A stretch of 64,000 bases of DNA. It comes from Klebsiella sp. RHBSTW-00484. GTDB lineage: Bacteria; Pseudomonadota; Gammaproteobacteria; Enterobacterales; Enterobacteriaceae. Under the pieces are notes generated by a model. It saw only the letters and a list, made by a program, of their open reading frames with translations. It made no database searches and had not been told where the DNA came from. The stretch lies in assembly GCF_013705725.1 (NCBI RefSeq), contig NZ_CP055481.1:3100001-3164000 (forward strand), given 5' to 3'. Shown one piece after another: positions 1-64,000 of this stretch. Both the position numbers and the translations under genes were made by a program. The stretch's first letter is position 1. Each line of letters opens with the position of its first letter.

Positions 1-607
1 GTATGTACGTTCCGCAGGTTTTGATCCCGGCGCTACGCCAGCTGGAAGCGGCGTTTGTCAGCGCACGCGAAGATCCGCTCTTTCAGGCTGAATTTACCCA
101 TCTCCTGAAAAATTATGCCGGTCGTCCAACGGCGCTAACAAAATGCCGCAATCTTACGCAAGGAACCCGCACAACGTTGTACCTCAAACGAGAAGACCTG
201 CTGCACGGCGGCGCGCATAAGACCAATCAGGTTCTTGGCCAGGCGCTGCTGGCAAAACGCATGGGCAAAACGGAGATTATCGCCGAAACTGGTGCCGGAC
301 AGCACGGCGTAGCATCGGCCCTGGCCAGTGCCCTGTTGTGCCTGAAATGCCGCATTTATATGGGCGCGAAAGATATTGAACGCCAGTCGCCTAACGTCTT
401 CCGTATGCGCCTGATGGGTGCGGAAGTGATCCCCGTTCACAGCGGTTCATCCACCCTGAAAGATGCGTCGAACGAGGCTCTGCGCGACTGGTCCGGAAGC
501 TATGAAACCGCCCACTTCATGCTCGGCACCGCCGCGGGGCCGCATCCTTTTCCAACCATCGTGCGTGAATTCCAGCGCATGATCGGCGAAGAGACCTGGG
601 TACAGAT
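1..607 (+). pseudogene. trpB: Tryptophan synthase beta chain, 5' part, interrupted
   Basis: TrpB condenses indole with serine on pyridoxal phosphate as part of the TrpA2B2 complex. The window opens inside the gene: the first Met (base 3) matches about residue 15 of the 397-residue enzyme. The PLP lysine lies in GGAHKTNQ at family position 87. Reading continues to EET at about residue 212, then the duplicated 8 bp gtacagat (600-607) and the insertion sequence. The interrupted frame runs 53 bases into the IS and stops at 660-662, so the protein loses roughly its C-terminal 45%. Removing the IS and one duplication restores [12 protein letters not shown] without a frameshift, so the insertion is the only visible lesion. 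The protein differs from E. coli TrpB at many positions, including Cys for Gly in LLGLKC, so this could be a second, divergent trp copy. Confidence 0.95.
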
Positions 608-1922
608 GGGTCTTCCCCGATCATGGTGGGAGACTCAGAAGTCCATGTTTAACCTGCCGTAATGGAACATCACAGCTACTTTGAACCGCTCCTTGTTCCG
701 GTATCCCCTCGACTTGATCCGCAGCAGTCTGATCTTGCTGTTCAGCGATTCTGCATTGCCGTTTGATACCCGATGCTTCATCGCATTCAGGATACCGTAC
801 AGCCGTTTACGTAACGTTCTGGCGGCACTACTCAGCAGCGGGACGCCAACATCTTTTGCCATCGCTATCCATTCCTGCCACAGGCGTCTGCTGTGCTCGT
901 CATACCGACGGTTCCAGAGTTCCCGCGCCAGCTCTTTCATTGCCCAGCAACGGCTGGTATCAGGCAGGACCATCTGCGCTGCCTCCAGTCTTTCTGCTAT
1001 TCGACCATGACGCTTATGACGGCCGTACAGCCACAGATAGCGGGAGCGATGTGCACGTTTTCGGGCCTGCAACGGGATCGTTTTCATCTCTGACTGCCGT
1101 GTTTTATCCACCACGGCACAGAGCATTTTGGCTACATGGAAGTGATCGAAGGCGATTTTTTCTACTGCGTTGGGTAAGTGGATCCGGGCCGCGCTGATAT
1201 AGGCCGGGTTCATATCCATCGACAAGGTTTTGATGGATTCGAGCTGGCGGTCACCCAGGTTTCGGAGATAACCGGCAAGACTCTCAACACCACGATCATC
1301 CCTTAGCTCAAGCGCTTGTCCCTGCGTATCCGAGATAACGGTGACATACTGATAACCCTTTTTGAAGCTCACCTCATCCACACAGAGGTGACGCGCAGAC
1401 TGGGGCAACCGTCGGCGCGCCAGTCCTCGCTTTACCGCACGCTGCATGATGTTATCGACGGCATTCCAGCTGAGTTTCAGTTGTTTCCTGACAGCATCAA
1501 CGGTACTGATTTTCAGCCATGAGAGCACGAAGGATTCGAACAACAACGTATACCGGCTGCCGGGTCCCGCCCACGGAACTGGCAGCGTCAGGCAACCATG
1601 TTCCGGGCACATAATGCGGGGGACATCGGCTTCGACTATCGTTGAAAACTGGCAGGTATCGAGATGACGCCATTTGCGATGCCGGTGATCGTGAGCAGGA
1701 CAGGATTTCCCGCAGGCCGGACAGGTCAACTGAGTATTTTCAGCGATCCCGACAGTAACGGTAACAGACCCCGCATTTTCATCGAGAGAAAGAGACGTTA
1801 CCTGCCACGGAGCAGACAGGTTGAGGATATGAGCATAGAGGGACTTTTCGTCCATGGTGGTGACCTCTGGCGAATTAATACGCCATTATCATGCCTTTAG
1901 CCACCACAACAAGGGAAGACCC
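608..1922 (-). mobile_element. ISL3-family insertion sequence inside trpB
   Basis: The element is 1315 bp. Its ends are inverted repeats starting GGGTCTTCCC: left 608-617, right complement 1913-1922, with about 20 of the outer 25 positions matching. It is flanked by identical 8-bp direct repeats gtacagat (600-607 and 1923-1930). The 8-bp duplication and the GGGTCTTCC-type end are typical of the ISL3 family. One transposase gene on the minus strand fills it. Intact ends and a perfect duplication indicate a recent insertion that may still be mobile. Confidence 0.95.
635..1855 (-). CDS. ISL3-family transposase
   Basis: The 406-residue DDE transposase moves the surrounding IS. The N-terminal region has a Cys4-type zinc finger (CPACGK near residue 45, CPEHGC near residue 83), normal for ISL3 enzymes. 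Then come a helix-turn-helix stretch (about residues 105-140) and the catalytic domain with candidate acidic residues in [16 protein letters not shown] and NGNAESLN. The length matches the family and there is no frameshift. It lies opposite to trp transcription. Confidence 0.93.
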
Positions 1923-2477
1923 GTACAGATACAGGAAAAAGAGGGACGCCTGCCGGATGCCGTTATCGCCTGCGTGGGCGGCGGCTCCAACGCCATCGGC
2001 ATGTTTGCGGACTTTATCGATACCCCTCAGGTCGGGCTGATTGGCGTTGAACCTGCGGGACATGGCATTGAGAGCGGCGAGCACGGAGCACCGTTAAAAC
2101 ACGGTCGCACCGGCATTTACTTCGGCATGAAGTCGCCCATGATGCAGACTGATGACGGCCAGATCAAAGAGTCCTGTTCTATTTCCGCTGGCCTCGATTT
2201 CCCATCAGTCGGGCCACAACATGCTTATCTGAACAGCATTGGTCGCGCAGAATACGTCTCTGTGACCGACGATGAAGCGCTGGCAGCATTTAAAACCCTG
2301 AGCCGCGCTGAAGGGATTATTCCGGCACTTGAGTCATCCCATGCGCTGGCTCATGCCTTGAGGATGATGCGCGAAAATCCGGACAAAAAGCAGTTGCTGG
2401 TGGTGAATCTTTCCGGTCGCGGCGATAAGGACATCTTTACCGTACACGACATTCTGCAAGCGCGAGGAGAAATGTGA
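1923..2477 (+). pseudogene. trpB: Tryptophan synthase beta chain, 3' part
   Basis: This is the C-terminal remainder of the interrupted gene, beginning with the second copy of the target duplication. It keeps the glycine-rich PLP phosphate loop [12 protein letters not shown] and the conserved end [17 protein letters not shown]. The open frame extends back into the IS end, so a fusion peptide could be translated from there, but it would lack the lysine-bearing N-terminal half. Its stop TGA overlaps the trpA start by one base (TGATG), the usual trpB-trpA coupling, so the insertion could also lower trpA translation. Confidence 0.95.
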
Positions 2478-3280
2478 TGGAACGCTATAACGATTTGTTT
2501 ACGCAGTTGGAAAACCGTGGAGAAGGCGCATTTGTTCCTTTTGTCATGTTGGGCGATCCGCAACCGGGGCTATCGCTGCAAATTATTGACGCGCTGGTTG
2601 CCGGAGGTGCTGATGCGCTGGAGCTGGGTATCCCGTTCTCCGACCCGCTGGCTGACGGCCCGACCATTCAAAACGCCGCTCTGCGTGCTTTTGCGTCAGG
2701 CGTCACCCCTGCCTGCTGCTTCGAGATGCTGGCGGCTATCCGCGCGAAATATCCGACTATCCCCATCGGCCTGCTGATGTACGCCAATCTGGTCTATAAC
2801 CGAGGGATCGATACATTTTATGCCGATTGCGCCCGCGTCGGCGTCGATTCGGTACTGGTCGCGGACGTCCCGTTCGAAGAATCAACCCCGTTCCGCCAGG
2901 CGGCAATGCGCCACAACATTGCGCCTATTTTTATCTGTCCGCCCAACGCTGACGATGAGCTACTGCGCCAGATTGCCGCGCACGGTCGCGGTTACACCTA
3001 TCTGCTGTCGCGAGCGGGCGTAACCGGTGCGGAAAATCGTGGCGCAGTGCCATTGCAACATCTGGTGGCGAAGCTTAAAGAATACCAGGCTGTCCCGGCG
3101 CTACAGGGATTCGGAATTTCAACCCCGGACCAGGTTACGGATGCATTAGAAGCGGGCGCCGCCGGAGCGATTTCTGGTTCTGCTATTGTGAAGATCATTG
3201 AGCAACATGTTGACGATCGTGATGCCATGCTGACAGAGCTGAAAGCCTTTGCTGCCCGCCTGAAAGCTGCAACCGTCTGA
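2477..3280 (+). CDS. trpA: Tryptophan synthase alpha chain
   Basis: TrpA splits indole-3-glycerol phosphate into glyceraldehyde 3-phosphate and indole, which is channelled to TrpB. The 267-residue (beta/alpha)8 barrel has the usual length. Catalytic Glu49 ([11 protein letters not shown]) and Asp60 ([11 protein letters not shown]) are in place, as are the phosphate-binding AISGSAIVK near the end. I chose the ATG at 2477 (MERYNDLF) over a GTG one codon earlier because it matches the family N-terminus and follows GAGGAG. The frame is intact, but its partner is broken and transcription must now cross the IS. It is roughly 80% similar to E. coli TrpA by eye. Confidence 0.96.
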
Positions 3281-3303
3281 TCAGCATCACGCAACGTTTG
3301 TGT

Positions 3304-3343
3304 ATTAAAAATACCGGTCATTGCGGTTAGCCGCAGTGACCGG
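3304..3343 (-). terminator. Terminator of the prolyl-tRNA deacylase-like gene
   Basis: A 13-bp stem (3314-3326 with 3331-3343, one G.U-type mismatch) has a TTAG loop. Read on the minus strand it is followed by TATTTTTAAT. The minus-strand stop codon lies in the loop, so the right half of the stem is the end of the coding sequence. The same hairpin may stop trp transcription from the other side, though no T-run follows there. Confidence 0.75.
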
Positions 3344-3872
3344 CAACATCGCCGACCTGCTGAGATGCATGCGTACAGTAGTGTAAAAATTGATGGAGCG
3401 CGCTGAGTGAAATGCACACTGTGGCGGTATTCACCAGTGGGTGAAAACCTAATGGTCCCTGTTCATCAACCGAGGCATCAATCAGCACCTTAATTTTCTG
3501 AGCCGGATCGTTTAGCAGCGCAAAGGGAGTGACCTCGCCCGGCTCCAGTCCCAAAAGCTGCTTTAGCTCGCCAGGCGTTGCCAGGGAGAGACGGGAGTCA
3601 CCAATTTCTCTGGCTAACGCCTTCAGATCGGCCCTCTTCTCACCATCGAGAATATAAAGATAGAAATGGCGTCCGCTGTTGTTTTTTAAGAGCATATTTT
3701 TAAGCAGTTGCGCAGGAAGCTTCACCGCATAGCGCTCTCGATCGCTGACGCTGTTCATTGCCGGATGTTCAATATAGCGATAATCGATATGCAGATTATT
3801 AAGTAGCTGAAGTAATTTATCCCGATTCACAACTTGTATATCCATTTGGCGCGACCAGAGTTCCAGACGCAT
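3327..3872 (-). CDS. YbaK/ProX-type prolyl-tRNA deacylase-like protein
   Basis: YbaK-domain proteins hydrolyse misacylated tRNA, such as Ala-tRNA(Pro), in the cytoplasm. The domain spans nearly the whole protein: YRYIEHPA, KLPAQLLKNMLLKN, the FYLYILDGEKRADLKAL strand-helix and LGFHPLVNTATVCIS near the end. It resembles the free-standing PrdX/ProX form rather than the ProRS insertion. The first ATG (3872) overlaps the stop of the upstream VOC gene as TAATG, suggesting translational coupling. An internal ATG at 3845 (MDIQVVN) would give 172 residues and is equally close to family length. Confidence 0.85.
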   Translation of the reverse strand: MRLELWSRQMDIQVVNRDKLLQLLNNLHIDYRYIEHPAMNSVSDRERYAVKLPAQLLKNMLLKNNSGRHFYLYILDGEKRADLKALAREIGDSRLSLATPGELKQLLGLEPGEVTPFALLNDPAQKIKVLIDASVDEQGPLGFHPLVNTATVCISLSALHQFLHYCTHASQQVGDVAGHCG

Positions 3873-4255
3873 TAGTATCGATAAACGGCTTCGATATTGT
3901 AGCCATCGGGGTCGAGAACGTATGCAGCATAGTAGCCGGCGCCGTACTGGGGCCGTAGACCGGGCAAACCGTTGTCACGGCCACCTGCTTTCAGAGCGGC
4001 GTGATAAAACGCCACGACCTCTTCTTCCGAATACGCACGAAAGGCAATATGGGTTCGGGGTACATAAGGGATCCCGACGGTTATCCAGAAGGTTTCCGCC
4101 GCCAGCTCCAGCCCGGTCTTTTGTAAATTGCCAAACCCCACCCGCTCGCCCGGTGGAGCTTTACTGATCCCGAGGCCCAGGGCCGAGAGCGCCGAGGTAT
4201 AGAAAACTTTACTACGTTCAAAATGAGTCACGGTGATGCCGGTATGATCGAACAT
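3872..4255 (-). CDS. VOC (glyoxalase/bleomycin-resistance) family protein
   Basis: This 127-residue protein of the vicinal-oxygen-chelate superfamily is too general for a substrate assignment. It begins MFDHTGITVTHFERSKVFY, has the middle RTHIAFRAYSEEEVVAFY and ends in the typical YAAYVLDPDGYNIEAVY strand with the metal-ligand Glu. The start at 4255 has AGGGAG six bases upstream; a longer frame reaches 4330 but adds nothing family-like. It is the first gene of a two-gene minus-strand unit with the prolyl-tRNA deacylase-like gene. Confidence 0.85.
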   Translation of the reverse strand: MFDHTGITVTHFERSKVFYTSALSALGLGISKAPPGERVGFGNLQKTGLELAAETFWITVGIPYVPRTHIAFRAYSEEEVVAFYHAALKAGGRDNGLPGLRPQYGAGYYAAYVLDPDGYNIEAVYRY

Positions 4256-4575
4256 GAATTTCTCCCTGAAAAATAAGCAAGATGTTCCTTTACTGTGAGT
4301 TACCGCAGGAGTCATGCTCAGAGTATTCACAGTTATTATGATAATACCCGTTTAGCATGCATCAGACTGTGATACTACGGACATCGTGACCAGTGCATTC
4401 AGCTAATCAACGCTTGCTGCTCTTGCGCTAATATTGCAAAATCGAGCAACAAAACCACCCTGAAAACACCATTCGAGCAATATTGAGCACCTGAATGATT
4501 AGTCCTCTCTGAAGGTATCGGCGTGATGCCAACTGAGTACAGGGAAGCCTTACGATCTTACGACAAGGAACATCA
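4256..4575. promoter_or_regulatory. Divergent intergenic region, VOC gene / MFS gene
   Basis: This 320-bp non-coding stretch separates the minus-strand VOC unit from the plus-strand MFS gene, so it must carry both promoters. The only structure I see is a 7-bp inverted repeat ACTGTGA (4292-4298) / TCACAGT (4327-4333) close to the VOC start, which could be an operator. No RNA gene or further open frame is convincing. Confidence 0.35.
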
Positions 4576-5715
4576 ATGCACGCTTCTGCTCCAAATGCCA
4601 GCCAGTCCCTGGCAACACGTATCGCGTTTTTCATTTCAGGCTTTGCCACCGCAACCTGGGCGGTGATCGTGCCATTCGCCAAAAGCAACACGGCAGTTAA
4701 CGACGCCATGCTCGGTACCCTGCTGCTGTGTCTGGGTATGGGCGCGCTTATTGCCATGCCGCTGACCGGCATACTGACCAGTCGCTACGGTTGTCGTCGG
4801 GTGATTGTGTCGTCAGTGGCTATCGTTATCGTGTCCATGCCTTTACTGGCCATCATTAGCGATGCCCGGCTGCTCGGTTTTGTCCTGCTGATATTTGGTG
4901 TGGGCGTCGGCGTGACCGACTGCGCCATGAATATTCAGGCGATTATCGTCGAACGCCAGGCAAACAAACCATTAATGTCCGGCTTTCATGGGATGTACAG
5001 CGTCGGGGGAATTGCCGGCGCAGGGGTGATGACTCTCCTGCTGACCGCCGGACTTGCCGTTCTCTCCGCCACCATAACTGTTGCACTGATCGTCACCGGG
5101 CTGTTACTCATCTGTACCAAAGGTCTTTTACCGTGGGCCAACCCGTCCAGCGGGACTGCATTTGCTATCCCGCGCGGCATCGTGTTGTTGATCGGCATAA
5201 TCTGCTTTGCGGTCTTTCTGGCCGAAGGCACGGTGCTCGACTGGAGCGCCGTCTTTCTCACCGAAGTTCGCGGCATGCCGGAAAACCTGGGCGGGCTGGG
5301 TTTTGCCTTCTTTGCCATAGCGATGACCGCAGTCCGCCTGAGCGGCGACCGCCTTATCACTCGCCTCGGCTTTGTACCGGTGGTATTTGGTGGTTCCATT
5401 CTGGCCGCCATCGGTTTTTGCCTGGTGACGTTTGTCCCCGCCTGGTCGCTGTCGCTGCTTGGCTACGTGCTGGTCGGCGCAGGCTGTGCCAATATTGTCC
5501 CGGCGATGTTCTCCGCCGTGGGGCGTCAGCAGGTCATGCCACAATCCGTAGCCGTTCCTGCGATTACCACCATGGGGTATCTTGGTGTACTGGCGGGACC
5601 TGCGTTGATTGGTTATGTCGCGCATCTTAGCTCATTGACCTATGCGTTTATTTTTATCACCGTGTTGATGCTTATCGTTGCTGCAATGTCGCGCACGGTT
5701 GCGCCGGAAAGGTAG
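4576..5715 (+). CDS. MFS transporter, YbjJ-like
   Basis: This is a 379-residue major-facilitator protein with about 12 hydrophobic segments. The TM2-TM3 loop carries SRYGCRRVIV, a short form of the MFS motif A. The TM4 region GVGVGVTDCAMNIQA and the following LMSGFHGMYSVGGIAGAG are characteristic of the YbjJ branch of the fucose-permease-like MFS group. The substrate is not predictable. It stands alone, with its own upstream region, opposite the VOC unit. Confidence 0.85.
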   Translation: MHASAPNASQSLATRIAFFISGFATATWAVIVPFAKSNTAVNDAMLGTLLLCLGMGALIAMPLTGILTSRYGCRRVIVSSVAIVIVSMPLLAIISDARLLGFVLLIFGVGVGVTDCAMNIQAIIVERQANKPLMSGFHGMYSVGGIAGAGVMTLLLTAGLAVLSATITVALIVTGLLLICTKGLLPWANPSSGTAFAIPRGIVLLIGIICFAVFLAEGTVLDWSAVFLTEVRGMPENLGGLGFAFFAIAMTAVRLSGDRLITRLGFVPVVFGGSILAAIGFCLVTFVPAWSLSLLGYVLVGAGCANIVPAMFSAVGRQQVMPQSVAVPAITTMGYLGVLAGPALIGYVAHLSSLTYAFIFITVLMLIVAAMSRTVAPER

Positions 5716-5836
5716 GCGTACAGGCAAGAAACAATCAGAAGCGAGCAACCATCTTGACGGGCTCTGACACACTGACCCAGTTCAGGATGGTTCTCAATTT
5801 CTGACAAACTCATTTTTATCCAACAGAGGCGTATTT

Positions 5837-6436
5837 ATGTTACCTGATTGCGATAAAGCCATCGTTCTGCTGCATGAAATTTACGGCATCAATGCGCATA
5901 TTCAGCGAACCGCAGATATATGGAAAAGACGCGGTTTCGATGTTTATACCCCAATGCTCTTTCCCCACTCAGCGCCTTTCCGCTATGACCAGCAAGATGA
6001 AGCCTACCGCCACTTTAGCGATAAAGTCGGCTTTGATACGGCGGATGTCGAGTCCCTGCTAGCCGGTCTAAGGGAAAAATATGACACGGTACTGGTGATC
6101 GGCTATAGCGTGGGTGCAACGTTAGGCTGGCTGGCCGCCAGAAGCGGACTCTGCGACGGTGTTATTTGCCATTATGGCTCACGGATCCGTCAGCACAGTG
6201 ACATTGCGCCGCCCTGCCCGACGCTTGTTATTATTGCCAGCGATGAACCGGCATTCGATCCCCACACAATGCAAAATGAACTTGAGAAAAAGTCGTCTGT
6301 GTCCTGTCGAATGTTCAATGCACAGCACGGCTTTTGTGATGCCGATAGCCAGGTGTGGGACGCATGCCTTGCGCAGCAGGCAGCCGAGGCCGCAGAACTA
6401 TTTATATCCCTTATTCAGCAGAAACAGGAGGCATGA
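5837..6436 (+). CDS. Dienelactone hydrolase-family protein
   Basis: This is a 199-residue cytoplasmic alpha/beta hydrolase. The N-terminal LHEIYGINAHIQ and the ASDEPAFD and NAQHGFCD segments supply the family's acid and His. The nucleophile elbow is GYSVG, so serine replaces the cysteine usual in dienelactone hydrolases (GxCxGG); it is a carboxylesterase-like member and may act on another ester or lactone. The stop overlaps the next start (ATGA), so it is co-translated with the DUF1349 gene. Confidence 0.82.
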   Translation: MLPDCDKAIVLLHEIYGINAHIQRTADIWKRRGFDVYTPMLFPHSAPFRYDQQDEAYRHFSDKVGFDTADVESLLAGLREKYDTVLVIGYSVGATLGWLAARSGLCDGVICHYGSRIRQHSDIAPPCPTLVIIASDEPAFDPHTMQNELEKKSSVSCRMFNAQHGFCDADSQVWDACLAQQAAEAAELFISLIQQKQEA

Positions 6437-7008
6437 TGCATCAGGCATTTCACTGGATGAACGAACCGACAACATGGGCCGATAAGGATGGCGTCCTCAG
6501 CGTGGTAACCGACGCGCAAACTGACTTCTGGCGTGAAACCTGGTACGGGTTTGAGCGCTTTTCCGGGCATATCTACGCAACGGAGGTCTCCGGCGATTTC
6601 ACCTTCCAGGTTCGGGTACGCGCTGATTTCGACACCCTGTATGACCAGGCGGGGATTATGCTGATGCAGGATGAGCGACATTGGCTTAAGGCGGGCATTG
6701 AGTATAACGACGGCGCACCCGCCATCGGCAGCGTACTGACGCTGGGGAAATCAGACTGGGCAACCGGCAACTATTCAGGAGATCCCCGAGAGTTCTGGCT
6801 GCGCCTGACCCGCCAGGGAGAAGCGCTACGTTTGCAATATTCCACGGACGGTCACCGTTGGCCGCTGCTGCGCCTGTGCCCTTTTCCAACCGGGACGGCA
6901 AAGGTCGGCGTGATGTGCTGTACGCCGCAACGCAGTGGACTCAAGGTCGATTTCCACGACCTTTCGCTGCTGCCGCCGAATGGTAAAGATTTGCACGACC
7001 TGAGCTGA
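6433..7008 (+). CDS. DUF1349 family protein
   Basis: This 191-residue protein has the DUF1349 concanavalin-like beta-sandwich pattern: TDFWRETWYGF, GDFTFQVRVRADFDTLYDQAGIML, HWLKAGIEY and FWLRLTRQGEALRLQYSTDG. The family is often a carbohydrate-associated fold, but no enzymatic role is established. The start at 6433 overlaps the preceding stop and follows CAGGAGG. No signal peptide is visible, so it is probably cytoplasmic. Confidence 0.85.
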   Translation: MMHQAFHWMNEPTTWADKDGVLSVVTDAQTDFWRETWYGFERFSGHIYATEVSGDFTFQVRVRADFDTLYDQAGIMLMQDERHWLKAGIEYNDGAPAIGSVLTLGKSDWATGNYSGDPREFWLRLTRQGEALRLQYSTDGHRWPLLRLCPFPTGTAKVGVMCCTPQRSGLKVDFHDLSLLPPNGKDLHDLS

Positions 7009-7013
7009 GACGC

Positions 7014-7031
7014 CGGGAGGGCACCCTCCCG
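7014..7031. terminator. Hairpin after the DUF1349 gene
   Basis: A perfect 8-bp G/C stem (CGGGAGGG 7014-7021, CCCTCCCG 7024-7031) with a 2-base loop lies just past the stop. No T-run follows, so it may be an mRNA end-protecting hairpin rather than a true intrinsic terminator. Confidence 0.4.
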
Positions 7032-7224
7032 CCTCTGCTTCTACTCAAATGTCATAACCATCGAATCAAAATCAATCGTCCACTTATAGTGCCTGAGGAA
7101 TTCACAGGTAAGAGCCCGCGCTGGTTAATCACGATCAATGTAGAACTTTTGGCCCGCCAGGCCTCGTGTCACCGCCATTGCTGCTAGATTGACATGTTAC
7201 TCAGGCGAAAATCCAGGAGGCTCC

Positions 7225-7617
7225 ATGTTTTCCTATATCATGCTTGGCACCAACGATCTGCCTCGTGCTATCCGTTTTTACGACCCGTTGATGGAAATGC
7301 TGGGACACCCGCAGAGCGGTCGGGGCGATGAAGGCGCGTCATGGGGGACATTCAGCGAAAACCGCACCATCGGCCTGTGCGTTGGCAGGCCGTTTAACCA
7401 ACAGCTGGCAACAACCGGCAATGGCGTGATGGTTGCGCTGAATGCGCGTTCCGTTGAACACATTCAGCAGCTTTATGCGCTGGCGCTAAGCCTGGGGGGA
7501 ACCGATGAAGGGGCACCAGGACACCGCCCGCAGTACGGTGAAGGTTTCTATAGTGCCTACGTCAGAGACCCCGACGGCAATAAGCTGGCGTTCGTTTATT
7601 ATGCTGATGTGCACTAA
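7225..7617 (+). CDS. VOC family protein
   Basis: This 130-residue glyoxalase-fold protein opens MFSYIMLGTNDLPRAIRFYD and ends GFYSAYVRDPDGNKLAFVYY, the classic VOC first and last strands. The start at 7225 has CAGGAGG about five bases upstream; the in-frame GTG/TTG starts further up lack this. It is related to the VOC protein at 3872-4255 but not a close duplicate. Substrate unknown. Confidence 0.87.
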   Translation: MFSYIMLGTNDLPRAIRFYDPLMEMLGHPQSGRGDEGASWGTFSENRTIGLCVGRPFNQQLATTGNGVMVALNARSVEHIQQLYALALSLGGTDEGAPGHRPQYGEGFYSAYVRDPDGNKLAFVYYADVH

Positions 7618-7661
7618 GCACGCAAAACCAGGCCCCTCTTTCTGACGCGCTTTGTATCGCA

Positions 7662-8270
7662 TCAACCTTCAGGAAACATTCCCGATGTAAACGCCGCTCT
7701 CATCGCTGCAATCTCCTTTTCCTGCGCCGCGTCTAATGCGGCCAGCATATTGCAGGTAAAATCGACAAAACCGACACCGTTGGCAGTCACCAGATTGCCG
7801 TCACGCACGGAAGGGACGTTCTGGTACCGCGCTTCGCCACGATAGGCTGACCCCGCTCTGCCCTGGAGATAGGCCAGGCTGTTTGATGTATGAGCAACCT
7901 CATTGAGAAAACCGTTGGCACCTAAAAATGCCGATGCATCACAAATAGCCCCAACCACTAACTGCCGGGCAAGCGCCTGTTCGACCAGAGGCACCACTCG
8001 CAGTGCCTCTTCACCCCACCAGTTAAGCCCGCCTACCAACACCAGGGCGGCGTAATCTTCTGGCATCGTCTGGAAGGTATAGTCCGGCAGGCAGCGAACA
8101 CCACCGATAGAGGTGACAGGGCCCTCATCCGGTGCGACGATTTTGACGTCGTAATGCGGTTCCCATACGCCAAACCCCCTACGTAACCCCGGCGCTAATA
8201 ATGCAAACTCCCAGTCGGCATACTCTGGGATCAGCACAAACAACACTTCTTTGCGGGTATCCATAGACAT
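7662..8270 (-). CDS. DJ-1/PfpI family glutamine-amidotransferase-like protein
   Basis: This is a 202-residue cytoplasmic protein. The conserved cysteine sits at the nucleophile elbow GAICDAS (about residue 108), and the upstream ALVLVGGLNWW strand is typical of the superfamily, whose members act as glyoxalases, chaperones, hydratases or proteases. The ATG at 8270 follows AAGGAGAG by seven bases; a frame start at 8291 would overlap that site. It is convergent with the VOC gene. Confidence 0.83.
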   Translation of the reverse strand: MSMDTRKEVLFVLIPEYADWEFALLAPGLRRGFGVWEPHYDVKIVAPDEGPVTSIGGVRCLPDYTFQTMPEDYAALVLVGGLNWWGEEALRVVPLVEQALARQLVVGAICDASAFLGANGFLNEVAHTSNSLAYLQGRAGSAYRGEARYQNVPSVRDGNLVTANGVGFVDFTCNMLAALDAAQEKEIAAMRAAFTSGMFPEG

Positions 8271-8481
8271 CGTTCTCTCCTTTGTAGACACAGATTTCGC
8301 CGTGACGGCGTTCGGGTTGCCTGGCGTCGATCTTGCAATCGACGCGATTGACGTGTTGTTACACGCGCTGAGACTGTATAAATACCCAGTAATAAAGGCA
8401 AGGTCATTTTTCCTCTCATGGCAACCAGAGTTAATTTTTGCGAGGCAGCTCCCCGGATAGAATAACTATCCGGGGTACTGG

Positions 8482-9108
8482 CTATTTTCTCCTCAGATCA
8501 GCTCCTGCAGACAATGGAATACGCCTGTGCGCCAGGAGAACTTCCGTAGCGATATAAAGCGTATATCCTTCTGGCCTTAATCTTCGTGCTTTCAACGTCT
8601 TCAACGTAATACCCACGATATCTCCCGAATCAAGGCGCTTGCGGATTTCGTTGCCGCTCAGGCCCAGATGACTGCGCAGCACCGCCAGCAAGCTGACCTG
8701 AAAAGTACGTTCCAGTCTGACTCTTACCCTAACGAGAGAAGTGCGAAGAAGGCTGATTTGCCACCGCTCTTCAACAACGAATTCAGGCGAACCTGATAGC
8801 GTTGCGCCGTTGCGCCGCAGAACCTGCAGATCGTGAGAATAGTGCTGAACGGCAGATTCAGCGTTAGCGACAAGTTGCCCATAGAGTTGCGGATTGATTT
8901 TGCCGATCGGCAAACGAGAGAACAGGCTGATATTCCAGGTGTAGGCACAGCGCACGCACTTATAGATACTCCAGACATCCAGTACCTTTTTTTGCGAATT
9001 GATCCGGAAGGATCCGGATGGCGTGAAATCCTGCGCCCCATGACATGAGGGGCAGCGTTTGCTAATCAGCTGGTAGCCCACAGGACTGACGTTCCATGTG
9101 ACTTTCAT
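8482..9108 (-). CDS. DUF1062 family protein
   Basis: This 208-residue protein of unknown function has two CxxC pairs near the N-terminus (RCPSCHG and KCVRCAYTW), probably a zinc ribbon. A basic region (VRVRVRLERTFQVSLLAVLRSHLGLSGNEIRKRL) and a C-terminal TLKTLKARRLRPEGYTLY segment resemble an S4-like RNA-binding motif, by eye only. The ATG at 9108 is preferred over 9135 because it begins the conserved MKVTWNVSP. Confidence 0.75.
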   Translation of the reverse strand: MKVTWNVSPVGYQLISKRCPSCHGAQDFTPSGSFRINSQKKVLDVWSIYKCVRCAYTWNISLFSRLPIGKINPQLYGQLVANAESAVQHYSHDLQVLRRNGATLSGSPEFVVEERWQISLLRTSLVRVRVRLERTFQVSLLAVLRSHLGLSGNEIRKRLDSGDIVGITLKTLKARRLRPEGYTLYIATEVLLAHRRIPLSAGADLRRK

Positions 9109-9273
9109 GGTAAACCTTTTTTTTAACCCATACAAAAGCGGAGCCGTCTATAACGGACCGTGATTTTTTGCGATGTGAAAAATATTTAGAGAATACTTTT
9201 CAGTGGGTTAAAAAAAGATTTCCAACACGACTACCCTGTCTGACTGCGAACGAATAGGCCAAGAGTAACAAAA

Positions 9274-9291
9274 TGATTGAGCGTTCAATCA
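9274..9291. promoter_or_regulatory. LacI-type operator candidate upstream of the LacI gene
   Basis: Palindrome TGATTGA-GCGT-TCAATCA: perfect 7-bp arms around GCGT. The core TGAGCGTTCA recurs in the palindrome at 10661-10678 before the transporter genes. The 18-bp size and CG-containing centre fit LacI-family operators, so autoregulation by the neighbouring gene is likely. Confidence 0.65.
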
Positions 9292-9381
9292 TGCATGAAA
9301 TCAATAAATATCAAATTTCATTCACAAACCACCTTGATTACATCTTGTTCACAAAACGAGAAACCGCTCACTGTTCTAACA

Positions 9382-9421
9382 AACCTAAACGTTTATGTTT
9401 TACATCATAAACGTTTAGGTT
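9382..9421. promoter_or_regulatory. Paired palindromic operators before the LacI gene
   Basis: A perfect 16-bp inverted repeat (9382-9397 with 9406-9421, 8-base spacer). Each arm holds the self-complementary 10-mer TAAACGTTTA (9386-9395 and 9408-9417), so there are two identical sites 22 bp apart, about two helical turns. This looks like a tandem regulator site. It differs from the TGAGCGTTCA site, suggesting either a second regulator or a second binding mode. The rest of the 9109-9476 gap shows only AT-rich promoter-like DNA. Confidence 0.6.
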
Positions 9422-9476
9422 AATGGAATAATCGTTTATATCACCAGTTGATGCTCATAAAGATAGAGAGTGGAAA

Positions 9477-10508
9477 ATGCGAAAAGCGACAATGCGGGAC
9501 GTCAGTGAGGCAACAGGATTCTCAATGTTTACCGTCTCACGTGCGCTAAACGGCGGAGATGGCGTTGCGGATGACAGCCGGGAACTGATACTCAAGGTGG
9601 CGCGGGAACTTGGCTATGTCCCTAATCGTGCAGCCCAGGCGCTACGCCGTTCCAGCAGGGATTCCGTGGCGGTTATCACCGCACACGCCTCGAACTCCTA
9701 CTACCTCAACCTGATGTCCGGGATTCAGCATATGCTGCAACCTTCGCAATGGACCGTGGTTCTTGGGGATATTGCGGTAAACGGTATCTACGATCGGACC
9801 CAGGAAGATCGCATGATTAACCGTCTGATTGAATCCCGAATGGCGGGTATCATTTCGACGGTGACGCTCCATCCGGAGAGCCTGAGTCTGCTGGCTAAAT
9901 GGGATATTCCGGTGGTTTTTGTCGATTCCCCTCCTCGGGGCGATCATAATTTTCCCAGCGTGACCACCGATAATTATCATGCCAGCCTGTTAGTCGGGGA
10001 ACATCTGGCACAGCACGAATATAAAAACTGGCTGCTGCTTATCTACCCTGAACGCTGGACGACACGCTTTGAACGCGAACGCGGGATCCGCGAATCGGCA
10101 GAATGCTGCGGCGCAACGCTGCGAGTGCTGGAAACCGAAAACGACGCGCATTCAGCTTCTGAAAAACTGAGTCAATACCTCGATAGCCAGGCGCAGTTGC
10201 CCGACGTACTTATTGCCGGTAACAACCCTATTCTGCTGGGTTCGCTTCAACAGCTTCAGCAACGGCAAATCGCCATTCCCGACGATATAGCCCTTATTGG
10301 CTATGACGAATTTGACTGGGCGCCGCTGCTAAATCCACCGCTCACCGTACTGAATGAAAATAGTGAAGAAATTGGCAAGCAGGCTGCAGAAATGCTGATC
10401 CGATTAATAAAAGAAGAAGGAAAAGGAGACACCACAACGCAACTCAGAGTGCCCGCCGAACTGGTTGTTCGCCAGTCCTGCGGCTGTAGCAAAACTAATA
10501 AGAAATAA
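9477..10508 (+). CDS. LacI-family transcriptional regulator
   Basis: This 343-residue repressor-type protein has an N-terminal helix-turn-helix, ATMRDVSEATGFSMFTVSRAL (residues 4-24), and the hinge helix region VPNRAAQALRR. A periplasmic-binding-protein-like sugar-sensing domain follows (VAVITAHASNSYYLNLMSGIQ through DIALIGYDEFDWAPLLNPPLT). The C-terminus has a CGCS cysteine pair. It precedes, in the same direction, a ribose-type ABC transporter and kinase, and is the natural controller of that operon through the palindromes on either side of it. Confidence 0.92.
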   Translation: MRKATMRDVSEATGFSMFTVSRALNGGDGVADDSRELILKVARELGYVPNRAAQALRRSSRDSVAVITAHASNSYYLNLMSGIQHMLQPSQWTVVLGDIAVNGIYDRTQEDRMINRLIESRMAGIISTVTLHPESLSLLAKWDIPVVFVDSPPRGDHNFPSVTTDNYHASLLVGEHLAQHEYKNWLLLIYPERWTTRFERERGIRESAECCGATLRVLETENDAHSASEKLSQYLDSQAQLPDVLIAGNNPILLGSLQQLQQRQIAIPDDIALIGYDEFDWAPLLNPPLTVLNENSEEIGKQAAEMLIRLIKEEGKGDTTTQLRVPAELVVRQSCGCSKTNKK

Positions 10509-10524
10509 AAGACGCATTTTCATC

Positions 10525-10651
10525 TATACCCTAAATAATTCGAGTTGCTTAAAGGCGGCAAGGGAGTGAATCCCCGGGAACATAGATAACTATGTGACTG
10601 GGGTGAGCGAGTGTAGCCAACACATAAGCAACTTGAAGTATGACGGGTATA
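10525..10651. repeat. ERIC element (127 bp)
   Basis: A complete enterobacterial repetitive intergenic consensus: TATACC at one end, GGGTATA at the other, with the GTGAATCCCC and GTGACTGGGGTGAGCG blocks. Its length is exactly the canonical 127 bp. It lies between the regulator and the binding-protein gene and would fold into a large hairpin in a read-through transcript. Confidence 0.93.
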
Positions 10652-10660
10652 TTTAAATAA

Positions 10661-10678
10661 TGGCTGAGCGTTCAGCCA
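10661..10678. promoter_or_regulatory. LacI-type operator candidate before the sugar ABC operon
   Basis: Palindrome TGGCTGA-GCGT-TCAGCCA with perfect 7-bp arms and the same GCGT centre and TGAGCGTTCA core as the site at 9274-9291. It lies about 90 bases upstream of the binding-protein start. The shared core on both sides of the LacI gene supports one regulator acting on both promoters. Confidence 0.68.
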
Positions 10679-10768
10679 ATATTACAAAACAACATCAGGG
10701 GATTATTTCTGAGGTTCCCCCATACCTGGCCGTACCGTCATACAACGAGATAATTACAGGAGCAGAAC

Positions 10769-11722
10769 ATGACTAAACTTCGCAAAGCATGGCTGGCTGT
10801 CGCGGTTACAGCGGTCATTGCCACCATGACCGGCTTTTCTCCCACCGCCAGCGCCGCGTCGCAGGAGGGCAAAAAAATTGCCCGTATTGGACTAATGGTG
10901 CAGGACATGTCCAACCCGTTCTTTTCGGCAATGGAGAGAAATGCTAAGCAAGCTGCTGGTGAGATCGGTGCCTCCATTAACGTACAAGACGCGCAGGTCG
11001 ATTTAGCAAATCAGAACACCCAGATTGATGCGTTTATTCAGCAAAAAATGGATCTCATTATTATCTCTGCGGTTGACGAATCCGGGATTGAGCCCGCAAT
11101 TCAAAGGGCAAAAGCCGCGGGCATCATCGTTATTGCGGTCGATACGCCCGCTAAAGGTGCTGACGCCGCCATCATGACCAACGCCATCCAGGCCGGAGAA
11201 ACCTCCTGTGAATATCTGTTCAGCCAGATGGGCGGCAAAGGCAAAGTGCTGCTGGTTGATGGAACGCCGATCCAGACGATTATCGACCGTATTAAAGGGT
11301 GTAAAAACGTCGCTAAAAAATACCCGGATATCAAAATCGTCGGTCAGCAGGCATCGCGCAACGACCGTGCTTCCGGCCTGATGGTCACCACCGATATGCT
11401 CACCGCCAACCCGGATGTCTCCGGTATTTTCGGCATGAACGATCCCTCTGCTCTGGGCGCCGTACTGGCCGTTGAACAGGCGGGCAAAGCAAGCACTATC
11501 AAAGTCACTGGCGTAGACGGCAGCCCGGAAGCAGTTGATGAGCTAAAACGCAGCGGCTCACCGTTTATCGGTACCGCAACGCAAAACCCAGGAGAAATGG
11601 TCCGCCAGGCCATATCGCTTGCTCAGGATATCGTGGCGAATAAACCCGTACCTTCCCATACCATTTTAATCCCCAGCGTACTGGTCACGCGCGATAACGT
11701 GAGTAGCTATCCGGGTTGGTAA
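10769..11722 (+). CDS. Periplasmic sugar-binding protein, ribose-type ABC transporter
   Basis: This 317-residue binding protein of the RbsB class delivers a sugar to the membrane transporter. A signal peptide is evident (basic MTKLRKAW, hydrophobic core, ASA-A cleavage near residue 30). The mature start IARIGLMVQDMSNPFFSAMERNA and the ligand-domain motifs IISAVDESGIEPAIQRAKAAGI and IFGMNDPSALGA are typical. AGGAG lies six bases before the ATG. It is the first gene of the transport operon. The exact sugar cannot be read from sequence, though the fructokinase-like gene downstream favours a ketose or similar hexose. Confidence 0.93.
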   Translation: MTKLRKAWLAVAVTAVIATMTGFSPTASAASQEGKKIARIGLMVQDMSNPFFSAMERNAKQAAGEIGASINVQDAQVDLANQNTQIDAFIQQKMDLIIISAVDESGIEPAIQRAKAAGIIVIAVDTPAKGADAAIMTNAIQAGETSCEYLFSQMGGKGKVLLVDGTPIQTIIDRIKGCKNVAKKYPDIKIVGQQASRNDRASGLMVTTDMLTANPDVSGIFGMNDPSALGAVLAVEQAGKASTIKVTGVDGSPEAVDELKRSGSPFIGTATQNPGEMVRQAISLAQDIVANKPVPSHTILIPSVLVTRDNVSSYPGW

Positions 11723-11784
11723 AACATCACTCTGAGACGTGACAAACGGGATGAATATTGGGTTCATCCCGGAGGGTAAAGACA

Positions 11785-13317
11785 ATGACCGACAGATCAT
11801 CACAACCCCTGCTCCGGCTTGAGGGGATCTCAAAACGCTACGGCGCGACGCTGGCGCTGAACAACGTACGTTTTGATTTATTTGCCGGAGAGGTTCACGC
11901 CCTGATGGGTGAAAACGGGGCGGGTAAATCCACGCTGATGAAAATTCTTTCCGGAAATGAGCAGCGCGACAGCGGAGCCATTTTTAAGGATGGGCATGAG
12001 ATTGATATACGCACACCTCGTGATGCCCGCAAGCAAGGTATCGCTATTATCCACCAGGAACTGAATACGGTTGCGGATATGACGGTGGCGGAAAATCTGT
12101 TTCTCGGTCAGGAGCCTACGACCTTTGCCGGTATTCTCGACCGGAGACGGATGTACCGGGAAGCAAAGCATAAGCTGGATCGCATCAATGCGGATATTGA
12201 CCCGCATGCACCGCTCGGGTCGCTCAGTATCGGGCGCCAGCAGATGGTGGAAATCGCCCGTGCCGTCAGTGAAAACGCCAAAGTGCTCGTGCTTGATGAG
12301 CCAACAGCGGCCCTGTCGCGAACGGAAACGCTGCAATTATTTCGCTTGATTGAACAGATGCGTCAGGACGGCGTCGGGATGGTCTATATCTCACACCGCA
12401 TGGAAGAAGTATGGCAGTTGGCCAATCGGGTAACGGTGTTCCGCGATGGCACCTGGATCGGCACGGAAACCATGGGCAGCGTCTCCACCACTGATATCGT
12501 ACGCATGATGGTGGGAAGGCAAATTGTCGACTTGTATCAACACGAACCCCGCACGCCTGGAGATGTGCTGCTGGACGTCAGGGAGCTGGCGGGTAGTGCA
12601 ACCGGCCCGGTGACTTTTGACGTCAGGGCCGGAGAAGTGGTCAGCATGTCCGGACTGGTCGGTTCCGGGCGCACCGAAGTCGCCCGGCTATTATTCGGTG
12701 CCGATCCGCGAACCCACGGTAGCGTGCATATTGATGGCAAGGCGATCCATCCTTCAGACCCTACCGCCGCCATCGCAGAAGGTATTGGGATGGTGACTGA
12801 AGACCGAAAAACGCAGGGACTGTTCCTGGGGCACTCGGTTGAGCACAACATTGATATCAGCTCTCTCGATAACTTTGTCGCCAGCGGCGTCGTCAAACGT
12901 CAATCCATCCGCACGGCGGTTCTCGAACAGATGCGCAGACTTCGGTTGCGAGAAAATGCAGTCGAGCTACCGGTCAGCGCCCTGTCCGGCGGCAACCAAC
13001 AAAAAGCGGCGCTGGCGCGTTGGCTGCTACGCGATTCACGGTTGCTGATCCTCGATGAACCCACGCGCGGCGTCGATATAGGCGCGAAAAGAGAAATATA
13101 CGAACTGATCGACAAGCTCGCCCGCGCCGGAAAAGCCATTCTGGTTATCTCTTCCGACCTACCCGAGGCCATTGGGATCAGCGACCGACTACTGGTCATG
13201 CGCGCTGGCCGTATCGTTCACCAGTTACCTTCACATTCAGCAACGGAAGAAGAAGTGATGCTGCACGCAACAGGAACCTTCACCAGTCAACCCGGAGAAT
13301 GCCATGGACCACAATAA
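11785..13317 (+). CDS. Sugar ABC transporter ATPase (RbsA-type, two domains)
   Basis: This 510-residue double-ATPase powers import. The first domain has Walker A GENGAGKST, signature LSIGRQQMVEIA and Walker B VLVLDEPTAAL. The second has the usual degenerate P-loop LVGSGRTEVARL, signature LSGGNQQKAALARWL and Walker B LLILDEPTRGVDIGAK. I chose ATG 11785 (MTDRSSQP) because GGAGGG is eight bases upstream; a frame start at 11758 precedes that site. The end overlaps the permease gene by 14 bases. Confidence 0.94.
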   Translation: MTDRSSQPLLRLEGISKRYGATLALNNVRFDLFAGEVHALMGENGAGKSTLMKILSGNEQRDSGAIFKDGHEIDIRTPRDARKQGIAIIHQELNTVADMTVAENLFLGQEPTTFAGILDRRRMYREAKHKLDRINADIDPHAPLGSLSIGRQQMVEIARAVSENAKVLVLDEPTAALSRTETLQLFRLIEQMRQDGVGMVYISHRMEEVWQLANRVTVFRDGTWIGTETMGSVSTTDIVRMMVGRQIVDLYQHEPRTPGDVLLDVRELAGSATGPVTFDVRAGEVVSMSGLVGSGRTEVARLLFGADPRTHGSVHIDGKAIHPSDPTAAIAEGIGMVTEDRKTQGLFLGHSVEHNIDISSLDNFVASGVVKRQSIRTAVLEQMRRLRLRENAVELPVSALSGGNQQKAALARWLLRDSRLLILDEPTRGVDIGAKREIYELIDKLARAGKAILVISSDLPEAIGISDRLLVMRAGRIVHQLPSHSATEEEVMLHATGTFTSQPGECHGPQ

Positions 13318-14323
13318 ACCAGTGACGGAACTGCCGGTCAACGCGCCGTTTGATTTTGCAAAATGGTGGGATCGGGTGGGGATCCTGATCGTTCTGCTGG
13401 TACTGCTGATCCTGATGTCGACCTTTGCCCCTAACTTCAATCGGGTCGATAACTTGTTGAATATTGCCAGATCGATTTCCGTTAACGCCATCCTGGCAGC
13501 AGGCATGACCTTCGTGATTTTAACCAGCGGCATTGATTTATCCGTCGGTTCCATCGTCGCCGTCTCCGGCGTGGTCTCGGTCGTTGCTGCGATGGCCGGT
13601 ATCCCGGCACCGTTGGCGATTCTGGCCGGCGTCGGCGTTGGCGCTCTCTGCGGGCTGCTCAATGGCGTCCTGTCCGCTTATCTCGCCCTCGCCCCCTTCA
13701 TTGTAACCCTCGGCACGATGACGTTTCTTCGCGGTATGGCCTACACCATTACCGAAGGACAACCCATTGTTTCGAGTAGTCTCAGCTTCCGCGAACTGGG
13801 AAATGGTTATATCGCCGGTATCCCTGTTCCAGTGATTATCATGCTGGTGGTTTATCTGCTGGCGTGGTTCATCCTTGAGCGTACCCGATTCGGGCGTCAT
13901 ATCTATGCCGTCGGCGGCAACGCTCAGGCTGCTCGTCTTGCCGGTGTACGGGTGAAACGTGTTCTTGCCGCCGTCTATATGATTGCCGGTGTTTGCGCAG
14001 GTTTAGCTGGCATTATCTTTGCCGCGAGGGTCATCTCCGCCCAACCTACCGCCGGGACGGGCTATGAACTGGACGCGATTGCGGCGGTCGTCCTGGGGGG
14101 CACCAGCCTTGCCGGTGGACGCGGGCGGATTATCGGCACCCTGATAGGCTCAGTGATCCTTGGCGTACTTAGCACCGGGCTGATCCTGTTGAGCGTCCCC
14201 TTCTTCACCCAACTTTTAATCAAAGGCATCGTCATCATACTCGCCGTGGCGATAGACGGGCTGAAGCAGCATCCGGAGCTGTTCACCTTCTGGCGGAAAA
14301 AAGAGCTCGCCCGACCACGCTAA
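13304..14323 (+). CDS. Sugar ABC transporter permease (RbsC-type)
   Basis: This 339-residue inner-membrane permease has about ten hydrophobic segments. It carries the family motifs TSGIDLSVGSIVA, NALGNGxxxxGIPVPV-like strand, GRHIYAVGGNAQAARLAGV, and GGTSLAGGRGRIIGTLIGSVILGVLSTG. It begins inside the ATPase gene, with GGAG just before ATG. Together with the two preceding genes it makes a complete ribose/fructose-class importer. Confidence 0.94.
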   Translation: MDHNKPVTELPVNAPFDFAKWWDRVGILIVLLVLLILMSTFAPNFNRVDNLLNIARSISVNAILAAGMTFVILTSGIDLSVGSIVAVSGVVSVVAAMAGIPAPLAILAGVGVGALCGLLNGVLSAYLALAPFIVTLGTMTFLRGMAYTITEGQPIVSSSLSFRELGNGYIAGIPVPVIIMLVVYLLAWFILERTRFGRHIYAVGGNAQAARLAGVRVKRVLAAVYMIAGVCAGLAGIIFAARVISAQPTAGTGYELDAIAAVVLGGTSLAGGRGRIIGTLIGSVILGVLSTGLILLSVPFFTQLLIKGIVIILAVAIDGLKQHPELFTFWRKKELARPR

Positions 14324-14345
14324 TTTTCCATGACGCTTTGTTTAT

Positions 14346-14368
14346 CCGCCGCTCAGGCGGCGGGTTTT
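14346..14368 (+). terminator. Hairpin with T-run after the permease gene
   Basis: A 7-bp stem CCGCCGC (14346-14352) / GCGGCGG (14357-14363) with a TCAG loop is followed by GTTTT. It sits between the transporter genes and the two enzyme genes, so it is probably a partial terminator that reduces downstream expression relative to transport. Confidence 0.6.
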
Positions 14369-14400
14369 CGCTTGCTTAAATTCTGATGGAGTATATGGCC

Positions 14401-15771
14401 ATGACATACCAAATTACGCTAAAAGACCCGCTCAACGGCCTTCGGGATCATGAACCCATTACGTTCACTATCCCGGACATTTTGCCAGAACCGTTGTGGT
14501 GGGCCACTGCCGAAACGGGAGAGCGGATCCTTTGCCAACGGCTTAACCATTCGGTGGTGGAAAATAGTACAACGTTCATCGCTACGGTCAGCTTTACCGG
14601 CACGCTTCATTTACGACTTGAGCGTCCTTGCACTGATGCCGAAACCCGTGAGGCCACGGGCATTCAAAAACTGGACGGTAAAGAGGCAGATTGCTTTGCC
14701 CGTCTTAATACCGGCTGCTTTGATCTGGAAATGTGCCGGGGAACCGCTCAGGGGGTAGGCTCATCCAAGTGGGGTCTGCGCCACTTCCGCCGCCGGGAGG
14801 ACAACATCGAACTTCTTCCTTCCGGAAATAATGCCATCGGCGGATTTTACGGCCCGTTCTTTACCCCCGAAAACGGCCTGATTAACCCGCCTGAACATAC
14901 CCTCGTTGATATTGAAACGATCGAAGAAGGTCCGGTCTATCATCACTATCGAATGCATGGAACGATTCCCGATGGTTTATTGCCGGAACTACGCGGTAAG
15001 CATTTCTCTATTGACTGGAAATTCAGCTGGAATACCCCGTGGTTTCAGCGCCGCTACTGCGTAGATGATTTTTCAACCGTGATTAACGGACGCTCGGTGA
15101 CCAATAAAATTACCGTTGGCGACGAGTTTGAAAGTGGCCCCGGAAAGCTGGTATTCGATCGCTTCGCCGCTCACGGCGGCACCCGCTATCGCGCAGGCGA
15201 CCCCTACGCCGAAGAGCTGGTCGCGATGGTCGCCCATACCGTCACTACCTCAGAGAATCAAAGCCCGAAATTTGCCGAATTCCGCGAACAACTTAGCGAT
15301 ATGGCGTCTGCCCACTGGGATCTTTACTGGCGAATGTTCTGTCGCTGGGAGAACGTGCTCGATGAAGTTGAGATCCGTGAAAGACTTGGCTTAGTCCGCG
15401 CCAGAGCGCACCTCAGGGCCGATCTGAATGAACGAGAGTGGATACTCACCGATTTGCCTGTGGATGTTTCCGCCGTGCCCGATGAAACCATTTTTCCCGG
15501 TCCGGCCAGCAAAACCGTCGAATATGATTCAGCAAGCGGTCGGGCAATGATCTGGTGGACTTCTCAACCCTCCGGCGCTTTCCAGATAGTCCAGCGCCGT
15601 CAGTCAGGATGGGTCAACTGGGGAAGTAACGGCGAAAACGAGTGCCCAGAACTGCCTGTTGGGGTTGATATCAAAACTGCCTGCGGAATATTTGCCGATA
15701 ACTGGATGCATATTGCCAATCAACTTGAAACGCCGCCGTACATATCAGTGAGCAAAGGAGACGACCAATGA
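14401..15771 (+). CDS. Uncharacterised protein of the sugar ABC operon
   Basis: I do not recognise this 456-residue protein. No signal peptide, membrane segment or nucleotide-binding motif is visible. It is rich in aromatic and charged residues, with blocks GSSKWGLRHFRRRED, NNAIGGFYGPFFTPENGLINPPEH, DWKFSWNTPWFQRRYCVDDFSTVING and RAMIWWTSQPSGAFQ, which look like a beta-rich, carbohydrate-active fold. ATG 14401 is chosen because GGAG lies nine bases upstream. Its last codons overlap the kinase start (ATGA). Position between a sugar importer and a sugar kinase suggests an intracellular isomerase, epimerase or glycosidase, by context only. Confidence 0.7.
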   Translation: MTYQITLKDPLNGLRDHEPITFTIPDILPEPLWWATAETGERILCQRLNHSVVENSTTFIATVSFTGTLHLRLERPCTDAETREATGIQKLDGKEADCFARLNTGCFDLEMCRGTAQGVGSSKWGLRHFRRREDNIELLPSGNNAIGGFYGPFFTPENGLINPPEHTLVDIETIEEGPVYHHYRMHGTIPDGLLPELRGKHFSIDWKFSWNTPWFQRRYCVDDFSTVINGRSVTNKITVGDEFESGPGKLVFDRFAAHGGTRYRAGDPYAEELVAMVAHTVTTSENQSPKFAEFREQLSDMASAHWDLYWRMFCRWENVLDEVEIRERLGLVRARAHLRADLNEREWILTDLPVDVSAVPDETIFPGPASKTVEYDSASGRAMIWWTSQPSGAFQIVQRRQSGWVNWGSNGENECPELPVGVDIKTACGIFADNWMHIANQLETPPYISVSKGDDQ

Positions 15772-16688
15772 TCCTGTGCTGTGGAGAAGCCTTAATCGAT
15801 ATGCTGCCCTGTCGAACCCGTGAGAATGCCTCAGCATTTATTCCCTGCGTCGGCGGTGCGGCGTTTAATACCGCGATCGCATTGGGTCGCCAGGGAATGC
15901 CGGTGAGCCTGTTTTCCGGTCTCTCAAATGATTTTATGGGCGATATGCTACGCCAGTCTCTTGAAGCTTCCGGGGTTGATTTCTCACCTTCCACGCGAGC
16001 GCCGCTGCCGACGACGCTGGCCTTCGTCAGGCTGGTACACGGACAGGCACGCTATACCTTTTACGATGAAAACAGCGCGGGCAGAATGCTGGCAGAAAGC
16101 GATCTGCCCAATTTGGGCGACGACGTTACCGCCGTTTTATTCGGCTGCATCAGCCTGATAGCTGAACCGTGCGGCAGCGTTTATGAATCATTGATGGCGA
16201 GAGAAGCCCCGCGCCGGGTGATGTTCCTCGACCCGAATATCCGTGAAATCTTTATCCAGGACCGGGAGAAGCATCTGGCCCGTATGATGCGGATGATAGC
16301 GCTGGCGGATATTGTCAAACTGTCGGATGAAGACCTTGCCTGGTTTGGCGAGCGCGCAAGCGAAGATGAGGTTATTGCCCGCTGGCTGACGTTGGGTCCA
16401 AAACTTATCGTTGTGACCCGTGGTGCGGATGGTGCTGATGCGTGGACGGCTAACTTCAAACTGCATGTTCCCGGCGTCAGCGTGCACGTTGCTGACACCG
16501 TCGGTGCCGGAGATACGGTCAATGCCGGGATTTTAGCCAGCCTGTCTCAGGCGCAATGTCTTGAGAAAAGCAAACTAGTGACGCTGTCACGTGAGCAGGT
16601 GCGTCATGCCGTTGACCTCGGTATGCGGGCGGCGGCGGTGACGGTCTCAAGGCCAGGAGCGAATCCGCCGTGGGATCACGAGCTGTGA
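15768..16688 (+). CDS. PfkB-family carbohydrate kinase (fructokinase-like)
   Basis: This 306-residue ribokinase-fold kinase opens ILCCGEALIDMLP and continues PCVGGAAFNTAIALGRQG, the substrate-binding signature of fructokinases. The ATP/anion-hole motif VADTVGAGDTVNAG (about residues 240-253) contains the catalytic Asp. It would phosphorylate the sugar imported by the upstream ABC system. The start overlaps the preceding stop. It is the last gene of the operon, followed by a terminator. Confidence 0.9.
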   Translation: MILCCGEALIDMLPCRTRENASAFIPCVGGAAFNTAIALGRQGMPVSLFSGLSNDFMGDMLRQSLEASGVDFSPSTRAPLPTTLAFVRLVHGQARYTFYDENSAGRMLAESDLPNLGDDVTAVLFGCISLIAEPCGSVYESLMAREAPRRVMFLDPNIREIFIQDREKHLARMMRMIALADIVKLSDEDLAWFGERASEDEVIARWLTLGPKLIVVTRGADGADAWTANFKLHVPGVSVHVADTVGAGDTVNAGILASLSQAQCLEKSKLVTLSREQVRHAVDLGMRAAAVTVSRPGANPPWDHEL

Positions 16689-16706
16689 ATCCATTTGGAT
16701 GCTGAT

Positions 16707-16751
16707 GATGACCTGCGAGATGGCTCATACGCAGGTCATCTGACCATTTTT
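16707..16751 (+). terminator. Intrinsic terminator of the sugar ABC/kinase operon
   Basis: A perfect 11-bp stem GATGACCTGCG (16707-16717) / CGCAGGTCATC (16730-16740) with a 12-base loop, followed six bases later by TTTTT, 19 bases past the kinase stop. Confidence 0.75.
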
Positions 16752-16815
16752 CGCCATATAATTTGTGTCGAGGTAATTGAATGAAACCTAAACCACTCTA
16801 ATTTATTTATGGATA

Positions 16816-16864
16816 TTGTCGTCTGATTCACTAATATCAGGTTACGTGTACATTTGTCGTCTGA
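16816..16864. repeat. Direct repeat TTGTCGTCTGA upstream of a small ORF
   Basis: The 11-mer TTGTCGTCTGA occurs exactly at 16816-16826 and 16854-16864, spaced 38 bp start to start, just before the small membrane-protein ORF. It could be a tandem regulator site. Apart from this, the small ORF and the leader elements at 17227-17313, the 16752-17340 gap shows nothing I can name. Confidence 0.4.
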
Positions 16865-16897
16865 GTCGACATCATTTTTAGGGACAGGATGTCATTA

Positions 16898-17041
16898 ATG
16901 AAAAAGAGAAAATGGTTCGCATACCTACGTTACACATCAATTCCGCAACACAAATTTCGTCCGGTGAAATGGCTTGCATTTATTGCTACATTGTTATTTC
17001 TGGCGCAGTTTGTGCTCGAAACCCTCCTGTTATCCGAATAA
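16898..17041 (+). CDS. Putative 47-residue small membrane protein
   Basis: A short open frame encodes a basic N-terminus (MKKRKWFAYLRYTSIPQHKF) followed by a single hydrophobic helix (WLAFIATLLFLAQFVLETLLL) and SE at the end. AGGA lies eight bases before the ATG. Small single-span proteins of this shape are common and real in enterobacteria, but I cannot assign it to a named family. It is isolated between two operons. Confidence 0.55.
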   Translation: MKKRKWFAYLRYTSIPQHKFRPVKWLAFIATLLFLAQFVLETLLLSE

Positions 17042-17280
17042 ACCCATATTTTCGGTCACACATTCCATCTCAGATTAACCTTAATGAAATATTGTGATGA
17101 ATCTCTCATTTTCTAAACAAGCGTTGGACAGTAATATCGTAAGCATGTTAGTAATTTAATCAAGCAGGAGAATGGATTTAAATTAAACAGAATTTAAACC
17201 CTTCCCAATAAGCTAAAAAAATTTAATTGATAATGGTTTGGATTACTGAACGGTTATCAAAAGGGTAAGTGAATCGAAAG

Positions 17281-17313
17281 CCCTCAGAGACGAAAGTCTC
17301 TGAGGGCTTTTTT
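17281..17313 (+). terminator. Leader terminator, candidate GlpP-type antitermination site
   Basis: A perfect 11-bp stem CCCTCAGAGAC (17281-17291) / GTCTCTGAGGG (17296-17306) with a GAAA tetraloop is followed by CTTTTTTTG. It ends about 28 bases before the start codon of the first gene. A 7-bp inverted repeat TTGATAA (17227-17233) / TTATCAA (17254-17260) lies upstream and could form a competing or recognition structure. The second gene of the operon encodes a GlpP-type antiterminator, which makes this terminator the likely control point. Confidence 0.85.
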
Positions 17314-17340
17314 TGTTTTTCTATCTCAGGAGTAAAAAAA

Positions 17341-18128
17341 TGTCTAAAGAACGTCGTCTCTCTCGCATTTTCGCAAAAGATGGTAAATCAGTCACTCTGG
17401 CACTGGATGGCTACTATTTTTCAACCAAAACAAATGGTATTGATAATACAATAAACCAGCTCCCTACCCTGGTGGAGAGTGGTTTGGATTGTGCGTTGGT
17501 TACTTATGGCATGCTCAAAAATTTCCGCGAGGTTTTCAATTGCGTTCCCGTTGTATTACGCGTCGATAGCACGGTGAGTATTTTTGATAATACCGTTCCC
17601 GATACGACTCCGGTTTTTTCCATCGAAGATGCACTGAAAGTCGGTGCCGAAGGCGTGGTTTGCATGACCTTCCCCGGTGCATTCAATGAAGAGAAAACGC
17701 ACATCATGGCGATGCAGCTGGCGCAGGCCGCTGACCGCTGGAATGTGCCGCTGATCGTTGAATCTCTACCGTACGGCTACCCCGTCACCAGCGATGACTC
17801 CAACAACCCGGCCATTATCGCCGCCTCGGCGCGCATCGCTGTTGAGCTTGGCGCTGATGTTATCAAAACGCGCTTCACTGGTACCGCGGATGACCGACTG
17901 ATTGTTGAAGCAAGCGGCGTGCCGGTACTGGCGCTCGGTGGGCCAAAAACCGGTATTGATGGCTACTTCAAGTTTGTCGAGCACTGCATGCAGGTTGGCG
18001 CAAAAGGCGTAGCGGTGGGCCGTAATATTACCCAGGACCCACAGCCCGCAAAAGTAGTAGCAGGTCTGAATGCCATCATCCATGAAAATGCCACAGCGGA
18101 AGATGCATACAGCCTCTACATGGCTTAA
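17341..18128 (+). CDS. Class I aldolase, LsrF/FbaB/DeoC superfamily
   Basis: This is a 262-residue TIM-barrel aldolase. The Schiff-base lysine is expected in ADVIKTRFTG (about residue 180), and GGPKTGIDGYFKFVEHCMQVGAKGVAVGRNI is the phosphate-binding C-terminal part typical of LsrF/class I fructose-bisphosphate aldolases. The start follows CAGGAG. As the first gene of an operon with a sugar kinase and two dehydrogenases it probably cleaves a phosphorylated ketose. The exact substrate is not predictable. Confidence 0.85.
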
Positions 18129-18144
18129 TCACACGGATACTAAT

Positions 18145-18696
18145 ATGTTTTTAAATAACACCATCATACCGTCAGTTAGAAAATACAAACATTTTGAACA
18201 GGCGTTAGCCTGCCCTTCAGAATATGTACTGTTATCCGAAGCGAATATCGGAAATTTGCAATCACTGATTGGCAAATGCCATCAAAGTGGCAAGAAAGTC
18301 CTTATTCATCTGGAGTTGCTGGGTGGTTTTAAGCCAGACCAGGCGGGGATCAGTTTGTTAAAAAATTACTACAAGGTTGATGGTGTTATTTCGTCCAATC
18401 TCTCGGCCCTACGATTTGCCAAAAAAGAGGGGTTGTTAACAATCTTTCGGGTGTTGCTTATCGATTCGCGTTCGCTGGATCAGTCCATCGATATTGTTAA
18501 ACATAACCCGCCGGATGCAATTGAGATCTTACCTGCTGAATATGCCTGCCAGTGTCTGGAATTGATTAGCCGGAATTTAAAAGGCTTTGATGTGATATTC
18601 ATCGCCGGAGGCTTTGTTAAGCGGAAATACCTTGTCGATAAAATATTCCATGCCGGATTTAAGGGTATCACCACCAGCGAACCCGGATTATGGTAA
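18145..18696 (+). CDS. GlpP-family antiterminator
   Basis: This 183-residue protein is related to GlpP, the glycerol-3-phosphate-responsive mRNA antiterminator of Bacillus. Matching blocks are IIPSVRKYKHFEQAL, VLLSEANIGNLQSLIGKCHQSGKKVLIHLELLGGF, DGVISSNLSALRFAKKEGLLTIFRVLLIDSRSL and the ending EILPAEY...GGFVKRKYLVDKIFHAGFKGITTSEPGLW. GlpP binds its leader RNA near a terminator in the presence of a phosphorylated ligand. Here it lies inside a sugar operon that has a strong terminator in its leader, so autoregulation by antitermination is the simplest reading. It is slightly AT-richer than its neighbours. Confidence 0.88.
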   Translation: MFLNNTIIPSVRKYKHFEQALACPSEYVLLSEANIGNLQSLIGKCHQSGKKVLIHLELLGGFKPDQAGISLLKNYYKVDGVISSNLSALRFAKKEGLLTIFRVLLIDSRSLDQSIDIVKHNPPDAIEILPAEYACQCLELISRNLKGFDVIFIAGGFVKRKYLVDKIFHAGFKGITTSEPGLW

Positions 18697-18716
18697 CTAA
18701 TAAGGAGTTCACGAAA

Positions 18717-20255
18717 ATGAACCAACAATATGTCATGGGTATTGATAATGGCGGCACCGTGACCAAAGCGGCTATTTATGACCGCAGCGGCAACGTGGTG
18801 GCCATCGCCTCAAAATCAACGCAAATGCTAACGCCAAAGGAATTTCATACCGAGCGCGATATCAACGAACTGTGGGCGGCAAACGTTGAAGTGATCAAAA
18901 AAGCTATTGCCCAGTCCGGTATTGACGCCAGCCAGATTACAGGCGTGGCGGTGACCGGCCACGGCAACGGGTTGTATATGGTGGACGAAACCGGTACGCC
19001 GGTGCGTAACGGGATTATTTCCACCGACAGCCGGGCGAAAGCGTACGTTGAAAAGTGGTACCGCGAACCAACGTTCTTGACCGATATATTGCCAAAAACC
19101 ATGCAGTCAATCTGGGCCGGGCAGCCCGTTGCCCTTCTCGCCTGGCTAAAAGACCACGAGCCTGAAACGCTGAGTAAGGCGCGCTACATTTTTATGGTCA
19201 AGGATCTGATTCGTTTTTACCTGACTGGTGACGCCTTCCTCGAACTCACCGATATCTCAGGCACCAACCTGATCAACGTCCGCGACCGTGATTATGATTC
19301 ATCGCTGCTGGCCTGGTGGGGGCTCGCCGAGCTTCGCGACAAACTCCCGCCGATTAAGCTTTCCACAGATTGCTGCGGCTATATTACCGATGAAGTGGCC
19401 CGATTAACTGGGTTATGCGCGGGAACGCCGGTCTCCGGCGGCGTCTTTGATATCTCCGCTTCATCCGTCGCTTCCGGTATCAATACCCTGGATAAGCTGG
19501 CGATCATCACCGGGACCTGGAGCATCAACGAATACGTGACCGACCATCCCGTTATCGATAAAGATCTGTTTATGACCTCGATCTACCCGATTGAGGGCAA
19601 ATGGTTAATCACCGAGGCCAGCCCGACTTCCGCCAGCAATCTTGAGTGGTTTATCAATAACTTTATGGAAGGTGACCGCACAACCGCTGCGGCGCAGGGA
19701 TCATCGGTCTATGAGCTGTGCAATGAACTGGTCTCTACAACCACCGCCGATGAAAGCCACTTGCTGTTCTTCCCGTTTGTATTTGGATCCAACACCATCC
19801 CGGATGCTTCAGCGGGTTTTATCGGACTCAATAGTTTCCATAAAAAGGCGCATTTCCTGCGTGCAATCTACGAAGGCGTCGCGTTCAGTCATCTTTATCA
19901 CACCGAGCGTTTACGCAATATCAACCCAAATTTAAGCCGCACTATTCGCATTGCGGGCGGCGTCACCAACTCCCCGGTCTGGCTACAGGTCTTTGCCGAC
20001 ATTTTCCAGTCCACTCTGGAGATTGTTGACGTTAAAGAACACGGCACGCTGGGCACCGCGATGACCGCAGCAGTGATGGTTGGCTGGTTTGATGATGTCT
20101 TTGCCGCCTCAAACGAGATGGTTCACGTTTCACGAACCGTCGCCCCTAATCCGGACAACAACAAGGTCTATCAGGATAAGTATCAGCTCTACAAAAACCT
20201 GTTATCGGAAATGCAGTCTCCGTGGAAAAGCTGCAGTAACTACATCACGCATTGA
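18717..20255 (+). CDS. FGGY-family carbohydrate kinase, L-xylulokinase (LyxK)-like
   Basis: This 512-residue kinase has N-terminal MGIDNGGTVTKAAIYD (ATP-phosphate loop), GVAVTGHGNGLYMVDE and ISTDSRA. The catalytic Asp is expected in SGGVFDISASS, and the C-terminal ATP site includes RIAGGVTNSPVWLQVFADIF. It resembles E. coli L-xylulose kinase over its whole length (WAGQPVALLAWLKDHEPE, LFFPFVFGSN). It would phosphorylate a ketose for the aldolase. ATG 18717 is chosen (GGAG upstream, conserved N-terminus), not the frame start inside glpP. Confidence 0.9.
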   Translation: MNQQYVMGIDNGGTVTKAAIYDRSGNVVAIASKSTQMLTPKEFHTERDINELWAANVEVIKKAIAQSGIDASQITGVAVTGHGNGLYMVDETGTPVRNGIISTDSRAKAYVEKWYREPTFLTDILPKTMQSIWAGQPVALLAWLKDHEPETLSKARYIFMVKDLIRFYLTGDAFLELTDISGTNLINVRDRDYDSSLLAWWGLAELRDKLPPIKLSTDCCGYITDEVARLTGLCAGTPVSGGVFDISASSVASGINTLDKLAIITGTWSINEYVTDHPVIDKDLFMTSIYPIEGKWLITEASPTSASNLEWFINNFMEGDRTTAAAQGSSVYELCNELVSTTTADESHLLFFPFVFGSNTIPDASAGFIGLNSFHKKAHFLRAIYEGVAFSHLYHTERLRNINPNLSRTIRIAGGVTNSPVWLQVFADIFQSTLEIVDVKEHGTLGTAMTAAVMVGWFDDVFAASNEMVHVSRTVAPNPDNNKVYQDKYQLYKNLLSEMQSPWKSCSNYITH

Positions 20256-20266
20256 GTGAGGAAAGT

Positions 20267-21028
20267 ATGGATCTGAATTTACACCATCGCACAGCTATCG
20301 TTACCGGCGGCGCAACGGGACTCGGCAAAGAGTTTGTCCTCTCGCTGGCCAAAGAGGGAGTCAACATCTGCTTCACGTATATGCGTGATGAAGAGTGCCC
20401 GGAGCAGTTGGTCGAAACGGTGAAAAGCATCACCAACGTCGAGATTATTGCGGTTAAAACCGATCTTTCCGATGAGCAAAGCCGGGAGAATCTGTTTGCC
20501 ACCTGCATCGAGAAATTGGGTAATGCCGATATTCTGGTTAACAACGCCGGGATCTGGCTGAGTGGCTACGTCACCGAAATCACGCCGCAGGACTGGGACA
20601 AGGTGATGAATGTCAACCTGAAGGCGGTCTTCCACTTAAGCCAGCTGTTTGTGAATCACTGTCTGAGTAAAGATCAGGCGGGTAGCATTCTGAACATTAC
20701 TTCCCAGGCGGCCTTCCACGGCTCAACCACAGGCCATGCCCACTACGCGGCCAGTAAAGCGGGCCTGGTGGCCTTTTCTATCTCGCTGGCGCGTGAAGTG
20801 GCAAAACAAAAAATCAATGTCAACAACATCGCCGTCGGCATCATGGATACCGCGATGATCCGTAAAAACATTGAACAAAACCCTGACTATTACGTCAGCC
20901 GTATTCCGGTGGGCCGGGTGGCCCAGCCGCAGGAAATTGCCGACATTGGGGTCTTCATGGTTTCTCCTAAAACCAGCTATATGACGGGAGCAACTCTGGA
21001 TGTCACCGGCGGTATGTTGATGCGTTAA
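20267..21028 (+). CDS. Short-chain dehydrogenase/reductase
   Basis: This is a 253-residue classical SDR. It has the cofactor motif TGGATGLGKEF, the NNAGIWLSG stretch, catalytic Ser in NITSQAAFHGS, and YAASKAG (Tyr/Lys). The C-terminal end SPKTSYMTGATLDVTGGML is standard. It probably oxidises or reduces a polyol/ketose in the same pathway as the adjacent kinase and aldolase. ATG 20267 follows GAGGAAAG; the longer frame would start at a TTG inside the kinase stop region. Confidence 0.9.
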   Translation: MDLNLHHRTAIVTGGATGLGKEFVLSLAKEGVNICFTYMRDEECPEQLVETVKSITNVEIIAVKTDLSDEQSRENLFATCIEKLGNADILVNNAGIWLSGYVTEITPQDWDKVMNVNLKAVFHLSQLFVNHCLSKDQAGSILNITSQAAFHGSTTGHAHYAASKAGLVAFSISLAREVAKQKINVNNIAVGIMDTAMIRKNIEQNPDYYVSRIPVGRVAQPQEIADIGVFMVSPKTSYMTGATLDVTGGMLMR

Positions 21029-21044
21029 TTTATGGAGAATCATT

Positions 21045-22040
21045 ATGAAATGTCTGGCAATTGCTGATCTTTTTATCAATACAGCGATGATGGACGCAGG
21101 TCTGAAAGCGCTTAAAGATAAAGGTATCGAGGTGGAAGTTCGCGAATGGTCGCATGAATCAATCGAAAAGCTACAGGAGGACAATTTACAGGTTGAGCAA
21201 CAAGGCGCTGAAGCGGTGGCATTGCCCGCCGCCCTGCTCCAGGGGGCAGAGGACGTTGAGATCCTGATAACCCAGTTCGCCCCGGTTAATGCGGCAGTTT
21301 TCGATAAACTGCCAAAGCTCAAGTATGTGGGCGTGCTGCGCGGCGGAATTGAAAACGTCAACCAGGCAGTGGCGAATACGCGCGGAATTGAGGTCATGAA
21401 CACACCGGGGCGTAACGCCCGCAGCGTGGCGGAGTTTACCGTCGGCATGATCCTGGCAGAAATGCGCAATATCGCTCGTTCGCACGACGCGCTGCGCGAT
21501 AAGTTCTGGCGCAAAGACAGCCCTAACCACCAGGCCATTCCTGAACTGGGCGGTAAAGTGGTCGGCCTGGTCGGGCTGGGGCACATCGCCCAGCTGGTCG
21601 CCGGGTTCCTGCGCGGTTTCGGAAGCGAGATTATCTTTTATGATAAATACGTCTCCGGGCACGATTGCTATGAAAAGGTGGACTCGCTGGACGAACTGGT
21701 TCAGCGGGCGGATGTCGTGTCGCTACACGCCCGCATGACGCCGGAAACCGAAAACCTGATCAACGCCCATCATTTTGAGCTAATGAAACCGAGCGCCATT
21801 ATTGTCAACACGGCACGCTCTGGGTTAATCAACGAACAGGATCTGATTGCCGCACTTCAGGCAGGAAAAATTATGGGCGCAGCATTGGATACTTTTGATG
21901 ATGAACCTTTGCCGGACGATAGCGCGTTTTATACGTTGAATAACGTCACGATAACGCCGCATATTGCCGGTAGCACGATTGACGCATTCAGCAATTCGCC
22001 AAAGTTATTTTCTGAGATCTTATTAAAGAAACTCGGCTAA
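21045..22040 (+). CDS. D-isomer-specific 2-hydroxyacid dehydrogenase family protein
   Basis: This 331-residue NAD-dependent dehydrogenase has the Rossmann motif VGLVGLGHIAQLVAGFLRGFG. Its catalytic set is Arg in VNTARSGLI, Glu in DTFDDEPLP and His in ITPHIAGST. The N-terminal EVLITQFAPVNAAVFDKLPKLKYVGVLRGG matches the substrate domain. In context it may reduce a 2-keto acid or oxidise a hydroxyacid derived from the sugar. AGAAT/GGAG precedes the ATG. Confidence 0.9.
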   Translation: MKCLAIADLFINTAMMDAGLKALKDKGIEVEVREWSHESIEKLQEDNLQVEQQGAEAVALPAALLQGAEDVEILITQFAPVNAAVFDKLPKLKYVGVLRGGIENVNQAVANTRGIEVMNTPGRNARSVAEFTVGMILAEMRNIARSHDALRDKFWRKDSPNHQAIPELGGKVVGLVGLGHIAQLVAGFLRGFGSEIIFYDKYVSGHDCYEKVDSLDELVQRADVVSLHARMTPETENLINAHHFELMKPSAIIVNTARSGLINEQDLIAALQAGKIMGAALDTFDDEPLPDDSAFYTLNNVTITPHIAGSTIDAFSNSPKLFSEILLKKLG

Positions 22041-22076
22041 GTATTAAAAGAACCGATTAAGATTTTTATACGGCCC

Positions 22077-22104
22077 ATTGGGCACGGGTTCGCTCGCGCC
22101 CAAT
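22077..22104 (+). other. Intercistronic hairpin before the PTS IIC gene
   Basis: A 7-bp inverted repeat ATTGGGC (22077-22083) / GCCCAAT (22098-22104) lies in the 89-bp gap between the dehydrogenase and PTS genes. There is no T-run, so it may stabilise or process the mRNA. Confidence 0.35.
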
Positions 22105-22129
22105 TCAGCCGCCTGTTTAAGGAATCTCT

Positions 22130-23392
22130 ATGGATATTATCAACAGCATTATTAGTCTGGGGGCATCAGTAATGATGCCAGTAATATTCTTTATTATCGC
22201 ACTTTGTTTTGGGGTAAAAATCGGCACCGCATTTAAAGCCGGGATGCTCGTGGGGATCGGCTTTGAAGGGGTTGGCCTGGTGATTGGTCTGCTGTTAACC
22301 AACATCGGCCCGGCCTCGCAGGCGATGGTAGAACGCATCGGCCTGCAGCTAACGGTGGTGGATACTGGCTGGCCGACCGCTTCGACCATCGGCTGGGGTT
22401 CGCCGTTGATGCTGCCGGTGGTAGTCGGTTTTATCGTTATCAATATTGCCATGCTGCTGCTCAAACTCACCAAAACGGTTAATATCGATATATTCAACTA
22501 CTGGATTTTCCTGATTATGGGATCGGTAGTGTATGCCGGAACCGGTAACTACTGGCTCTCAGTGGGTATTACTTTCGGTATATTTGTCTTAACCCTGCTG
22601 GCAGCAGATTTAACCGCGCCATATTTACAAAAAAACTATAATCTTAAAGGGATTTCTTTTCCCCATCTTACCTGTATAACCTATGTCCCGTTTGGTATTG
22701 CCTGTAACTATATTATTGATAAGATCCCGCTAATCAATAAAATTAATTTCGACCCGGAGAGTATTAATAAGAAATTCGGCGTCTTTGGTGAACCGCTGAC
22801 CCTGGGCTTCGTGCTGGGACTGCTGCTGGCCTTCCTTGCCGGATACGATGTTTCAGCTGCGGTGTCGCTGGCGATTAAAGTTTCCGCCGCTATGCTGCTG
22901 CTACCAAAAATGATCGAAATTTTAGTTCAGGGTTTACTGATCGTTCGCGATGCCGCTGAAGCTAAGCTGAAGGCTAAGTTCCCTAACCGCGATTTCTATA
23001 TCGGGATGGATACCGCGCTGCTCATAGGCGAGCCTTCGGTGCTGGCGACCGGGCTGCTGTTGATCCCAATGGCGGTAGTGCTGTCAATTATCCTGCCGGG
23101 CAACCGCGTGCTACCGTTTGTCGACCTGGCCTCGTTGATGTTCCTGCTGGCAATGGTTACGCCGTTCTGTAAACGCAATATGTTCCGCATGTTTATTACC
23201 GGTACGCTGGTGATAACCTGCATTTTGTACGTCGGGACGGATATTTCGAAAGAGTACACCCAAGCAGCGGTCAACTCTAATATTCCGGTGCCGGAAGGGA
23301 TGTCTGAAATCACTAATATCGTCGGAGGAGCAACCACCCCGGTTGGCTGGCTGGCGGTGAAATTCGGTGAGTTTTTCAGTACTGCGCCTTAA
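22130..23392 (+). CDS. PTS system galactitol-type IIC component (GatC-like)
   Basis: This 420-residue membrane protein has many hydrophobic segments in the GatC pattern: PVIFFIIALCFGVKIGTAFKAGMLVGIGFEGVGLV, MVERIGLQLTVVDTGWPTASTIGWGSP and FYIGMDTALLIGEPSVLATGLLLIP. IIC forms the sugar channel of the phosphotransferase system and normally needs GatA (IIA) and GatB (IIB). Neither is encoded in this window, so it must borrow partners from elsewhere, or act without phosphorylation; the FGGY kinase in the operon would fit uptake of free sugar. It is the last gene before a terminator. Confidence 0.88.
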   Translation: MDIINSIISLGASVMMPVIFFIIALCFGVKIGTAFKAGMLVGIGFEGVGLVIGLLLTNIGPASQAMVERIGLQLTVVDTGWPTASTIGWGSPLMLPVVVGFIVINIAMLLLKLTKTVNIDIFNYWIFLIMGSVVYAGTGNYWLSVGITFGIFVLTLLAADLTAPYLQKNYNLKGISFPHLTCITYVPFGIACNYIIDKIPLINKINFDPESINKKFGVFGEPLTLGFVLGLLLAFLAGYDVSAAVSLAIKVSAAMLLLPKMIEILVQGLLIVRDAAEAKLKAKFPNRDFYIGMDTALLIGEPSVLATGLLLIPMAVVLSIILPGNRVLPFVDLASLMFLLAMVTPFCKRNMFRMFITGTLVITCILYVGTDISKEYTQAAVNSNIPVPEGMSEITNIVGGATTPVGWLAVKFGEFFSTAP

Positions 23393-23410
23393 ATTGCCCT
23401 TCTCTCCCTG

Positions 23411-23440
23411 CCCGGCGCTGGAAACGGCGTCGGGTTTTTT
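23411..23440 (+). terminator. Terminator of the GlpP/PTS operon
   Basis: Stem CCCGGCGC (23411-23418) pairs with the GCGTCGGG half ending at 23434 (one G.U pair), followed by TTTTTT, 19 bases past the IIC stop. Confidence 0.8.
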
Positions 23441-23515
23441 ATCGTCCTGTTTCCCCCAAAAAAAATGCCTGCCAGGAGGGTTAGCTGGCAGGCATTGTAG
23501 GGTAAAACGCGTGAC

Positions 23516-24595
23516 TTAGAACTGGTAGGTCATACCTACAGCAACGATGTTGTCGGTGCTGATGCTGGCAGCTTTGGTGAACGTATTGTCATCCAGCAGG
23601 TTGATTTTGTAGTCCACATAGGTAGACATGTTTTTATTGAAGTAGTAAGTCGCGCCTACATCAATGTATTCAACCAGATCCTGGTCGCCGTTGCGGCCCA
23701 AATCTTTACCTTTTGATTTCAGGTAGGCGATGGACGGACGCAGGCCGAAATCGAACTGATACTGGGCAACCACTTCGAAGTTTTGCGCGGTGTTAGCGAT
23801 ATAGCCATTACCGAACTTGGTCATATTGCGGGTTTCAGCATAGGTGGTCGCCAGGTAGATGTTGTTGGCATCGTACTTCAGACCAGCAGCCCACACTTCC
23901 GCTTTTTCACCACGAGCGTAGGCGTTTGGATAATCACGACCAGCTTTAACCTGAGCATCGGTACGGTCGGAAGCCGCATAGGCTGCGCCTACGCCAAATC
24001 CTTCGTACTCATAAGTTGAAGACAGACCCCAACCATCACCATGTTGTTTCGCCAGATCACGACCTTCTTCTTTGCCCTGATACTGTGCGGCAATGTTCAG
24101 GCCGTCGACCAGACCAAAGAACCCGTTGTTACGGTAAGTCGCAACGCCTGTGGTACGACCGGTGGCGAAGACATCCGTCTGCGTCCAGGTATCACCACCG
24201 AACTCTGGCAGCATATCGGTCCATGCGCCGATGTCGTAAGCAACGCCGTAGTTACGACCATAGTCCAGAGAACCATATTCGCCAAACTTCAGGCCAGCGA
24301 ACGCGAGACGCGTTTTGTCTCCAGAATTGTTGCCTTCAACATTGTTAGCGCTGAATTCATATTCCCACTGACCGTAGCCGGTCAGCTGATCGGTGATTTG
24401 CGTTTCACCTTTAAAGCCCAGACGCGCGTAGGTCTGGTCGCCATCTTCATCTTTATCGCTAGAGAAATAATGCAGGCCGGTCACTTTCCCGTAGAGGTCG
24501 AGTTTGTTTCCGTCCTTGTTATACACTTCAGCTGCCTGCAAAGTTCCTGCAGCAAGAAGTGTAGAGACGGCCACTGTTAGTAATTTTAATTTCAT
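23516..24595 (-). CDS. General porin, OmpC/OmpF/PhoE family
   Basis: This 359-residue outer-membrane 16-strand trimeric porin has a signal peptide ending [12 protein letters not shown]. Loop 3 carries the constriction motif region [26 protein letters not shown] and [21 protein letters not shown] are diagnostic, and the C-terminus ends in Phe (MTYQF) as needed for Bam insertion. The second half ([34 protein letters not shown]) looks PhoE-like, so it is an additional porin of the family and not clearly one named member. A long AT-rich region upstream gives it its own promoter. Confidence 0.93.
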
Positions 24596-25154
24596 ATTAT
24601 TTCGTCCCTAACTATTATTTATTAAAAGAATATCAAATCTCAGATGCCTTCTGAGCGGATCCATTATGCGATAATTCTCAAGATGACTTGAAATGAAAAG
24701 TTCCTGATTTTTACACCAAAAGCTATAACTGTGACAGAAGTGGTGGTTGTTAATTGACGTCCGTCAATTAATCGCACTACCAACACGTAATTATTCTGAA
24801 TCAAAATACTTTCAACCTGCAAAAACAGAATGTTCAACCAAAATACAGATTTTCACATAAGGAAATTCTAATGATAAGATAAATTAAACATTTAATTTTG
24901 TTAAATTTCAATTAAATCAATGATTTGCAGTTTATATCTTGAGATGGAAAAATCCTATATATAAACGAGTTAATTCGCCACATTGGCTTTCAAAAGGTAT
25001 ATTCGGAGTTTTCTATCCTGATTTGATTTCGTCTTATTTTTATTGTCTGTTTTATTTTATCTTTTTTACAAAACTTCAAAGCATTATACCACTGCCGTTT
25101 AAGGTTTGTTTAGTATTTCTGTGAAAGGGATGTCGGCTACAGTATTTTTAAGGG
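24596..25154. promoter_or_regulatory. AT-rich intergenic region with a perfect palindrome
   Basis: This 559-bp region between the porin (minus) and the methyltransferase (plus) is very AT-rich. It includes a perfect inverted repeat with 10-bp arms TTAATTGACG (24750-24759) and CGTCAATTAA (24762-24771) around TC, about 155 bases upstream of the porin start. This looks like a dimeric regulator site. The remainder is A/T tracts with no credible gene or RNA. Confidence 0.5.
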
Positions 25155-25886
25155 ATGGCTTTAGTAATGAATAAATTTAGTCCAGAAAATTGCCCGAGAG
25201 ATTATCTTAATCAGAATATGATGGGGCCGAATGTGCTGAGACTGGTAGAGGAACTCAGCCGATCCCTGGAACTTTGGCCAGGCATGCGTATTCTCGATCT
25301 GGGCTGTGGTACGGGGCTGTCATCAATGTATCTGGCAACCGAATTTGGCGTCGAAGTTGTGGCTGCGGATTTGTGGGTTAACGCTGATGATAATGCCCGT
25401 CGCTTCGCGTCCGCTAGCATGGAGAACAAAATTATGCCCATCAATCTCGACATCAGCGCCTCCCCAGGGCTCGGGATCTTCGCTCGCGACGCTTTTGATG
25501 CGGTTGTCAGTATTAACGCCTGGCACTACTTCGGCACCGATCGCTCTTTTATTGATCAATGCATCGCGCCGTATATCAAAGATGGCGGCATGGTGGCCGT
25601 CATTATCCCGGGGTTGCGTACTCAAAACGCAGAAGCACTCCCTGAAATGCGTTCTCTTATTGATAGCGGCGTGAATCTCCTGACCACCGACCGCTGGCGC
25701 TCTGTGTGGTCTAAGAGCCAATATCTGACCATCAGCCAGTGTCGCCACATGACCTCCGGTCGCCAGGCGTGGCTGGAGTGGCAGAAGTGCGAAAATGTGT
25801 TTGCCGCAGCCGATACGGCCTGGGGAGATGAGGAGACGGGTAAGCAGTTGCGTTTTATTCAAATGATCGGTCATGTTATTAAATAA
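25155..25886 (+). CDS. Class I SAM-dependent methyltransferase
   Basis: This 243-residue protein has the SAM-binding motif I RILDLGCGTGLSSMYLA (about residues 44-60), the acidic loop VVAADLW, and the motif DAFDAVVSINAWHYFG. A cyclopropane-synthase/UbiE-like fold is likely, but the substrate is unknown. The start may be 25155 or the ATG at 25167 (MNKFSPENC); AAGGG precedes the first closely and the second more distantly. It stands alone and is followed by REP sequences. Confidence 0.85.
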   Translation: MALVMNKFSPENCPRDYLNQNMMGPNVLRLVEELSRSLELWPGMRILDLGCGTGLSSMYLATEFGVEVVAADLWVNADDNARRFASASMENKIMPINLDISASPGLGIFARDAFDAVVSINAWHYFGTDRSFIDQCIAPYIKDGGMVAVIIPGLRTQNAEALPEMRSLIDSGVNLLTTDRWRSVWSKSQYLTISQCRHMTSGRQAWLEWQKCENVFAAADTAWGDEETGKQLRFIQMIGHVIK

Positions 25887-25916
25887 ATAACCAACGTACA
25901 CTGGGTAGGTCTTTCT

Positions 25917-26002
25917 GCCGGGTGACGGCTAACGCCTTGTCCGGCCGACAACACCACAATATCAACATGTTATGCGGTAGTCGTAGGTCCGGACAGGCGC
26001 GC
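25917..26002. repeat. REP pair (BIME-like)
   Basis: Two oppositely oriented REP-like palindromic units, 25917-25950 (GCCGGGTGACGGCTAACGCC then TTGTCCGGCCGACA) and 25977-26002 (GTCGTAGGTCCGGACAGGCGC), lie between convergent genes, the usual position of such elements. Confidence 0.7.
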
Positions 26003-26006
26003 ACTT

Positions 26007-26459
26007 TTATTCGCCAATATTCCGTTTTTCAACCAGCAGCACATGCTGCGTCGCCATGACGCACTCGTTGCGCTGATTCAAAGCCTCCAGCTTTTCCGTC
26101 ACAAAGCCGTATTTCTCATTACGCGGGTGATCTTTCATTTCACTAATAGAAATATTGACCCGAATGGTATCGCCAATAAAAACCGGATGCGGAAAACGTA
26201 ATTTCTCATAGCCATAGGTCATCGCTTTGGAATTAATAACGCCAGCCGTCATGCCAACCGCGACGGCAAAGGTTAAAGTACCGTGGGCAATACGCTGGCC
26301 AAAAGGCTGAGTTTTACACCACTCGGCATCCATATGATGGGGATAAAAGTCGCCGGTCTGCCCGGCGTGAATAACAATATCGCTTTCGGTGATGGTGCGC
26401 CCCGTTGTTGTCCGACATTCAGACAGGGAAAAATCTTCGAAATATTTATCAATAAACAT
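26007..26459 (-). CDS. MaoC-like dehydratase/hydratase
   Basis: This 150-residue hot-dog-fold protein of the (R)-specific enoyl-CoA hydratase class carries the motif around [18 protein letters not shown], whose Asp/His positions match the MaoC catalytic pair, and [13 protein letters not shown]. Such enzymes add water to acyl-CoA double bonds. It ends a minus-strand run with mutarotase, aldolase, lactonase, oxidoreductase and permease genes, and is divergent from an operon with two CoA-transferases. That is the main hint that the pathway includes CoA thioesters. Confidence 0.87.
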
Positions 26460-26480
26460 AATTCATACCTCTTCAGGCGG

Positions 26481-26813
26481 TTACTCCAGGTGATAAACCT
26501 CTTCCATTGATGCCCACAACTCCCCTTCCTTCCTGGTTTCCAGGGGCGTCAGGCACGGAATGCACTCTTCCCACCAACGCTGTGTTACCGGGTCTGCGGC
26601 CATCTTCGCCATATCTTTTTGATAATCATCGCCGTGATATTCGTAATAGCTGAACAGCCAGCCATCTTTAAAATAAATAGAGTAGTTTGAGATGTTACAG
26701 GCTTTAATCATGGCATTCACTTCAGGCCAGGGATTAGCATGCAGTTGCGCATAATAAGCATATTTTTCAGGTTTAACCTGAATAACACCGCCAAAACGTT
26801 GAATGGCTTTCAT
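26481..26813 (-). CDS. L-rhamnose mutarotase (RhaM) family protein
   Basis: This 110-residue RhaM-fold protein interconverts anomers of 6-deoxyhexoses. It has the family sequence FGGVIQVKPEKYAYYAQLHANPWPEV, then NYSIYFKDGWLFSYYEYHG and WWEECIPCLTPL. It is about 60% identical by eye to the protein at 49000-49332, including the matching C-terminus MEEVYHLE/D. A mutarotase suggests a reducing aldose or deoxyaldose as the pathway substrate. GAGGG precedes the ATG. Confidence 0.88.
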   Translation of the reverse strand: MKAIQRFGGVIQVKPEKYAYYAQLHANPWPEVNAMIKACNISNYSIYFKDGWLFSYYEYHGDDYQKDMAKMAADPVTQRWWEECIPCLTPLETRKEGELWASMEEVYHLE

Positions 26814-26832
26814 ATTATCCCTCGTAAACTGA

Positions 26833-27735
26833 TTAGATGATGGCGCTTTGCTTCAGCACCTCACGAATTTTAATTTTCCGCTCTTCGCTTAATGGTCCGG
26901 TCGGGCGCAACGAATTCACCGGCACATCAAGGCCGATAAGCTGTAATGCGTATTTAATGACGTTATAAAAAGGCACATCCAGGCCGTAGAGCGGTGGGAT
27001 CCAGGACAACCGCTGCTGCAACGCGACCGCTTCGCTCAGCTCCCCGTTACACCAGTGCTGATAAATGCCGCAGGTCAGCTCCGGGGCAAAGTTAGCACTG
27101 GCGGGGATCGCGCCGTCGCCGCCTAAAATCAGGGTGCCAAACAGATATTCATCATATCCGGAGAACACAGCAAAATCCGGGCGCAGCGGTTTCACCGCAT
27201 GAATCACTTCGCGAATATGATTTAAGGTATCAACGGTATCCTTCAGACCCACGATATTCGGGCATTCCACCGCCAGACGCTGGATGCAGGAAACAGGGAT
27301 CGACTGACCGGTCAGCGCCGGGAAGTTATACAGCATGATCGGTACCGGTAGCTGTTCGGCGATATAGCGGAAATGTTCGAAAAGATATTCATCGGCCAAC
27401 GGGTTGTACCACGGGTTGATCACTACCACGCCGTCGGTACCTGCCTCCAGCGCTTTGCGACCAAACTCAATCGTCGCCTGGGTTCCCGAGTGCGAGATGC
27501 CAATCAGTACCGGTTTACGTCCCGCGACGTACTCAATGCCAAACTTCATCACCTCCAGGCGCAGGCTATCAGACATATGGGCGAATTCGCCCGCGCTGCC
27601 GAGAAAAAAGAGTCCATCCACATCGCTGGCAAGCAGATGGTCAATCAGCCGCGACATCGCCGGACGATCCAACTGCTCGTGCTCATCAAACAATGTAGGG
27701 ACCGGGGGAATAATGCCGCTAAATTTCGTACTCAT
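26833..27735 (-). CDS. Dihydrodipicolinate synthase/KDG-aldolase family protein
   Basis: This is a 300-residue TIM-barrel class I lyase. Tyr136 (IMLYNFPALTG) and Schiff-base Lys165 (GLKDTVDTL) are in place. The GSAGEFAHMS loop marks the 2-keto-3-deoxy-sugar-acid aldolase branch (YagE-like) rather than true DapA. It probably cleaves a 2-keto-3-deoxy acid to pyruvate and an aldehyde. It is very similar (about two thirds identical by eye) to the protein at 48081-49007, so both likely use nearly the same substrate type. Confidence 0.88.
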   Translation of the reverse strand: MSTKFSGIIPPVPTLFDEHEQLDRPAMSRLIDHLLASDVDGLFFLGSAGEFAHMSDSLRLEVMKFGIEYVAGRKPVLIGISHSGTQATIEFGRKALEAGTDGVVVINPWYNPLADEYLFEHFRYIAEQLPVPIMLYNFPALTGQSIPVSCIQRLAVECPNIVGLKDTVDTLNHIREVIHAVKPLRPDFAVFSGYDEYLFGTLILGGDGAIPASANFAPELTCGIYQHWCNGELSEAVALQQRLSWIPPLYGLDVPFYNVIKYALQLIGLDVPVNSLRPTGPLSEERKIKIREVLKQSAII

Positions 27736-27783
27736 GTGTCACTCCTGATGTTCTAAAAGATATCGGTTAAAGACGCCTGCGCG

Positions 27784-28653
27784 TCATGCTTCCCTCAACC
27801 GATAGAGTTCGTGTGCGTTGTGGCTAAAAAAGTTCTCTTGCCAGGCGCGGCCCTGCCCCTCGGTAATGCGCATTAGCGTATCGACCCACGGGATCAGTCC
27901 GGTATTCAGTAAGCAAACCGGGAAGTTGCTGGCGAAGACGATCCTGTCGGCGGAAAAGATCTCCAGGCACTGTTCAACGGTCGGACGTACCAGACTGATA
28001 TCGCCATCAACGGGAATATTGACCCCGGAGACTTTGCACCAGACGTGTGGCTGCTGCGCCAACGCCTGCAAACGTTGCCGCCAGTTCGCCGCGTAGGTTG
28101 CCTCCTCCTTCAGCCGGACGCTATCAACATTGCCCATATGATTTAGCACCAGGGTCGTTGACGTCCGTTCAGCCAGCGCCACCGCATCCGCCAGATCTTC
28201 ATTGCGCAGGCAGACCTCAAAGCAGAGCCCTGCTTTACCCAGCGCATTAACATTATTGAGAAAATCAGAGGTCAGGCAGGCGCCAGGCCGCTGGCTGGCA
28301 ACATGCAAAACGTGGCGTATACCTTTGATCGCCGAATGGTACTTACCGGCGTCAAGCCAGCGTGAGACCGCATCTGGCTGTTGCAGGTCGAGGGAGATAA
28401 TGCCGCCCTCGACAAAATTCGCCGGATCTTCACAGAGTTCGTGCAGAAATAGGCTTTCCTCATCTCGCTGCTCGGGCGCGACGTCAACCTCGACGTACAG
28501 CGCCCGGTCGATACACCACTTTTCCTGGTCAACCCGCGCGCGATAATCCTGCCAGCTAACATCATGATTCAACGCCGGAACCGCACTAAGCCACGGCAGA
28601 CGAAAGCGCGACAGATCCCATAGATGAAGATGCGTATCGGTAATGTGCAACAT
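27784..28653 (-). CDS. Amidohydrolase-family lactonase (fuconolactonase-like)
   Basis: This 289-residue COG3618-type TIM-barrel hydrolase opens DTHLHLWDLSRF (metal-binding HxH) and continues with LVLNHMGN; the last barrel strand is FASNFPVCLLN. Family members open sugar-acid lactones. In the last motif an Asn stands where the paralogue at 45751-46620 has Asp (GGDWP); SNFP is also known within this family, so it is a variant rather than clear decay. It fits between an aldose dehydrogenase and an acid dehydratase or aldolase step. GGGAGG precedes the ATG. Confidence 0.85.
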   Translation of the reverse strand: MLHITDTHLHLWDLSRFRLPWLSAVPALNHDVSWQDYRARVDQEKWCIDRALYVEVDVAPEQRDEESLFLHELCEDPANFVEGGIISLDLQQPDAVSRWLDAGKYHSAIKGIRHVLHVASQRPGACLTSDFLNNVNALGKAGLCFEVCLRNEDLADAVALAERTSTTLVLNHMGNVDSVRLKEEATYAANWRQRLQALAQQPHVWCKVSGVNIPVDGDISLVRPTVEQCLEIFSADRIVFASNFPVCLLNTGLIPWVDTLMRITEGQGRAWQENFFSHNAHELYRLREA

Positions 28654-28672
28654 GCCAGACCTCCCGTAGTAA

Positions 28673-29728
28673 TCAGTATTTCACCGCTGTCGCACCGCTA
28701 ACGGTTGACTGGTAGCAGGCTTCCACCACGCACATGGTTTTCCAGGCGTCATTGATGTCGTTAAGCCAGATATAATTTGGATCCTCAAGTTTGCACTGTA
28801 GCCCCGCCATCGGACCAATAAAGGCATCCGGGAACCAGGTCCCTTCAATTGCTAACGTTCGCCACCCTTTGCCATCATCAAGGATGAATTCAAATTTATC
28901 GTCAGCGCCCTGCGGATAATTTAAAATAACCCCAATCTGGATTTTAATAGCCCCTTTAGTGCCTTCTATTTTGAAGAAACATTCCTGTTTGTCCGGGGAG
29001 TAATCATGACCATGGTTAGTATGAATATTGGCACGAATAACATCGCCATAGTCCATGATAATCGATGAACGAGTTTGCGCCAGCTCCATCATTTTAGGAT
29101 GCTTCATGGTTTTACAATAAACGGACTGGGGGTCGCCAAGGAAGAAACGAATCGCGTCGATATAATGTATGCTGTGGTAATTAACCTCCATCCGTTCTTT
29201 CTCAAAAAGAAATTGCCAAAGATTCCACGGTGTTTGACAAATAACTCGCATTTCAACGTCATGAATATCGCCAAGCAGACCTTCATCAATCATTTTCTTC
29301 GCGGCGATCATAAAGGGGGCGCGACGTAGCTGGAAATTAATACCAGCGGTAATATTTTTCTCATGACAACAATCAAGAATAGCTTTCGCCTGTTCAATGG
29401 ATTCGCCCATCGGTTTTTGAATCAATACGCCAGCCTGCGAAGGGAGTTTCTGTAAAATCGGCAAAATTTCTGAGGCCGGTACGGCGATATCAAATACGCA
29501 GTCTTCGGATCCCGCCAGCGATACCAGCTCCTCAATCGTCTGACAGGTATGAGGAATATCCCACTGCGAAGCCACGCTTTGTGCTTTCTGATAATCCCGG
29601 TCATACAGACCAAGAACCCGGAATCCGGCTTTGCGATACGCGGGTAAATGTGAGTCAGTGACAATACCGCCAGCACCAATAATGACGATAGGTTTACTGT
29701 TTTGCGGCATGTTCAGTTGTGTTGTCAT
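28673..29728 (-). CDS. Gfo/Idh/MocA family oxidoreductase
   Basis: This 351-residue NAD(P)-dependent dehydrogenase has the N-terminal Rossmann motif VIIGAGGIVTDSHLPAYRKAGF, then the family segment QKPMGESIEQAKAILD (EKP-like Lys), and a beta-sheet substrate domain with NYHSIHYIDAIRFFLG. Such enzymes oxidise sugar hydroxyls or reduce keto sugars. In this operon it is the likely sugar (C1 or other carbon) dehydrogenase feeding the lactonase. Confidence 0.9.
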   Translation of the reverse strand: MTTQLNMPQNSKPIVIIGAGGIVTDSHLPAYRKAGFRVLGLYDRDYQKAQSVASQWDIPHTCQTIEELVSLAGSEDCVFDIAVPASEILPILQKLPSQAGVLIQKPMGESIEQAKAILDCCHEKNITAGINFQLRRAPFMIAAKKMIDEGLLGDIHDVEMRVICQTPWNLWQFLFEKERMEVNYHSIHYIDAIRFFLGDPQSVYCKTMKHPKMMELAQTRSSIIMDYGDVIRANIHTNHGHDYSPDKQECFFKIEGTKGAIKIQIGVILNYPQGADDKFEFILDDGKGWRTLAIEGTWFPDAFIGPMAGLQCKLEDPNYIWLNDINDAWKTMCVVEACYQSTVSGATAVKY

Positions 29729-29744
29729 CTCTTTATCCTCTTCT

Positions 29745-30755
29745 TTATGCTAATCCGTTGGCATATCCAACGATAACGACGGACAGAACCAGAATAACGT
29801 TACCCAGCAGCATAACTTTTTTCGGCTTTTCATAGCCTTGCCACTCACCTGTTTTGAGTCCCCAGGCGTTGGAAATAATCAGCGCCCCGGAGAGGAACGC
29901 TATCCAACCAATGACCGGCCCCAGCTCGCCCAGCAGCGCTGTGGACTTGGCATATAATCCTAATGCGGCAAACCAGATCCCTCCTGTCAGTAATGCTTTA
30001 AACCATGCAAAGGAAGAACCTGGGCGGGCGAAGTCGCTGAACGTGTTGTTTTTTCTCAATACCCACAGCGCATAGCCGATATTGGATATGAAGCCGCCGG
30101 AGGCAAAAACGATGACGTAAGCAATCAGGCTGGCGCTCACCGGATTAATACCATCTTCCACTGCCAGCGCGCTGGCCCGACTGGCGTAGGTATAGCCGAC
30201 GTTCATCGCCGCGGTACCAAATCCCGAGGCCAGCGCCATCAATAGCCCGCTGACAAATTTATCGTTTTTGACCCGCGAAGCATCCTGCTTTGACTCTTTA
30301 TCTTTGAGAATACCGGCTTTGGTGATAACCCCTACGCCAATTAGCATCACCGCCATTCCGGCCAGCAGCCAGCTCATTGAGTTAGCAGGTGGTATTTTGT
30401 TAAGGATAAATAACGGAATTAGCGAACCGAGCGAGCATCCTACCCCGGTATTAATTCCGACGGTTAACGACATGCCAATATTATCAATGCCTTTACCATA
30501 CCAGATGGCACTAATACCCCAAAGAAAACCGCAGGCGGCGGCGATAGCTAAAATCCAACCGGGCGTCATCAGGATGTATTTTAAAAATCCTGGAACTTCA
30601 ATCCACGTCCAGACAATAGGAATGATCAGTATGCCGATAATAGAAAATATCACCCAAAAGGCTTCCCAGGAAAATGGCCGGTAATTTTTCATCCCCAGCC
30701 CAAAGCTTCCCTGGAACATACAAGCGATCATCAATACAAAAAATCCCGCTAGCAT
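29745..30755 (-). CDS. RhaT-like sugar/H+ symporter
   Basis: This 336-residue inner-membrane protein has ten hydrophobic segments. It resembles the L-rhamnose/H+ symporter RhaT across its length: CMFQGSFGLGMKNYRPFSWEAFW, GFLWGISAIWYGKGIDNIGMSLTVGINTGVGCSLGSLIPL and SNAWGLKTGEWQGYEKPKKVMLLG. It is the first gene of the minus-strand operon and gives the clearest substrate hint, a 6-deoxyhexose or related sugar. CAGGAG precedes the ATG. Confidence 0.9.
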   Translation of the reverse strand: MLAGFFVLMIACMFQGSFGLGMKNYRPFSWEAFWVIFSIIGILIIPIVWTWIEVPGFLKYILMTPGWILAIAAACGFLWGISAIWYGKGIDNIGMSLTVGINTGVGCSLGSLIPLFILNKIPPANSMSWLLAGMAVMLIGVGVITKAGILKDKESKQDASRVKNDKFVSGLLMALASGFGTAAMNVGYTYASRASALAVEDGINPVSASLIAYVIVFASGGFISNIGYALWVLRKNNTFSDFARPGSSFAWFKALLTGGIWFAALGLYAKSTALLGELGPVIGWIAFLSGALIISNAWGLKTGEWQGYEKPKKVMLLGNVILVLSVVIVGYANGLA

Positions 30756-31021
30756 AGAGCATCTCCTGTTAATTAGATTATTTACTCAAGGATTATCCTC
30801 ATTGTTTTGTTCATATATGTGAATTAATGACCACAAATAAAAACTAATCGAAAACTAACTCTCGTTTTTTTAATGGTCAATCGAAATAAAACTTCAATTA
30901 TTATTTTTCAATGCTGATCACAAATTCACCTAATCTGACTACAAAAGTATCAGTAGCTGTGACTCAATGGTAGTGCGGTAGTACCAATTTTATGTGAAGT
31001 TCATTGCAAAAAGGAGTTGTT
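30756..31021. promoter_or_regulatory. Divergent promoter region, RhaT-like operon / CoA-transferase operon
   Basis: This 266-bp AT-rich gap must drive both operons. Near the rightward start there is an inverted repeat TGGTA (30967-30971) / TACCA (30981-30985) with an inner GGTAGTACC palindrome. That fits the short GT..AC half-sites bound by FadR-class GntR regulators, one of which is encoded at 35383-36111. The assignment is tentative. Confidence 0.45.
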
Positions 31022-32164
31022 ATGGTGACGTTGAGGGGCATTACCTGGGGTCATAGCCGCGGATTCACATCCGTTGTCGCAACCGCACAGCGGTTTAGCG
31101 AACTGCATCCCGACATCGAAATTTTATGGGAAAAACGTTCATTGCAGGCCTTCGCCGATGGCGATTTGGATGAACTGGCGCGGCATTACGACCTGCTGGT
31201 TATTGACCATCCGTGGGCGGGCTTTGTCGCGGAGAAAGCGATCCTTTTGCCTCTGCAAAACCATTTACCAAAAGCGTATCTTGACGATCAGGCGGCCAAT
31301 TCGGTAGGCGGCTCCCACGAAAGCTATCTATTTAACGGTTTTCAAAGCGCCCTCGCCATTGATGCGGCCACGCCTGTCGCGGTCTATCGGCCCGATCATC
31401 TGCAACAAGGGCAGTTCGCCCTGCCAGCAACCTGGCAAGACTTACTCAGCCTTGCCCGCAGCGGCAAAGTGATTTACGCCGGGATCCCGATCAACTTGTT
31501 GATGGATTTCCTGATGCTCTGCGCCACCCGCGGCGGCACCTGGTTTGACGAGGAAAACATTACCCACCGCGACACCGGCATCGAAGCGCTTGAAGCGCTG
31601 CGCGAACTGGCCAGCCACTGTTCAAAAGAGATTTTTGACTACGACCCTATCGCCGTTCACGAACAGCTTTCGACCCGTGATGAGTGGAGCTACTGCCCCT
31701 TCGCCTATGGCTATTCAAATTATTCCCGCGCCGGATATGCTCGCCACCTGCTGAAGGCGACCGATGTGGTCTCCTGGCACGGCGAGCCGCTGAAAACCGT
31801 GCTTGGCGGGACGGGACTGGCCATTTCCGCGAAATGTCCGCATCAAGAGGCTGCCCTCGCCTACGCCAGCTATACCGCCTCGGCAGAGGTACAGAAAACC
31901 CTCTTCTTTGATAACGGCGGTCAGCCGGGCCATCGCGGGGCCTGGCTTGATAAAGAGGTGAATCGCCGCAGTCTGGATTTCTTCATCGACACCCTTCCCA
32001 CTCTTGATCGCTCAGCAAAGCGTCCGCGCTACAGCGGCTTTTTGAACTTTCAGGATCACGCTGGCGATGTGGTTCAGGAGTATGTGATGCACGGTGGCAA
32101 CAGCGCTGCTGTCTTTGCCCACCTGAACGCGCTTTATCAAAAATCACGCGGCTTAATGGGGTAA
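31022..32164 (+). CDS. Solute-binding-protein-like protein without signal peptide
   Basis: This 380-residue protein has the fold signature of family-1 extracellular solute-binding proteins: SRGFTSVVATAQRFSELHPDIEILWEKRSL, LLVIDHPWAGF, PATWQDLLSLARSGKV and GGTGLAISAKCPHQEAALAYASYTASAEVQKTLFF. The N-terminus MVTLRGITWGHSRGF has no basic-hydrophobic signal, and AAGGAG places the start at 31022, so export by Sec looks unlikely. It is followed after 2 bases by two CoA-transferase genes and has no ABC permease nearby. It may be a cytoplasmic ligand-binding protein or enzyme. Confidence 0.8.
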   Translation: MVTLRGITWGHSRGFTSVVATAQRFSELHPDIEILWEKRSLQAFADGDLDELARHYDLLVIDHPWAGFVAEKAILLPLQNHLPKAYLDDQAANSVGGSHESYLFNGFQSALAIDAATPVAVYRPDHLQQGQFALPATWQDLLSLARSGKVIYAGIPINLLMDFLMLCATRGGTWFDEENITHRDTGIEALEALRELASHCSKEIFDYDPIAVHEQLSTRDEWSYCPFAYGYSNYSRAGYARHLLKATDVVSWHGEPLKTVLGGTGLAISAKCPHQEAALAYASYTASAEVQKTLFFDNGGQPGHRGAWLDKEVNRRSLDFFIDTLPTLDRSAKRPRYSGFLNFQDHAGDVVQEYVMHGGNSAAVFAHLNALYQKSRGLMG

Positions 32165-32166
32165 CT

Positions 32167-33324
32167 ATGCTTCCTTTAACAGGTTTAGTGGTACTGGATT
32201 TCAGCCAGTTTCTGGCCGGGCCTTCCGCTGCGCTGCGCCTGGCGGATATGGGGGCCAGGGTCATCAAAGTGGAACGTCCTCAGGGTGGGGATGCCAGCAG
32301 AAACCTGAGCCTTAATAATCAGTGGATTAATAATGACAGCCTGCTTTTTCATACTATTAATCGCGGTAAAGAGAGCTACACGGCAAATCTGAAAGAGCCC
32401 CAGGAGCTGGCTGCGGTTAAGCAGTTGATCGCGCAGGCCGATGTTCTTATCGAAAATTTTCGCCCCGGCGTGATGGACAAAATCGGTCTTGGCTATGAAC
32501 AGGTGAAGGCGCTCAACCCTCGTCTGGTCTATGCATCCGTGACCGGATACGGGACCGAGGGGCCGTGGGTTAAAAAACCCGGTCAGGATCTGCTGGTGCA
32601 GGCCATGTCGGGGCTCACCTGGCTCAACGGCAATCAGGACCAGCCGCCGACGCCGTTTGCGCTCTCGGTCGCCGATTCACTTGCCGGTGCACATCTGGTC
32701 GAGGGGATCCTTGCCTGCCTGATTCGTCGGGGGAAAACTCAGCCTGGAGGACGTGTTGAGGTCAGTCTGATGGAGTCGCTGCTCAGCATGCAGTTCGAAG
32801 TACTGACCACCTGGCTCAACGACGGACATCAACCGCCTTGTCGTAGCGCGGAAAATAACGCCCATGCTTATCTCGCCGCGCCTTACGGTATTTATCCTAC
32901 GCAACAGGGCTATATCGCGCTCGCTATGGGCTCAGTGGTTGAGTTGGGCGAAATCTTGGGTTCTCCCGCGCTCGCCGAATATTGCAAACCGGACGAATGG
33001 TTCAGCCGTCGGGATGAGATCAAGCAGGTGATTGCTGGGATTCTGGCGACAGATAGCGCCGCGTTTTGGGTCACCCAACTTGAGGAGGCGGGTTACTGGT
33101 GCGCTGAAGTTTGCGACTGGCAAACGCTGACGGCAAGCGAGGGATTCCAGGCGCTGGATATGATCCAGCATGTCAAACTTGAGGACGGCAACACGATCGC
33201 GATGCTGAAATCCCCGCTGCGCTTTAATGGCGCACGCGCCTCCTCTTCCCGCCCGGCTCCAGCGTTAGGCGCAAGTAGCGCACAAATTCAGGCCGATTTT
33301 CATTTACGGGAGGCAGAGAAATGA
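32167..33324 (+). CDS. CaiB/BaiF family CoA-transferase (first copy)
   Basis: This 385-residue class III CoA-transferase moves CoA between carboxylic acids through an Asp-linked intermediate. The N-terminal VLDFSQFLAGPSAALRLADMGARVIKVERPQGGD is the CoA-binding signature. The catalytic Asp is expected in the VSVADSLAGAH region, preceded by GQDLLVQAMSGLTW. It is about 60% identical by eye to the next gene, and the pair overlaps by 4 bases, so they probably form a heterodimer or arose by duplication. Confidence 0.9.
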   Translation: MLPLTGLVVLDFSQFLAGPSAALRLADMGARVIKVERPQGGDASRNLSLNNQWINNDSLLFHTINRGKESYTANLKEPQELAAVKQLIAQADVLIENFRPGVMDKIGLGYEQVKALNPRLVYASVTGYGTEGPWVKKPGQDLLVQAMSGLTWLNGNQDQPPTPFALSVADSLAGAHLVEGILACLIRRGKTQPGGRVEVSLMESLLSMQFEVLTTWLNDGHQPPCRSAENNAHAYLAAPYGIYPTQQGYIALAMGSVVELGEILGSPALAEYCKPDEWFSRRDEIKQVIAGILATDSAAFWVTQLEEAGYWCAEVCDWQTLTASEGFQALDMIQHVKLEDGNTIAMLKSPLRFNGARASSSRPAPALGASSAQIQADFHLREAEK

Positions 33325-34442
33325 AACCACTGTCAGGTATTAATGTACTGGATTTCAGCCAGTTCCTTTCCGGCCCGTCGGCTGCGCTTCGGCTTGCCGA
33401 CCTTGGGGCCAGCGTAATCAAAATCGAGAATCCCGATGGCGGCGACATCTGCCGCAAGCTCTACATTTCCGAACTGGAAATTGATGGCGACAGCTCGTTA
33501 TTCCACGCCATTAACCGCAATAAAAAAAGCATCACCGTCGATCTCAAAGATGCAGCGCAAAAAAGCAGGCTGCGGCCGCTTCTCGAGCAGGCAGATGTGG
33601 TCATCTTTAATTACCGTCCGGGCGTATCAACGCGGCTCGGCCTGGACTATGCGTCGCTGCGGGAGATCAATCCCGGTCTGATATACGGTGAAATTTCCGG
33701 CTACGGCGACAGCGGCCCTTGGGTTTCGCGTCCTGGTCAGGATTTACTGGTGCAGGCACTCTCAGGTCTGTGTTGGCTCAACGGCAACCGGGATCAACCG
33801 CCGCTTCCTTTTGGGCTGTCCGTCTGCGATATTTTCGCCGGGGAATATCTGGTTCAGGGCCTGATGGCCGCTCTGGTACAGCGGGCGAGAACCGGCACGG
33901 GATGCCTGGTCCAGGTGAGCCTGCTGGACGCTATTCTCGATCTGCAGTTTGAAGTTCTCACCACCTGGCTGAACGATGGACGACAGCCGCCAACGAGAAG
34001 CGCGGTCAATAACGCCAATGCCTATATTTCCGCGCCTTACGGCATTTATCCCACCGCCGATGGTTTTATTGCGCTGGCGATGGCCCCCATCCCCCGGTTG
34101 GGAAATTTGCTGGGCTGCACCGCGCTGCTGGAATTTAACGAGCCGCAGCAGTGGTTTACCCGGCGAGATGAGATCAAGCAAATTTTGCTCGACCATTTGC
34201 GGCACAAAAAGAGCGAGGAGTGGTTGAGTATTCTGGAAGCGGAGGATATCTGGTGCGCACGGGTAATGGACTGGGAGCAGCTCATTGCCAGCGAAGGTTT
34301 TCAGTCGCTGAAGATGCTACAGGAAGTGCGTTTGCAGAGCGGGAAAACCCTGCAAACCACCCGCTGTCCGATAAAAATCGACGGCGAGATCTTCACCAGC
34401 ACCGTGGGCGCACCACCACTTGGCGCGCATAATCCGGGGTAA
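33321..34442 (+). CDS. CaiB/BaiF family CoA-transferase (second copy)
   Basis: This 373-residue class III CoA-transferase is paralogous to the preceding gene: VLDFSQFLSGPSAALRLADLGASVIKIENPDGGD, NYRPGVSTRLGLDYASLREINPGLIYGEISGYG, and SVCDIFAGEYL with the expected Asp nucleophile. ATGA overlap gives coupled translation. Tandem divergent copies retained side by side suggest different acceptor acids, or two subunits. Last gene of the rightward operon. Confidence 0.9.
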   Translation: MKPLSGINVLDFSQFLSGPSAALRLADLGASVIKIENPDGGDICRKLYISELEIDGDSSLFHAINRNKKSITVDLKDAAQKSRLRPLLEQADVVIFNYRPGVSTRLGLDYASLREINPGLIYGEISGYGDSGPWVSRPGQDLLVQALSGLCWLNGNRDQPPLPFGLSVCDIFAGEYLVQGLMAALVQRARTGTGCLVQVSLLDAILDLQFEVLTTWLNDGRQPPTRSAVNNANAYISAPYGIYPTADGFIALAMAPIPRLGNLLGCTALLEFNEPQQWFTRRDEIKQILLDHLRHKKSEEWLSILEAEDIWCARVMDWEQLIASEGFQSLKMLQEVRLQSGKTLQTTRCPIKIDGEIFTSTVGAPPLGAHNPG

Positions 34443-34465
34443 TTTCATCACACCCTGCGCTCTTA

Positions 34466-34637
34466 CCCGGGCTACGAGATCGCAGACGGCTGAAGACGGG
34501 TAGCCCGGACAGATGCGCAGCATCGCTTCCGGGGAAATTCTGCTCCCCTGCGGCCTTCCTCCCGGGGACGGCGCGATGCGCCTTGCCCGGGCTACGGGAT
34601 CGCAGACGGCTGAAGACGGCCGCGACCCGGGGGGGGG
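34466..34637. repeat. Repeated REP-type palindromes and G9 tract
   Basis: The convergent gap holds two 34-bp copies starting CCCGGGCTACG (34466-34499 and 34586-34619, one mismatch, 120 bp apart). Between them are the REP units GTAGCCCGGACAGATGCGC (34500-34518) and CCCGGGGACGGCGCGATGCG (34561-34580). A run of nine G lies at 34629-34637. The REP units reappear at 56892-56925 and on either side of the IS at 56969-58357. Confidence 0.75.
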
Positions 34638-34643
34638 CAGCGA

Positions 34644-35381
34644 CTATTGCGCCAGTATCCGGCACTCTTTCATCACTGGCAGAATGTCCTCCAGCACCAG
34701 TGATTCCCATTCGTAAGCAAGAAACGTCACGCTAAAAGCCGCCACCATTTTGCCATTTGAGGAGTAAATAGGTAGCGCAACGCAGGCCGCGCGTTCATTG
34801 GCCTCGCGTTGCTCAATCGCGTAACCCTGCTCGCGTACCTGACGGAGTTCCGCCAGCAACACCGGTAACGAACTTATTGAGTCCACTGTCATTTTTTCCA
34901 GCGGCGCGTCGCCATACAACTGCACAAGTTCTTCATCGCGATATTGGCTAAGGAGCACTTTGCCAACGGCGGTACAGTGCGCCGGGAGATGGTTGCCAAT
35001 ATGCCGCATCAGTGAGAGATCGTCCTGAGCCAATGCTTTTGCCAGATAGACCACCTGCTTACCATCGAGAATCGCCGCGTGGCTGGTTTTGCCCAGACGC
35101 TTACTTAAAAAAGCGGTCAACAGCCGCAGATCGCGAACCAGGTCGGTGCTCTCAATGCAATTAGCGGCGATTTTTATCAGCGCCAGACCCGCGTGATATA
35201 GCCGTGTATCCGGCATATACAGCAGATAGTCGTTATCGAGAAATTCCTGAATCAGGCTGTGGGCGGAGCTTCTGGGGATGTCGAGGCTGGTTTGCAGGTC
35301 GGTGAAACTTAGCCCCTCGCGGTGGCTGGCAATCAGCTCCAGAAGGCGAAACGATCTTTCAGCAGATTTAACCTTGGCCAT
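34644..35381 (-). CDS. IclR-family transcriptional regulator
   Basis: This 245-residue regulator has an N-terminal winged helix-turn-helix (VKSAERSFRLLELIASHREGLSFTDLQTSLDIPRSSAHSLIQEFL). The IclR effector domain follows with HCTAVGKVLLSQY, REQGYAIEQREANERAACVALPIYSSNGKMVAAFSV. The ATG at 35381 (MAKVKSAERS) matches the family; a longer frame to 35492 overlaps the GntR gene. It starts one base past the GntR stop, so the two regulators are co-expressed. Convergent with the CoA-transferase operon, their probable target. Confidence 0.9.
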   Translation of the reverse strand: MAKVKSAERSFRLLELIASHREGLSFTDLQTSLDIPRSSAHSLIQEFLDNDYLLYMPDTRLYHAGLALIKIAANCIESTDLVRDLRLLTAFLSKRLGKTSHAAILDGKQVVYLAKALAQDDLSLMRHIGNHLPAHCTAVGKVLLSQYRDEELVQLYGDAPLEKMTVDSISSLPVLLAELRQVREQGYAIEQREANERAACVALPIYSSNGKMVAAFSVTFLAYEWESLVLEDILPVMKECRILAQ

Positions 35382-35382
35382 A

Positions 35383-36111
35383 TTAGTTATCTTTATTATC
35401 CGCGATGCGATCATAGAATTTGCGTGAAGACTGATAGAACGACTTGAGATTTTTACGCAACTGAACCTTATCCCGCAGAACAAAGGCTTCATGAATATTC
35501 AGTCGCAGCTTAAAGCTGTGCGCCATGGCACCGTCGGCATTCAGTAATTTGCGCGAAAATTCCTTACGCAGCATCACGATAGTCTGCATTAACTTGTCAT
35601 AAATCTGGTTGCCGCACAGGCGTCCCATTAGCAGATCGTACTCATCAAGCAACTGGTGATAGGCCTCCGGCTGACCATCCTGCGAAATCAGTTCCGCCAT
35701 CTGGTCAATTATCGCCTGAAAACGGATATGGTCGTCGTGAGTCACTACGGTTATCGCGGTGAGATAAACCTCTTCTTCTATAAGCTTCCTCGCCGCATAA
35801 ATTTCATCGAGGTTATGAATCTCCTTATGGAAGATCCAGGTCATCGTCTCTTCAGGCAGCTGTGGTTTGTTCTCACAAACATAGCTGCCATCGCCTGGTT
35901 TTATCTCGATAAGCCCAATCAGCGACAGTGCGCGCAGCGCTTCGCGCACCCGGCTGCGCGTGACATTGAACATCTCACCCATCGCCCGTTCATTCGGCAA
36001 ACGCTGCCCGGGCTTCAGCTTTCCGGAGGTGATCTGCGAGGCTATCTGCTCCATAATCTGTTCGGTCAGGGTGGTTTTCTTCAGTGCGGTCACATCCATG
36101 ATATTTTCCAT
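35383..36111 (-). CDS. GntR-family regulator, FadR/FCD type
   Basis: This 242-residue regulator has an N-terminal winged HTH (TLTEQIMEQIASQITSGKLKPGQRLPNERAMGEMFNVTRSRVREALRALSLIGLIEIKPGDGSYV), then an all-helical FCD ligand domain (IYAARKLIEEEVYLTA...HQLLDEYDLLMGRLCGNQIYDKLM, HEAFVLRDKVQLRKNL). FCD regulators sense sugar acids, organic acids and similar. With the adjacent IclR gene it is a plausible controller of the 26-34.4 kb operons. Confidence 0.9.
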   Translation of the reverse strand: MENIMDVTALKKTTLTEQIMEQIASQITSGKLKPGQRLPNERAMGEMFNVTRSRVREALRALSLIGLIEIKPGDGSYVCENKPQLPEETMTWIFHKEIHNLDEIYAARKLIEEEVYLTAITVVTHDDHIRFQAIIDQMAELISQDGQPEAYHQLLDEYDLLMGRLCGNQIYDKLMQTIVMLRKEFSRKLLNADGAMAHSFKLRLNIHEAFVLRDKVQLRKNLKSFYQSSRKFYDRIADNKDN

Positions 36112-36231
36112 ATACGGACAAGGTTCATATCCATGAATTTACGGAAGCCAGGTCCGTTGTGCAACACTTTGATGTTCACTATTCCAGCAGCATCGCAGAA
36201 TAAATGGGCCACACTGGCGCGGAAAGCGCCT

Positions 36232-36735
36232 TCACGGCATAAATTTATCGATCATCGAGGATGCATGTAAATAATGAGATAATGCTAAGAGCGAATGAAA
36301 TGAGTTAAAGCCAAACTTTTCGATTAATTTTCTTTTATAGTTACTATAAACTTTTGGCGAAACGCCAAGTAGATCGGGGTAATCTTTTGCCAGTAAATTA
36401 AATTTCATAATAAAAATATACTGAAACTCTCTCTCCGTTAAGTTAACGTCCTCCCCGACGGGAATACCATCGGTCACTCTGGAAATTATGCTGGCGATAT
36501 GTGCTGTGCGTTTTTTATTTATCAAACAGACAATGTTATCTTCGACTCTGAAGCAGACAAAATTCTTTTTCATTTCAAAGCTATTGATAAGAAAATGGAA
36601 CTGCGCGTTGGTGTGAGATGTGTACTTAGTTAAACACAAATCAACCAGATTTGCGTCCCTGAATGGCTTGATATCATTTATTTTCAGTTGTATGGCTTTT
36701 TTGAAAAAATAGTTGGGGCTGAAAATAGTTAACAT
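36232..36735 (-). CDS. LuxR-type HTH protein
   Basis: This 167-residue protein has a C-terminal LuxR/NarL-like helix-turn-helix (VNLTEREFQYIFIMKFNLLAKDYPDLLGVSPKVYSNYKRKLIEKFGFNSFHSLLALSHYL). No receiver or autoinducer domain is recognisable in the N-terminal 95 residues. The gene is AT-rich relative to its neighbours, suggesting horizontal origin. A palindrome CATGGG (36791-36796) / CCCATG (36803-36808) lies about 60 bases upstream of its start and may be an autoregulatory site. Confidence 0.75.
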   Translation of the reverse strand: MLTIFSPNYFFKKAIQLKINDIKPFRDANLVDLCLTKYTSHTNAQFHFLINSFEMKKNFVCFRVEDNIVCLINKKRTAHIASIISRVTDGIPVGEDVNLTEREFQYIFIMKFNLLAKDYPDLLGVSPKVYSNYKRKLIEKFGFNSFHSLLALSHYLHASSMIDKFMP

Positions 36736-37201
36736 CCCTTTCCCTCACGAAAGTTCAATAATCCTTTATAGATGTGCGCATAGCACACTCCATGGGCATA
36801 TACCCATGAGTGAAGAGGGTGAATTATAAAGTTATTTATTCTTTATTGTCCAGACGGTCAATTTTAAGAAAAATCCATCACTGGTTGAAGTTATTTGAAT
36901 TCTTAACGCCCGTATGTAGTGACTATTGCTTTTGTGATTTTAGGATTTTTCTCATCACCTCCCTGAAATGTGCGTTGATATAGATTAATATTCTAAAAAT
37001 AAGCGATAACTAACAAATTAAATCACTTAAAGTTAATTTATCAACATATAAAGCCGTGCTTATGAATATTCTGCGTCAGAGAGTGTAAAACGTTGGTACA
37101 CCTTCTAAACGTTTGTTTGCCATTCGTTTAGAAAGTGTAAGTTCACTTTTTAGCGGAATCATCAGGCATGACGAATGCGTATGCTGATTTTTGTGATGAC
37201 G
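36736..37201. other. AT-rich intergenic stretch with two inverted repeats
   Basis: A 466-bp region without a credible gene. It contains the CATGGG/CCCATG palindrome (36791-36808) near the LuxR-like gene. A 9-bp inverted repeat TTCTAAACG (37103-37111) / CGTTTAGAA (37125-37133), extended to about 14 bp with one mismatch, lies just past the iron-transport permease stop and may form its transcript end. Confidence 0.45.
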
Positions 37202-38209
37202 CTAGGTTCTGTTTCTGGCCAGCAATATAATAATAAACAGGCCGCCGATTCCCGCAGTGATAATGCCAATCGGCAGCTCCTGCGGGGCCAGCAGCGTCCT
37301 GCTGACAATATCGCCGCCGCATAAAAGTACCGCCCCCCACAGGCCGCATAGAGGGAGCAAAAGCCGATGCTTAACGCCGGAAAAATAGCGGCACATATGC
37401 GGCACCATCAACCCGATAAAACCAATCACTCCGGTTAACGCCACCAGCAAAGAAGTGGCCAGCGCGCAGCAGAAGAAAACCTCCATCCGCAGGCGACTGA
37501 CGTTAATGCCTAATGATTGCGCCGTCTGTTCACCGGCCAGCAAACCATCCAGCGAACGCCAACGTAGCAGGACAAAAGCGCCGAGAAACAGCAGACTAAA
37601 TATGGCATAAGGCAGATTATCCCAACGCGCTAACCCCAGCCCTCCCAGCGACCAGAACAGCACCGAACTGGCGGCCCGCTGATCGCCGGAGAAGATCAGA
37701 TAGCTGGTCAGCGCACCAAATAAAAAAGAAATAGCCAGCCCGCAGATAACCAGATGTTCAGCACCGCGCTGTTTTTTAAAATGAAACAGCAGCATCACCG
37801 CCACGGCGGAACAAATCCCGCCGACAAACGCCGATACCGGTAGAGTTAGTGCGCCAAGCCGCTCGCCAAATCGGGTGATCACCAGTACCGCCCCCGCCGA
37901 TGCGCCGGAGGAAAGACCGAATAAAAAGGGATCGGCCAGATCGTTGCGGGTGGTGGTTTGCAGCAGTCCCCCCACCATCGCCAGAACAGCTCCCGTGAGT
38001 ACGGCGAGCAGCGTTCTCGGGACGCGTAGATCAATCACAATGCGCCTGACCATCTCAGAGACTGGAACGTCCATGAGCCCTAATGCGCCCAGTACCTGAA
38101 TCAGCGATAACGGTACGCTGCCTTTGGCAACGCTGAGCAGCATTAACCCAGCTAAAACAAGCAGCGCACCCCATATTGCCCAATGGTAACGGTATGCAGA
38201 AAAGGTCAT
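37202..38209 (-). CDS. FecCD-type iron-chelate ABC permease
   Basis: This 335-residue inner-membrane permease has about ten membrane spans. It contains RVPRTLLAVLTGAVLAMVGGLLQTTTRNDLADPFLFGLSSGASAGAVL, LLVALTGVIGFIGLMVPHMCRYFSGVKHRLLLPL and the C-terminal ELPIGIITAGIGGLFIIILL, all diagnostic of FecCD/BtuC. It is the only permease, so a homodimer is expected. The start overlaps the binding-protein stop by 4 bases. Specificity among siderophores, haem or corrinoids is not readable, but the upstream Fur box favours iron. Confidence 0.92.
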   Translation of the reverse strand: MTFSAYRYHWAIWGALLVLAGLMLLSVAKGSVPLSLIQVLGALGLMDVPVSEMVRRIVIDLRVPRTLLAVLTGAVLAMVGGLLQTTTRNDLADPFLFGLSSGASAGAVLVITRFGERLGALTLPVSAFVGGICSAVAVMLLFHFKKQRGAEHLVICGLAISFLFGALTSYLIFSGDQRAASSVLFWSLGGLGLARWDNLPYAIFSLLFLGAFVLLRWRSLDGLLAGEQTAQSLGINVSRLRMEVFFCCALATSLLVALTGVIGFIGLMVPHMCRYFSGVKHRLLLPLCGLWGAVLLCGGDIVSRTLLAPQELPIGIITAGIGGLFIIILLARNRT

Positions 38210-39162
38210 TGGTTTGCCGTCGGGTACATCGCGCGCGCCAGCTTCTCTACCGCTTTAATATTGGCCGGCCCCGGGGTCAACTCAGCGTATTGCAACTTCA
38301 GATAACGCTGATGCTTCACCGCCGGTGTCATCTTCATTAACGGGTGATTTTCGAGGAAATGACGAAGCGTATCCGCCCCGCTTCCGGTCTGATAATCCAG
38401 GAGAATAATAAAGTCCGGTTCCGCTGTCGCAACGCTCTCCCACGAGGTCGTCCCCCAGCTAATATCCAGCCCGTCCATCACGTTTTTACCTCCGGCAGCT
38501 TCGATAATCGCCGTTGGCATAGCGTAGCGACCGCTGGTGAAAGGTTTATCCTCGCCCGAATCATAAACAAACACTTTCAACGGTTGAGTACCCTGCGGCG
38601 GTTTTGGCAGCGCACTGAGCGTTTTTTTCCAGCCGTCGACTAACACCTGCGCTTCTTTCTGCTTGCCGAAAATCTTACCCAGCGTCAGCTCATCGTTATA
38701 CAGCAGATCCATACTCGCTTTGCGTTTATCGCCAGAAGTAAAAACGCAGCTTTCACTTAATACGAAGGTCTTAATACCATATTTATCAAGGACGGTTGGC
38801 GTCACCTCGCCGCCCACTTTCATACCGTAATTCCAGCCTGCGAAAAAGAAATCGGGATTCACTGCCAGCAACGTTTCCAGTGAAGGGTATTTAGGGGCCA
38901 GTTCGGGAATTGATCCCATCGCCTTTTTAAATTCCGCCGTCATTTTATACCAACCGCTAATACCGGTTAGCCCAACAATGCGGTCCTGTAAACCGAGTGC
39001 GAAAGCCATTTCAGACATATTAAGATCATGGATAACTGCCCTCTTTGGGGCTTGCGTGAATGTCACTGGCGTCCCGCAACTCTCAATGGTGACCGGATAA
39101 TCAGCAGCGCACACCGCAGTAACCGACATAATAGCAATAATACCCACAAGCCACTTATTCAT
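38206..39162 (-). CDS. Iron-chelate periplasmic binding protein (FecB/BtuF class)
   Basis: This 318-residue helical-backbone substrate-binding protein has a signal peptide MNKWLVGIIAIMSVTAVCA ending near residue 19. Then come PVTIESCGTPVTFTQAPKRAVIHDLNMSEMAFALGL, the class III binding-protein pattern, and WESVATAEPDFIILLDY. I chose ATG 39162 because GAGG is six bases upstream. No lipobox is convincing (the cysteine precedes the AA cleavage), so it is probably soluble in the periplasm. Confidence 0.9.
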   Translation of the reverse strand: MNKWLVGIIAIMSVTAVCAADYPVTIESCGTPVTFTQAPKRAVIHDLNMSEMAFALGLQDRIVGLTGISGWYKMTAEFKKAMGSIPELAPKYPSLETLLAVNPDFFFAGWNYGMKVGGEVTPTVLDKYGIKTFVLSESCVFTSGDKRKASMDLLYNDELTLGKIFGKQKEAQVLVDGWKKTLSALPKPPQGTQPLKVFVYDSGEDKPFTSGRYAMPTAIIEAAGGKNVMDGLDISWGTTSWESVATAEPDFIILLDYQTGSGADTLRHFLENHPLMKMTPAVKHQRYLKLQYAELTPGPANIKAVEKLARAMYPTANQ

Positions 39163-39181
39163 TACGATCCTCATATATTTA

Positions 39182-39991
39182 TCAGGCATAGCCTGGTACC
39201 TCAAAAATACGCAGCGCCTTACCCGTATCAGGGTGCGGTACGGTAAAACAGGTCAAGCCGAAAACGGGATAAAGCTGTTCAGAGACAAGTACCCGCTCCG
39301 GTATATCCCAGGCCACCGCACGCCCTTGCGACAAAAGCAAAACGCGATCGGCAAACGACTCAACCAGTGATAAATCATGCAGCACCGCCACCACCGTGAT
39401 TCCTTTACTTTTTACCAACGAAAGCAGTTCCACCCGGCCTGGAGGATCCAGATGATTAGTTGGCTCATCCAGCAACACCAGCGCGGGTGACTGAGCCAAC
39501 ACCCGAGCCAGCGCCGCTCGCTGCCTTTCTCCGCCGGAAAGCGCAGACAGCGAACGCTTTCGCAACCTCTGCAATCCTGTATCGTTAATGGCCCGGGTCA
39601 CGATGGTTTCATGTTCACAATGCGGCATATCGCGGGCGTGGGGAATGCGCCCGAGAGCGACGTAATCCTCAAGAGCCAGCCTCATATCGGGGGTATCATT
39701 CTGCGCGAGCACCGCAATCTGCTTAGCGCGCTGCTGTCGCGACAGTTCGCTTATGGGGCGTCCGAACAGCAGGATGTCGCCATTCAGCGTGGTCAGTTCT
39801 CGATCGATCGCCCGCAGCAGTGAGGTTTTACCGCTGCCGTTTGGCCCAATGACCGCCAGACACTCACCCTTTTTGGCTTCAAAATGGACGCTGGATAGGA
39901 GTTCCCCGCCTCCGGGACGCGGTAATGATGCAATATTGACGCTGAGCACCGGGTCAACAGTCGTACAACACGTTGTCAAACTCTCCTCCAT
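39182..39991 (-). CDS. Iron-chelate ABC transporter ATPase
   Basis: This 269-residue ATPase has Walker A GPNGSGKTS, signature LSGGERQRAALARVLAQ, Walker B LVLLDEPTNHLD and the H-loop VVAVLHDLSL. It is closest to the FecE/BtuD class. It is the first gene of the three-gene minus-strand operon, just behind the Fur box, with only 19 bases to the binding-protein start. Confidence 0.92.
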   Translation of the reverse strand: MEESLTTCCTTVDPVLSVNIASLPRPGGGELLSSVHFEAKKGECLAVIGPNGSGKTSLLRAIDRELTTLNGDILLFGRPISELSRQQRAKQIAVLAQNDTPDMRLALEDYVALGRIPHARDMPHCEHETIVTRAINDTGLQRLRKRSLSALSGGERQRAALARVLAQSPALVLLDEPTNHLDPPGRVELLSLVKSKGITVVAVLHDLSLVESFADRVLLLSQGRAVAWDIPERVLVSEQLYPVFGLTCFTVPHPDTGKALRIFEVPGYA

Positions 39992-40066
39992 TAGCAGGCT
40001 CTTCTCCTCTCTTCAGAGTGGATTGCTGAAACACTCAATTTTTTCATCTTTCTCCGCCCAGAAAAG

Positions 40067-40083
40067 ATGATAATCATTATCAT
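40067..40083. promoter_or_regulatory. Fur box
   Basis: A perfect 17-bp palindrome ATGATAATCATTATCAT matches the GATAATGATAATCATTATC Fur consensus. It is 75 bases upstream of the iron ABC ATPase start and implies iron repression. In the same 394-bp gap (39992-40385) a second perfect palindrome, ATGTTATAACAT (40132-40143), is nearer the rightward sugar operon. Confidence 0.85.
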
Positions 40084-40385
40084 TTAAAAAGAAAGGCGAA
40101 TAGTCACATATTTCATAATGATTATTTATATATGTTATAACATAACATTTAATCATGATAATTGACAACCTAGTCTCCGGCCTGACCCGGAATACAAAAA
40201 CTCAATCGCTTCCTGCACTGTTCACCCGCAATTTTGCCAACTCCCTCACAAAATTCTGCGTCTGAAAATTCTGTCCATATGGTCGGGATTCTTGCCTATC
40301 ACGCCTTTTCTGCCACCTCCTTACAGTAAGCCCATGTCATTCACATCGTAACGTATGTTTTTTCAGCCAACAGGAGTAGTGGTAC

Positions 40386-41087
40386 ATGATCGATTTTAAT
40401 GATCCCCGTCAGGTCGCAAAGGCCATCCAGTTCACCAACGTCAACCCGGACTTAACCCGTGAAGGTCTTATTCAGCATCTGAATGTCTGCATGGAGTATC
40501 AGTTCGATGCGGCAATGATCGCACCGTGCTGGGTCTCCGTCGCCAAAGACGTAATGAAAGGAACCGGCATTCGCGTCGCCACCACCGTGAACTTTCCTCA
40601 GGCCAACGACACGACGGCAATGAAAATCGCCGTGGTTAGAGAGCTGGCCAAAGAAGGCGCAGATGAATTTGATTTCCCACCGAACCCTGGCTTTTTGCTC
40701 GGCGGAATGGATGACCTCTATTTCAACGAACTGAAGGAAGTCACCCACATCGCCCACGACCTGGGAATGAAAGTGAAGGCAATGCTGGAATTTGGTTTTA
40801 TCACCGAAGAGGCGATGAAAATCAAAGCCACTCGCTACGCCTATGAAGCAGGTATTGATTGGGTGAAACAATCCAGCGGCTGGGGCAAAGGCGGCTGCGC
40901 GGCAACGGTAGAAGATGTTCAACTTCTCAAAGCCAATATCCAGGCCCCTTGCCGGGTCAAAGTATCCGGTAAAGTGAACACTCTGGAGAAGATGAAAGAG
41001 ATGTTCGTTGCAGGCGCAGAGCTGGTTGGAACCAGTTCCGGACCCGAGCTGGTGAAAGGTCTGGTCGGCGACATCAACGCCTATTAA
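40386..41087 (+). CDS. DeoC/LacD-family aldolase
   Basis: This 233-residue class I aldolase is related to deoxyribose-phosphate aldolase. DEFDFPPNPGFLLGG corresponds to the DEVDMVINIG loop, DWVKQSSGWGKGG to the proton-relay Lys region IKTSTGF, and RVKVSGKVNTLEKMKEMFVAGAELVGTSSG to the Schiff-base Lys strand and phosphate loop. The substitutions suggest a substrate other than deoxyribose 5-phosphate. First gene of the long rightward sugar operon, with CAGGAG upstream. Confidence 0.85.
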   Translation: MIDFNDPRQVAKAIQFTNVNPDLTREGLIQHLNVCMEYQFDAAMIAPCWVSVAKDVMKGTGIRVATTVNFPQANDTTAMKIAVVRELAKEGADEFDFPPNPGFLLGGMDDLYFNELKEVTHIAHDLGMKVKAMLEFGFITEEAMKIKATRYAYEAGIDWVKQSSGWGKGGCAATVEDVQLLKANIQAPCRVKVSGKVNTLEKMKEMFVAGAELVGTSSGPELVKGLVGDINAY

Positions 41088-41144
41088 CCGAACGGTACCG
41101 CCGGAAATGGCGGTACCACACCCGCACAATTTAAGGAGTATGTG

Positions 41145-42074
41145 ATGAGTGTATTTATTCTCGGCAGTTATGCAAAAGCCCTGGTGATGACCGCCGAGCG
41201 CATTCCGCTGGCTGGTGAGACGCTAATCGGGCATGACTTCCGCCAGACCTGGGGAGGAAAAGGCTCCGATATGGCGGTTCAGGCTGCCCGCCTGGGAGCT
41301 GACGTGGTCTATAGCGGCGTGGTGGGTAAAGATACTTTTGGTACCGAATTCGTTGAATTGATGCTGGAGGAAGGGATCAATATCGATGGTCTCACCCTGA
41401 CCACCGAGCTGCCGACCGGCGCTGGCTTGATTATTAAAGATAAAGAAGCCCGTAACGTCATCGTCGTGGATATGGGAGCGAACAAACTCTTTACCCCGGC
41501 GCTGGTGGATAACGCCCTGCATCAAATTAAAAGCTGCGGCGTGGCGCTGGCTCAGCTGGAAATTCCGCTGGAAACTGCGCTCTACGGGCTGAGACGCGCA
41601 AAGTCGCTGGATAAAATCACCATTCTTAACCCCGCGCCGGCCAGAGATCTCCGCGGTCTCGATCTGAGCGCGATCGACTACCTCACCCCCAATGAAACCG
41701 AAGCGCGCGTTGCGCTGGGCCTGGCGCCGGACGACGCTCGTAGCAACCGGGAAATCGCCAGCATGCTGCTGGAGACGGGCTGCCGTTATGTGGTGATGAC
41801 GCTGGGCGATGCGGGATCCGCCGTGTTCGGCCCGCAAACCACGCAGGAAATTCCCCCTTGTCTGGTTGAGGTGGTTGATAGCAACGGCGCGGGCGACAGC
41901 TTCAACGCCGCCCTTGCGGTGGCGCTGGACGAAGGTCAGCCGATAAGCGAAGCGGTCCTGTTTGCCAACGCCACCGCGGCGCTGTGCTGTTCTGACTGGG
42001 AAACCGTGCCCTCTTACAAATACCGCACCGACGTCGATGCCTTTTTGCAATCGCACGCCGTGATCGAGGAATAA
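41145..42074 (+). CDS. PfkB-family carbohydrate kinase (ribokinase-like)
   Basis: This 309-residue kinase has the sugar-binding GGKGSDMAVQAARLGADVVYSGVVG and catalytic DSNGAGDSFNAALAVAL. These are the ribokinase/deoxyribokinase signatures. ATG 41145 follows AAGGAG; a GTG one codon earlier is less likely. With the DeoC-like aldolase before it and the RbsD-like pyranase after, it would phosphorylate a pentose or deoxysugar to feed the aldolase. Confidence 0.9.
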   Translation: MSVFILGSYAKALVMTAERIPLAGETLIGHDFRQTWGGKGSDMAVQAARLGADVVYSGVVGKDTFGTEFVELMLEEGINIDGLTLTTELPTGAGLIIKDKEARNVIVVDMGANKLFTPALVDNALHQIKSCGVALAQLEIPLETALYGLRRAKSLDKITILNPAPARDLRGLDLSAIDYLTPNETEARVALGLAPDDARSNREIASMLLETGCRYVVMTLGDAGSAVFGPQTTQEIPPCLVEVVDSNGAGDSFNAALAVALDEGQPISEAVLFANATAALCCSDWETVPSYKYRTDVDAFLQSHAVIEE

Positions 42075-42079
42075 CAATA

Positions 42080-42580
42080 ATGAGACCCGATAGAATCTTA
42101 CACCCTGAACTTGCCGCTGCCCTGGCGACCCTCGGCCATACCGATATTGTATTGGTAACCGACGCCGGTTTTCCGATTCCCGCCAGCGCGAATCGCATCG
42201 ATCTTGGTCTGTGGCCCGGCACCGTTGATGTCCGTGACATCCTGCGCGTTTTGCGCAAAGAGATTTTCGTTGAAGAGGTGCATTTTGCCAGCGAAGTGCG
42301 CGACTGCCATCCGCAGCTGTATCGCGAAGTGCAAACTATCTATACCGGCTCAGGCGCGGAGTTTCTCGCCGCCAGCCACGAAACGCTATGCCACGACATC
42401 GCGCACAAAGCCAAGCTGATTATCCGTTCCGGATCGTTCGAACCGTGGGCCAATTTCGCCCTCGTCGCCAGCACCGATCCTTTTGCCTGGTTTACCGACG
42501 CTTCAGGTGTACAGCCCCTGCCCGCTTATGTCGCCCGACGTCAGCGGATTAACGATAACGTCACGCCGCAACTGAACTGA
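42080..42580 (+). CDS. RbsD/FucU-family sugar mutarotase
   Basis: This 166-residue protein of the D-ribose pyranase family converts pyranose and furanose or anomers before phosphorylation. It has LGHTDIVLVTDAGFPIP with the catalytic His and Asp of RbsD, and the C-terminal RSGSFEPWANFALV binding strand. It is about 25 residues longer than RbsD at the C-terminus. Five bases separate it from the kinase gene. Confidence 0.88.
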   Translation: MRPDRILHPELAAALATLGHTDIVLVTDAGFPIPASANRIDLGLWPGTVDVRDILRVLRKEIFVEEVHFASEVRDCHPQLYREVQTIYTGSGAEFLAASHETLCHDIAHKAKLIIRSGSFEPWANFALVASTDPFAWFTDASGVQPLPAYVARRQRINDNVTPQLN

Positions 42581-42592
42581 CGGGAGGTCATG

Positions 42593-43639
42593 ATGAAAGC
42601 AGCTGTAGTGAGTCACAGTCATCCCGGTCAAGTCGAGATTCGCCAGATGCCGGTGCGGCCGTTAGTCTCCGGCGAAGCGCTGGTCGACGTTGAGTGCTGT
42701 GGCGTCTGCCATACCGATCTCCACGTCGTGCAAGGCGATTTTGGCCCGGTGCCGGGACGCATTCCCGGCCATGAAGGGATCGGCATCGTTCGCGCCGTCG
42801 CCGATGACGTGACCTGTCTGAAGCCCGGCGACCGGGTGAGCATCGCCTGGTTTTATGAAGGCTGCGGCGTGTGCGAATACTGCGTCAGCGGCCGGGAAAC
42901 CTTCTGCCGCAGCGTGAAAAACGCCGGATACAGCGTCGATGGCGCGATGGCTGAACAGTGCATCGTGAAAGCCAACTACGCCGTTAAAGTCCCGGACGGC
43001 CTCGATCCGCTGGTTGCCAGCAGCATCACCTGCGCTGGTGTCACCACCTACAAAGCCATTCGCGTTTCCGGCGTTCGCCCAGGGCAGTGGCTGGCGATAT
43101 GGGGAGCAGGAGGGCTTGGCAATATGGCAATCCAGTTTGCCCGCAACGTCTTTAACGCCCGCGTTATCGCTATTGATTTACAGGACGACAAGCTGGAGCT
43201 CGCCCGCGAGTGCGGCGCAGAAATCACCCTCAACCCGAGCCGGGACGACGTTCCCTCGCGCATTCAGGAGATAACCGCTGGCGGTGCGCATACCGCCGTG
43301 GTGGTCGCCGTCGCGCGCGCCGCCTTTCACCAGGCGGTCAATAGCGTCAGGGCCGGAGGCAAAGTGGTTTGTGTCGCAGTCCCGCCGGGCGATCTTGACC
43401 TGAACATCGTCAAAACCGTGCTCGATGGTATTCAGATTGTCGGCAGCCTGGTCGGTACCCGTCAGGATCTGGCGGAAGCTTTCCAGCACGCGCTGGCCGG
43501 ACGCGTTCGCCCGATAGTACAGACCCGCAAGCTGGAAGAGATCAACTCTATTTTCAACGAGATGGACAACGGCACCATCCAGGGACGCATGGTGATTGAT
43601 TTACGCACCTCGCGGCAGAAAGAGGAGTCCGGCGCATGA
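42593..43639 (+). CDS. Zinc-dependent alcohol dehydrogenase, AdhP-like
   Basis: This 348-residue medium-chain dehydrogenase is closely similar to E. coli AdhP. Catalytic zinc ligands lie in [15 protein letters not shown] and GHEGIG, the structural zinc in [15 protein letters not shown], and the NAD site in [15 protein letters not shown]. It probably disposes of an aldehyde or alcohol product of an aldolase in this operon, such as acetaldehyde or lactaldehyde. ATG 42593 is placed six bases after GGGAGG; ATG 42590 is possible. Confidence 0.9.
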
Positions 43640-44787
43640 AAATCACCGGCTGGCGCACGATTAAAACCTGGCATCGCTGGGGACGCCCGATTGGCGATGT
43701 CAACGGATCCCTCACCTCTGGCGTGACCGAAGTTCCAGTGTTAATCCTCGAAACCGATGAAGGCATTAGCGGTATCGGCGTTGGCGGACACGCGGATATT
43801 GAGCGTATTTTCCCAGCTATCGAAGGCGAAGACCCACGTGCGGTCACTGCGCTCTACGACCGGATGCAGGCCTGGGTCTTCAAAAGCGGCCATGCGGGCA
43901 GCGTTTTCGGCGCGATTGGCGTGGTCGATATGGCGCTGTGGGATTTGAAAGCCAAATGTGCCGGGGAACCGCTCTGGCGCCTGCTCGGCGCGAGAAGCCC
44001 GTTTGTTCCCGGATACGCCTCGGGGCTGGATTTTCCGTTGTCGCTGGAGGCGTTAACCGCACTGCATCAGCGTTTTGCCGAGCGTGGATTCAGCGCCTTT
44101 AAGCTCAAAGGCGGTCTCGACGTTGAAGAGGACTTACAGCGCCTGCTGGCGGTGCGCGAGGTGTATCTCGTCAACAGCCCCTCTCCGGCGGTAATGATTG
44201 ATGTTAACGAGTCGATGAGCGCCAAACAGGCGGTGCGCTACGTCAGCCGTTTACAGGAAGCGCTGGATCTGAGCTGGATTGAAGAACCCGTGCGCCGCTG
44301 GGATGCCGCCGGACACGCCGCGATCCGCCAACAGGTGCGCTGCGCGGTCGCCACCGGGGAGAACCTCACCGGCCTCGAGCAGTTTCTGCCGCTGCTGAAA
44401 GAGAACGCGGTGGATGTTCTTCAGGCGGGCATGTGCTGGGGCATCAGCCATTTTCTGCGCGTGGCCAACCTGGCGCAGGCCTTTAGTCTGCCGGTCAGTC
44501 CGGTGGGCTACAACGCCAACCCGGTGGCCCACGCAGCAGCGGCGGTAAGCAATCATCTGAGCTGCGAAATTCAGGACCTCAGCTTCCCCACCGGACTACG
44601 CGTGGATCAGCGCATCGAAGACGGCGGTATCGTGCTGGGCAATGAACCGGGATTGGGGATCGCCATCGATGAAAACGCGCTGCAACAGCAGCAGAACGAT
44701 GGCAGTTGGACGATAGCACAAGGCCCACACGTCAGGCCCGAACGCGCGGGGCTGCGCCTGAGCCTACGGACGTCCGCCAACGATTAA
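43636..44787 (+). CDS. Enolase-superfamily (mandelate racemase/MLE) sugar-acid dehydratase-like
   Basis: This 383-residue protein has the capping domain and barrel of the enolase superfamily. Its residues are Lys156 and Lys158 (FKLKGG), and metal ligands Asp189 (MIDVNES), Glu216 (WIEEPV) and Glu242 (ATGENL). Family dehydratases remove water from aldonates to give 2-keto-3-deoxy acids. At the seventh strand the usual PH(G/N) histidine is replaced: the sequence reads PVSPVGYN (Val290), so the general acid may be missing or supplied elsewhere. Overlaps the ADH gene by 4 bases. Confidence 0.87.
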
Positions 44788-44803
44788 TCATAAGGAACAA
44801 ATA

Positions 44804-45754
44804 ATGAAAACAGTACCTTTTGGACGCACGGGGATTCAGGTCCCGGTGCTGGCGATGGGCGCGGCCTCGTTAGGCAGCATCTATCACCCGGTATCGCAAC
44901 AGCAGGCCAACGAAACCGTGGCGACGGCTCTCGCCCACGGCGTGAACTATTTCGATGTCGCTCCCTATTACGGGCTAACCAAAGCGGAAACCGCGCTGGG
45001 CATCGCGCTGAAAGGCGTACCGCGCGACAGCTATACCCTGGCGACGAAGGTCGGGCGCTACGGCGACAGCCTGTGGGATTTCTCCCGCGAGGCTACCCTA
45101 CGCAGCGTAGACGAAAGCCTGACCCGGTTAGGCTGTGATTACATCGACGTGATTCAGTGTCACGACATTGAATATGGCGACATGCAGCAATTACTCGATG
45201 AAGGATTGCCGACGCTGCGCGAACTGTGCGAGAGCGGCGTCGTGCGCCACGTTGGCATTACCGGCTACGACCTGGCGCTGCTGGAGCGCGTCGCCTGCGA
45301 GCAAAAAGTGGATAGCGTGATGGCCTACTGCACCTGGACCTTACAGGACAGGCGGCTGGGGGCAGTAGCGCAACGTTTGAATCAGGCGGGTATCGGCGTC
45401 CTCAACGCCTCACCGCTTTCGATGGGGCTGTTGACCCGAGGCGGCGCGCCCGACTGGCATCCGGCGCATCAGGATGTGCAGGCTATCTGCCGTAAAGTTT
45501 CTACATTGTGCGACAGCCACGGCGTAAATATTGCCCAGGTCGCCCTGCAATTTGCCCTCACCACCGCGGCGGATAACGGCATTGCCTCCACGGTGATCGG
45601 CACCGCCAGCGCCGACAATATGCTGGATAATATCCGCTGGTGTACGCAGCCGCTGGATCCGGAGCTGCTCGCGAAAATCGATGAATTAATGGCTCCGGTG
45701 CTGAATATTGGCTGGGACCTGCTGCCGGGCAACGGTGGGAAGGCGCAAAAATGA
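44804..45754 (+). CDS. Aldo/keto reductase (aldose 1-dehydrogenase-like)
   Basis: This 316-residue AKR has VNYFDVAPYYG (Asp/Tyr), YTLATKVG (Lys) and IDVIQCHDIEY (His), the four catalytic residues, and the cofactor loop SPLSMGLLTRGGAPDW. It resembles L-fucose/L-galactose 1-dehydrogenases of plants and pseudomonads (VLAMGAASLGSIY, DYIDVIQCHDIEYG). It would oxidise an aldose at C1 to the lactone that the next gene's product opens. Overlaps that gene by 4 bases. Confidence 0.9.
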   Translation: MKTVPFGRTGIQVPVLAMGAASLGSIYHPVSQQQANETVATALAHGVNYFDVAPYYGLTKAETALGIALKGVPRDSYTLATKVGRYGDSLWDFSREATLRSVDESLTRLGCDYIDVIQCHDIEYGDMQQLLDEGLPTLRELCESGVVRHVGITGYDLALLERVACEQKVDSVMAYCTWTLQDRRLGAVAQRLNQAGIGVLNASPLSMGLLTRGGAPDWHPAHQDVQAICRKVSTLCDSHGVNIAQVALQFALTTAADNGIASTVIGTASADNMLDNIRWCTQPLDPELLAKIDELMAPVLNIGWDLLPGNGGKAQK

Positions 45755-46620
45755 AGATCCTCGACAGCCATCTGCATCTCTGGGATCCGGGCGTGCTGCG
45801 CTACGACTGGCTGCGCGATCTCCCGGCGCTTAACCGGCCTTTTTTGCCTGCGCAGCTGGCCAAAGCCGCTCAATCGCCGGATGCCGCGATTGTGGTTCAG
45901 GCCGACTGCGCTGCGCAGCAGGCGCTTTTGGAGGTGGAGTGGATAAACAAGCAGGCGGAAACCAGCCCCATTGAGCTTGTCGGTATTGTCGCCTGGGCTC
46001 CGCTGGAAACGGGCAATGCCGTGGTGCCTTACCTGCGTCATTTACATGAACTACCGCGCGTGCTGGGTATTCGGCGCTCCTTGCAAAACGAGCCCCTGGA
46101 GCTGTTTTACAACACCGATTATCGCGACGGTTTACTGGCTGCCGCTCGTGAGGGTTTTGTGCTGGATATGTGCGTCAGGGCCTCTCAGCTGATTGCGCTT
46201 CACGATTTACTGACGTGGCTGTATCAACACGCACCTGATGCTCGCGTGGTGCTGGATCATATGGGGAAACCTGCTATCGCCGATAACCAGTGGCAGACCT
46301 GGCAGGAGACATTTATCGCGCTGGCCGCCTTTCCTCTGCTGGCGTGCAAAATATCCGGCTTACCGACGGAATCCGACTGGCAACGCTGGCAGCCGGAGCA
46401 GCTTCAGCCGTGGATCCAGCAGGCGATAACGGCATTTGGCCCGCAGCGCTGTTTATTCGGCGGCGACTGGCCGGTGGTCGAACTGGCTGGTGGCTACCCG
46501 CGCTGGAGAGCATGCGTGATGGCGGCGATTGCCCATTTATCGCCGGAGGATATTAACGCCGTCATGGGCGAAAACGCGCACCGTATATATCTGACGAAAT
46601 CAGAAGGGGGAAATAAATAA
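45751..46620 (+). CDS. Amidohydrolase-family lactonase (fuconolactonase-like)
   Basis: This 289-residue COG3618 hydrolase has DSHLHLWDPGVLRYDW (HxH metal site), ARVVLDHMGKPAI and FGGDWPVVE (Asp ligand). It opens the aldonolactone produced by the preceding reductase. It is related to the protein at 27784-28653, which carries SNFP at the last motif. The intact Asp here and tight coupling to the AKR support an active lactonase. Confidence 0.9.
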   Translation: MKILDSHLHLWDPGVLRYDWLRDLPALNRPFLPAQLAKAAQSPDAAIVVQADCAAQQALLEVEWINKQAETSPIELVGIVAWAPLETGNAVVPYLRHLHELPRVLGIRRSLQNEPLELFYNTDYRDGLLAAAREGFVLDMCVRASQLIALHDLLTWLYQHAPDARVVLDHMGKPAIADNQWQTWQETFIALAAFPLLACKISGLPTESDWQRWQPEQLQPWIQQAITAFGPQRCLFGGDWPVVELAGGYPRWRACVMAAIAHLSPEDINAVMGENAHRIYLTKSEGGNK

Positions 46621-46681
46621 AACCGGAGTTTATAACGTTTATTTTCAATTCACCCTACTGAATAATAATGAGGAAATAAGC

Positions 46682-47986
46682 ATGTCCGATAACATCAATT
46701 CATTGCCTGTCGGCAAGGTTGACGATAAACCTGATAGCGTATCGTCAGAAAATAACAACAGAGTCACGGGGCGTAAGAAAAATATCCTGCTGGCCTCGCT
46801 GTTTACCAATTTCTTTGTTCTGCTGGCGCTGTATTGCGGGGTTATCTCGGTTCTTCTCCCCAACCATGTGGCGCAAATCGATCCTGCCAATAAGGCTAAT
46901 AACCTGGCGATCGTGATGACCTCAGCGCTGCTGTTTACCATTTTTGCCCAGCCGATTGCCGGGGCGTTATCCGACCGCTGCCGCTCAACCTGGGGGCGTC
47001 GTTCACCGTTTATCGTTGGCGGCGCGTTAATCGGTGGGCTGGCTATCTTCGGCATTTCAATGACCACCACGATTGCCGGTATTGCGGTGTTCTGGTTGAT
47101 GGCTGCCGTCTCGCTTAATTGCATGAACGGTCCATTAGCCACCGTGATCGCCGACCGGTTCTTACCTGAAAATCGCGGTATCGCCTCCGGTTTCGTCGGC
47201 GCGGGCTCGACTGCCGGCGGTACGGTGGGGATTATCCTCGCAGGCTATCTGGCGTGGAACCTGCAACTGGGCTACCTGGTATTTGCGCTGGCGATTGCCG
47301 CCTGCTGCGTGGCTTTTGTCCTTATCAACCGCGAACCCTCTACCCGAAACATGGAAGTTGAACCCTTCCGCTGGGGCTCGTTCTTCAAAAACTTCTGGGT
47401 CAGTCCGCGTAAGTACCCGGATTTTGGCTGGGCGTTCTTTGGTCGCTTCGCCATGTATCTGGGCTACCAGGGGGTCGTAACCTATCAGCTGTATATTTTG
47501 CAGGATTTCATTGGCTTAAGCGTTGAGGAGTCTAACTACGCCATCGGCACTATCTCGGTGATCACCCTGGTGACGTTACTGTTCTCCGGCCTGGTTTCCG
47601 GCGTGCTCTCGGACAAACTGCAGCGGCGAAAAATCTTTGTCTTCCTTTCAACCCTGTTAATGGCCGCCGGTTTGTGTGTGCCTCTGTTTATGCCAACGCT
47701 TACCGGGATGTATATTTATGCCGCCATCATGGGGCTGGGTTATGGCGCTTATACCTCTATCGATATGGCGCTGATGACGCAGGTATTGCCCGGCGGCGGT
47801 AAACAAGCTGGTAAAGACATGGGCATTCTGACGATTGCGACCGTATTACCGCAATCTTTCAGCCCAATATTATCCGCCTGGCTGCTGGCGACCTTTAATA
47901 ATGATTATTCGTCGCTGTTTATTGCCGCCATTGTGTTTGTATTCGCATCATCATTTTTTGTATTACCGATTAAATCCGTTAAATAA
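46682..47986 (+). CDS. MFS sugar transporter
   Basis: This 434-residue 12-span transporter has a long soluble N-terminus (about 35 residues). The loop motif GALSDRCRSTWGRRSPFIVGG is characteristic of the glycoside/sucrose-type MFS branch, repeated after TM8 as SGVLSDKLQRRKIF. It is the only cytoplasmic-membrane sugar importer in the operon and so the probable uptake route for the operon's substrate, behind the outer-membrane porin encoded downstream. GAGGAAA precedes the ATG. Confidence 0.88.
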   Translation: MSDNINSLPVGKVDDKPDSVSSENNNRVTGRKKNILLASLFTNFFVLLALYCGVISVLLPNHVAQIDPANKANNLAIVMTSALLFTIFAQPIAGALSDRCRSTWGRRSPFIVGGALIGGLAIFGISMTTTIAGIAVFWLMAAVSLNCMNGPLATVIADRFLPENRGIASGFVGAGSTAGGTVGIILAGYLAWNLQLGYLVFALAIAACCVAFVLINREPSTRNMEVEPFRWGSFFKNFWVSPRKYPDFGWAFFGRFAMYLGYQGVVTYQLYILQDFIGLSVEESNYAIGTISVITLVTLLFSGLVSGVLSDKLQRRKIFVFLSTLLMAAGLCVPLFMPTLTGMYIYAAIMGLGYGAYTSIDMALMTQVLPGGGKQAGKDMGILTIATVLPQSFSPILSAWLLATFNNDYSSLFIAAIVFVFASSFFVLPIKSVK

Positions 47987-48000
47987 ATAACGCGTAGTTT

Positions 48001-48046
48001 GCAGGCGAGAACACACTCAGCGATGAGTGTGAAGGCCCTCGCCTGC
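48001..48046 (+). other. Large intercistronic hairpin
   Basis: Outer stem GCAGGCGAG (48001-48009) / CTCGCCTGC (48038-48046) encloses an inner stem CACACTCA (48012-48019) / TGAGTGTG (48024-48031) with a GCGA tetraloop. There is no T-run, and it lies in the 94-bp gap between transporter and aldolase genes. It probably protects or balances the polycistronic mRNA. Confidence 0.6.
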
Positions 48047-48080
48047 GCCTGGTACAGGAATACGCGACAGGAGAATTATA

Positions 48081-49007
48081 ATGACTCAGCCTATTTTTCG
48101 CGGGGTGATCCCCCCGGTTCCGACGTTATTTACCGCGCAGGGAGAATTTGATCAACCCGCACAAGCGCGCTTAATTGAACACCTGCTGGCCTCCCCGGTC
48201 GACGGCCTGTTCTTCCTCGGTAGCGCGGGGGAATTTGCTCATATGTCCGATGCCCAGCGGCGGCAAGTCACGGAATTTTGCATTACCACGGTCGCCGGGA
48301 GAAAACCGGTGCTGATCGGTATCGCCAGCTGTGGGACTCAGCAGACGATTGCGGCTGGCGAACATGCGCGACTGGCGGGAGCCGACGGCGTCGTGGTAGT
48401 CAATCCCTGGTACAACCCTCTGAGCGAAAGCAACCTGCTGCGCCACTTCACCACCATTGCTAACGCTCTGCCGCTGCCGATTATTCTCTATAATTTCCCG
48501 GCGCTGACCGGTCAGTCAATTCCACCATCGGTTATCAAAACGCTGGCGCAGAACTGCCCGAATATCGTGGGATTGAAAGATACCGTTGATACACTCTCGC
48601 ATATCCGGGAAACCCTGCATGCGGTCAAACCGCTGCGCCCGGATTTCGCGGTATTCGCCGGTTATGACGAATATCTACTGGGCACCCTGATCCTCGGCGG
48701 CGACGGCTGTATCCCGGCCAGCGCCAACTTTGCGCCACAGCTCACCTGCGGAATACTCGCAGCCTGGCAGCGTCAGGATTTTGCCGAAGCGGTCGCCCTA
48801 CAGCAGTCTCTTTCCTGGGTCCCGCCGCTCTACAGCATTGACGTGCCGTTTTATAACGCTGTGAAATATGCCCTACAGCTGACCGGTCTGGATATTCCCG
48901 TTTATTCCCTGCCTCCCGCATCCCCATTAACGGAAGAGATGAAAGTCGATATTAAACAGATTCTGCAACGTGCCCACGTTATTAATAAGGATGACAACGA
49001 TGAGTAA
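48081..49007 (+). CDS. Dihydrodipicolinate synthase/KDG-aldolase family protein
   Basis: This is a 308-residue TIM-barrel aldolase with Tyr137 (IILYNFPALTG) and Schiff-base Lys166 (GLKDTVDTL). It is a close paralogue of 26833-27735, sharing GRKPVLIGI, VNPWYNPL and the FAVFxGYDEYL stretch. It should cleave the 2-keto-3-deoxy acid formed by the enolase-superfamily dehydratase to pyruvate and an aldehyde, the last step of a non-phosphorylating aldose pathway. Confidence 0.9.
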   Translation: MTQPIFRGVIPPVPTLFTAQGEFDQPAQARLIEHLLASPVDGLFFLGSAGEFAHMSDAQRRQVTEFCITTVAGRKPVLIGIASCGTQQTIAAGEHARLAGADGVVVVNPWYNPLSESNLLRHFTTIANALPLPIILYNFPALTGQSIPPSVIKTLAQNCPNIVGLKDTVDTLSHIRETLHAVKPLRPDFAVFAGYDEYLLGTLILGGDGCIPASANFAPQLTCGILAAWQRQDFAEAVALQQSLSWVPPLYSIDVPFYNAVKYALQLTGLDIPVYSLPPASPLTEEMKVDIKQILQRAHVINKDDNDE

Positions 49008-49332
49008 AATTCGCCGCTTCGGCTGTGTGGTTAAAGTCCGCCCGGAAAAACTGGATTATTATAAAGAGCTGCATGCTAATCCCTGGCCGGAAGTCAACGC
49101 CATTATTAAAGAGTGCAACCTACGCAACTTCTCAATTTATTATAAAAACGGATTGTTATTTAGCTATCTGGAGTATGTTGGCGATAACTATGAAGCCGAT
49201 CAAGAAAAAATGGCCGCACATTTAAAAACCCAGCAGTGGTGGCGAGAAACTGGCCCATGCCAGATGCCTCTGGACGGTGAGCCGGAAGGTACGCTGTGGG
49301 TCGAGATGGAAGAAGTTTACCACTTAGATTAG
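49000..49332 (+). CDS. L-rhamnose mutarotase (RhaM) family protein
   Basis: This 110-residue RhaM-fold mutarotase has RRFGCVVKVRPEKLDYYKELH, NFSIYYKNGLLFSYLEY and MEEVYHLD, paralogous to 26481-26813. ATG 49000 (MSKIRRF) overlaps the aldolase end by 8 bases. Mutarotation supplies the anomer used by the AKR dehydrogenase, which points to a 6-deoxy- or related aldose. Confidence 0.88.
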   Translation: MSKIRRFGCVVKVRPEKLDYYKELHANPWPEVNAIIKECNLRNFSIYYKNGLLFSYLEYVGDNYEADQEKMAAHLKTQQWWRETGPCQMPLDGEPEGTLWVEMEEVYHLD

Positions 49333-49355
49333 TAGAAAGATAAATAACAACCTCT

Positions 49356-50943
<1,588 letters not shown>

Positions 50944-50949
50944 TCGCAG

Positions 50950-50977
50950 CGAACGGCTTCCCTGGCGAAGCCGTTCG
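50950..50977. terminator. Bidirectional hairpin between porin and AraC genes
   Basis: An 11-bp perfect stem CGAACGGCTTC (50950-50960) / GAAGCCGTTCG (50967-50977) with a 6-base loop fills the 37-bp gap between convergent stops. T-runs are weak on both sides. Confidence 0.65.
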
Positions 50978-50980
50978 TAT

Positions 50981-51853
50981 TCACGCGCCATCCGAAAGCT
51001 GTTTTTCCTGACGGCGAAATTCACTTGGCGAAACGCCTACCGCGCGATGAAAGTCGCGCGAGAAATGCAGCGGATCGTTATAACCCACCTGCCCGGCAAT
51101 TTTGCTAATTGTGTCATCAGTTTCGACCAATAACCGCCGGGCCTGAGACAGACGATAATTTTTCAGCCATTTTAACGGGCTTTGATTAAAGGTCTCCTGA
51201 AACAGGCGAAATAGCTGCGATTTACTCACCTGGCAGTACTGCATAAATTTTTCAATATCCCACTCGTCATTATAGTGGCTGTGGATCTGATATATAAGCC
51301 GCCCCAGGCCGCGATGGGTAATAACCGGGGATTTCTCCGTTTCCTGGCTGCGGTTCTCCAGCAAGGTAAAAATAAGTTTTGCGCACAGCGCATCGCAGTG
51401 CGCGTCTGAAACCAGAGTATGGCTTTTCATTAAACTGAACAGTTGATAATAAATTTCAGTCACTTTCTCCGGTTGCTGGAAGGCAAATACGGGTTCCTGA
51501 AGAACATTAAGAATCTGCATGATATTATTTAATTTTGAGCTATCAATTCTCAGCCATAATATTTCCCACGGTTCAGCGCTATCAGGATAATGTTCATGCG
51601 GCCAACGTACCGGTAGCCAGGCCAGATTTCCTTCCTGCACATGATGCAGATTATTTTCCAGTCGAATAACCCCACGCCCTTTAAGGCAAAATATAAGTTC
51701 ATGCCCGACAACCGACTGACGTTGAATATGGAAATTGCCGTTTGTCCGGATATGGCCCGCCCTGAGAACCCGATAATTCACCAGCGTCGAAAAATCATCG
51801 GACTCGCGATACCAGTTTTCGATGACCTGCGTTCGCTGCACGAGTGATGTCAT
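50981..51853 (-). CDS. AraC-family transcriptional regulator
   Basis: This 290-residue regulator has an N-terminal cupin-like sugar-sensing domain (VVGHELIFCLKGRGVIRLENNLHHVQEGNLAWLPVRWPHEHYP). The C-terminal double helix-turn-helix (WDIEKFMQYCQVSKSQLFRLFQETFNQSPLKWLKNYRLSQARRLLVETDDTISKIAGQVGYNDPLHFSRDFHRAVGVSPSEFRRQ) is complete. It lies convergent to the 40.4-50.9 kb sugar operon and is its likely activator. Confidence 0.92.
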   Translation of the reverse strand: MTSLVQRTQVIENWYRESDDFSTLVNYRVLRAGHIRTNGNFHIQRQSVVGHELIFCLKGRGVIRLENNLHHVQEGNLAWLPVRWPHEHYPDSAEPWEILWLRIDSSKLNNIMQILNVLQEPVFAFQQPEKVTEIYYQLFSLMKSHTLVSDAHCDALCAKLIFTLLENRSQETEKSPVITHRGLGRLIYQIHSHYNDEWDIEKFMQYCQVSKSQLFRLFQETFNQSPLKWLKNYRLSQARRLLVETDDTISKIAGQVGYNDPLHFSRDFHRAVGVSPSEFRRQEKQLSDGA

Positions 51854-52030
51854 ATGCCACTCCCCAAATAATCAATATTCATCAAGTCTATGGATATCTA
51901 TCGTGACACGGTATGTGGTCATTCAGGCAGGTTGTATTATGGATTTTTGAGCTATCTCACAACAAAGCGTTCAGGAAATTCAACGCTGCTGTTTTGAGTA
52001 AAAAAAGCAGTATTGTTGAGTTCAGGCATA

Positions 52031-52122
52031 GAGCCCCGGCTCGCGCTGCGCTTAGCCGGGCTACTGGTTCGAAGTCGTATACGGTTTGCGTAGGTCGGGT
52101 AAGGCGCAGGCCGCCACCCGAC
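52031..52122. repeat. REP-type palindromic units
   Basis: Two REP-like units: GAGCCCCGGCTCGCGCTGCG onward to GGGCTAC (52031-52064), and GTAGGTCGGGTAAGGCGCAG to ACCCGAC (52090-52122). They occupy the 316-bp gap (51854-52169) between the AraC gene and the transposase-derived gene. I see nothing else there. Confidence 0.7.
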
Positions 52123-52169
52123 AAAAATGCGCACACAATACCTAACAAATTTGCCATCAGCCTCAGCAC

Positions 52170-52991
52170 TTACCTCTGCCCCAGCGACTCAAGAAACGCC
52201 TGCGGCGTCATATCGCCCAGCTTTTTTTGTGTCCGCCCCTGGTTCCACAGCGCGCAGAGACGCTGGAGAGTCGCATCGGGTTCATCCAGTGCCGGGATAA
52301 CGTCGGCTAATCTTTCACTCAGCTGCACCGCCCCAACCTCTTGTGCCGCTACCGCTCTACACAACAGCCCCGCGCTGGAAGGATGAAAGCCTTTTTGTAC
52401 GTAAGTCTCAAGACATTGTATCTTAGCCGGACAGGCTTCCAGCACCTGCTCCAGCCAGCTATCAACCAGCGCGGGCGAAATCCCGCAATAGATGCGGCCA
52501 AAGCACCAGCCGCTAATCGGCTCCTGCGCCCACAGCAGATGATGCTCGCCGCCGTCGTCCATTGAGAGCGCCACCAGGCGGTAATGGAGCATCAGCGTAT
52601 CCGCACGTAACCCAGCCTTTAATGCCTTCTTTCCCTGCGGCGCGGCATTCTTTCGCCCTTTATGCGCCGGATGCAGATAACGGTTCAGCGTTGCTCGGGA
52701 AATGGCGATCCCCAGTCCTTCATTAACCATAAACAGCAACTCGTCCAGCGGCGCACGAAGGACGTCACGCAGCGTGTTAATCAATGCCTCTTGTTCTTGT
52801 CTCAGAACTTTGTGTATTAAATGCGGCGTAGTGTGATTATCAGAAATCTGGCTGCGGTTACGCCAGCGGCGAACGGTGGTGATGGATATCCCCAGTTCCT
52901 GCGCCAGTTCCCGGTCACTTTTATCCGATTCCTGGAGATATTTGCGCGTTCTTGGCGTGGTAGTGGCGTTGGCGTGCAGCTTGATTTCCAT
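52170..52991 (-). CDS. Domesticated IS481-type transposase, probable regulator
   Basis: This 273-residue protein has an N-terminal helix-turn-helix, SDRELAQELGISITTVRRWRNR (residues 25-46). Its body matches IS481 transposases in order: ISRATLNRYLHPAHKGRK, then LEQVLEACPAKIQCLETYVQKGF where transposases read LAACPFKIQKILTDNGKEF. The catalytic LHIDIKKL segment appears as TLMLHYRLVAL and DNG as TYV, so at least two of three DDE acids are lost. No IS ends flank it. It lies divergent from a PTS operon, so I infer a DNA-binding regulator derived from a transposase. Confidence 0.8.
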   Translation of the reverse strand: MEIKLHANATTTPRTRKYLQESDKSDRELAQELGISITTVRRWRNRSQISDNHTTPHLIHKVLRQEQEALINTLRDVLRAPLDELLFMVNEGLGIAISRATLNRYLHPAHKGRKNAAPQGKKALKAGLRADTLMLHYRLVALSMDDGGEHHLLWAQEPISGWCFGRIYCGISPALVDSWLEQVLEACPAKIQCLETYVQKGFHPSSAGLLCRAVAAQEVGAVQLSERLADVIPALDEPDATLQRLCALWNQGRTQKKLGDMTPQAFLESLGQR

Positions 52992-53053
52992 TCATTCCCC
53001 TACAAGAAAACATAACCAATCATATGAGATATATATTATTGCAGAGAATACAA

Positions 53054-53069
53054 TGTGAACCGCTTCACC
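53054..53069. promoter_or_regulatory. CRP site candidate before the PTS IIC operon
   Basis: TGTGA-ACCGCT-TCACC matches the CRP consensus TGTGA-N6-TCACA at all but the last base. It sits in the divergent gap 52992-53146, about 80 bases before the PTS gene; a (CA)n run follows at 53109-53121. Catabolite control of the operon is implied. Confidence 0.72.
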
Positions 53070-53146
53070 TTTCAGGCCACCGCTTTCTCTCATAATCCGT
53101 CATAGATAACACACACACACCCTGTCGATCTTGTACGGAGTTCACA

Positions 53147-54466
53147 ATGAACAATGTTCTGGGATTTCTTGAAGCTAAATTGATGCCTCTGGCGGCGAAA
53201 ACCGCCCAGCAGCGTCACCTTGGTGCTATCCGCGGCGCCTACGTTTCATTCATGCCTTTTATTATTGTCGGTTCAATTTTGCTGGTGATTTCGTCATTCC
53301 CCAATCAGGCGTATCAGCAATTTATGGCCAGCACCTTCGGTGCCAGCTGGAGCGCGATTATCGAGATCCCGTTTAACGCGGTCTTCTCAACCATGTCACT
53401 GTTTATCAGCTTCCTGGTAGCCTACCGCCTGGCAGAACACTACGGCGATGACCGTATCTCCTGCGGCATCCTCTCGCTGGTAGGTTTTCTTATTCTGACG
53501 CCGTTTATCAAGGTGGCAGAAAACGGCGGCATCACGGTGATCCCGGTGGAATGGATTGGTACCAAAGGATTATTCGTCGCCATGATCGGTTCGCTTCTGT
53601 GGACCGAGCTCTTCTGCTGGTTAAAGCGTAAGAAACTGGTGATTAAGATGCCGGAAGGCGTTCCGCCTGCGGTACAGGAATCTTTCGCCGCGCTGATCCC
53701 GGCGCTGCTGGTGATGATTCTGATCCTGGCGATTCGTATCGGGTTTGAGCATACCCACTACGTAACCATCCATCAGTTTATTTATGAGGTCGTCGCCTCG
53801 CCGGTGCGTCACTACGGCACCTCCTATTTTGGTGCGCTGATGACCGTCTTCAGCATCACCATTCTGTGGTCGGTCGGCATCAACTCCGGTTCAATGATTA
53901 ACGGCATCATTCGTCCGCTGTGGATGGAAAACCAGACCGATAACATCGCCGCCATTCAGGCTGGTGTGACGCCTCCGCACATCATTACCGAACAGTTCTT
54001 CGATATGATCTGGATGGGCGGCGCGGGCGCGACGCTATCGCTGGTGATTGCGATGCTGATTTTCGCCCGCAGCAAAAATATGCGCGAAGTCGCCCGCCTC
54101 GGCGCAGGTGCCTCAATCTTTAATATCAACGAACCGATTCTCTTCGGTCTGCCGGTGATCATGAATCCGATCATGCTGATCCCGTTTAACCTGGTGCCTT
54201 TGGTGCTGGTGACGGTGCAGTACGCGGCGATGAAAATCGGTGCGGTGGCAGTGACTACCGGGGTCTTTATTCCGTGGACCCTGCCGCCGGTCATCAGCGG
54301 TTTTATCGTCACCGGGCATCTCAGCGGTAGCATCATGCAACTGCTTAATCTGTTGATTGGCGCGATGCTGTACCTGCCTTTCATGCGCATCGTCGATAAG
54401 CAGTATCGCGCGGCGGAAATCACCGCCCGCGCCGAAACGGACAACACGCTTGCTAAACAGGAGTAA
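53147..54466 (+). CDS. PTS system lactose/cellobiose-family IIC component
   Basis: This 439-residue inner-membrane channel of the Lac/Chb PTS family has an N-terminal GFLEAKLMPLAAKTAQQRHLGAIRGAYVSFMPFIIVGSILLVI, mid-protein ITILWSVGINSGSMINGIIRP (conserved His in the family replaced by the surrounding Ser/Asn set) and FNINEPILFGLPVIMNPIMLIPF, the substrate-binding NEP motif. No IIA or IIB lies nearby, so soluble partners must come from elsewhere. It heads an operon with a glycosylasparaginase and an aminopeptidase. GTACGGAG lies upstream of the start. Confidence 0.9.
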   Translation: MNNVLGFLEAKLMPLAAKTAQQRHLGAIRGAYVSFMPFIIVGSILLVISSFPNQAYQQFMASTFGASWSAIIEIPFNAVFSTMSLFISFLVAYRLAEHYGDDRISCGILSLVGFLILTPFIKVAENGGITVIPVEWIGTKGLFVAMIGSLLWTELFCWLKRKKLVIKMPEGVPPAVQESFAALIPALLVMILILAIRIGFEHTHYVTIHQFIYEVVASPVRHYGTSYFGALMTVFSITILWSVGINSGSMINGIIRPLWMENQTDNIAAIQAGVTPPHIITEQFFDMIWMGGAGATLSLVIAMLIFARSKNMREVARLGAGASIFNINEPILFGLPVIMNPIMLIPFNLVPLVLVTVQYAAMKIGAVAVTTGVFIPWTLPPVISGFIVTGHLSGSIMQLLNLLIGAMLYLPFMRIVDKQYRAAEITARAETDNTLAKQE

Positions 54467-54470
54467 ACCA

Positions 54471-55424
54471 ATGTGGGGAATTATTGCCACCTGGCGAATG
54501 GCGCTGGAAGGGGTAACGGAATCCGCTGCGGCGCTGGCCGCCGGGGCTGACACCTCTACCGCCGTAGTGAATGCGGTAGCCGCAGTCGAAGATTTTCCGC
54601 TGTACAAATCAGTAGGCTATGGCGGCTTACCAACGGAAAACGGCGAGGTCGAGCTGGACGCCGCCTATATGAACGGCGACACCCTGGCGTTCGGCGCGGT
54701 TGGCAATCTGGTGGACATCGCCAATCCGGTCAAGGTGGCTCACGCCCTGAGCCGCCAGCGATACAACAGCCTGCTGGTCGGTCAGGGCGCCCGTGAGTGG
54801 GCGCTGAGTCAGGGATTCGCCGCTAAAGAGATGCTGACCGAGCGGGCGCTGCAGCACTATCGCAAACGCTGCCGCGAAACGCTGGATAAAGGCCTCAGTC
54901 CCTACGATGGCCACGACACCGTAGGCATTATCGGCCTCGATAAACAAGGTTCCATGAGCGTCGCAACGTCAACCAGCGGCCTGTTTATGAAAAAACGCGG
55001 GCGGCTGGGCGACTCGCCGATTATTGGTTCCGGCTTCTATTGCGATAGCGAAACCGGGGCCGCTACGGCGACCGGCGTCGGTGAAGATCTGATGAAGGGC
55101 TGTACCAGCTACGAGATCGTGCGGCGAATGGCTCAGGGGATGACCCCGCAGCAGGCAGCAGATTCAGTGGTGTGCGAACTGGAAGACAAGCTGATGTCGC
55201 GCTTTGGTCGCGCGGGGGATCTTTCGGTGGTCTGCATGAACCGCCGCGGCGAATTCGGCGCGGCGACCAATATCAAAACCTTCTCTTTTGTGATCGCCAG
55301 CGCGACGCAGCCGCTCACCGTGTTTTGCGCCGAGCGCGTGCAGGAGAAAACCCATTATCGTCCGGTGGACGACGAATGGATGCAGGCCTACGCCGCACGC
55401 ATTCGCGCCCCCATCGAGGAGTAA
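54471..55424 (+). CDS. Glycosylasparaginase (N4-(beta-GlcNAc)-Asn-ase) family
   Basis: This 317-residue Ntn hydrolase is made as a precursor that cleaves itself before the catalytic Thr. GHDTVGIIGL places that residue at Thr150; the HDT tripeptide is diagnostic of glycosylasparaginase, as against the GTVGAV of isoaspartyl peptidases. Further matches to the animal enzyme are GRLGDSPIIGSGFYCDSETGAATATGVGEDLM and SYEIVRRMAQGMTPQQA. It has no signal peptide, so it works in the cytoplasm and would split glycosyl-Asn taken up by the PTS. ATG 54471 follows AGGAG by seven bases. Confidence 0.87.
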   Translation: MWGIIATWRMALEGVTESAAALAAGADTSTAVVNAVAAVEDFPLYKSVGYGGLPTENGEVELDAAYMNGDTLAFGAVGNLVDIANPVKVAHALSRQRYNSLLVGQGAREWALSQGFAAKEMLTERALQHYRKRCRETLDKGLSPYDGHDTVGIIGLDKQGSMSVATSTSGLFMKKRGRLGDSPIIGSGFYCDSETGAATATGVGEDLMKGCTSYEIVRRMAQGMTPQQAADSVVCELEDKLMSRFGRAGDLSVVCMNRRGEFGAATNIKTFSFVIASATQPLTVFCAERVQEKTHYRPVDDEWMQAYAARIRAPIEE

Positions 55425-55427
55425 GTT

Positions 55428-56885
55428 ATGTTGGATTATCGTTTCATTAACCATCTGGATAGCACCTGCAATGGCGCACATCTGGTGACCTGGCCCGGCA
55501 GTACGCTGTTAGCGCAATCCCCCCACAACGCCAGCCCCCTGCTCGCCGAAATGGTTGAGCAGGCCGCGCGCGGCGAAGTGGCGGATGCCCGCTTTGGCTG
55601 CTCGCCTTTCGCCCGCATTACGCTTATCCCGCAGTCGCTGTGGCAGGACTCGCTTAACGATAGCCTGATCGAGACGCTGCGCCCGTTGTTCAAAGCGCCG
55701 GTAAGCGATGCGCTGGTTTTTGATTGCTCGCCGGGAGAAGCACATGGGGCGATGGGCAAAGCGCTGCGCTATTTATTCAATCTCGACTGGCAGCTTGATG
55801 ATTTAGGTCTGCATCAGGTGAAGACCGTCAGGCCCCGCCTGCGCCAGCTCGCGCTTTACGCGTTGCCAGCACAACAAGCGGCGCTGGAAACGCTGGCTTA
55901 TCAGCAGCAGGCCACCGCGCACGGTATGCTCGCCGCACGACGGTTAGCGGACCTCCCTTCCGAGCAGTGCACGCCGCAGTATGTCGTAGAAGAAGCCCAG
56001 CGTCTGTGCGCGGACATTCCTTCTCTACGCTGCGAGATGCTGGATGAGCGGGCGATTATTGACCAGGGGCTCGGGCTGCTGCATGCGGTAGGAAAAGGTT
56101 CTGAGCGCCCGCCGCGCTTGCTGGCGATTCATTATGATGGCATCACCGATGGCCCGGTTCGCTGCTACGTCGGTAAAGGCGTGACCTTTGATACCGGCGG
56201 ACTGTGGCTGAAGGAAGGCGCCGGGATGTATACCATGAAGTATGACATGTGCGGCGCGGCCAACGTGCTCGGCCTGATGCTGAGCATCGCGAAGCTTGCG
56301 CTGCCGGTGCGGGTGATGGGCGTGCTGGCGCTGGCGGAAAACGCCATTGGCCCTAACGCCATGCAGCCCGGCAGCGTCGCGCGCGCCTGTAACGGCTTAA
56401 CGGTTGAGATCAACAATACCGATGCCGAGGGTCGTCTGGTGCTGTCCGACGCCATCGCCTGGGCCAGCCAGCGGCATCCGCAGGCGCGCTATATTATCGA
56501 TATGGCAACGCTGACCGGCGCGGTGGTGAAAGCGCTGGGTTATGACCTCAGTGGTTTAATGACTCAAAACGAAACCCTGCGATCGGCGTTGACTCAGGCG
56601 GGAATAGAGAGCGGAGATGAAGTCTGGTCACTGCCGCTGGACAGTCGGCTGAAGAAACAGACCGAAAGCGCGATTGCCGATCTTTGCAATACGCCGGGCA
56701 ACAACGCGGCAATCAGTGCCTCCGCCGCCTGGCTGTTGCAGCATTTCTGTCCGCCGGAAATCCCGTGGGCCCACCTCGACGTCAGCGGCACGGCGCTGTG
56801 GCGCGAAGGCGGCAAGAGCGTGGCCTCCGGCAGGCCAATACCGCTGCTGATCCAGCATCTGCTCAACGATATCAGCCATGTTTAA
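55428..56885 (+). CDS. M17 leucyl aminopeptidase family protein
   Basis: This 485-residue cytosolic metallopeptidase has the M17 signature NNTDAEGRLVLSDAI (catalytic Arg region). Metal sites lie in GKGVTFDTGGLWLKEG (Lys and Asp) and TMKYDMCGAANVLG (Lys, Asp). It would trim peptides, releasing amino acids, possibly from glycopeptides after asparaginase action, or from Asn/Asp dipeptides. Three bases separate it from the preceding gene, so all three genes form one unit. Confidence 0.9.
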   Translation: MLDYRFINHLDSTCNGAHLVTWPGSTLLAQSPHNASPLLAEMVEQAARGEVADARFGCSPFARITLIPQSLWQDSLNDSLIETLRPLFKAPVSDALVFDCSPGEAHGAMGKALRYLFNLDWQLDDLGLHQVKTVRPRLRQLALYALPAQQAALETLAYQQQATAHGMLAARRLADLPSEQCTPQYVVEEAQRLCADIPSLRCEMLDERAIIDQGLGLLHAVGKGSERPPRLLAIHYDGITDGPVRCYVGKGVTFDTGGLWLKEGAGMYTMKYDMCGAANVLGLMLSIAKLALPVRVMGVLALAENAIGPNAMQPGSVARACNGLTVEINNTDAEGRLVLSDAIAWASQRHPQARYIIDMATLTGAVVKALGYDLSGLMTQNETLRSALTQAGIESGDEVWSLPLDSRLKKQTESAIADLCNTPGNNAAISASAAWLLQHFCPPEIPWAHLDVSGTALWREGGKSVASGRPIPLLIQHLLNDISHV

Positions 56886-56891
56886 AACCTT

Positions 56892-56968
56892 CCCGGGACG
56901 GCGCGTTGCGCCTTGCCCGGGCTACCAAACAACAAACTCGCACGATGCACCTGCCATAAAGTAGCCCG
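56892..56968. repeat. REP unit, split by the IS110-family element
   Basis: CCCGGGACGGCGCGTTGCGC continues to GGGCTAC (56892-56925); a second unit starts GTAGCCCG (56961-56968) and is resumed after the insertion as GGACAGGTGCGCCAGC at 58357. The joined sequence matches GTAGCCCGGACAGATGCGC at 34500-34518. Confidence 0.8.
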
Positions 56969-57053
56969 ATGTGATGGACACCTCCCACCTTACGGCATCA
57001 TAACGTGCCAGACTGGAAGTGTTACCTGCAGTCCACAGGAGGAGGTGTCCACC

Positions 57054-58076
57054 ATGAATATTAAACGTATCGGTCTTGACCTGGCAAAAAATGTCTTTCA
57101 GATCCATGCCGTGGATCACCATGAGCATGTCGTCGTACGAAAATCTATTCGCCGCGCCCACATGCACGCTTATTTCTCTCAGCTGGCTCCCTGCACCATC
57201 GGGATTGAAGCCTGCGCATCATCCCACTACTGGTCCCGCGAACTCACCCGCATGGGGCATACCGTGCGCATTATTCCCCCGAAATTCGTCAAGCCTTACC
57301 TCAAAGGCAACAAGAATGATGCCAACGATGCCGAAGCCATCTGTGAAGCCATCAGCCGCCCCGCCATGCGCTTCGTCGCGGTTAAGACAGAGCGCCAGCA
57401 GACCCTTCAGGCGGAGCATCGCGTGCGGGCCAGAGTGATAAAAAGCCGCACGGCGCTGTGCAACGAGATACGGGGCTTTCTGGGCGAATTCGGCGTGGTG
57501 CTGCCGGTCGGCATCAGCCAGTTGCGTAAGGCGCTGCCGGAGATACTGTCACAGCAGGAGCAGTGGGATGACCGGTTTATGCGCCTGCTGTGCGAGCTGG
57601 CCGAAGAGCTGCGGATGCTGGATGACCGGGTGGCGGGGCATGACCGGCGGCTCGCAGAGGCGGCGCGGGAAGATATCTGCATCCAGCGGCTGATGAAAAT
57701 AGAAGGTATCGGCGTGATAACCGCCAGCGCGATGGTGGCGTTGTTGGGTGACGCGACGCAGTTTAAGAACGGTCGGGAGATGGCGGCTTATGTGGGGCTG
57801 GTTCCCCGGCAGCACTCAAGCGGCGGTAAGCAGCAGCTGGGGCATATCAGCAAGCGGGGTGACAGCTACCTGCGTACGCTGGTCATCCACGGGGCACGGT
57901 CAGTTCTGAAGACATGTGCAGGCAAAGAAGACCGGCGGAGCCAGTGGCTGCAGTCGGTGGCGGAAAGACGGAACCGGAATATCGCGACGGTGGCGCTGGC
58001 GAACAAGAATGTGCGGATAGCGTGGGCGGTGCTGAGTCGCGGAGAAGATTACCATGGTTCACGGGTCGCCGGTTAA
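57054..58076 (+). CDS. IS110-family transposase (IS1111 group)
   Basis: This 340-residue DEDD recombinase has an N-terminal RuvC-like half: Asp9 (IGLDLAKNVF), Glu in IGIEACASSHYW and Asp/Asp in NKNDANDAEAI. The C-terminal transposase-20 half includes IEGIGVITASAMVALLGDATQFKNGREMAAYVGLVPRQHSSGGKQQLGHISKRGDSYLRTLVIHGA with its serine. ATG 57054 (MNIKRIG) is the family start. Intact, so the element may be active. Confidence 0.93.
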   Translation: MNIKRIGLDLAKNVFQIHAVDHHEHVVVRKSIRRAHMHAYFSQLAPCTIGIEACASSHYWSRELTRMGHTVRIIPPKFVKPYLKGNKNDANDAEAICEAISRPAMRFVAVKTERQQTLQAEHRVRARVIKSRTALCNEIRGFLGEFGVVLPVGISQLRKALPEILSQQEQWDDRFMRLLCELAEELRMLDDRVAGHDRRLAEAAREDICIQRLMKIEGIGVITASAMVALLGDATQFKNGREMAAYVGLVPRQHSSGGKQQLGHISKRGDSYLRTLVIHGARSVLKTCAGKEDRRSQWLQSVAERRNRNIATVALANKNVRIAWAVLSRGEDYHGSRVAG

Positions 58077-58339
58077 CCGACACCCCGTGAACCATGCAGT
58101 AAAAGAGCAGTAACCCTGTCGTGAGATTGCGAAGCGATTTAGCGTGATGAGTAACCGGTAAGACCAGCACCTGAGAAATCCGGCCTGTCCGAAGGCTCCC
58201 TGCGAAGCAAAGCCGATAGCCCGAAAGGAAGCAGGTGCGCAGAACACATCATGGCCCGGGTACGACGGTACCGAAAGAGAGGCCGGATATACGAACGCAA
58301 CTTACCCTGGTGACTCACACAAAAAATAGCTTGCATCAC
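58077..58339 (+). ncRNA. Candidate bridge/seek guide RNA of the IS1111 element
   Basis: IS110/IS1111 elements encode a guide RNA in a non-coding end; IS1111 members have it downstream of the transposase. This 263-bp gap holds CCTGTCCG (58184-58191), the exact complement of the target's right flank CGGACAGG, and TAGCCCG (58217-58223), identical to the left flank. One segment would pair with each strand, as a bridge RNA does. CAGGTGCGC (58232-58240) also repeats the right flank. The RNA's ends are not determinable here. Confidence 0.6.
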
Positions 58340-58391
58340 GGGAGGTGTCCATATACGGACAGGTGCGCCAGCACCGCCTCCGGGGAATACC

Positions 58392-59591
58392 CTACTCCTC
58401 GCTCACCACCGGTTTGACTCTTACCGCAAACAACACAATCACCATCGCGCTGACCAGCAACAAACCGCTACCGGCGAAAACCCCGCTGGCACCGTTAAGA
58501 TCGAACACCGCTCCGCCGCCTGCCGCACCCGCGCCAATCGCCAATTGAATAGATGCCACCAACAGCCCGCCCGCGCTTTCCGCCTCATCCGGCACCGTAG
58601 TGGCAAGCCACGTTGACCAACCCACCGGCACCAGGCCGAAGGCAAAACCCCACATCGCCACTAACAAACCATCCAACAGCGCGAAGTGCCCGAACGTCAC
58701 CATCATCAGCGCCAGCACGCTGATCGCCAGCGGCACCAACGCCAGCGTCATGCGCAGACTTCTGGCCAGCAGATGACCGGCAATCGACGTACCGATGAAG
58801 TTCGCTACCCCAAAACCCAACAAGATCAGGGAAACCCCTTCGACGCTGGCCTGCGCCACGGTCTCCAGAAACGGTCGCAGATAGGTGAAGAAGGCAAAGT
58901 GACCGCTGAAAATGAGGATAGTCGCCAACATCCCGCCAATCATGCCCGGACGGCGCAACACTTTGAACAGCGTCGCGAAGCTGCCCGCGCTTTCCGGGCG
59001 CATCGAAGGCAATACCCACAGCTGCCACAACAGCGCAACCACGCTTGGCAATGCGCAAATAATAAACACGTTGCGCCAGCCTATCAGCGCGCCGAAATAG
59101 CTCCCCAGCGGCGCGGCAACCACGGTGGCAATCGACACAGCAGAAAAGATGATCGCCAGCGCTTTCGGTACCATCGCCGCCGGAACCAGGCGCATAGCGG
59201 TGGCGGTCGACATCGACCAGAAGCCGCCAATCGCAATCCCTAACAACAATCGTCCAAGCAGTAAAAACTCAAGCGTTCCGGCGAACGCCACCATCATGCT
59301 GGAGATGATTTGCAAAACGGAAAAAAACATCAGCACCCAGCGGCGGTCAATGTTTCTGGTCGCAGTAGTGATCAACAGGCCGGTGAACAACGCCACCAGC
59401 GCCGTTGCGGTTACCGCCTGCCCCGCCATGCCTTCGCTGACCCCAAGGCTTGCTGCCATCGGCGTTAACAAGCTAGCAGGAAGAAACTCAGCGACAATCA
59501 GGCCGAACACCCCCAGCGCCAGCGCATAAACGGCGCGCCACGCAGGCTTAGCGCTTGCCAGACTCTCTTCAGCGGCAATGCAAGAACTCAT
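58392..59591 (-). CDS. MFS efflux transporter, NepI-like
   Basis: This 399-residue 12-span transporter is closest to the purine-ribonucleoside efflux protein NepI: EFLPASLLTPMAASLGVSEGMAGQAVTATALVALF, GGFWSMSTATAMRLVP, APLGSYFGALIGWRNVF and FGLVPVGWSTWLATTVPDEAESAGGL. ATG 59591 (MSSCIAAE) follows GGAG by eight bases; a start two codons earlier would overlap that site. Divergent from an AraC-type regulator that probably controls it. Confidence 0.87.
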   Translation of the reverse strand: MSSCIAAEESLASAKPAWRAVYALALGVFGLIVAEFLPASLLTPMAASLGVSEGMAGQAVTATALVALFTGLLITTATRNIDRRWVLMFFSVLQIISSMMVAFAGTLEFLLLGRLLLGIAIGGFWSMSTATAMRLVPAAMVPKALAIIFSAVSIATVVAAPLGSYFGALIGWRNVFIICALPSVVALLWQLWVLPSMRPESAGSFATLFKVLRRPGMIGGMLATILIFSGHFAFFTYLRPFLETVAQASVEGVSLILLGFGVANFIGTSIAGHLLARSLRMTLALVPLAISVLALMMVTFGHFALLDGLLVAMWGFAFGLVPVGWSTWLATTVPDEAESAGGLLVASIQLAIGAGAAGGGAVFDLNGASGVFAGSGLLLVSAMVIVLFAVRVKPVVSEE

Positions 59592-59641
59592 ATACATCTC
59601 TCCAGAACAATTAACATTTCGTTAAGATTAGGCGGTTCTGT

Positions 59642-59689
59642 CCGGACGATCTATGATGCATACTCTGCAATTATTGATAATTCGTCCGG
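59642..59689. promoter_or_regulatory. Inverted repeat in the MFS/AraC divergent promoter
   Basis: CCGGACGA (59642-59649) and TCGTCCGG (59682-59689) form a perfect 8-bp inverted repeat with centres 40 bp apart, in the 108-bp gap between divergent starts. It fits paired AraC-family half-sites. Confidence 0.5.
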
Positions 59690-59699
59690 GAGTGATGTA

Positions 59700-60656
59700 A
59701 TGACCCAGCAAGCCCTCGATCTCACCAGTGAACTGCTGCGCGGCATGCGTCTTTCCGGCGTTAACTATCGCCGCATCGAGACCAGCCGCCCGTTCGGCGT
59801 CGAATTCGGCTTCGTGCCCGGTAAAGCGCAGTTCCACTTTATTAGCCGGGGACCGGTACTGCTGCGCATGGTCAGCGGTCAGCGCCTGATGTTACAAAGC
59901 GGCGATGCGTTATTTATTCCCAACGGCGATGGCCATGTGCTGCTCTCCGATGACCAGGCTGAGGTGGTCAACGTGTCCAGACTTCCCAGCGAACCGGTCT
60001 GCAACTCGGTAAGCTGTATCAAAAACGCCTGTGACAACGAAAAAAGCGACAGCGCCATTATCTTCAGCGCCTGTATGGACTTTGAACTGGGCGGCATGCA
60101 GCCGCTGGTCAAAGCGATGCCGGAAGTGATGCTGGTCAGCAGCCTGTTGACCACTCGCCCGGAGATCCAGCCGATGCTCGCCGCCATGGAGCGTGAAACC
60201 CTGACGCGTCAGGCGGGCTATGCTGGCATTCTGGCGCGGCTGGCGGATGTGGTCGCCGCGCTGATTGTGCGGGGTTGGGTGGAGTGCGGTTGCGGCAATG
60301 CCACCGGTTGGGTGCAGGTGCTGCGCGACCCGAAGCTGGCCAAAGCCATTTACGTCATGCACCAACAGCCCGGAATCAACTGGAAGGTCGAAGATTTGGC
60401 TCGCGAGGCGGGAACCTCCCGCTCGGTATTTGCCGAACGCTTTCTCTCCGCCACCGGTACCACGCCAGCCCGCTACCTGACCGAGTTGCGGATGCGGCTG
60501 GCGGTGCAGTACATTTCCCATGAGGGACAGGCGCTGGAAAAAGTGGCCTTCAAACTGGGCTACAGTTCGCATGCCGCCTTTAGCCGCGCCTTTAAGCGCA
60601 TCACCGGCAAAGCGCCGGGCGCACTGCGTGACCTGTCGCGGGGAGAAGAGTTTTAG
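59700..60656 (+). CDS. AraC-family regulator with cupin domain
   Basis: This 318-residue regulator has an N-terminal cupin-type effector domain (FGVEFGFVPGKAQFHFISRGPVLLRMVSGQRLMLQSGDALFIP). Its C-terminal AraC HTH pair (WKVEDLAREAGTSRSVFAERFLSATGTTPARYLTELRMRLAVQYISHEGQALEKVAFKLGYSSHAAFSRAFKRITGKAPGALR) is complete. It is a neighbour of, and divergent from, the NepI-like pump. Its last 4 bases overlap the convergent reductase gene. Confidence 0.92.
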   Translation: MTQQALDLTSELLRGMRLSGVNYRRIETSRPFGVEFGFVPGKAQFHFISRGPVLLRMVSGQRLMLQSGDALFIPNGDGHVLLSDDQAEVVNVSRLPSEPVCNSVSCIKNACDNEKSDSAIIFSACMDFELGGMQPLVKAMPEVMLVSSLLTTRPEIQPMLAAMERETLTRQAGYAGILARLADVVAALIVRGWVECGCGNATGWVQVLRDPKLAKAIYVMHQQPGINWKVEDLAREAGTSRSVFAERFLSATGTTPARYLTELRMRLAVQYISHEGQALEKVAFKLGYSSHAAFSRAFKRITGKAPGALRDLSRGEEF

Positions 60657-61441
60657 CCCAGCCCTAATTCACGAGTGCGCCTGACCGCCGCCAGCACGCT
60701 ACGCTGAAGCCCGGCGGCGAAATCACTATTATTCAGCTCGTACAGACCGTGAATCCCCACTCCTGCCGGTGAATTGTTGATATCCAGAAGCTGGCGCGGA
60801 TGCTTCTGGCTGCGGCGCAGCATCTCTACCGCGCCGAGCAGATTTTCCAGCACCACTTCCGTGGCCTGAGCACGCGACAACCCAGCCAACACCCCGGCAT
60901 CGGTAAAGGACTCGATAAAGTAGTAGATATAGTTGGGACCTGCGACGCCAAAACCGGTGAAGATATCGATCAATCGTTCCGGCAGATACAGTACCTTGCC
61001 GAAACCGCGCAGAAAGGGCTCGACCCGCTCCGTGCTGGCCAGGGCGTTTAGGGTCGCGCCGCTATAGCCAAATCCGGTATCGGTCAGAGTATTGGGGATC
61101 ACCCTGACAATCGGCGTTTCAGCGCCAAACAGGGAGGACAGTTTTTCCAGCGTCACTCCAGCAATCAATGAAACAACCGTCGTTCCTCCCGTCAATTGCG
61201 AACGTGCGCGGTCAGCCACCGCCGCCAGATCGTCCTGCGGACGGATCCCCAATACCACCAGAGAAGCGTCCGTTAACCCGCGCCCCTCCGGCAGCGAATA
61301 GAGGTTTTGCAGATAATCAACTCGTGTACCATCAATATCCTCCAGCGAGATCTCTTCCGCTCGCAGCGTGCCGTTGCTTAAAGACGCGCGAATAATCGCC
61401 TCTGCCATCTGCCCGGCCCCGATAAAATGAACATTTGCCAT
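60653..61441 (-). CDS. Pyrroline-5-carboxylate reductase (ProC)-like protein
   Basis: This 262-residue NAD(P)-binding reductase has the N-terminal VHFIGAGQMAEAIIRASL Rossmann loop and the C-terminal GLSRAQATEVVLENLLGAVEMLRRS-QKHPRQLLDINNSPAGVGIHGLYEL, which is ProC-like (usual form: P..L...V.SPGG.T..G). SPAGVGI replaces the SPGGTT motif, so it probably reduces a different cyclic imine, such as a thiazoline. Its ATG overlaps the preceding stop (TAATG). Confidence 0.82.
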   Translation of the reverse strand: MANVHFIGAGQMAEAIIRASLSNGTLRAEEISLEDIDGTRVDYLQNLYSLPEGRGLTDASLVVLGIRPQDDLAAVADRARSQLTGGTTVVSLIAGVTLEKLSSLFGAETPIVRVIPNTLTDTGFGYSGATLNALASTERVEPFLRGFGKVLYLPERLIDIFTGFGVAGPNYIYYFIESFTDAGVLAGLSRAQATEVVLENLLGAVEMLRRSQKHPRQLLDINNSPAGVGIHGLYELNNSDFAAGLQRSVLAAVRRTRELGLG

Positions 61442-61968
61442 TATGCCTCCTGCTCTTCTGACTGATAAAAACGCAGCCGACAGCCCGCGTCACCGCGAGC
61501 CAGCGCGGTCTGTACGTCTAACTGCAGTCCCGGGAATGCGTCGGTTAACGCATGATCGCCTTCCATGCAGATATCGCACAGCGTCTCAACTTCACGGGCA
61601 TCGCGCCCCTGCTGCCGCCAGCAGTTGACGTAAGGGCAATAGTGAAACAGGACGATAAATTCCGTGCGGCTGGCGCTGACGGGCTCCATCTCATAAACCT
61701 GAGATTCAAGACCGCGAGTAAACAGCGTGGCGAACGCTTCCAGATCTCGTCCATCGTGCATCTGCGCGCGTATCTTATGCCCAATATCCCGGCCATAATG
61801 ACGAATCGCCTCACGGGCAAAATCATCAGTGATGTTACGCTTGCGGCTTTCATCAAGCAGATAACCGAGGGTTGCCGCCCGCTTTTCGGTGATCGCGCGC
61901 AGTGCCAGAGTGACTTCATCAGTTAAGGTTGCCGCGTTATGCGCCGGTTTTGCGGTGATTTCGCTCAT
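61441..61968 (-). CDS. L-2-amino-thiazoline-4-carboxylate hydrolase family protein
   Basis: This 175-residue protein is of the ATC hydrolase family: RKRNITDDFAREAIRHYGRDIGHKIRAQMHDG and FHYCPYVNCWRQQGRDAREVETLCDICMEGDHALTDAFPG. The invariant cysteines C-PY, CW and CDIC are present. Related pseudomonad enzymes open the thiazoline ring towards cysteine. ATG 61968 overlaps the transporter's end region; an earlier frame start at 62028 lies inside the binding-protein gene. It pairs with the ProC-like reductase and an amino-acid importer. Confidence 0.82.
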   Translation of the reverse strand: MSEITAKPAHNAATLTDEVTLALRAITEKRAATLGYLLDESRKRNITDDFAREAIRHYGRDIGHKIRAQMHDGRDLEAFATLFTRGLESQVYEMEPVSASRTEFIVLFHYCPYVNCWRQQGRDAREVETLCDICMEGDHALTDAFPGLQLDVQTALARGDAGCRLRFYQSEEQEA

Positions 61969-61972
61969 GCGC

Positions 61973-62815
61973 TTATTCCCAGTCGGTATTGACTTTGACG
62001 TCATTGGCTCCCGGTAAGGCGTACACATCTTCGGCGTACCACTTACGTGAAAGCTCGGCGAGCGTGCCGTCCTTTTTCAGGACCGCCAGTTGGCTATCAA
62101 TCTCTTTGATCAACTGTGGATCGGTATTCTTTTTATATAAATAGACGTTAGGAAATAAGCCGACAGAATCCGAAGCTTTAAGGTTAAGATTTAGCGCCTT
62201 ATTTAAGGCCAGCAGCGCGCCAATAGGATAAATTGCCGCATCGTATTCTCCTGAAGCCACAGCTTTAAAAATATCAGCGGCAGACTGTTCACCATTCGGT
62301 TGCAGATTAATTTGCTGCGTCGGGTGCTTTTTATTGTAGTTTTCAATCACCGTATAACGCGCATCGGTGGTATGAATCGGTACCAGCTTTTTCTTACCGC
62401 TGGCAAGATCGCCAAGATTATGAATATCGTTCTCGTTATTACGCACGATCAGACGTAAATCGCTGATCCCGGTCGGTTCACCGGAGTGGTCGTATTTTTC
62501 TGCCCGCTCTTTAGTGAGATAAAAGTGATCCGCCGCAAGGGTATAGGCCCCGGTAGATAAGCCGACTATCATCGCATCGCGCGAGACAGCATTAAAATGA
62601 AATTTATAATTGGCCAGCCGCTGATCCAGCACCTTTAACAGATCGCCATCATAACCGGTAATAGTATTGTTATCGTCAACAAAACTAAAAGGAAAACCGT
62701 TGGCATTCACCACCACTTCTACCGTTTTCGCCGTCGGGCTTTTTTCAGCAGCCTGCGCAGCGCTAATTCCCATTGCCAGGAACAAAGAACTCACCAGTAA
62801 CGTTTTATTTTTCAA
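61973..62815 (-). CDS. Amino-acid ABC transporter periplasmic binding protein
   Basis: This 280-residue SBP_bac_3 protein has a signal peptide starting at a TTG codon (62813-62815), MKNKTLLVSSLFLAMGISAAQA, with GGGGAAAG just upstream. The ATG at 62860 would prefix 15 non-signal residues. The mature part has VVVNANGFPFSFVDDNNTITGYDGDLLKVLDQRL and ADHFYLTKERAEKYDHSGEP, typical of cystine/polar amino-acid receptors. It probably imports a sulfur amino acid or thiazoline for the enzymes that follow. Confidence 0.85.
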   Translation of the reverse strand: MKNKTLLVSSLFLAMGISAAQAAEKSPTAKTVEVVVNANGFPFSFVDDNNTITGYDGDLLKVLDQRLANYKFHFNAVSRDAMIVGLSTGAYTLAADHFYLTKERAEKYDHSGEPTGISDLRLIVRNNENDIHNLGDLASGKKKLVPIHTTDARYTVIENYNKKHPTQQINLQPNGEQSAADIFKAVASGEYDAAIYPIGALLALNKALNLNLKASDSVGLFPNVYLYKKNTDPQLIKEIDSQLAVLKKDGTLAELSRKWYAEDVYALPGANDVKVNTDWE

Positions 62816-63557
62816 AATACTTTCCCCAAAATGATAAAGTTGCCACTCTTTTTTGTGCATCTCCTCGCCAGCGTGCGCTCAGAGATATTTCTACGCTGCG
62901 CAATGCCCGGGCGATCGCCAGACACAACACGATGTAAATCACCAGCACCACGCAATATGCTTCGACAAAGTGGAAGCCGCGTGCGGCGGCGATGTTGGCT
63001 TTCGCCATCAGGTCGATAACGGTGATGGTATAAACCAGCGAGGTATCCTTAATCAGATCGATCAGCACGCTGGTGAAGTTAGGCAGCGCGGATACCGCTG
63101 CCTGCGGAAAGATAATCCGCCGAAACTGGGAAAACCCGCTGAGGCCAATCGACCAGGCGGCCTCCCGCTGCCCTTTATCAACCGCGTTCCATCCGGCCCG
63201 AAATGTCTCGGCAAAATAAGCGCTGAAGATCAGCGACAGCGCGGTCACCGCCGCCACTAGCGGTGAGAGCTTATAGCTGAACATTTTCTCCTGCGGGCCA
63301 CCAAACAGTCCGGCGGCAATCCACGGCCAGACATAAAAAAAGAAATAGAGCATCACCAATACCGGTACCGAACGGCCAAAGGAGATGAATATCTTCGCCA
63401 CATATTTAACGCCGGGTGTCTGGCGAATAATGACATATGCCAGCACTGCCCCCAGCAGGGTAGAAAAAAGTAGTGATAAGAGCGTTATCGCCAGAGTCAC
63501 CGGCAGTGCGCTCAAAATAAAGGTAAAATTATCCCGAATGAATGCAAAGCTAAACAT
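62805..63557 (-). CDS. Amino-acid ABC transporter permease
   Basis: This 250-residue HisM/GlnP-type permease has FRDNFTFILSALPVTLAITLLSLLFSTLLGAVLAYV and the EAA loop GQREAAWSIGLSGFSQFRRIIFPQA for ATPase docking. It ends a few bases inside the binding-protein gene. Partner of the permease at 63567. No ATPase gene is in the window, so it must lie beyond 64000 or elsewhere. Confidence 0.9.
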   Translation of the reverse strand: MFSFAFIRDNFTFILSALPVTLAITLLSLLFSTLLGAVLAYVIIRQTPGVKYVAKIFISFGRSVPVLVMLYFFFYVWPWIAAGLFGGPQEKMFSYKLSPLVAAVTALSLIFSAYFAETFRAGWNAVDKGQREAAWSIGLSGFSQFRRIIFPQAAVSALPNFTSVLIDLIKDTSLVYTITVIDLMAKANIAAARGFHFVEAYCVVLVIYIVLCLAIARALRSVEISLSARWRGDAQKRVATLSFWGKYFEK

Positions 63558-63566
63558 GTTAATCTG

Positions 63567-64000
63567 TCACTCCAGCAGGAACTGATATTTCTTTTCAATA
63601 CGGGTGGTAAAATAGAGAATAATACTATTCAGCAACCAGTAGACGATTATCACGCTAATAAAGGCCGCAACCTGTTTAGCACCATAGCTATTTTGTGAGA
63701 TTTTCTGTGCCCGACCAAAAATATCGACAATACCAATAATATTCACCAGAGAGGTCATCTTCACCAGATTGATTAAAAGATTACCAAAATTGGGAATAGC
63801 AATAATTAATCCCTGGGGGAAAATAATTCGCCGAATGCCAATGTGCCAGGGGATATTCAGGCTCCGGATCGCCTCCTTTTGGCCAATATCTATTGCATTC
63901 CATGCCGAGCGGATCATTTCGGCGAAATAAGGACTGATGCTGACCGAGATAGATAAAATGGCAAAGGTGGTATCGCCAACCAACAGCGGTGGAAGCGCCA
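63567..64000 (-). CDS. Amino-acid ABC transporter permease, partial
   Basis: The 5' part is outside the window; the reading frame is open to base 64000 (the Met at 63983 is internal, preceded by ALPPLL). The visible 144 residues hold the EAA loop GQKEAIRSLNIPWHIGIRRIIFPQG and membrane spans QVAAFISVIIVYWLLNSIILY. With the next gene it makes the heterodimeric membrane domain of an amino-acid importer. Confidence 0.88.
   Translation of the reverse strand, partial: ALPPLLVGDTTFAILSISVSISPYFAEMIRSAWNAIDIGQKEAIRSLNIPWHIGIRRIIFPQGLIIAIPNFGNLLINLVKMTSLVNIIGIVDIFGRAQKISQNSYGAKQVAAFISVIIVYWLLNSIILYFTTRIEKKYQFLLE

What the first reader, a model, noticed from the sequence alone, without database searches (positions are those of the whole stretch)
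53147..56885. PTS channel, glycosylasparaginase and M17 peptidase: glycoasparagine salvage
The HDT motif and GRLGDSPI region identify a glycosylasparaginase, an enzyme known from lysosomes and a few bacteria, here in the cytoplasm and coupled to a Chb-type channel and a peptidase. The set predicts import of GlcNAc-Asn or small glycopeptides (from N-glycoprotein breakdown in hosts) and their use as carbon and nitrogen.
Basis: partly seen in the sequence, partly recalled or inferred. Interest (0 to 1): 0.8.

Follow-up and report, generated by a model that had tools for sequence, protein, structure and literature searches.

The report
Enteric glycoasparagine-eating PTS operon
A three-gene operon in a Klebsiella-like bacterium probably imports and cuts GlcNAc-asparagine, the stump left when host N-glycoproteins are digested; it looks like an enteric variant of a pathway already named in Enterococcus, with a transporter part supplied from elsewhere and a switch that resembles a tamed transposase.

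Summary
Confirmed: three tightly packed genes fill 53147-56885: a lactose/cellobiose-family EIIC, a glycosylasparaginase-type Ntn hydrolase (AGA) and an M17 aminopeptidase. AGA, this EIIC and an integrase-like gene beside them occur together in the same 25 of 246 family genomes. ChbA/ChbB are not the general partner (ChbB ortholog in 8 of 25). A better candidate is an orphan EIIB-EIIA pair 2.8 Mb away, found in 22 of 25; the other 3 carry EIIB-EIIA inside the operon. That rests on co-occurrence only: sequence similarity does not single the pair out, and its EIIB also occurs in 30 of 221 genomes without AGA. New here: 71 of 71 AGA-linked EIICs compared carry Asn where 47 of 49 other lac-family EIICs carry His; the divergent gene models as an integrase fold with a seemingly broken triad and is probably the dedicated regulator; the promoter has a conserved CRP-like site at -41.5 and an operator-like motif. 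Substrate, phosphorylation, partner and regulation are inferred, not shown.

The parts
52170..52991 (-). Divergent integrase-like HTH protein (273 aa), probable dedicated regulator
53018..53030 (.). Operator-like motif AATCNNRTGAGAY
   Evidence: 50 of 53 intergenic stretches against 4 of 26500 single-letter shuffles
53054..53069 (+). CRP-like site TGTGA-N6-TCACC
   Evidence: 9 of 10 consensus letters in 48 of 53 stretches; about 0.4% of single-letter shuffles reach 9 or more
53091..53096 (+). -10-like hexamer CATAAT; puts the CRP-like centre at -41.5
   Evidence: spacing kept in 52 of 53 stretches; in L035 the script picked another site of equal score
53147..54466 (+). Lactose/cellobiose-family PTS EIIC without EIIA/EIIB in cis; Asn246 where bcChbC has His250
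54471..55424 (+). Glycosylasparaginase-type Ntn hydrolase, 317 aa, nucleophile Thr150; no signal peptide by eye
55428..56885 (+). M17 leucyl-aminopeptidase-family metallopeptidase
   Evidence: Pfam 344.4 bits; nearest solved 8pz0, 3.8e-85

Best explanation
A PTS-coupled glycoasparagine salvage operon. Inferred path: EIIC, fed by an EIIB-EIIA pair encoded elsewhere (best candidate G000:C1:5914113-5914712), imports GlcNAc-Asn and phosphorylates the sugar; the cytoplasmic AGA matures by cutting itself before Thr150 and splits the sugar-Asn amide, giving aspartate and an amino-sugar that decays to GlcNAc-6-P and ammonia, for the nag pathway and nitrogen metabolism. The M17 peptidase trims residues so that Asn has the free amino group AGA needs. 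The integrase-like protein binds the AATCNNRTGAGAY motif and, with cAMP-CRP, controls the operon. Shown: gene content, co-occurrence, conserved residues and sites. Inferred: substrate, phosphorylation, partner pair, peptidase role, regulation.
For: AGA is nearest to Elizabethkingia glycosylasparaginase (1p4k 1.6e-54; the next kind starts at 4o47 8.4e-35 and 4et0 1.5e-33); the modelled fold agrees (4r4y 9.5e-29; best isoaspartyl/asparaginase type 7.6e-24). EmAGA W11, T152, G172, R180, D183, G204, G206 (PMC13204146 section 19) are kept in 87 of 87 loci. AGA, EIIC and regulator share the same 25 of 246 genomes. Orphan-type EIIB (85% or more) and EIIA (86% or more) in 22 of the 25; cis EIIB-EIIA in the other 3. 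In L055, taken as the example, AGA stands with EIIA, EIIB, EIIC and an M20 dipeptidase, and many kin loci share these clusters. Asn in 71 of 71 AGA-linked EIICs, His in 47 of 49 others, in two groups parted by a supported branch. Precedents: ega; L. casei AsnA2 active on GlcNAc-Asn (PMC6960285 section 13).
Against: No activity, transport or growth data. The orphan-type EIIB is also in 30 of 221 AGA-negative genomes, in 4 of these near an EIIC of its own; the own genome has two other EIICs without an EIIA nearby, so the pair may serve others. Similarity does not pick it out: Providencia cis EIIB scores 99.8 bits to the orphan and 95.9 to the full-length 1459-type EIIB (the 84.3 came from a cut piece); G019 cis EIIB is nearest the 1459-type (98.2 against 97.4); cis EIIA is nearest a cel-type EIIA (98.2 against 97.1). 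No operator-like motif at the pair. EmAGA E48, T64, T169, Q254 are Tyr, Glu, Ser, Ser here. L. casei needed no PepV. 10 of 87 AGA loci show no EIIC in the stretch held. Nag genes were not looked for.
Confidence: 0.67

Rival explanations
1. Same pathway, but EIIC borrows EIIA/EIIB from ChbA/ChbB, a 1459-type or cel-type pair, or several pairs at will.
For: The own genome has ChbA, ChbB and three more lac-type EIIAs besides the orphan; a further EIIA, 44-48% identical to the orphan EIIA, is listed in 24 of 25 AGA genomes; similarity does not separate the candidates.
Against: ChbB ortholog in only 8 of 25; in 9 of 25 the orphan EIIB is the only match to ChbB at E<=1e-20. ChbB is further from the Providencia cis EIIB (82.8 bits) than the orphan (99.8) or 1459-type (95.9).
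Confidence: 0.3
2. The Ntn enzyme is an isoaspartyl (beta-aspartyl) peptidase and the set scavenges damaged peptides.
For: Same Pfam family; a peptidase follows; some partial relatives are named isoaspartyl peptidase; four EmAGA residues differ.
Against: NF007589 beta-aspartyl-peptidase 112.8 bits against a cut-off of 567; a second PF01112 gene at 4020380 scores 379.1 bits and is the likelier IaaA (inference); a sugar PTS channel does not fit peptides; residue, sequence and fold evidence favours AGA.
Confidence: 0.08
3. The substrate is another Asn-linked sugar: chitobiosyl-Asn, glucosyl-Asn, or an Amadori sugar-asparagine.
For: EIIC and AGA sequences do not fix the sugar.
Against: AGA-type residues and the ega and alf-2 precedents point to GlcNAc-Asn. 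Amadori use (fra locus, recalled) needs a deglycase; none is among the ten proteins annotated around the operon.
Confidence: 0.13
4. The integrase-like gene is a conserved neighbour or relic, not the regulator.
For: No DNA-binding data; in 3 of 25 genomes (G019, G071, G192) it lies past the M17 end of the operon.
Against: Found in 25 of 25 AGA genomes and, weakly, 1 of 221 others; near-invariant HTH; conserved motif in the shared intergenic stretch.
Confidence: 0.2

Closest known systems
Enterococcus faecalis ega (glycosylasparaginase) locus
   Same: Glycosylasparaginase with lac/cellobiose-family EIIC and a peptidase; by its title (seen only in reference lists) used for GlcNAc-Asn
   Different: ega has EIIB in cis, GntR regulator, dipeptidase and an oxidoreductase pseudogene (passage of PMC11160706); here no EIIB/EIIA in cis, an M17 peptidase and an integrase-like divergent gene
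Lactobacillus casei alf-2 cluster
   Same: Cytoplasmic glycosylasparaginase AsnA2 and a linked peptidase; a glycoamino acid as food (PMC6960285)
   Different: MFS permease, fucosidase and sugar kinase, no PTS
Firmicute AGA clusters (L055, L066 and kin)
   Same: AGA 53-61% identical and lac-family EIIC with the same Asn
   Different: L055: EIIA, EIIB, PRD regulator, GrdB-like, M20 dipeptidase and CutC in cis; Lactococcus L071 and L078, like the window, show EIIC without EIIA/EIIB among the ORFs called beside it
ChbBCA diacetylchitobiose PTS (bcChbC 3qnq)
   Same: EIIC family, 45% identity to bcChbC, kept NE glutamate
   Different: His at the aligned site replaced by Asn; ChbC equivalog cut-off not met
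IS481/IS21-type transposases
   Same: HTH plus integrase-like core
   Different: Below the IS481 cut-off (48.9 against 224 bits), triad apparently broken, tied to one operon

Membership tests
Glycosylasparaginase (AGA) | HDT self-cleavage site with Thr nucleophile | tested here: met
   His148-Asp149-Thr150 in 87 of 87 loci
Glycosylasparaginase (AGA) | EmAGA residues W11, G172, R180, D183, G204, G206 | tested here: met
   W8, G170, R178, D181, G202, G204 in 87 of 87 loci
Glycosylasparaginase (AGA) | EmAGA E48, T64, T169, Q254 | tested here: not met
   Y45, E61, S167, S252 in 87 of 87 loci; mutants of E48 and T64 kept 54% and 40% activity and Q254 is called not highly conserved, so I do not treat these as defining
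Glycosylasparaginase (AGA) | Activity on GlcNAc-Asn | not testable with these tools
   needs an assay
Isoaspartyl peptidase (IaaA) | NCBIfam NF007589 cut-off | tested here: not met
   112.8 bits against 567
Lac/cellobiose EIIC (TIGR00410) | curated cut-off | tested here: met
   435 against 236 bits
ChbC equivalog (NF007634) | curated cut-off | tested here: not met
   217.8 against 760 bits
E. faecalis ega locus type | AGA next to lac-family EIIC | tested here: met
E. faecalis ega locus type | EIIB in cis, GntR regulator, dipeptidase | tested here: not met
   none among the ten proteins annotated from 46682 to 58076; it works like ega but is not organised like it
L. casei alf-2 type | MFS AlfH, fucosidase AlfC, kinase SugK in the cluster | tested here: not met
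   none beside the operon; the MFS gene at 46682 lies in another gene set
IS481 transposase | NF033577 cut-off and intact DDE triad | tested here: not met
   48.9 against 224 bits; first Asp in 2 of 25 rows, which have Thr at column 195; triad columns were assigned by eye
Peptidase M17 | PF00883 catalytic domain | tested here: met
   344.4 bits, positions 3-309 of 310

The most novel reading that the evidence does not exclude
A split PTS: a lone EIIC with a recurrent His-to-Asn change in its sugar site draws on a distant orphan EIIB-EIIA to bring in GlcNAc-6-P-Asn, which the AGA hydrolyses in phosphorylated form, under a dead integrase turned into a glycoasparagine-responsive regulator.
Probability: 0.32. 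Interest if true: 0.72.

Novelty: new variant of a known kind. Interest (0 to 1): 0.5.

Why it matters
It would extend glycoasparagine feeding, known from Enterococcus and Lactobacillus, to the Klebsiella oxytoca group, Enterobacter, Citrobacter, Kluyvera, Lelliottia and Providencia (named loci). The Asn/His difference, if causal, gives a one-residue test for finding glycoasparagine channels among 'cellobiose' EIICs. A tamed integrase as the regulator of a catabolic operon would be an unusual regulator type.

Tried and rejected
ChbA/ChbB as the general partner: rejected. Sequence similarity as proof of the orphan pair: rejected on recheck; one search had compared one own EIIB as a 92-residue piece, and at full length the gap is 99.8 against 95.9 bits. 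A 6-phosphate pocket read from PTS linkage: R9, K119, R125 and R133 are invariant in EIIC-linked AGAs and absent from EmAGA, but the 10 loci without EIIC share them too, save one R9K, so linkage cannot assign them. A second operator in the genome: the nearest match (2881414, one mismatch) lies past the end of an MFS-like gene and was taken as chance; the backwards control gave 13 sites against 29. Operator-like motif near the orphan pair: none. E. coli: no megablast match in 20,395 records. Sigma-70 consensus scan: no site in 52992-53146. PDB sequence search with the regulator profile: no hit at E<=0.1; the fold search did find integrases. Role of bcChbC His250: one search listed no paper on it in the ten rows shown, so it is recalled. 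The EgaG sequence was not obtained; one search listed other enterococci.

In print: searches (25 of 86 listed) listed no paper on this operon in enterobacteria; the library lacks most subscription journals, and the ega paper is not held.
Full report
Observation. The three genes are intact and at the stated coordinates. Gaps of 4 and 3 bases suggest one transcript. The genome is 6.94 Mb in 28 contigs, the window being C1:3100001-3164000; the nearest named loci are Klebsiella of the oxytoca group (AGA 95-97% identical: L003, L004, L005, L048).

Enzyme. Among solved structures the 317-aa AGA is nearest to Elizabethkingia/Flavobacterium glycosylasparaginase (1.6e-54); asparaginase and isoaspartyl types follow from 8.4e-35. 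The model (pLDDT 86.5) ranks 4r4y first. Of the residues listed for EmAGA in PMC13204146 (passages and section 19 seen), seven are kept in 87 of 87 loci and four differ. In 77 an EIIC was found in the stretch (8.6 kb away in L060), in 10 none. The family is large: 5174 homologues at E<=0.001 among 7995 candidates scored.

Transporter. EIIC is lac/cellobiose family, 45% identical to bcChbC, with no EIIA or EIIB in the operon. Of 246 family genomes, 25 have the AGA and the same 25 the EIIC. Of these 25, 22 carry an EIIB (85% identity or more) and EIIA (86% or more) like the own genome's pair, which sits between thi genes and rpoC by eye. The other three (G126, G171, G228) carry EIIB-EIIA in the operon (the EIIA of G171). 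G019 has the pair and a cis EIIB too. Providencia L046 has cis EIIB-EIIA. ChbB at 80% or more is in 8 of 25.

Against the orphan pair: its EIIB is in 52 of 246 genomes in all, 30 of them without AGA. In 4 of those 30 (G056, G061, G183, G186) an EIIC and a GH4-like gene (named by eye) lie in the same stretch; in the other 26 no EIIC at E<=1e-50 lies near it's list. The own genome has further EIICs without an EIIA nearby at 1215134 and 5294700. Similarity of cis to trans proteins does not decide: the orphan EIIB leads for three of four cis EIIBs by 2.3 to 6.9 bits over the 1459-type and trails by 0.8 in G019; a cel-type EIIA leads the orphan EIIA by about 1 bit for both cis EIIAs tried. So the link rests on presence and absence alone, among related genomes whose counts are not independent. 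The pair may be older than the partnership and shared.

Sugar site. bcChbC His250 (its place near the substrate is recalled, not read) aligns with Asn246. Asn stands in 71 of 71 AGA-linked EIICs compared, enteric and Firmicute-type (loci whose EIIC ORF was not 380-520 aa long were not in; L060 is counted). Controls: His in 47 of 49 other lac-family EIICs, namely seven of the own genome, two beside the orphan pair, and 40 picked by hand over a range of scores; all are enteric and many are orthologs of each other. The two exceptions are the own EIIC at 3971688 and one in G183. On a tree of 30 EIICs a 95/95 branch joins the Firmicute AGA-linked set with His-bearing EIICs and leaves out the enteric set, so the change arose twice or reverted; long branches make the deep order unsure.

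Promoter. Of 56 sequences tried, 53 gave a divergent intergenic stretch (not L117, L118, L119, where the gene lies elsewhere). A CRP-like TGTGA-N6-TCACC scores 9 of 10 in 48 of 53, 8 in four and 7 in one; about 0.4% of shuffles reach 9. Its centre lies at -41.5 from a -10-like hexamer in 52 of 53, the class II CRP spacing (recalled); for L046, L114 and L116 I set the site by the alignment. AATCNNRTGAGAY is in 50 of 53, not in L038, L042, L052. Relatedness inflates these counts, though the motif is kept in L046, whose regulator is 45% identical.

Peptidase. M17 here and M20 in Firmicute loci suggest two recruitments for one job. [quoted passage not shown] casei did without PepV.

Known systems. 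alf-2 shows the enzyme step with an MFS permease. The ega locus has AGA, EIIB, EIIC, an oxidoreductase pseudogene, GntR and a dipeptidase (passage of PMC11160706); of the ega paper I saw only the title in reference lists. So the kind is known. The enteric form differs by its missing EIIA/EIIB, its M17 gene and its integrase-like partner; Lactococcus L071 and L078 also show EIIC without EIIA/EIIB beside it.

Verdict. Core pathway 0.67; orphan pair as partner about 0.5; regulator about 0.7; hydrolysis of the phosphorylated form about 0.6. All are inferences from sequence.

Noticed in passing
45751-51853: Neighbouring set: amidohydrolase-like gene, MFS, DHDPS-family gene, RhaM-like mutarotase, LamB-type porin and AraC-type regulator, possibly an L-sugar operon; L004 (K. 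spallanzanii) has a similar arrangement by gene size.
   Followed up: partly
57054-58076: IS110-family transposase just past the M17 stop; a near-identical N-terminus lies at L111:161-1192, so it is a repeated element and does not cut the operon.
   Followed up: partly
L055:9441-13686, L066:13632-14825: AGA clusters that also hold a GrdB-like protein without Sec, CutC, YitT (L055) and MupG (L066); CutC next to AGA may hint at a sugar role for a supposed copper protein.
   Followed up: no
L123, L124, L125, L126: The orphan EIIB-EIIA site carries an extra EIIC and a GH4-like gene in four genomes without AGA.
   Followed up: partly
L122:7002-8321 (G134): The AGA-linked EIIC is interrupted by one in-frame stop in this genome.
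   Followed up: no
L129:6042-8868; L130:6159-7502: Two more own-genome lac-family EIICs without EIIA nearby; the first is next to a gene that looks like GH1 by eye.
   Followed up: partly
L049: Record labelled Chryseobacterium carries an enterobacterial operon (AGA 89% identical); probably mislabelled or contaminated.
   Followed up: no
L058: A record labelled as an alphaproteobacterial MAG carries an EIIC that groups with the Firmicute AGA-linked ones: transfer or misbinning.
   Followed up: no
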